From: a virus
IMG/VR virus record: IMGVR_UViG_3300011116_000643
Location: 1-20,888 of that record
Direction: 5' to 3' (one strand)
Length of the DNA stretch: 20,888 bases
Positions 1 through 20,888 of the stretch are shown piece by piece; the stretch's first letter is position 1, and every line of letters begins with the position of its first letter. The notes under the pieces were generated by a model that made no database searches, was not told where the DNA came from, and saw only the letters and a program-made list of their open reading frames with translations. The position numbers and the translations under genes were made by a program.

Positions 1-13
1 AGTACCCCCTACA

Positions 14-853
14 TCAAACCAGCCCCAACTCGCGCCACCGCTCTAGTTCCGCTTCTTCCTCATTCACCTTTATCTTTCCTCTTCCGCCACTCATGATGGG
101 TCTTGGTACGTCCTTGTCCCTGAAGATTCTGTCAGGCTCAACAGCCACGCCGCTGTTGCCCAAGAGGAAGTCGATAGCCATCACGGTGGTGTCCACCTGA
201 TCGTCATGGGCACCACTTGGCACGCTCCTGTGCTCCTGTAGCCAGTCCTCGCGCCATGCTCCCTTGCTGGGTATCCATGCCTTGCCTTGTTCGATCATTG
301 GCGTGACCGCTTCCATCCTTGCGATCTTCCCCGCTGTGGCCCTCAAGCCCTTGAAGTGATGCTTCCATGCGACACATGGCACGCCCTGTTTCCTGAGCAT
401 GGGCACGAGAGCCTGCCCGCTGCTCCTGTCCTCCACAACAGCAACGGGATTCCTGTGCTTCCATTTCTCGAACATCCGCGTCACCATCGTGAGCAAGTCG
501 GGAAACTCGACCCGTGCCCTCTTCACGTCGAGCAGATAGATGTTTCCCTTCGTGCATTTTGTCCATACTGCAAGTGCAGAAAAATCACTGCTCACACCCG
601 CCTTATATGCACTGTCTATGAATATTCCTGTTCGTACAGTCTCCGTGGGCGCAGTGTCGTATATCTGCCACCAGACTTCCTTGAAGATGTTGCCGTCGAT
701 GTCGGTAGGGTCTTGCTGGTAAAGGCTTCTCCATACACGATTCACTGAAGACGCTTTTCTTCTTTCCATGACATCAGCGGGCCATCTCACCGGGTCAAGT
801 GCTGGCCCTTCACTATGCACAAGTACTTTGAGTTTCAATTTGCTAGGCTCCAT
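14..853 (-). CDS. terL: Terminase large subunit, C-terminal nuclease half
   Basis: This is the nuclease half of the packaging motor, which cuts concatemeric phage DNA at the procapsid portal. Numbering from the ATG at 853, visible motifs are SLYQQDPTDIDG (about 44-55), the first acidic strand GIFIDSAYKAG with D80, VVEDRSSGQ with E141/D142, and AHDDQVDTTVMAI with D217/D218. This is the usual acidic triad order of the RNase H-like terminase nuclease. The ATPase half lies just upstream in a different frame and ends inside this gene (stop at 835). The open frame extends back to 916, but residues before the ATG are protein-like only by chance or because of a frameshift. No strong Shine-Dalgarno precedes 853 (only ggcaagtt). 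It may be a separate gene, the product of a -1 frameshift, or the result of an assembly indel. The nuclease identity is firm; the start is not. Confidence 0.87.
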   Translation of the reverse strand: MEPSKLKLKVLVHSEGPALDPVRWPADVMERRKASSVNRVWRSLYQQDPTDIDGNIFKEVWWQIYDTAPTETVRTGIFIDSAYKAGVSSDFSALAVWTKCTKGNIYLLDVKRARVEFPDLLTMVTRMFEKWKHRNPVAVVEDRSSGQALVPMLRKQGVPCVAWKHHFKGLRATAGKIARMEAVTPMIEQGKAWIPSKGAWREDWLQEHRSVPSGAHDDQVDTTVMAIDFLLGNSGVAVEPDRIFRDKDVPRPIMSGGRGKIKVNEEEAELERWRELGLV

Positions 854-1686
854 AACTTGCCGAATAGCACATCCAAATCTCTGGTCTCTTCCTGCTTGAT
901 CCCCGCACGCTCGCATACCTTGTCTGGTACTTGCAAATCGGCGAACACCTCGATGCCGTCAGAGAGTGCTGGCAACTTGATCTCGAACCACTGAACGCTC
1001 TCGGCAATGTTCTCGGCAATCTTCAGTGCCCTGCCGAGGATATCGTCCTGATGCCATCTCGTGAGGGTCATGATGCACGCGGCTCCGGGCATCAGTCGCG
1101 TGGAAGCCACACTCTGGTACCAGTACCAGTGGCTCTCCCTGATGAGTTCGCTGTCGGCCTGTACCCAGTCTTTCACCGGGTCGTCGATTGAAAGGATGTC
1201 CGCGCCTTTTCCTGTGAGGCCACCACCCACACCCACCGGCACATAGACCCCACCCGGATCAGTCCAACGCCCATCTACCAGAGCGTCGAGTCTCCAGCGC
1301 CGTACTGCCCAAGCATTCCCTGCAAGTTTTACATTGTCAAAAGGCCAGAGTGTACTTTTTACCACATCCCGAGTCTTTGTAGAAAACTCATCGGCCAAGT
1401 CTTGGGTATGACTCGCTGCCACGAATTGCTTCTGTGGGTTCCTGCCCAGATACCAAGCGGGAAACCTGATGGATGCCAACTCGCTCTTGCCGTGCCTTGG
1501 TGGCAATTCGATAGCAACTCTGTCAAGAACACCGCGCTCGACAAGCATCAAGGTCTGGGCAATGAGCCAGTGAATCCTCCCTACCTGATATCCCGGCTTT
1601 GTCCTCTCGGTAAAAGCCAAGAGGTTCTTTCTTGAGAGTGCCTTATCGGCTTCATTCCTGATCCACGTCAATGATGGTGCTCTCAT
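835..1686 (-). CDS. terL: Terminase large subunit, N-terminal ATPase half
   Basis: This is the ATPase domain that powers DNA translocation into the capsid. Walker A is PPRHGKSE at residues 62-69, Walker B is ILSIDDP at 164-170, and the coupling motif TLTRWHQDD is at 207-215, as in Terminase_6-type large subunits. The ATG at 1686 has an excellent ribosome site, AAGGAGG with 6-nt spacing, and overlaps the end of the small-subunit candidate by 35 bp. At 283 aa it is far shorter than a normal TerL (about 450-600 aa) because the frame closes at 835. The missing nuclease continues in the -1 frame from 853 or earlier. Together the two pieces give about 560 aa, a normal length. The ATPase assignment is certain from motifs. 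Whether the break is natural is unresolved. Confidence 0.9.
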   Translation of the reverse strand: MRAPSLTWIRNEADKALSRKNLLAFTERTKPGYQVGRIHWLIAQTLMLVERGVLDRVAIELPPRHGKSELASIRFPAWYLGRNPQKQFVAASHTQDLADEFSTKTRDVVKSTLWPFDNVKLAGNAWAVRRWRLDALVDGRWTDPGGVYVPVGVGGGLTGKGADILSIDDPVKDWVQADSELIRESHWYWYQSVASTRLMPGAACIMTLTRWHQDDILGRALKIAENIAESVQWFEIKLPALSDGIEVFADLQVPDKVCERAGIKQEETRDLDVLFGKLWSLAN

Positions 1687-2164
1687 TTTCAGCCTCCTTC
1701 ACGACGCCTATGAGCCGCAAGGATTCCAGTTGCCCTTCTGTAAGCGTGTCGAAATTCATGACCATCCCCGGTGCAATGCTCCTGCCACTCTCGTCAGTCG
1801 CCCACTTCTCCGGTGCGTCGAGTGCCAAGAGTTTGCTCGTCCTTTGTTCGATCCTCAGCATGGTCTCGATGGCTTCGAGTTCGCCCATCTCCACCCGTGG
1901 CATGATCGCTTCAAGGGCCACCCTGAGCCTTTCGAGTTGCATCTCCACGTACTCGTTTGCTCTTTCCGCTGTCTCTGTTTTCAATTTCGCCAGTGCCCTC
2001 ACCAGTGCTTTTCTTGCGCCGTCCTTTGAGATGTCCCCGATCCTCGCTGCGATCTTGCTGTAACTCAGCCCCATCGACCTGAGCCTCAGCACCTCTTCCT
2101 CGTGCGCTCGCGCCAGTGCACTCGTCGGACTTGTCGGGTCGTTCCGCCTTCCTATCCCTCTCAC
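1652..2164 (-). CDS. terS: Terminase small subunit candidate (HTH protein)
   Basis: This gene lies directly upstream of terL and overlaps it by 35 bp, the classical place for the DNA-recognition subunit of the packaging terminase. With a GTG start at 2164 the product is 170 aa. An N-terminal helix-turn-helix region (about 24-62, HEEEVLRLRSMGLSYSKIAARIG) is followed by a long helical stretch (65-115) with EYVEMQLERLRVALEAI, suited to oligomerisation, and an acidic C-terminus. The frame is open back to a TTG at 2233, but the GTG at 2164 is preferred because GGGAG lies 7 nt before it. The first third overlaps the 3' part of the PD-(D/E)XK nuclease frame on the same strand. TerS proteins diverge strongly, so the call rests on HTH plus position. 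A general phage DNA-binding protein is the alternative. Confidence 0.65.
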   Translation of the reverse strand: MRGIGRRNDPTSPTSALARAHEEEVLRLRSMGLSYSKIAARIGDISKDGARKALVRALAKLKTETAERANEYVEMQLERLRVALEAIMPRVEMGELEAIETMLRIEQRTSKLLALDAPEKWATDESGRSIAPGMVMNFDTLTEGQLESLRLIGVVKEAENESTIIDVDQE

Positions 2165-2561
2165 GCTCGTACTCCCATCCTTCAATTCCCTCGCTGAAGT
2201 CTTGCTCCAGTTTCTTGTACTGCATTGCGTCAATCAATATGACCATCACGCCCTTCTTCGCATAGTATCTTCTTATATTCTTTAACTGTCTCTTGCTTTT
2301 GTTGTCGAGGTACCCCTTGAGTTCTATGTAAATCTCGTGATAGGTAATTCCATCGAGCGTAATCGGGGCTACCCCCTTGAGTCGCCAATCGGGCAAATAA
2401 CTCTCATGGATGTCCCTGAAATAAAAACGCTTAGGCTCATAGGCGGTTTCGATTCCTCGAACCCCCATGAGCCTTGCGATGTTTCTTTCCCATGTGCTTC
2501 TATAATGATTGCCGTCTGCCAAATCCTCGGCAGGGCCATCTCTGGCAGTTCGCTTTCTCAC
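1911..2561 (-). CDS. PD-(D/E)XK endonuclease-like protein with out-of-frame-looking tail
   Basis: The first 130 of 216 residues form a compact nuclease-like domain: TWERNIARLM with E25, TAYEPKRFYF with E42, SYLPDW with D58, and IYIELKG with E80 and K82, giving a P-D-x21-E-x-K signature. This resembles the small PD-(D/E)XK phage nucleases related to Vsr or homing-type enzymes. The domain ends near EGIEGWEYE (about 2171). From there to the stop at 1911 the translation is Arg/Gly/Lys-rich and looks like a shadow of the TerS frame, so the natural stop may have been lost or an indel may be present. The start is GTG at 2561, sharing bases with the stop of a 24-aa ORF (GTGA). Next to terminase genes it could help packaging, resolve DNA or act as a mobile nuclease. 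The substrate cannot be told. Confidence 0.65.
   Translation of the reverse strand: MRKRTARDGPAEDLADGNHYRSTWERNIARLMGVRGIETAYEPKRFYFRDIHESYLPDWRLKGVAPITLDGITYHEIYIELKGYLDNKSKRQLKNIRRYYAKKGVMVILIDAMQYKKLEQDFSEGIEGWEYERERDRKAERPDKSDECTGASARGRGAEAQVDGAELQQDRSEDRGHLKGRRKKSTGEGTGEIENRDSGKSKRVRGDATRKAQGGP
2172..2176 (-). promoter_or_regulatory. Ribosome-binding site choosing the terS GTG start
   Basis: GGGAG on the minus strand lies 7 nt before the GTG at 2164. It favours this GTG over the TTG at 2233, which has no clear site. It sits inside the coding sequence of the upstream nuclease, close to where the nuclease fold should end. Confidence 0.4.
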
Positions 2562-2632
2562 AAGCCTGCTACTAGGTCGTAAATGATAATGCCAGTCGAA
2601 AGCAATGCCACTCCCACGAACAGGAGCAGCAC
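2558..2632 (-). CDS. Tiny single-span membrane peptide (24 aa), tentative
   Basis: The 70-bp space between two nuclease genes is entirely filled by a 24-codon frame. Its GTG start shares a base with the preceding stop (TAGTG at 2632), and its TGA overlaps the GTG of the next gene. The peptide is almost wholly hydrophobic (LLLFVGVALL, then TGIIIYDLVAGL) and would make one short transmembrane helix. There is no strong ribosome site of its own, so expression would depend on translational coupling. The head-to-tail overlaps at both ends support a real gene or a coupling leader. Chance is possible at this length. No family is recognised. Confidence 0.35.
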   Translation of the reverse strand: MLLLFVGVALLSTGIIIYDLVAGL

Positions 2633-3444
2633 TAAAGGATCACTAAGTCCCCAAGGGTTCCGCTCTCCCACGGTGTACATTCCTTCCTGAATTCACAATA
2701 CTTGTGATACTCATACTCAGTACGCTGGTCACTTGGAGCATCGCGCTCATGCAGCCCGATTACTTTCACTGCATACCTGAGCCTATCAGTAAATGCTTCC
2801 ACAAGCCCTTGTGCCCTATCGGTACTGAGCACGTCGTAGCCAAACTCAGTCTCGCCCTTCTTGGGCCGATTCACAATATGAAACTGGAACTCTTTTGGCA
2901 TCTCGCCGAAGTGCTGCCAGATTGCCCAGAAATACGCCTGTACCTGCAACGACGAATCAGCCTTGCTCTGTGTCCACTTGCTACTCGTGGTCTTCCAGTC
3001 GTCGACAATGAGCCGCTTGCCATCCCTACGAATATGATCCACGTTGCCCTTGAATGTCCAGCCTTCGCACGAGGGAATGGGGATGTTGAATCCCCACTCC
3101 GCATGCAATGTACCTTTTCGTACGGCAGGCACCGCTTGTTCGTACAGGGTAAGACCGAAGCCGAGGGCAGTCTCCCGTGCCTTCTCTGGCTCCAGATCGC
3201 CCCACTCAATCTCGCCCGCAGCCAACTCAGCCCACTTGTGTTTCACCCCAGTCATCGCAGCATCCTTGCTCTTCATGCCTGTGGCCTGAATGCTTTTGAG
3301 CGCAATCTCTGGGGCAACATGGGCTGCCTGTCCCATGATGATGGCACCGCTAGTGTTTCCACTATGACCAAGGAGATAGTGTCGCCGGTGCTTTTCAGGA
3401 CAGCCAAGCAGTGTGCTTAGTTGACTGAAACTAAGATGAGGCAT
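2632..3444 (-). CDS. RecB/Cas4-like PD-(D/E)XK nuclease
   Basis: This 270-aa protein shows the full motif order of the RecB/Cas4-type nuclease superfamily: an N-terminal SFSQLSTLLGCPEKHRRHY, H42 in GQAAHVAPE, E116, GNVDH with D136, IVDDWKTT with D149 and K151, and QVQAY with Q167 and Y171 (the QxxxY motif). C15 with C250 and C256 (CEFRKEC) hint at the Fe-S cysteine arrangement of Cas4/AddB proteins, but a full four-cysteine set is not evident. In phages such exonucleases act in recombination, DNA end processing or host DNA degradation. There are no cas genes or CRISPR repeats nearby, so a CRISPR role is not supported. The ATG at 3444 follows TAGGAG with 5-nt spacing and overlaps the preceding gene by 14 bp. 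Confidence 0.85.
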   Translation of the reverse strand: MPHLSFSQLSTLLGCPEKHRRHYLLGHSGNTSGAIIMGQAAHVAPEIALKSIQATGMKSKDAAMTGVKHKWAELAAGEIEWGDLEPEKARETALGFGLTLYEQAVPAVRKGTLHAEWGFNIPIPSCEGWTFKGNVDHIRRDGKRLIVDDWKTTSSKWTQSKADSSLQVQAYFWAIWQHFGEMPKEFQFHIVNRPKKGETEFGYDVLSTDRAQGLVEAFTDRLRYAVKVIGLHERDAPSDQRTEYEYHKYCEFRKECTPWESGTLGDLVIL

Positions 3445-3877
3445 GCAATCTCCTAAAACACATCCATGTTTTCTGTGTCACGGGTCTTCTTCCTGTAACT
3501 ATATCAGACCAGAGGCCTCGACTTATTTCCAGTGCTTGTGCCGCGTGTCTCTGCCCCATGCCCCTGCTTGAGAAAAAGTCACGCATGATGTACCTTGCAT
3601 GCTCGGGAATTGGCTCAATGCTCATGGGCGCAGGTGGTGTATCAGGCAACACGTATTGTGGTGTCGGGATGTTTCCATCCTTCATTTTCTCTACCAGCAA
3701 CTGCGCCAGTTCCACCGCTGTTTCGTTCCAATCACCTTGGATCGTCCAGCCACCATGCTGGCCCCTGTTCTTGTTGTATTTCCAAACAGTCTTTGGGTGT
3801 CCATCGCACACACCATAGATGTCATTTATCCAGAATATGACATGCTGATCTGCTAGACAATGTGTAGGCCTAGGCAT
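3431..3877 (-). CDS. Hypothetical 148-aa protein, possible C-terminal HTH
   Basis: No family is recognised. The N-terminal half contains aromatic, beta-like segments (QHVIFWINDIYGVC, GGWTIQGDW). A Pro-rich linker (about 72-92) leads to a helical, basic C-terminus (104-140, GMGQRHAAQALEISRGLWSD then IVTGRRPVTQKTW) that resembles a Cro/HigA-like helix-turn-helix. The ATG at 3877 shares a base with the dNMP kinase stop (TAATG) and has AAGGA at 8-nt spacing. An in-frame GTG at 3883 is less likely. The 3' end overlaps the RecB-like nuclease start by 14 bp, so the genes are co-translated. A DNA-binding accessory or regulatory role is inferred only. Confidence 0.7.
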   Translation of the reverse strand: MPRPTHCLADQHVIFWINDIYGVCDGHPKTVWKYNKNRGQHGGWTIQGDWNETAVELAQLLVEKMKDGNIPTPQYVLPDTPPAPMSIEPIPEHARYIMRDFFSSRGMGQRHAAQALEISRGLWSDIVTGRRPVTQKTWMCFRRLHASS

Positions 3878-4455
3878 TACCACAATCCTTCAAAAGAGTT
3901 TTTTTCAATATACGGAATGAGCATTCCGTGTACAAGTTCGGTAAGCATTGCGAGAGAACCCTCGTTGCTTATCGTGATCGCTGCCGAGATGTCAAGTAAT
4001 TCCTGTTCGCTTGCATGCACGTCTTCACCCAATGGCGCAGGTTCCCGCCAGTTCGGGCCAGTGACCCTCACAAGCACGTAGCCGTTGCGCTTGCCATAGT
4101 CGGCCTCATTCTGAAACCGACAGTCGGTAATGATCATGTTCTGGATGAAGCCGCATGAATCATGGAACCTCCTTACCCAGAACTCGGGGTCTCGTGCCCG
4201 TGCCCATTCGGTGCCATACCATTGCCAGATTGGCCTCAGGAGATTCCTATAGGCATTAAGCGCCTCCACATTTTCCGGCAACTGTGGCCCTTTCAGCCCC
4301 GTGGCTATCACGGAATGATTGAGCAACCGGGCCACATCCACCTTCAAGGCATCGGCAAATCCACCAATCTGCACCTCTGGCCTGCGCTTCTTGATAATGC
4401 TGGCGATGGTGTCTTTGCCCACGCCCTTCCTGCCTATGAGCATTGCCCGTATCAT
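3877..4455 (-). CDS. Deoxynucleoside monophosphate kinase
   Basis: This 192-aa P-loop kinase is predicted to phosphorylate dNMPs to dNDPs, feeding phage DNA synthesis in the cytoplasm. The Walker A loop GRKGVGKDT is at residues 8-16. The segments GGFADALKVDVARLL (31-45), LRPIWQWYGTEWARARDPEF (73-92) and IITDCRFQNEADYGKRNG (108-125) match the pattern of phage dNMP kinases of the T4 gp1-like group. The length is normal for the family. The ATG at 4455 follows AAGGAG with 8-nt spacing. It sits downstream of the primase-helicase across a 65-bp gap and overlaps the 148-aa gene (TAATG). Substrate bases cannot be told from sequence. An adenylate-kinase-like enzyme is the main alternative. Confidence 0.85.
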   Translation of the reverse strand: MIRAMLIGRKGVGKDTIASIIKKRRPEVQIGGFADALKVDVARLLNHSVIATGLKGPQLPENVEALNAYRNLLRPIWQWYGTEWARARDPEFWVRRFHDSCGFIQNMIITDCRFQNEADYGKRNGYVLVRVTGPNWREPAPLGEDVHASEQELLDISAAITISNEGSLAMLTELVHGMLIPYIEKNSFEGLW

Positions 4456-4520
4456 TCAATCTCTCCTTGCGACAGGTCACGTAACTTGGCACCCTTGTAC
4501 CACGTGCGGCCCTTGCTCTG

Positions 4521-6596
4521 TCACTGCTCAAGTCCCATCCGCGTCCAGTCGGCACCCACGGTATTCCTGCTCTTGCTTCGGTAGCCGTTTCTCATGCACC
4601 ACGCAGAATAGGAGTCGTAGAGTTCCTGAGCCTGCACCCGATACTCTTCACCGAGGTCAATGCGCTCCTCGAAGAATGTGCCCACCACATCGTTTCCTCG
4701 TCTGAATTCCGCCCCCGCGGCCCTGATTGTTTCGGGAGTTCTGGATGCCAGCGATTCTCCAGAGAGCATCAAGCGCCGAAGTCCTGCCATTGCCCAATTG
4801 AGAATCCCCGCTCCCTCCTTCTCAACACGTTCCTTGATGGTCGGGTCTAACTTCTTCAGCGCCTGCATCTTGACAATCTTGACTCGTCTGAAGATACCAT
4901 CGTTGGCACTCTGAAACCTTGGCAATTCGTTCATGCCCCAGAGAATCTTCGCCACGGGCCGTGCCTCATAGGAGTTCTGATGCTTGGCTTCCACGGTAAT
5001 GGTATCCCCGCTGATGAGCGAGTTGATGATGTCGCTGGTCTCAACCCATGTGCTTGGCTGCTCTGCTGCCACAAGCATGGTCTTGCCGGGAATGTTCACG
5101 AGCGAGAACCTTGGATTCCTAGCAATGTCAGCAAGCGAAAGCCTGCCAGCACGTGCAGCACCGAGGGCTTTCTCCATGCCTGCAATGAAGGTGCTCTTGC
5201 CTGCACCCGGTGGCGAGTAAAGCCAGACTGCTACTTCATGGCTCATGTCGCGCGTGAGACATATGCCTGCGAATTCCTGAAGCCACTCTGCAACATCTGG
5301 TGCAAACCTGTCTGCAATAAACGCTTCCCACGTGGGAGCAAACGCTTCGGCATCATAGAAGTACTCGGTCTGCTTCCTTGCCATGAACTCGGGGGAATGG
5401 TCGTATATCTGGCCCGTGTACACATCGACCGCGCCGTTTTGGCACACGATCACATCGGGTGATTCGTCCCAGACCCTTGCGGTCTTGGAGAACCTGCCCC
5501 TGAGTGCACGCTCCACACCGAGCACCACGCCGGTCTTCATCTTGTCGCCCATGATCTGTTGTATGCGGTACTCCACCAAATACTTGTCGATCTTGTCCCA
5601 GATGCCCCCGGCGTACTCGTACCACTGGTCGTCGATCATCATGCCGTTGGGATATCGGTCGGCATACTCATCGCTCAGGGCGACATAGATGCTCTTCGCG
5701 CCACCGCTCATGATTGGTTTCTGGTCTCGCTCTGCCACCCGCATGAGTGCCGAGCGTGCCATCTCCATATAGCGAGCGTCGCCATCTCTCCTGCCCGTGT
5801 ACTTCGGCCCCTTGGGAGAAGAGTTCCCGCGTGCTGCATCCCACCCCTTGAGCGTGCCAGCAAGCACACCCTCTTCTCTCAGGCCACCAAGTGCCAAGTG
5901 CATCGAGAGGCTCGCGAGTGCCCTGCTGCGGTCGCCACTGTAACTCTCGCCTTCCCAGACCTTGAGGCCATCATCGCTCAAGGGCACTGGTGGCGATTCA
6001 ATCTCAGCGGCAGCAACCACCACGCCCATCTCTACAAGGGCACGTGGCTTCTCTGCCTGTATCCTGAGCATCTCAACGGCCCACAGAGGTGGCTCCGGCA
6101 ACTCAGAAAGGTCTGGCACCTGCCACTCGTATTGCCTGCCCGAGTAATGCATGCTCGGTGGCACGATGAGCGCACCGTCTGCCAAGAGGTCAATCTTGCC
6201 ACTGGCACCTCTGTTGGTGCTACGGAACTTTGGCATTCCGCTGGGCTTCTGGTAGTACCAGTGCTGACCATTGCCGGTCTTCACCCAGAGCGAAGACGGC
6301 AGGCCAAGTCGCGTACCCTCGGCGATGGCCTCTTCACCATCAAGGTCGATGATGAAGAGACCACTCTGCCCGATGGCGATGGAGAGGTTTGCGAGAGGCC
6401 ATCTCTCGTCCCACATTGCGATCTGGTCAAGATCACGAGTGGCACCGTTGAACCCGCTTGAGTTGAGCGGTGCCTTGCCGCCTATCTTGTGCTGATATCC
6501 GCAAGCACAGTTGCCAGCGGAATCAGGCCAGCAAGAAGGAAACACAAACCAGCCCTTGTCGATTGCCGACAAGGCGGCGTCCATGAATTTTCCCAT
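4521..6596 (-). CDS. Prim-Pol/SF3-type DNA primase-helicase
   Basis: This 691-aa fusion lays primers and unwinds the replication fork. The N-terminal part is a bifunctional primase-polymerase domain: metal site IIDLDGEE (D84, D86), KTGNGQHWYY (H112), KIDLLADGALIVPPSMH (D136, 150). The C-terminal part is a phage/plasmid P4-type helicase: D5-like segment from about residue 380 (CQNGAVDVYTGQIY), Walker A SPPGAGKST (460-468), Walker B region KTMLVAAEQ (504-512), and sensor-like WGMNELPRF (552-560). Cys residues at 22, 30 and 32 near the N-terminus may bind zinc, though no classical finger is complete. It lies in the same operon as DnaE. An internal ATG at 6584 has GGGA 6 nt before it and is an alternative start, because the ATG at 6596 has no good ribosome site. 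Confidence 0.92.
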   Translation of the reverse strand: MGKFMDAALSAIDKGWFVFPSCWPDSAGNCACGYQHKIGGKAPLNSSGFNGATRDLDQIAMWDERWPLANLSIAIGQSGLFIIDLDGEEAIAEGTRLGLPSSLWVKTGNGQHWYYQKPSGMPKFRSTNRGASGKIDLLADGALIVPPSMHYSGRQYEWQVPDLSELPEPPLWAVEMLRIQAEKPRALVEMGVVVAAAEIESPPVPLSDDGLKVWEGESYSGDRSRALASLSMHLALGGLREEGVLAGTLKGWDAARGNSSPKGPKYTGRRDGDARYMEMARSALMRVAERDQKPIMSGGAKSIYVALSDEYADRYPNGMMIDDQWYEYAGGIWDKIDKYLVEYRIQQIMGDKMKTGVVLGVERALRGRFSKTARVWDESPDVIVCQNGAVDVYTGQIYDHSPEFMARKQTEYFYDAEAFAPTWEAFIADRFAPDVAEWLQEFAGICLTRDMSHEVAVWLYSPPGAGKSTFIAGMEKALGAARAGRLSLADIARNPRFSLVNIPGKTMLVAAEQPSTWVETSDIINSLISGDTITVEAKHQNSYEARPVAKILWGMNELPRFQSANDGIFRRVKIVKMQALKKLDPTIKERVEKEGAGILNWAMAGLRRLMLSGESLASRTPETIRAAGAEFRRGNDVVGTFFEERIDLGEEYRVQAQELYDSYSAWCMRNGYRSKSRNTVGADWTRMGLEQ

Positions 6597-6644
6597 ATCC
6601 CTGTGAGGCGCGATTCCCCCCGCGCCCCTCCCCTTCTTAGGCTC

Positions 6645-7094
6645 TTAGGCTTCGACTGGTTCCATCGTTGCCACGTCGATCTTCGGCCAGCGTGACCCGT
6701 CTTCCTTCACGTCTTCCCGTACAAAGGCACGCATTGCTGCTGAATCCTCGACGAGTTTCTTGAAATTGAGCGGCTCACCGTCCTTCAACTTCCTACCCAT
6801 GAGTGCCATCTGCACACGAGCGAAGTTGTTGGGCTTCTGTCCGTAGGTCGGCTCAAGCCTGTTGGTCTTCTGATTCGGCCAGATGGTAAGTCCTACGGTT
6901 TGACCCAAGAACTCGCCCTCGTCCGCAATCTTGAACCGCAGTGAAATGGTAGTGCCGTACTTGACATGCTCTCGCAGTTCGTAGGAATCCAACTTGAGCG
7001 TGAACTCGCCCTTTGGATTCTTGTACTGCTTGCTGAAAAAGATACCCTCTTCAGGGTCGCTCTCTGGGGCGTTGACCGCTTGCTTCGTAGCCAT
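6645..7094 (-). CDS. Hypothetical replication-module protein, possible ssDNA-binding
   Basis: This 149-aa protein lies between the primase-helicase and DnaE genes. The body looks beta-rich (GEFTLKLDSYELREHVKYG, then TTISLRFKI and FLGQTVGLTIWPN), which would fit an OB-like barrel. A basic stretch follows (NNFARVQMALMGRKLKDG), then an acidic end. No family is firmly recognised. A single-stranded DNA-binding or polymerase accessory role is inferred from position and predicted strands only. Two ATG codons occur in tandem. The second, at 7094, lies 6 nt after AAGGAG and is preferred. The first, at 7097, would leave only 3 nt. The frame ends cleanly 48 bp before the primase-helicase. Confidence 0.75.
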   Translation of the reverse strand: MATKQAVNAPESDPEEGIFFSKQYKNPKGEFTLKLDSYELREHVKYGTTISLRFKIADEGEFLGQTVGLTIWPNQKTNRLEPTYGQKPNNFARVQMALMGRKLKDGEPLNFKKLVEDSAAMRAFVREDVKEDGSRWPKIDVATMEPVEA

Positions 7095-7136
7095 CATGGT
7101 CTCCTTGCCTGTATTCCGGCTGGGCCGGTTCGGGAA

Positions 7137-10100
7137 TCATACACTGGGGGTTGGGCGGATTGCAAGCCACGCCCTGTTCATGATCAGGTTCACTTCGCCA
7201 TTCCAAGAATTGGCAGTGCCCCGGATCAGGATCATGTCGCCGACATTGTATTCGCTAGTCCTCAGTGCTTTATCAAACGCTGTAACGGAGAGGCTGCCAC
7301 TTTCATCTCTCAGTGTGTAGATGCACATTGGCTTTCCGGTCTTGGTAGTAAGTTCCTTCTTGCTCATTATCTCGCCGCCTACGGTGACAAGATGTTCCAT
7401 GCTCAGGGCAACATGCTCCTCGATCTCATTGAGCATGGTGTCCCGGCCAAGAGCCACGAAGTCGAAGGTGCTCAGCGGGTCAGCGGTGACAGCAAGCCCA
7501 AGGAATTCTCTCTCCCATTGCAACCTGCCAGCAAGTCCGGGGTCGGCCTCTCCTATCTTCTCAAGCAGGTTCCTCCTGTTCTCAAGGGAATCCATCGCAC
7601 CACTTTTCACCAGTGCCTCGATGGCCCGCTTGTTCACATTCTTCTTTGGAATCCGGCTCATGAAGTTCTCGATACTATGGAAAGGCCCGGATTTCCTTTC
7701 CTCGATAATATGCCCGATGGCTGCTACCCCTACATTCTTGATCCCGCCAAGACCAAACCTGACCCCATGCTTCCCGGCGCTGAAGTCTTCGCCACTGGCA
7801 TTGACACAAGGGGGAAGCACCCTTACGCCACTGCTCCTCGCGTTGTAGCAGATCACACTCATCCGGCCCACGTCGCCACTATCCTGAGTAAGCAGGGCGG
7901 CGAAATACTCTTTGGCCCAGTTTGCCTTGAGCCAAGCAGTCTGGTATGCCAGAAGGCCATAGGCTGCTGCATGGGCCTGATTGAACCCATAGTTTGCAAA
8001 GGGGACAATCTCGCTCCAGAGCGTGTCGATCTCTGTTGCGTTGAGTCCTGATCGCTCAAGTCCCTTGCGAAACTTAGGCTCATATATCTTGAGTTTATCG
8101 GGGTTCTTCTTTCTCACTGCCCCAAGGAACTGGTCGCTCTCGTATGCGGACATACCCGCTACACGCTGGGCAATCTGCATGATCGCTTCCTGATACACGA
8201 GTAACCCATAGGTGCCACGTAGCACAGGTTCCAGCGCCGAGTGCAGATACTTCACCTGCTCTCTTCCGTGCCGCCTGTTGCAGTAAGTCGGGATGCTGCC
8301 CATCGGCCCCGGTCTGTAGAGTGCCACCACTGCCTGAAGATGCTCGATACGGTCTGGCAGCAAGTCCCTCAAGACACGGCGCATGCCCGGACTCTCCACT
8401 TGGAACACGCCCACACTGTCGCCTTTGCCCAGCATCTTCCATGTTCGCTCGCAGTCCTCGGGTATCTTGTCGATGTCGATCAGTTCGCCGGTGCTTTCCT
8501 TTATAAAGGCCAGCGCACGGCTCACCGTAGACAAGGTTTTCAAGCCGAGCATGTCGAACTTGACAAGTCCTGCACGCTCGGCACTTCCCATGTCAAGTGC
8601 CACCATTGGCATCCCACCGCTGCTGTCCCGCAGAAGCGAGGTGCGCTCGACCAGTGGCATCCCGGCAATCACAAGGCCAGCAGCATGCTTGCCACAGTGC
8701 CTTACGGTTCCTTCCAGCGAGATGGCCTTCTTGATGAATGGCTCAAGTCTCATGCTGCCCAGTGTCGGGCTTATGTCCATTGCCTCTTCGATGTTCTTGC
8801 CCAGAGGGATCATCTTGGCAATGCTGTCGATCCGCTCTTGGCCTACACCCAAGACCCTGCCCACATCCCGTATTGCCATCCTGCCACCGATCTCGCTGAA
8901 GGTGACAATCTGGGCCACGCGGTCATCGCCATAGGTTCGCTGCACATAGGCAAGCACCTCTGCCCTCCGAGCATCCTCAAAGTCTAGGTCGATGTCCGGT
9001 GAGCGGCCATCATTGAGGAACCGCTCGAAACTCAGGTCATATCTCAATGGGTCTACCGGCGAGATGTCGAGTGCCCAAGCGATCAGCGATCCACCCACGC
9101 TTCCCCTAGCACTGCTCCTGATGCCGGATTCCCTGCACCACCGGCAGATGTCAGCCACGATCAGGAAGTACCTCGTGAACTCATTCCTCACGATGGTGTC
9201 GATCTCTAGGGCCAGCCTCGCCTGCATCTCATTACTAATGGAACCGTGCTTCCTAGTCAGCCCCCTGATGGATATGTCCGAAAGCCACGCCCCCTCGTCG
9301 GCTCCCTCTGGTACGCCCGCTGGCCGTGGGAATACCTGCTTGCCCAGCGTGATCTCTAGGTTGCACATCTCGGAGATGTTCACGCTCTCAAGCAGCCATT
9401 CATCGGGCCACCCGGCAGCCCGCATCTCATCGTTGGAAGCGAAGTGAAACCCCTTGCCTTGGAACTTGAACCTTGCAGGATCATTCCACTTGGCATTGGT
9501 CTGCACGGCCAGCAGCAACTCATGGGTCTCGGCGTCGTGGGGTTCAATGAAGTGGGAGTCCTGTGCCACCACGATTGGCAGACCAAGCCGGGTAGCCAGT
9601 ACAGTCAGGTGTCTGAGCACCTTCCTCTGGTCTGGGATTCCGTGATCGTGTACCTCGACGAAGTACCTGTCGCCAAACACATCCTTGTGCCAAGCCATAG
9701 TGCGTTCTGCTTTTACGAGGTCATCATTGACAATGGACTTAGCCACTTCGCTGGCTAGGCAGCCGCTCATGCAGATCAGCCCAGCACTATAGGTCTCCAG
9801 CATCTCCCTCGTGACACGTGGCCTTCTATGGAAATTCTCAAGACCAGCCCTCGTGACAAGCGTGTTGAGGTTCCGGTAGCCGATGCTATCCATTGCCAAG
9901 AGGACAAGATGCGAGTTGCCCGTGTCCTCAAGTTCGGCGGTATATACCTCGCATCCGATGATTGGCTTCACGCCTTCTTTCTTGCAGGCGTCGTAGAATC
10001 TCACCGCGCCGTGCATGTTTCCATGATCAGTCATTGCCACGGCTCGCTGGCCCCAAGCCTTTGCTTTCCTTGCAATTGCTTCGGGCCGACTCAGGCCGTC

Positions 10101-10148
10101 AAGAAGGCTATACTCCGTATGAGTGTGGAGATGTACAAAATCCGTCAT
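7137..10148 (-). CDS. dnaE: DNA polymerase III alpha subunit (phage DnaE)
   Basis: This C-family replicative polymerase has 1003 aa. An N-terminal PHP domain keeps the metal-site pattern: HLHTHTEYSLLDG (6-18), TDHGNM (40-45), IIGCEVY with E67, NSH with H80, SGC with C130, VEVHDHG (165-169 and following) and QDSHF with D197 and H199. The catalytic aspartates are in PDIDLDF (D385, D387) and KFDMLGL (D532). The thumb/fingers segments GAVRKKNPDK and GFNQAHAAAYGLLAY follow. An OB-fold region near the end contains KTGKPMCIYTLRDESGSLSV. The protein is shorter than E. coli DnaE (1160 aa) because it stops soon after the OB fold, so the tau-binding C-terminus is probably missing. The ATG at 10148 is 19 bp after the small upstream gene. 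Its ribosome site is weak, suggesting coupling. It presumably copies the phage genome with the primase-helicase. Confidence 0.97.
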   Translation of the reverse strand: MTDFVHLHTHTEYSLLDGLSRPEAIARKAKAWGQRAVAMTDHGNMHGAVRFYDACKKEGVKPIIGCEVYTAELEDTGNSHLVLLAMDSIGYRNLNTLVTRAGLENFHRRPRVTREMLETYSAGLICMSGCLASEVAKSIVNDDLVKAERTMAWHKDVFGDRYFVEVHDHGIPDQRKVLRHLTVLATRLGLPIVVAQDSHFIEPHDAETHELLLAVQTNAKWNDPARFKFQGKGFHFASNDEMRAAGWPDEWLLESVNISEMCNLEITLGKQVFPRPAGVPEGADEGAWLSDISIRGLTRKHGSISNEMQARLALEIDTIVRNEFTRYFLIVADICRWCRESGIRSSARGSVGGSLIAWALDISPVDPLRYDLSFERFLNDGRSPDIDLDFEDARRAEVLAYVQRTYGDDRVAQIVTFSEIGGRMAIRDVGRVLGVGQERIDSIAKMIPLGKNIEEAMDISPTLGSMRLEPFIKKAISLEGTVRHCGKHAAGLVIAGMPLVERTSLLRDSSGGMPMVALDMGSAERAGLVKFDMLGLKTLSTVSRALAFIKESTGELIDIDKIPEDCERTWKMLGKGDSVGVFQVESPGMRRVLRDLLPDRIEHLQAVVALYRPGPMGSIPTYCNRRHGREQVKYLHSALEPVLRGTYGLLVYQEAIMQIAQRVAGMSAYESDQFLGAVRKKNPDKLKIYEPKFRKGLERSGLNATEIDTLWSEIVPFANYGFNQAHAAAYGLLAYQTAWLKANWAKEYFAALLTQDSGDVGRMSVICYNARSSGVRVLPPCVNASGEDFSAGKHGVRFGLGGIKNVGVAAIGHIIEERKSGPFHSIENFMSRIPKKNVNKRAIEALVKSGAMDSLENRRNLLEKIGEADPGLAGRLQWEREFLGLAVTADPLSTFDFVALGRDTMLNEIEEHVALSMEHLVTVGGEIMSKKELTTKTGKPMCIYTLRDESGSLSVTAFDKALRTSEYNVGDMILIRGTANSWNGEVNLIMNRAWLAIRPTPSV

Positions 10149-10167
10149 AGGGCTATGCTACCACAGC

Positions 10168-10359
10168 CTATCCGCCTATCTTGCCAGTCAGGTAAAGGTA
10201 TCTGGCAAACTGCCATCTCTTGGATACACCATCCCATCTTGGATTTTTTCCCCTCCATTTTCGCTCTAATCGAATAAGCCTGTCAATTCCCTCCTGAGAA
10301 ATCTTGCCGTATGCCAAGGCAACGAGGAAGGAACTTTTACCGGGGAGAACATAACTCAT
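10168..10359 (-). CDS. Small basic hypothetical protein (63 aa) leading the replication operon
   Basis: The product is basic and aromatic (GIDRLIRLERKWRGKNPRWD, then SKRWQFARYLYLTGKIGG), which would suit nucleic-acid or protein binding. No family is recognised. It ends 19 bp before dnaE on the same strand. The ATG at 10359 overlaps the start of the plus-strand sigma gene in a shared CATG. The frame stays open to another ATG at 10425 with AGGAG at 10-nt spacing, giving 85 aa. The extra 22 residues (SSDNKPNASLSP and on) look like a shadow of the sigma N-terminus, so the shorter form is listed, though the ribosome site favours the longer one. Confidence 0.5.
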   Translation of the reverse strand: MSYVLPGKSSFLVALAYGKISQEGIDRLIRLERKWRGKNPRWDGVSKRWQFARYLYLTGKIGG

Positions 10360-10954
10360 GGAAGAACTTATATCTCGCGCCAAGGCTGGAGACAAAGAAG
10401 CGTTTGGCTTGTTGTCTGAACTCATACGACCTAAACTCCTCAGCCATGTTATCTATCATGTTCGGAACAGGGACATGGCTGAGAATATAATACAACACAC
10501 ATTCTACAAGGCGCTGAAGAAAATCAACACAGTACAAGATGGCAAGTTTTATTTCAATGCATGGATATACACCATAGCGGGCAACCTCATCAGGGACGAG
10601 CGCCGCAAGATGCTCAGTCAGAATACCTATTCGCTTGAGGCCAGAATCGCCCTTACCAATGAGCACGTAGACCTCGATCACGCCGAAGACTTCGGGGTCG
10701 TGATGATGAACTCAGAACTCGACAACAGCGTCCTTGATCCAGCCGTGATCTATGAGCATGAGGAAGAGCGCATCGAGACCCATGACCGTCTCATGAAAGC
10801 GATGCAACTGCTTACCCCAGTGCAACGGGAGACTTTGATCCGCAGAAGCAATGGTGAGACCTACGCTGAGATTGGCGAAAGCATCGGCATCTCTTGGCAG
10901 TCGGTAAAAGGCATTCTGGAAAAAGCCCGCAAGATCGTAAGGGATACCTACTAG
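10358..10954 (+). CDS. ECF-like RNA polymerase sigma factor
   Basis: The only plus-strand gene encodes a 198-aa sigma-70 family factor of the two-domain ECF type. Region 2 spans about residues 13-85 and includes AENIIQHTFYKALKKI (41-56) and FNAWIYTIAGNLIRDERRK (66-84). Region 4 spans about 144-195 with the helix-turn-helix ETYAEIGESIGISWQSVKG. The acidic linker (about 88-140) is long. It would bind host core RNA polymerase and direct it to phage promoters. The ATG at 10358 follows GGGGAG with 10-nt spacing. The gene is divergent from the replication operon, with start codons overlapping in CATG, and ends 7 bp before a terminator hairpin. No anti-sigma gene is visible. The promoters it reads cannot be identified in this window. 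Confidence 0.92.
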   Translation: MEELISRAKAGDKEAFGLLSELIRPKLLSHVIYHVRNRDMAENIIQHTFYKALKKINTVQDGKFYFNAWIYTIAGNLIRDERRKMLSQNTYSLEARIALTNEHVDLDHAEDFGVVMMNSELDNSVLDPAVIYEHEEERIETHDRLMKAMQLLTPVQRETLIRRSNGETYAEIGESIGISWQSVKGILEKARKIVRDTY

Positions 10955-10961
10955 ACACAGA

Positions 10962-11002
10962 AAGACCCACCGCTGGCCTAAAAATTTGCCTTGGTGGGTC
11001 TT
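10962..11002. terminator. Bidirectional terminator hairpin between convergent units
   Basis: A perfect 10-bp stem, AAGACCCACC (10962-10971) with GGTGGGTCTT (10993-11002), encloses a loop that can form an inner GGC/GCC pair (10975-10977 with 10988-10990). It begins 7 bp after the sigma stop codon. On the plus strand the stem is followed by CCTGATTG, a poor U-run. On the minus strand its stem ends in TCTTTCTGT, a slightly better one. It lies where sigma transcription meets transcripts from the lysis/microprotein side, so termination in both directions is plausible. Confidence 0.65.
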
Positions 11003-11009
11003 CCTGATT

Positions 11010-11032
11010 GTCAAGAACTACAGGCTCTTGAC
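11010..11032. repeat. Second inverted repeat (hairpin) in the convergent gap
   Basis: GTCAAGA (11010-11016) and TCTTGAC (11026-11032) form a 7-bp stem with a 9-nt loop, only 7 bp after the terminator stem. There is no T-run, so it may be an auxiliary terminator or an RNA stabiliser. Function is inferred only. Confidence 0.4.
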
Positions 11033-11063
11033 CTCCCGAGTTGCTTGGGTGCATCTCCCTCGA

Positions 11064-11104
11064 CTCTAGCACGCCAGTACTAGATCGCTAACAACCGGCT
11101 AGAG
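11064..11104. repeat. Inverted repeat CTCTAGC/GCTAGAG
   Basis: A 7-bp perfect inverted repeat, CTCTAGC at 11064-11070 and GCTAGAG at 11098-11104, separated by 27 bp that contain further CTAG tetramers (ACTAGAT). It could be an RNA stem or a protein-binding site. It lies partly in the doubtful 36-aa ORF. Nothing ties it to a known element. Confidence 0.3.
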
Positions 11105-11198
11105 GGTGCGCCTTTCCGGCCCGGTCTATTTCTAAACAGTGCACGCAGTCCTCAGTTGGGAGTTTTAGCCGACCTGTCTGATTCGGCAAACAGATCAT
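11088..11198 (-). CDS. Doubtful 36-aa ORF with four cysteines
   Basis: Downstream of the microprotein array, an ATG at 11198 preceded by GAGGG (8-nt spacing) opens a 36-codon frame. It has cysteines at residues 3, 18, 21 and 36 (a DCVHC pair), a spacing that could bind zinc. No family is recognised. At this length it may be chance, and its start overlaps an RNA hairpin (11174-11202). It would be the last gene of the minus-strand late unit before the terminator. Confidence 0.25.
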   Translation of the reverse strand: MICLPNQTGRLKLPTEDCVHCLEIDRAGKAHPLAGC

Positions 11199-11202
11199 AC
11201 AG
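11174..11202. repeat. Imperfect 9-bp hairpin
   Basis: CTGTCTGAT (11174-11182) pairs with ATCATACAG (11194-11202) at 8 of 9 positions around an 11-nt loop. An alternative stem, GCCGA (11169-11173) with TCGGC (11183-11187), is mutually exclusive with it. It lies 22 bp downstream of the 50-aa microprotein stop and could terminate or stabilise that mRNA. Confidence 0.3.
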
Positions 11203-11224
11203 CCCGCCCTCGGCTGCCGTCAAG

Positions 11225-11377
11225 TCAGTCGTACATCATGGGCTTCTTGCTTGGCCCCATCTTCCCCTTCGTCATTCCCTTCATGAGAGCAACATCCTTC
11301 TTCATGTCGTTCTTCATGCCCTTCTTGGTAGTAGGTTCCTTCTCCATGCCCTTGGGCATCTTCTTCGCCATAGCCAT
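11225..11377 (-). CDS. Lys/Met-rich 50-aa microprotein
   Basis: The ATG at 11377 has an almost ideal ribosome site, GAGGAGG with 8-nt spacing, formed by the last codons of the preceding gene (one base between TAA and ATG). The product is strongly basic and full of Met and Lys (MAMAKKMPKGMEKEPTTKKG at the start, GKMGPSKKPMMYD at the end), with no hydrophobic segment. Similar short Lys/Met-rich proteins occur in phages without known function. Nucleic-acid or capsid association is only a guess. Translation from this site looks very likely. Confidence 0.7.
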   Translation of the reverse strand: MAMAKKMPKGMEKEPTTKKGMKNDMKKDVALMKGMTKGKMGPSKKPMMYD

Positions 11378-11378
11378 T

Positions 11379-11501
11379 TTACTTTCCTCCTCGCTTCATC
11401 ATGGAAGCGATCATCTTCTTGTCGTCTGCCTTGTCCTTGGCTTCCGCCTTCTTCAAAGCACTACTGAGAGCCTTCTTGTCCACGCCTTTGCTTGCCGCCA
11501 C
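11379..11501 (-). CDS. Lys-rich 40-aa microprotein, GTG start
   Basis: The GTG at 11501 shares a base with the stop of the previous gene (TAGTG) and lies 7 nt after AAAGGAG, so translation is well supported. The 40-aa product is helical and highly charged (DKKALSSALKKAEAKDKADD, ending MIASMMKRGGK). The final GGAGGAAAG codons double as the ribosome site of the next microprotein. No family is recognised. Confidence 0.65.
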   Translation of the reverse strand: MAASKGVDKKALSSALKKAEAKDKADDKKMIASMMKRGGK

Positions 11502-11587
11502 TACTTCGCTCCTTTCTTGTTGCAGTGACAAATAGTCTTGCCATTGTGCCCCTTCGGTGCGCCCTTCATTGTAGTCTTGGGTGCCAT
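11501..11587 (-). CDS. 28-aa basic microprotein with a CxC motif
   Basis: The ATG at 11587 shares a base with the stop of the 55-aa gene (TAATG). The product, MAPKTTMKGAPKGHNG through TICHCNKKGAK, is basic and carries two cysteines as CHC, which could bind metal or form a disulfide. It is coupled by overlap to genes on both sides, which is the main support. No family is recognised. Because it is so short, standard gene finders with a 90-nt cutoff would miss it. Confidence 0.55.
   Translation of the reverse strand: MAPKTTMKGAPKGHNGKTICHCNKKGAK
11509..11515 (-). promoter_or_regulatory. Ribosome-binding site deciding a GTG start
   Basis: AAAGGAG on the minus strand lies inside the end of the 28-aa microprotein, 7 nt before the GTG at 11501. 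It is the reason for calling a GTG-initiated 40-aa gene here. Confidence 0.6.
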
Positions 11588-11754
11588 TAGCCCTTCACCT
11601 TTTTCAAAGACGGATTTGCCCGCTTTGCAGCAGGGCTTGCATTCCTCGCACTACTGGCAAGGATTGCTCCTGCTGCCTCCATTGAAACACCGCTCTTCTT
11701 GGAAATCTCTTTCTGAACTTCCTTGAATCCTCGGTGCTTCTTTTCTACTGCCAT
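11587..11754 (-). CDS. Small conserved-looking phage protein (55 aa)
   Basis: The product reads MAVEKKHRGFKEVQKEIS, then GVSMEAAGAILASSARNASP, and ends NPSLKKVKG. This pattern (a helix, an AILA segment and a basic NPxLKKVKG tail) is common in short phage proteins of unknown function. The ATG at 11754 overlaps the end of the 74-aa membrane gene by 10 bp, with GGGGTGG 5 nt before it. The frame is open to 11844, but the upstream residues (RTSRCNSRIRD) look like a shadow. It heads the microprotein array after the lysis genes. Confidence 0.7.
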   Translation of the reverse strand: MAVEKKHRGFKEVQKEISKKSGVSMEAAGAILASSARNASPAAKRANPSLKKVKG

Positions 11755-11969
11755 GTTTGCCACCCCATGTAACTGGTTGTCATTATTATTAACGAATCTG
11801 CCCATGTCTCGAATTCGTGAATTGCATCTGGATGTCCTGCCCATTCGGCAATTGTCTCAAATGCACCTATCACTCCCACAGCACGGGCCACTAGGAGAAC
11901 AACTCTTAGCCCAAGGAATACCCCCCAGAATCCAGCAAATACCTTCGCTGCCCTTTGCGTCTTTTTCAT
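11745..11969 (-). CDS. Small membrane protein (74 aa), holin-like
   Basis: A basic N-terminus (MKKTQRAAK) precedes one clear transmembrane helix (about 10-36, FAGFWGVFLGLRVVLLVARA) and a second weaker hydrophobic stretch near 58-70. Size, position three bases after another small membrane gene and closeness to the endolysin suggest a lysis role (holin or antiholin). Sequence alone does not prove it. The ribosome site is weak, so coupling to the preceding gene is likely. Confidence 0.65.
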   Translation of the reverse strand: MKKTQRAAKVFAGFWGVFLGLRVVLLVARAVGVIGAFETIAEWAGHPDAIHEFETWADSLIIMTTSYMGWQTWQ

Positions 11970-11972
11970 GCA

Positions 11973-12185
11973 CTACCCCGATGGAGTAGCCGCACTACCC
12001 CCGTTCATATTGCTCTTTATCTTGCTTGTCAAGAAGTAACTTGAAACAGCACCTGCAAGACCTGTAAGTGCTGTCTGCGCCTGAGCCTCTCCAGTGATTG
12101 CAAGATAAACGGTCGCACTGATGACAATGATTGCAACGATTGCAGCCACGACATCAGTGATACTCGCCTCATGCACCATCATCAT
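11973..12185 (-). CDS. Small membrane protein (70 aa), candidate holin
   Basis: The ATG at 12185 overlaps the endolysin stop as ATGA. A strong transmembrane helix spans about residues 10-30 (DVVAAIVAIIVISATVYLAI). A second, weaker one (36-54, TALTGLAGAVSSYFL) is followed by a basic, Ser/Gly-rich tail. Two spans, 70 aa and direct coupling to the endolysin gene make it the best holin candidate, the pore former that releases the amidase. Holins share little sequence, so this is inference. Confidence 0.65.
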   Translation of the reverse strand: MMMVHEASITDVVAAIVAIIVISATVYLAITGEAQAQTALTGLAGAVSSYFLTSKIKSNMNGGSAATPSG

Positions 12186-12946
12186 GCACCACCAACCACG
12201 GGAGAATCACAGTCCTTGCACTTTGCTGCGACTGCATCTCGTTCGGCCTGTGCTGCCTGAAGCAGATGCTCTAGGCTTTCCACTTGCTGCGCCAAGAGGT
12301 CGTACCGCCCTAGCAACTGATCAATATCTTCGGCGCTCTTGATCTCATGTCTTGCACATGCGTCTAGAATCTGCTTCTCTTCAATACTCATTTCAGGCTC
12401 CTCCTTTACTTCAACGCTCTTGTATGGATTATGGGAGAAAAGATATCCATGTCCGCTGCCATCTTCCGCATCGAACCCTTCCCAGTCGAATCCTTCTGGC
12501 TCCCTCACGCGCCGGTCGCTCTGAACCATACCGTGCCCCACATAGTGCAACTCGCCATAGGTTTCCTTGAAATGATCGAAGAGGTCATACAGCGCAACCA
12601 ACTGCTTGTACTCATAGCCGCTGGCTTCGGGAATGTCAGGGTGGCACACGATCTCGATGCCGATGGTACAAGTGTTGATGTCACTGCCACTGAACCACGG
12701 TGCCGAGTCTTGAACCCATGCCGGATTCCAACGATCACATCTCGCGGTATGCCATGCGATGTCTACTTCCGGGATGTCAGCATAGATGGTTCCATCCCTG
12801 TCCACAATGTAATGCCAACTGCCATTTGCACTACAAGGCACGACCCTTGTCGTTCCCGTATGATGCAGAACCACGCCCTTGATTTCCCTACGCTTGCCAA
12901 TCGGAGTCACGGTCTTGTGCGGGGTGTTCCTAGTTACCACGTTCAT
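12182..12946 (-). CDS. Endolysin, N-acetylmuramoyl-L-alanine amidase
   Basis: This 254-aa Amidase_2-type enzyme cuts the amide between MurNAc and L-Ala in peptidoglycan at the end of infection. Numbering from the ATG at 12946: zinc-site VVLHHTG (H28/H29), SWHYIVDRDGTIY (44-55), AWHTARCDRWN (65-73), IGIEIVCH (95-102) and HYVGHGMVQSD (H138). The third zinc ligand, normally Asp or Cys in a KxDPG-like motif, appears to be Glu (VREPEGF, E149). The C-terminal 90 residues are helical (SLEHLLQAAQAERDAV), ending in CKDC, with no known cell-wall-binding repeat. There is no signal peptide, so a holin is needed. The frame starts at a TTG (12976), but the ATG has AAGGA about 11 nt before it. It overlaps the upstream gene by 17 bp. 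Confidence 0.92.
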   Translation of the reverse strand: MNVVTRNTPHKTVTPIGKRREIKGVVLHHTGTTRVVPCSANGSWHYIVDRDGTIYADIPEVDIAWHTARCDRWNPAWVQDSAPWFSGSDINTCTIGIEIVCHPDIPEASGYEYKQLVALYDLFDHFKETYGELHYVGHGMVQSDRRVREPEGFDWEGFDAEDGSGHGYLFSHNPYKSVEVKEEPEMSIEEKQILDACARHEIKSAEDIDQLLGRYDLLAQQVESLEHLLQAAQAERDAVAAKCKDCDSPVVGGA

Positions 12947-13118
12947 TTCGTCGATCCATCCTTTCCAGTACTTCAATCATCTTGGTAAGTGCGCTTTTAA
13001 TATCTTCAACGTCATGCTTGATATCATTTACTACTACTTTAAATAAATAAAGTCCAGCAAACGTAAGCACCACGCCTGCTGATTGTCCTGCAAGTGAAGC
13101 AATGAAATCAGTTTCCAT
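12930..13118 (-). CDS. Small membrane protein (62 aa), holin/XhlA-like topology
   Basis: The ATG at 13118 shares a base with the preceding stop (TGATG). A transmembrane helix (about 8-30, SLAGQSAGVVLTFAGLYLFK) is followed by an amphipathic charged helix (NDIKHDVEDIKSALTKMIEV, then LERMDRRNE) that could form a coiled coil. Single-span proteins with a coiled-coil arm are frequent next to endolysins. A holin, antiholin or spanin-like role is inferred from place. An in-frame GTG at 13136 lacks a ribosome site. Confidence 0.65.
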   Translation of the reverse strand: METDFIASLAGQSAGVVLTFAGLYLFKVVVNDIKHDVEDIKSALTKMIEVLERMDRRNERGN

Positions 13119-13840
13119 CACAACAAGAATGACCACGCAAGTCTTGACACCGATCCGGGAGTTACCATCGAGCCGTCAGAGCCAAAAGATGCACATACTG
13201 TTTCTGATCCGTTATTCAATCTTGTGAGTATCTCCAGTTTTCCATCTCCAGAATCAGTGCTTGTACTCGTCCTGAACATGAAATCCCTTAGGTTATTCGC
13301 TGACCCACTCTTGCTTGTGGCCCTGAGGATAATCTTCGGCCCGACTTGCGAGCCTGATGCTACCTGTACTGGCGCAACAACAATCGCCTCGCTATTGGCA
13401 ACCTGACTTGCCAGCGAGATGGGCAAGTACATCGTATGGAGCGCAGGAGTCCAGCGTTCCACTTCTGCTCCTTGGCTTGCAAGTGAGATGTACCCATTGT
13501 TGTCGGTGCCGCCCGGATGCCAGAAGCCCGTGTCGCTGTCTCCACCAAGACTGATGCTTGGGGTGATCACTCCTCCGCCGCTAATTGATCCCGCCGTAAA
13601 AGAGAACGACACTCCAGCGTCGGTTACTCGGAGCAAGTCTCCAGTGTCCGTGCTATTCCTCACGAGCAGTCCCACCGAGCCCGCGTATCTATTCCTGATT
13701 TTTACTGCTGGCTGAGTACTTGAATTTACCGCAGTAATGACCAGAGGAGTGCCGTAACTCTCGTCACCCTCCCAAGCCTTCACGATTTGCAATATATGTT
13801 CTTTTCGAACCGTGGTTCCAAGGTCTCTGTCAAAACTCAT
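13118..13840 (-). CDS. Tail fibre-like structural protein (240 aa)
   Basis: The sequence is rich in Ser, Thr, Gly and Val with no hydrophobic segment. It contains the fibre-type segment GGDSDTGFWHPGGTDNNGYI with SLASQGAEVERW, close in pattern to DTGIYxPxxDxIxFxTxGxExxR repeats of tail fibre and appendage proteins, and ends in LAWSFLL. No S74 or other chaperone end is seen. It lies 6 bp after the 738-aa gene and is coupled to the first lysis gene (TGATG). A minor virion appendage is the likely role. Confidence 0.65.
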   Translation of the reverse strand: MSFDRDLGTTVRKEHILQIVKAWEGDESYGTPLVITAVNSSTQPAVKIRNRYAGSVGLLVRNSTDTGDLLRVTDAGVSFSFTAGSISGGGVITPSISLGGDSDTGFWHPGGTDNNGYISLASQGAEVERWTPALHTMYLPISLASQVANSEAIVVAPVQVASGSQVGPKIILRATSKSGSANNLRDFMFRTSTSTDSGDGKLEILTRLNNGSETVCASFGSDGSMVTPGSVSRLAWSFLL

Positions 13841-13846
13841 TATGTG

Positions 13847-16063
13847 TTACCCCGTCGTGTCATAGTAAGAAACGAATGCGCCCTCTGAATACGGAGACTG
13901 TTCATATATTGCTCCACTCTGCAACACAAAGTCGTCGTAGAGATTTAACCTGAATTTTGCTGTAATTCCAGATTGTGCATCCGGGACTGATTGATCGCTC
14001 CAATTCCAGACTAGTCCGGTTGGCTTGTCAAACTGCGCCTGCCGCTCGGTTCCATCAGGCCCAATAACCGTAAATAATGACTTGCTATCTTTAAGCAATT
14101 CCAGAATATTAATTCTTGACAACCCAGAGTATTGATTCTTGCCAGTCACAATTGTTTGATCTTGAGCAACAAAAACTACACAGTCAACAAATTTTGAAGA
14201 TGGCATGTGCGGTACAAAGTCAACACTCACCGAAGTAACCGCAGAAGAAACAGTATTGTCTGATCCATAAAATAGAAGTTTCAATCCAATCTTATATCCA
14301 TTATAATTTCGTGGAAGTGATATCTCAGAAATTGGAGACAGGATTACAGAACCTACTCTTATCCATTCGGAGTTATCAATTCTTGCATATACTTCTATAT
14401 AATTTAGTGCACTTACTTTTTCGTTTGTGATTGTTATTCTCATAAATGTTTTTAGAATATTTGCTATAAAACAATCATGGTCAGGGAGTGTGACGCTTTT
14501 ACCGCTAATATCAAAAAGCATATTTGTATCAGTAAGAAATGTCTTTCCCGGCTTTGGAAGGGTCACAAAATGCACACTTGGCAATACCTGCGTACCAGAT
14601 GGATTTGTCTGCGTTCCAATACACAAGACAGGATTTGTACTCGAATTTACACTTGTAATATAAATTGATGTTGCTCTCTCATTTGGAATATATGGGGCAA
14701 CACTGTGCCACACCATTCTCAAATTGCCTTCTTTATTCTGGTCTGCCGCTGCACCGGATGGCAACGCACCAAGCCTGCCCTTCAAGATATAGGAATCTGT
14801 TCCATTCCAGAATGCGGCATAGAGCCACTCAGGGTCTCCAGTGTAAATGACTGCATGTCCGCGTATTGGGCCGTTGTTTCCCGGAATCGACTCAGGGCCA
14901 ACGCTTACCAATGTTCCGCCAACCTGTCCGTCCATTTCGACATACATATAAAGCCCACGGGGAGTTGGGATGAATAGCCTACCATTCCAGACTCGCATGG
15001 TGCGCCCGCTATCAGCGTCAGATATGCCATTCTTCTTGTCAATGATTGGAGATGGTACTCCACCGTTGGCATCTGTCTGCACTCTGAATGCACATCCATT
15101 ACTAGCGGTGATCACGATCATGTCTCTCAAGGCTGCTATTCCAGTAATGCTTTCCAATTCTGGATTCAATGAGAGTGGGGAAATCTGGGCAACCCAATTG
15201 TTCCAGACAAATGGGTCTTGTTCTTGGATCAAAGGCCATATCGCTTGCTTCGTGGCAGTACCGCCAACAATGGGAACGAAATTAGGAGCAGTGCTTGCCC
15301 ACAGATATTCGCCTCCTGTTGCTGCGGTGGAATAGACTCCAGATGTCCAGTGCGTGAATCGCACAGGATTATTGGTTACTGCGTGCGCTACTTCCGATGC
15401 GTCTTCCTCCCAGACAAGAGTTCCATTGGTTGAGCCCTCGTAGCATCGGACAACTGGCTGATCCTTTGCGCCAATCAACACTCCCGTGCGTGTCGATCCT
15501 CCATCAATAGCCCAAGTCCAAGATGGGGAAGCCTCAGTAAGTTTTCGTGTACTCAGCAGCACTCCAGTCGCATCGCCGTTGCCCACGCCCGATGTTGCTC
15601 GTGTTGTGGCTACTGTTTCTGCGTTGAGGGTTGTAGTAATTCTTCTTATTACTCCATTTTCTTGTACGACATACAGTCCAGTGGTACCGTCTCTGAAATC
15701 AAACTCAAAAAAATCAATCACCCTGCCCGCAGACGATAGGAGTTCTACTGTTCGTCGCTGCAATGGCCTGACAATCTTCCTTGACAATTCTGTCTGTGGC
15801 CCCTCTCCAGAAGCAAGATATCGGCCACCTACATAGTGAATGTCTGAACCAACCGTGCCACCACTCCAGTCAATCCATCCCACGGTTTTCTTATAACCCG
15901 GAGCACTACTTGCAAACGCCTGCTCTTCCGCCGACGTGACCTCGCTAACAGCAGACATTCCCGAATATTGATATGTCCAGCCGTGCCTGAATTGGTCTGT
16001 GGATAGTTGATAAGAAACCCCATCAATTCTGATGGAGCCAATGTTTCTTGTTTTTCCTGCCAT
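13847..16063 (-). CDS. Large tail/virion structural protein (738 aa)
   Basis: The family is not firmly recognised. The first two thirds look like a beta-propeller, with repeated strands such as GLYVVQENGVIRRITT, AALRDMIVITASNGCAF and RVWNGRLFIPTPRGLYMYV. The last third is beta-rich and AT-rich (around 14100-14700) and may be a separate domain. The ATG at 16063 shares a base with the preceding stop (TAATG). A TTG at 16078 would add five residues. Placement between fibre genes and lysis genes, the size and the absence of enzyme motifs suggest a tail tube, baseplate or adhesin component. Confidence 0.6.
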   Translation of the reverse strand: MAGKTRNIGSIRIDGVSYQLSTDQFRHGWTYQYSGMSAVSEVTSAEEQAFASSAPGYKKTVGWIDWSGGTVGSDIHYVGGRYLASGEGPQTELSRKIVRPLQRRTVELLSSAGRVIDFFEFDFRDGTTGLYVVQENGVIRRITTTLNAETVATTRATSGVGNGDATGVLLSTRKLTEASPSWTWAIDGGSTRTGVLIGAKDQPVVRCYEGSTNGTLVWEEDASEVAHAVTNNPVRFTHWTSGVYSTAATGGEYLWASTAPNFVPIVGGTATKQAIWPLIQEQDPFVWNNWVAQISPLSLNPELESITGIAALRDMIVITASNGCAFRVQTDANGGVPSPIIDKKNGISDADSGRTMRVWNGRLFIPTPRGLYMYVEMDGQVGGTLVSVGPESIPGNNGPIRGHAVIYTGDPEWLYAAFWNGTDSYILKGRLGALPSGAAADQNKEGNLRMVWHSVAPYIPNERATSIYITSVNSSTNPVLCIGTQTNPSGTQVLPSVHFVTLPKPGKTFLTDTNMLFDISGKSVTLPDHDCFIANILKTFMRITITNEKVSALNYIEVYARIDNSEWIRVGSVILSPISEISLPRNYNGYKIGLKLLFYGSDNTVSSAVTSVSVDFVPHMPSSKFVDCVVFVAQDQTIVTGKNQYSGLSRINILELLKDSKSLFTVIGPDGTERQAQFDKPTGLVWNWSDQSVPDAQSGITAKFRLNLYDDFVLQSGAIYEQSPYSEGAFVSYYDTTG

Positions 16064-17364
16064 TATCGTTTGCCCCAAGAGTTTCTTTTCAGGGCCAAAG
16101 GATTTCTAGACCTTTGATATGCTTGCCATTCCCTATCAACTTTTACTCTTCCGGCTTCAAACCGTGTAGTATCAATCGTTCTTGGTCGTGACAGGCTCGT
16201 GTAAATAAATCTTAGTGCTCCAGTAGCAATGTAGTCTCTTGTTCCAATAAGAAATTCATGCGCGTCATTGCTAGGAATTGGGAATGGCATTGCCACGTTG
16301 AGGCAGATTGGGCCAGACCAGTCAGAAGGCTGAAACTCAAGCCAGTTACTCTTCGGCTCCGGCAGTCCCGCAATGACGCGATACTCCTTGGCATTGGCAC
16401 TGCCTGCTCCATCGAGATAAGCAACCGCCACAATATACTGATCATAGGGAGTCATCCAAGATGGCAGCGGAGTTCCTTTTGACATGTTGTCGTATACCGC
16501 CACTCCCGACCACGATGCATTCCCTATGAGTCTGAGATGCACAGACTTGCATCCACTTGGCGCTACAAAACTTCCCCCAAAAAATCCCTCTTTCCCTTCC
16601 ACTGTGTCGCTGCCGCCCCCAAACCATGTCACACTTATTTCTGAATTTGATGTCTCGTTCCATACAGAAACCGATATGCTGTTGGCAATAGCCGCCGGAT
16701 TGCCCAGCGCATAGACCCTATATGACCGTAGTTCGGTTGCTGGGAATGAAGTGCTCTTGGCATATCCACCTGATGATTGCTGCGAAACATTGATATGTCT
16801 TGCTTGACCCGCGCTCGCAGCCTTTGTTACTGTCGCAAGATTTGTGCTCCATGCGTCTGCGGTACTATATTGCATGTCTCCATCAACAATGAGTCCGCCA
16901 AGAAAAACCCATGCTCCCATTCTTGCAGTATTGCAGGCCCAATCAATTGCAGAATTAATATCTTCCGGCGACACGCCATGAGTATGTATCTCATATTCAG
17001 TGGTTCCATTCACCGGCTGACTGGCAAAAGTTCTTCCAATGGTAACCGTTCCATCTGAAGGCGAGTACGAGGCAATTCTATGAGTCTCAGACGTTGCATC
17101 CGCGTTGAGTTTCATAAGCCATGCGCTCTCAAACCTGTCGGAGTCATAGGCAATATCAACAAGACCGTCGCTGCTCTGATCGACCATCTTTGTCATTCCC
17201 TGAAGAACATTGCTGCCGTCACTTGCAATGCCAGTGAATAGCCCGCCCAATCCCCATGCACCTGCAATATATCTTCTCAAATCTTTTCTGCTTACAACAT
17301 TATTATTGTAATTTGTAGACTGGGCCTGAGATGCTGTTGGTGAAATGATTTGTGACGTTGGCAT
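16063..17364 (-). CDS. Virion structural protein (433 aa), tail-associated
   Basis: No family is recognised. The N-terminus (SRKDLRRYIAGAWGLGG) is helical, followed by a region with DGTVTIGRTFASQPVNGTTEYEIH (residues about 84-107), typical of virion proteins. A central jelly-roll-like beta region (about 180-300) is reminiscent of carbohydrate-binding modules: LATVTKAASAGQARHINVSQ early, and GCKSVHLRLIGNASWSGVAV late. The C-terminus is basic (SRNPLALKRNSWGKR). The ATG at 17364 has AGGAA at 6-nt spacing. A receptor-facing or tail adaptor part is inferred from position. Confidence 0.6.
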   Translation of the reverse strand: MPTSQIISPTASQAQSTNYNNNVVSRKDLRRYIAGAWGLGGLFTGIASDGSNVLQGMTKMVDQSSDGLVDIAYDSDRFESAWLMKLNADATSETHRIASYSPSDGTVTIGRTFASQPVNGTTEYEIHTHGVSPEDINSAIDWACNTARMGAWVFLGGLIVDGDMQYSTADAWSTNLATVTKAASAGQARHINVSQQSSGGYAKSTSFPATELRSYRVYALGNPAAIANSISVSVWNETSNSEISVTWFGGGSDTVEGKEGFFGGSFVAPSGCKSVHLRLIGNASWSGVAVYDNMSKGTPLPSWMTPYDQYIVAVAYLDGAGSANAKEYRVIAGLPEPKSNWLEFQPSDWSGPICLNVAMPFPIPSNDAHEFLIGTRDYIATGALRFIYTSLSRPRTIDTTRFEAGRVKVDREWQAYQRSRNPLALKRNSWGKR

Positions 17365-17373
17365 TATATATTC

Positions 17374-18639
17374 CTATGATACAGTGAATTGCGAAGGATT
17401 TGAGAAGTCCCATCCAGATTTTTGCATCCATATATAATATGATCCAGCATCAAGCATAAATGACACCGTTCCATTTGCGCTGCTATATTGCGTACCAGCA
17501 ATAATATTTTGCCCAATTATGTCGCTGGTAACCCATGCCGCAACTCCCTCAATGGGAACACTTGCTGGATTCAATATGGTTGTGGTATGAAGAATTGCTC
17601 CAGCGCCCGAGGTAATCCTACTACTCACCTTGGCATCGAGGTTGGTATCCACCGATGTCTTGATGGCTGTCACGTCTGCTTGCAAACTGGTCAATCCAGT
17701 AGTAGCAAGCCGGGAGGAAACAGTGGCATCTAGGTTAGCAACCACTGGGGTCTTGATGGCTGTCACGTCTGCTTGCAAACTGGTCAATCCAGTAGTAGCA
17801 AGCCGGGAGGAAACAGCGGCATCTAGGTTAGCAACCACTGGGGTCTTGATGGCTGTCACGTCTGCTTGCAAACTGGTCAATCCAGTAGTAGCAAGCCGGG
17901 AGGAAACAGCGGCATCTAGGTACCCTGCTCTTGTGGAAGTGTAGTCCGCAGCACTGGCACGTGTGCTAGTCGCCACGTCCGTCCTAGTTAGGATGGTTCC
18001 TATGCTGGTGTTATCTGGTGCGGTATACGTAAATGTTGCCATCCTCGACGCCACGGTAGCGTCGAGATTGTCCGCAATCCGCTTGCCGACACTTCCCGCC
18101 GTGGTAAGCGCCGATGTGAGTACGTCCCATATTTGCTGAGCCGTGGGTGGAGTGACGGCAAGGGCATACCCGCTCTTGTCGTTGTTTGTCCCAACCGTCA
18201 CTGAGAATCCGAATCCGCTCAATGTCCGGGTGCTAGCCGCCCAGACCAGTGTCGCCGGGTCTTGCCCAGACGAATAGGCTCCGACAGTGACGTTCCCCGT
18301 GGCCTGTCTTGAGGTCACGGCTGCATCCAGATACTCGCTCCCAGATTTCTGCACACACCAGATGCTTGGTATTTCTCGCTGGTCTGGCGTTGCCGAGGAT
18401 GTTTTAAATATGCAAATATATTCGCCCTCTCCGGTCACGCTTGCCGATCCCAATTGATACCTATACAGACCTCCACCGATCTCTGTAGCACTGCCAGCAG
18501 TAACAATCTGCGAACTCGTGTTTGTTGCAGTCAAATGTTTCCATACATCGACTGTAACTGTTAGTCCTGTAACTCCTTGTTTTGATGAAACAAAAAAAGA
18601 GAAGAAATCTAAATTGTTCGACAGTTGTTCTAGTGGCAT
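17374..18639 (-). CDS. Repeat-containing tail/appendage protein (421 aa)
   Basis: Three parts are visible. Residues 1-90 are a beta-rich head (TGLTVTVDVWKHLTATNTSS). The middle (about 100-335) carries LDAAVSSR-type repeats, of which three are near-identical 31-aa units (LDAAVSSRLATTGLTSLQAD with VTAIKTPVVAN). Degenerate copies precede them (LDAAVTSRQATG, LDATVASRMATF) and a partial copy follows (LDAKVSSRI). The end (about 350-421) resembles a carboxypeptidase-regulatory or Ig-like sandwich (VPIEGVAAWVTSD, then GTVSFMLDAGSYYIWMQKSG). The repeats have a heptad-like hydrophobic pattern suited to a trimeric fibre shaft. The ribosome site is weak. The stop overlaps the ribosome site of the next gene. 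A fibre or spike role is inferred. Confidence 0.65.
   Translation of the reverse strand: MPLEQLSNNLDFFSFFVSSKQGVTGLTVTVDVWKHLTATNTSSQIVTAGSATEIGGGLYRYQLGSASVTGEGEYICIFKTSSATPDQREIPSIWCVQKSGSEYLDAAVTSRQATGNVTVGAYSSGQDPATLVWAASTRTLSGFGFSVTVGTNNDKSGYALAVTPPTAQQIWDVLTSALTTAGSVGKRIADNLDATVASRMATFTYTAPDNTSIGTILTRTDVATSTRASAADYTSTRAGYLDAAVSSRLATTGLTSLQADVTAIKTPVVANLDAAVSSRLATTGLTSLQADVTAIKTPVVANLDATVSSRLATTGLTSLQADVTAIKTSVDTNLDAKVSSRITSGAGAILHTTTILNPASVPIEGVAAWVTSDIIGQNIIAGTQYSSANGTVSFMLDAGSYYIWMQKSGWDFSNPSQFTVS
17632..17910. repeat. Three 93-bp direct tandem repeats
   Basis: Units start at 17632, 17725 and 17818, each with GGCATC[T/G]AGG. The second and third are almost identical, while the first differs at several bases near its left end. 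The next GGCATCTAGG, at 17911, begins a degenerate copy. The period is 31 codons, so copy changes keep the reading frame of the 421-aa protein. They can arise by slippage or recombination. Confidence 0.95.
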
Positions 18640-18663
18640 TACTTTCTCTTATGTATTTTTGTA

Positions 18664-18939
18664 CTACACGTCTTCCGATCCCGCATATTCCGGGGTCGCC
18701 TTAATCGTGTTGTATACGCTCCCCAGCAACGTCCCCGCAGTAACAACATCACTTGCAGTCAGGTAGATTGATCGCTGCTCAATAGGCTGCTTGTTGGCAT
18801 GACGGTCAGCCTCCGTCACGTGAACCTCCATCTGCACGTGCAACCTATCCGGCGCGTTGAAGTACATCTGCACAATACGATGATATGATCCCGGAATCTT
18901 CAATCCATGTGGCGTCTCGACATTGATCTTCAGTGCCAT
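18664..18939 (-). CDS. Small hypothetical virion-module protein (91 aa)
   Basis: The product alternates beta-like segments (LKIPGSYHRIVQMYFNAPDR, LHVQMEVHVTEADRHANK) and ends in a helical, acidic tail (VYNTIKATPEYAGSEDV). There is no membrane segment or signal. The ATG at 18939 follows GGAGGG with 8-nt spacing, a strong site. It is flanked by structural genes on both sides, so an accessory tail protein or assembly factor is possible. No family is recognised. Confidence 0.7.
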   Translation of the reverse strand: MALKINVETPHGLKIPGSYHRIVQMYFNAPDRLHVQMEVHVTEADRHANKQPIEQRSIYLTASDVVTAGTLLGSVYNTIKATPEYAGSEDV

Positions 18940-18956
18940 TTTGCTTACCCTCCGTA

Positions 18957-19172
18957 TTACTGATCTTGAGAAGGTGCTACAAACGTTACTTCCGCATGCA
19001 CCGAAACCAACTTGATATTTCCCTTCTCCGGGGAGAAGTCTGGATTTCCGAGGCGATATCCTGCAATCAACGCCTGTCCCTGCTCAGTGCGAAGACCCAA
19101 CTGAATGAGTGCTTCGACAATTGGAACGGGCAGTGCATAATTCTTTTCCGCGGACTGTTCCTTAGTAGCCAT
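18957..19172 (-). CDS. Small hypothetical protein (71 aa)
   Basis: An N-terminal charged stretch (MATKEQSAEKNYALPVPIVE) leads to a helix (ALIQLGLRTEQGQALIAGYR) and a beta-like end (KLVSVHAEVTFVAP). The ATG at 19172 has AAAGGAG with 7-nt spacing. It lies 13 bp after the S74 fibre gene and 17 bp before the 91-aa gene. The strong ribosome sites here suggest these small proteins are made in quantity. Function is unknown. Confidence 0.65.
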   Translation of the reverse strand: MATKEQSAEKNYALPVPIVEALIQLGLRTEQGQALIAGYRLGNPDFSPEKGNIKLVSVHAEVTFVAPSQDQ

Positions 19173-19185
19173 TCATTCGCTCCTT

Positions 19186-20214
19186 TCAAGCGCGTTGTTC
19201 AAGTGTAGCAATTCGTGTAGCGAGTTCCTTGATGGCATTCACAAATGCCCACTGCAACTCGTTGGTATTGAGGTTCAGGAGTTCCGTCACCGTTTCAACA
19301 TCATCCTCATCCTTGTCCGTATGTTCATACGTTCCAATCATCTCCGGCCAAGTTGCCTGAGCCTCCTGTGCAATCACGGACACATGCTCCCGGCCGTCAT
19401 CAACCGATCCGAATGCACCGTTGAGGCGGTACCTCTTCGGCTCAAGTGCCATGATGTCCGCAACCCCACGCGTGTATGGGCCAACGACTTCTTTCACCCT
19501 CGCGTCGGAACTGATCGTCCATGTGTTGGATGTTGGCTTTGCGGCGGAGTCAGTATTCAAGTGAAGTGCATAGGATGGGGTAGCGGCAAACCCGATGGCA
19601 ACCCTTCCAGCGGACGAGATTCCAAAAACATCTCCGACACTGTTGACTAAATTAATAAAATTATTACTATTGGAAGCAGTTGAACAAGAAACGCGTATCA
19701 TTCCACCAGCAACTGCGGCACTAGCACTGGTATTGCTTACTGTCAATGAGGTATCAAACGTGCCTGCTCCAGTATGAACAAAACATGTTGCCGCAACATT
19801 AGTTATAGTACTTTTTACAAATAAATAAGCATTTGGAGATGGTTCATTAATGCCTACGTATCCAGAGGAAGTAAGAACCATTCCAACAGTATCATTACCG
19901 TAAGTAAAATTGATTGCCCCAGTTCCAGAATTAGTTGTATATCTGCTTCCAATTCTTAATCCCAAACTGTCCCATTGCATGAATTGAGAAGTGCCAAATC
20001 TGCTTTTTACTGTCACGTTTGCATTTGCTAGCGCATTGGTAGCACCGCTGTATGTATTCTCAACTTGCAAATGCCCCGTGGTGTCGTTTGCGGTTACACC
20101 AGAAACATGTAGCAACGTTCCAGAAGCCGGACTACTTGTCCCAATGCCAACGTTGCCAAGGTTGACAAGTGTCCCGTCCCCACGCTCATCACTGCTAAGT
20201 CTTTTAATAGCCAT
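19186..20214 (-). CDS. Tail fibre with C-terminal S74 self-cleaving chaperone
   Basis: A 342-aa fibre ends in an intramolecular chaperone of auto-processing (peptidase S74). The shaft carries VGIGTSSP-type beta segments (21-30, again near 119-126 and 205-215). The S74 domain starts at SSDARVKE, with the candidate Ser-Lys dyad S236 and K241 in the S-D-x-R-x-K motif. DIMALEPKRYRLNG, VSVIAQEAQATWPEMIG and LNLNTNELQWAFVNAIKELA follow, then a C-terminal coiled coil. In this family the chaperone trimerises the fibre and then cleaves itself off before the Ser. The ATG at 20214 is 2 bp after the upstream stop. A second S74 end lies at 20668-20888, so two fibres with the same maturation system are encoded. 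Confidence 0.9.
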   Translation of the reverse strand: MAIKRLSSDERGDGTLVNLGNVGIGTSSPASGTLLHVSGVTANDTTGHLQVENTYSGATNALANANVTVKSRFGTSQFMQWDSLGLRIGSRYTTNSGTGAINFTYGNDTVGMVLTSSGYVGINEPSPNAYLFVKSTITNVAATCFVHTGAGTFDTSLTVSNTSASAAVAGGMIRVSCSTASNSNNFINLVNSVGDVFGISSAGRVAIGFAATPSYALHLNTDSAAKPTSNTWTISSDARVKEVVGPYTRGVADIMALEPKRYRLNGAFGSVDDGREHVSVIAQEAQATWPEMIGTYEHTDKDEDDVETVTELLNLNTNELQWAFVNAIKELATRIATLEQRA

Positions 20215-20216
20215 GA

Positions 20217-20549
20217 TTATGGGCCCTGTACGCCAAACGCGCTTACATGAACAGTACCTGCACTTACTGTAACAATAAGATATCTTGCACCGCTACTCGC
20301 ATCAAGAATAATTTTATCAAAAGTAACCGTGTCATTTGGTCTAATGACCGCAGCATTTGTAATGTAGGTTCCATGTGTTGCAGCAGTACTACTCGTACTC
20401 ATGGTAAATGTTCTATCAACAGTATCTGTATTGCAAAAAACAATTGCGGAAAAAATCGTATAGGCGCTAGCGGTCGCGGTATTATCCACTAGAGTAGTAA
20501 CAGCGGTACTCCCACTGAGCGAGCCAAGTCGTTTCGGTGCTTCGGCCAT
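20217..20549 (-). CDS. Small beta-rich virion protein (110 aa)
   Basis: The product is rich in Thr, Ser, Ala and Val (MAEAPKRLGSLSGSTAVTTL at the start, RYLIVTVSAGTVHVSAFGVQ at the end). This is typical of small beta-sandwich virion proteins and fibre adaptors. The KRL-S-x-x-S opening resembles that of the following fibre (AIKRLSSDE), hinting at a shared N-terminal attachment motif. The ATG at 20549 has GGAGAG with 6-nt spacing. The 118 bp upstream hold this site and a 12-bp TCGCC-TT-GGCGA palindrome (20641-20652) but no obvious gene. Function is inferred from context only. Confidence 0.6.
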   Translation of the reverse strand: MAEAPKRLGSLSGSTAVTTLVDNTATASAYTIFSAIVFCNTDTVDRTFTMSTSSTAATHGTYITNAAVIRPNDTVTFDKIILDASSGARYLIVTVSAGTVHVSAFGVQGP

Positions 20550-20667
20550 TACGTTCTCTCCATCATGAAAAAATCTTCTACTGCTTTGAACGAATCAAAT
20601 CGTGTTCGTGCCTATTCTGCAACGTGCAACGTCACCCCAGTCGCCTTGGCGAGCGCATTCCGCGCCG

Positions 20668-20888
20668 TCACGGCTTTGCCTCTAGCGCGTCAATGCGGGC
20701 TTGCATTGCGGCATTCTGTTCCGCCAATTCCTTGATTGCATTGACGAGTCCCCATTGCAGATCGTTGGTATTGAGATTCAGCAGTTCCAACTGAACGGTT
20801 TCGCCAGTCTCAGGATCGGTCTCCTGATGCGGGAATGCCCCGACCATCTCCGGCCAAGTACTCAGTGCATCCTGCGCAATGATTGACA
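20668..20888 (-). CDS. Second S74-ended tail fibre, C-terminal fragment (cut by window edge)
   Basis: The frame runs in from the right edge without a start and ends with TGA at 20668. Its 73 codons give SIIAQDALSTWPEMVG, then LNLNTNDLQWGLVNAIKELA, and a coiled-coil end (MQARIDALEAKP). This is a clear paralogue of the complete fibre at 19186-20214 (VIAQEAQATWPEMIG, LNLNTNELQWAFVNAIKELA). The catalytic SDxRxK motif lies beyond the window. The two differ most in the loop between WPEM and LNLNTN. It is probably another receptor-binding fibre upstream in the same operon. Confidence 0.85.
   Translation of the reverse strand, partial: SIIAQDALSTWPEMVGAFPHQETDPETGETVQLELLNLNTNDLQWGLVNAIKELAEQNAAMQARIDALEAKP

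Follow-up and report, generated by a model that had tools for sequence, protein, structure and literature searches.

A probable two-gene large terminase, apparently cut within its ATPase domain, in a clade of seemingly uncultured phages

The large terminase (TerL) pumps DNA into the phage head and is normally one chain; in the phages described here it appears as two proteins from adjoining genes. Two-gene TerLs have already been reported: in the Arthrobacter cluster AY phages, the ATPase and nuclease parts are encoded by consecutive genes (PMC11920828, PMC12820723), and our search of the literature on split terminases found only these phages, introns and inteins. In solved TerLs, a lid subdomain and a linker lie between the ATPase core and the nuclease (PMC5727402, PMC3012670). 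Terminase models describe a relay: ATP hydrolysis shifts the lid ("transmission") subdomain, and the lid in turn shifts the nuclease/translocation domain. For T4 gp17, subdomain II is displaced upon hydrolysis in subdomain I and then pulls the C-domain (PMC3012670). When gp17 was cut at the linker in the laboratory, ATPase and nuclease activities were kept and translocation was lost (PMC3012670).

The window analyzed in this study is the entire linear IMG/VR record IMGVR_UViG_3300011116_000643 (20,888 nt). Its terminase region has the following features, in which L-numbers denote sequences used for comparison:

1652..2233, minus strand: probable small terminase (TerS)/HTH protein, likely start GTG 2164; phrog_645, 5.1e-21; syntenic in L003-L010
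835..1686, minus strand: ORF1, N-terminal part of TerL with the ATPase core, 283 aa; Terminase_6N, 2.8e-9; phrog_38, 2e-50
1480..1503, minus strand: Walker A/P-loop PPRHGKSE, ORF1 residues 62-69, invariant in nine relatives
1180..1197, minus strand: Walker B ILSIDD, ORF1 residues 164-169, invariant in nine relatives
1042..1068, minus strand: coupling motif TLTRWHQDD, ORF1 residues 207-215, conserved in split and intact TerLs
838..951, minus strand: ORF1 C-terminal tail, residues 246-283, a candidate docking element, extra relative to most intact TerLs
851..853, minus strand: alternative ORF2 start ATG, adding 5 aa; L005, L006 and L007 lack an ATG start homologous to it
848..851, minus strand: Shine-Dalgarno-like GGAG, separated from the TTG by a 9-nt spacer
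835..838, minus strand: TTGA stop-start overlap of the ORF2 start TTG (838-836) and the ORF1 stop TGA (837-835); homologous ATGA in L005, L006 and L009-L014
14..838, minus strand: ORF2, C-terminal part of TerL with the putative lid segment and RNase H-like nuclease, 274 aa from TTG 838-836
707..808, minus strand: putative lid segment (GPALDPVRWP...YQQDP), ORF2 residues 11-44, aligning to G-ALWPE...LYQQ of intact TerLs
614..616, minus strand: nuclease acidic residue D75 (IFIDSAYK) of ORF2, invariant
431..433, minus strand: nuclease acidic residue E136 (VVEDRSS) of ORF2, invariant
200..205, minus strand: nuclease acidic residues D212-D213 (HDDQVD) of ORF2, invariant

A first-pass annotation of this DNA had placed all ATPase motifs in one frame ending at 835 and the nuclease acidic residues in the -1 frame, and both statements hold. 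ORF1 has the Walker A, Walker B and coupling motifs of a P-loop ATPase, invariant or nearly so in nine relatives. ORF2, which lies in the -1 frame relative to ORF1 and whose stop codon ends at 14, carries the invariant D75, E136, D212 and D213 of an RNase H-like nuclease and matches Terminase_6C (Pfam PF17289; E = 1.5e-11), TIGR01630 (3.4e-20) and phrog_38 (7.1e-48). A search of both halves against TerL families, a check proposed in the first-pass annotation, placed them on consecutive parts of phrog_38 (760 positions) without overlap, with ORF1 on positions 260-477 and ORF2 on 483-715; relatives are split alike. With the conserved start, the joined length is 283 + 274 = 557 aa, in agreement with the earlier estimate of about 560 aa. 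Instead of the single polypeptide of a tailed-phage large terminase, two cistrons are present in 13 of 13 contigs, and chance is not an issue, because each half is full-length and conserved and recurs in independent contigs.

The 12 other split contigs were found by searches of IMG/VR viral contigs and come from several metagenomes; together with the window they represent about eight lineages, with amino acid identities reaching as low as about 57-67%. DNA identity to the window is 92% for L004, 84% for L003 and 66-71% for the remaining contigs; L009 and L010 are 96% identical to each other, and L009/L010, L005, L006, L007 and L008 are distinct lineages. Protein identity to the window ranges from 98% down to 67% for ORF1 and from 96% down to 57% for ORF2. 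Both halves are under purifying selection, with dN/dS values, calculated for the window, L003 and L004 only, of 0.03-0.05 for ORF1 and 0.08-0.10 for ORF2. Exactly one Terminase_6N match and one Terminase_6C match were obtained per contig searched, and no second, intact TerL was seen in these contigs with the two profiles; however, all of the relatives are metagenomic contigs and none is rated complete, so that an intact TerL could lie elsewhere in their genomes. The gene order exonuclease-endonuclease-TerS-ORF1-ORF2 is conserved.

In a maximum-likelihood tree of 25 TerLs, the split sequences formed one clade (support, 100/100), and they were again monophyletic in the single-half trees (100/100 and 98/98). 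The nearest sequences in the full and ORF2 trees were the intact TerLs of L061 and CRP-810, with moderate support; the intact L048 also stands nearest beside L061 in these trees. The simplest reading of these trees is that the split was gained once, in the ancestor of the clade. The clade appears to be uncultured, since no prophage relative turned up when GTDB genomes were scanned with the ORF2 alignment and, among the matches listed, no deposited phage exceeded 47% (ORF1) or 35% (ORF2) identity. No similar split was found in the inspected deposited phages of the same TerL superfamily, which were single-gene or intein-bearing. One candidate, the Caulobacter phage CcrSwift, has an apparent split with the nuclease at the record end; it was rejected, as in the related phage Magneto the ATPase match is at the other end of the record and carries an intein annotation. 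The CcrSwift record also has, near its start (L067:258-719), a TerL-nuclease-like stretch without an annotated gene, probably a TerL that runs across the terminal repeat.

Several features of the neighboring genes were recorded. The TerS-like ORF (1652-2233) lies directly upstream of ORF1 and overlaps it; the PHROGs label "RNase E" on its product is probably a mislabel. An endonuclease ORF (1911-2561, minus strand) overlaps the TerS-like ORF out of frame, by about 250-320 nt in the window, L003 and L004 and by about 60-110 nt in L005 and L010. Past ORF2, the genes of L004 (5641-8848) and L010 (5635-8845) are on the opposite strand and converge on the terminase; an ORF of ~640 aa in this region, with no Pfam or PHROG match, is a possible portal by position. 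Elsewhere in the window, a gene for a phage-encoded, bacterial-type DNA polymerase III alpha subunit with a PHP domain (7137-10148, minus strand) is adjoined by a Prim-Pol/D5-type primase-helicase (4521-6596). The only clear plus-strand gene seen, amid minus-strand genes, encodes a sigma-70 family factor (10358-10954; Pfam regions 2 and 4; phrog_1740). The protein encoded at 17374-18639 (minus strand) has near-perfect internal repeats (VSSRLATTGLTSLQADVTAIKTPVVANLDAA) and no family match. The products of 19186-20214 and 20668-20888 (minus strand) have similar C-terminal ends (NLNTNELQWAFVNAIKELA and NLNTNDLQWGLVNAIKELA, respectively); the former is a Peptidase_S74 tail-fiber chaperone, and the latter gene is cut by the contig end.

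The first-pass annotation had described a split into ATPase and nuclease domains, and on this point it needs correction to a cut within the ATPase lid region. When 18 intact TerLs were aligned, the junction fell between a strand ending LPA[LI] and a G-x-ALWPE segment leading to an LYQQ helix. The order of segments in the alignment, together with what is generally known of TerL structures, identifies ALWPE...LYQQ as the putative lid segment; this alignment therefore places the cut inside the ATPase domain, upstream of the lid segment, and not at the ATPase/nuclease linker. The label "ATPase gene plus nuclease gene" is thus inexact here, because ORF2 comprises the lid segment as well as the nuclease. 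AlphaFold models from nine sequences were of low confidence (pLDDT, 50 and 46), and the assignments of the interface and the lid consequently rest on sequence alignment. In Foldseek, the low-confidence nuclease model gave weak matches to the TerL nucleases 5m1o, 3c6a and 3cpe; a fold search with the low-confidence ATPase model gave no significant match. PDB sequence searches with profiles A1 and A2 found no match, and those with the intact TerLs (A3) matched only two terminases, in the ATPase core, so that solved domain boundaries are not transferable. At the junction site, intact TerLs have a short loop, for example AEDDPLGRAPG, whereas about 40 further residues are present in the split clade, most of them in the ORF1 tail. 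These extra residues, about 38 on ORF1 and about 10 on ORF2, are conserved; the match of ORF1 to phrog_38 stops at residue 246, and the tail beyond it contains several residues that are invariant in nine sequences.

We consider it highly probable that this locus encodes a genuine two-gene large terminase, derived by a single division of an ancestral TerL gene in a loop of the ATPase domain, whose chains most likely bind each other. The two-gene option had been raised in the first-pass annotation and is supported by the two conserved cistrons in the window and 12 other contigs. The cistrons keep all catalytic motifs, occur as single copies under purifying selection, are monophyletic and have a defined split point; we infer that the halves reassemble noncovalently into a working motor. 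The ancestral single gene would have been broken, in the ancestor of this seemingly uncultured clade, in the loop that runs from the strand with the end W-F-E-I-K-L-P-A-L to the A-L-x-P-x-R-W-P segment before the lid helices. ORF1 would then yield the ATPase core chain, and ORF2, started at the TTG or ATG that overlaps the ORF1 stop, would yield a chain carrying the lid segment and the nuclease. The two chains would bind, perhaps via the extra ORF1 tail and the new ORF2 N terminus, and each motor subunit would consist of one ATPase chain and one lid-nuclease chain. Lid and nuclease would stay covalently joined, and the contact to be remade would be that of the ATPase core with the lid.

Two genes could also serve a nuclease chain that works on its own, for example as an enzyme brought in to cut DNA at the start and end of packaging, and not as a stoichiometric part of the translocating ring. 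A gene of its own permits a dosage of its own, and the phi29 packaging ATPase translocates DNA without an active nuclease; however, ORF2 also appears to hold the lid segment that completes the ATPase domain in single-chain TerLs. We regard a separate nuclease as improbable, and a stoichiometric complex is favored because ORF2 carries this segment.

The junction is TTGA in the window, L003 and L004 and ATGA in L005, L006 and L009-L014, in each case a 4-nt overlap. In L007 there is a 20-nt gap, and the ORF2 frame opens only past the ORF1 stop; in L008 there is a 35-nt overlap, with ORF2 in the other frame and a TAG stop. Both proteins are intact across all of these junction types. The homologous ORF2 start is ATG everywhere except in the window group (window, L003 and L004), where it is TTG, and it lies 10 codons before GPALDP in all members but L008, the most divergent, in which the start is an M next to this position or slightly upstream of it. 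The lineages thus have a common ORF2 N terminus, at or near M-K-[LM]-x-[VA]-[LV]-[VL]-H-x-x-GPALDP. Because they share this position, the window start is placed at TTG 838-836, likely homologous to the ATG of the other lineages. The first-pass annotation had suggested ATG 853, with a 19-nt overlap; the overlap is correct and this start is possible, changing the protein by only 5 aa, but the TTG is the likelier start. It had also given the -1 frame as open from 916, which is the first ATG within the stretch; the frame is in fact open from 958, and relatives show no start there. Upstream of 838, the ORF2 frame had seven variable sites in the selection comparison. The GGAG motif and its spacer recur in L003, L004 and L009-L014, although this conservation is not independent, because GGAG also encodes W-S in ORF1. 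The overlap of the ORF1 stop with the ORF2 start points to translational coupling or reinitiation.

If ribosomes were programmed to shift into the -1 frame close to the ORF1 stop, an option in the first-pass annotation, one full-length TerL would result. Such frameshifting would fit the -1 frame of ORF2 in the window, the long overlap of open frames (958-835) and a TTTAAAT heptamer in L004, 39 nt before the stop. However, the last 150 nt of ORF1 contain no in-frame X_XXY_YYZ, confirming the earlier remark that no slippery heptamer precedes the stop; most relatives also lack one, and the few found share no position. Neither a conserved slippery site nor overlapping open frames are kept in the relatives, and ORF2 retains its own start codon position. 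The gap in L007 and the different relative frame in L008 effectively rule out frameshifting in the family, barring errors in these two sequences, and we consider it very unlikely overall. An indel introduced into an ordinary single gene by sequencing or assembly, also proposed earlier, is conceivable for a single metagenomic contig, but its probability is negligible when 12 other contigs of 66-92% nucleotide identity are split, the close relatives all carry the gene in two parts, the start codon and the 4-nt overlap are conserved, and extra conserved residues, compared with intact TerLs, flank the junction on both sides. Rejoining of the halves at the RNA or protein level, by an intron or split intein, has precedent in the TerL inteins of other phages, namely, Mic1 (PMC7156551) and mycobacteriophage Phlyer. 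The 4-nt overlap of the ORFs leaves no room for an intron, and no insert of an intein- or intron-bearing TerL was found. Split-intein halves are far longer than the extra residues on ORF1 or ORF2, which are far too few, and this explanation can likewise be set aside.

The intact TerLs of L061 (IMGVR 3300033416_000002), Roseobacter phage CRP-810 (OR671924) and Pseudanabaena phage Pam1 (ON014753), of the same superfamily, have the same motifs in the same order, with identities of 47% to ORF1 for Pam1 and of 39% (L061) and 35% (CRP-810) to ORF2, and in Pam1 TerS lies upstream of TerL, as here. Unlike the split clade, these phages encode TerL in one uninterrupted gene of 466-540 codons; in CRP-810 this gene has a long loop exactly at the site of the split clade's cut. 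Two half-length PHROG TerL families, phrog_4758 (243 positions) and phrog_5573 (250 positions), have ends near the split point, and ORF1 residues 10-243 and ORF2 residues 3-223, respectively, cover them. Their members may be split genes, truncated records or intein-interrupted genes, and we do not claim uniqueness for the cut point. In TerL-based virus taxonomy and annotation, the phages of this clade would be scored as having a truncated TerL.

As in the laboratory halves of T4 gp17, the two activities reside on two polypeptides; however, gp17 was cut at the linker, whereas the natural cut seems to fall one step earlier, leaving lid and nuclease on one chain. Since gp17 split at the linker lost translocation, it cannot be taken for granted that a two-chain motor works. 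The chances are about even that the motor is a ring of two-chain subunits without a covalent link, its nucleotide pocket completed across two polypeptides, and that lid-nuclease joining keeps it pumping. If so, this joining would be what lets a split TerL pump, in contrast to gp17 with its break at the linker. A long-lived natural split elsewhere in the chain would show where TerL can be broken, and it gives two separately expressed proteins for testing what the covalent links do.

The closest parallel is cluster AY, in most of which a two-gene TerL is stable. As in BillyTP (PP978841, genes 2-3) and BlueShadow, the TerL genes described here are consecutive and slightly overlapping, by 17 nt in BillyTP. 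In BillyTP, the nuclease gene (gene 3) matches PF20441 (TerL_nuclease) and the ATPase gene has no Pfam match, whereas the halves reported here match Terminase_6N and Terminase_6C. BillyTP is cut at the ATPase/nuclease boundary, giving an ATPase of 359 aa and a nuclease of 198 aa with its first Asp at about residue 15; the cut described here is upstream of that point, and ORF2 carries the putative lid segment, with its first Asp at residue 75. The two splits are probably independent events, the present one having affected another TerL family at another cut point.
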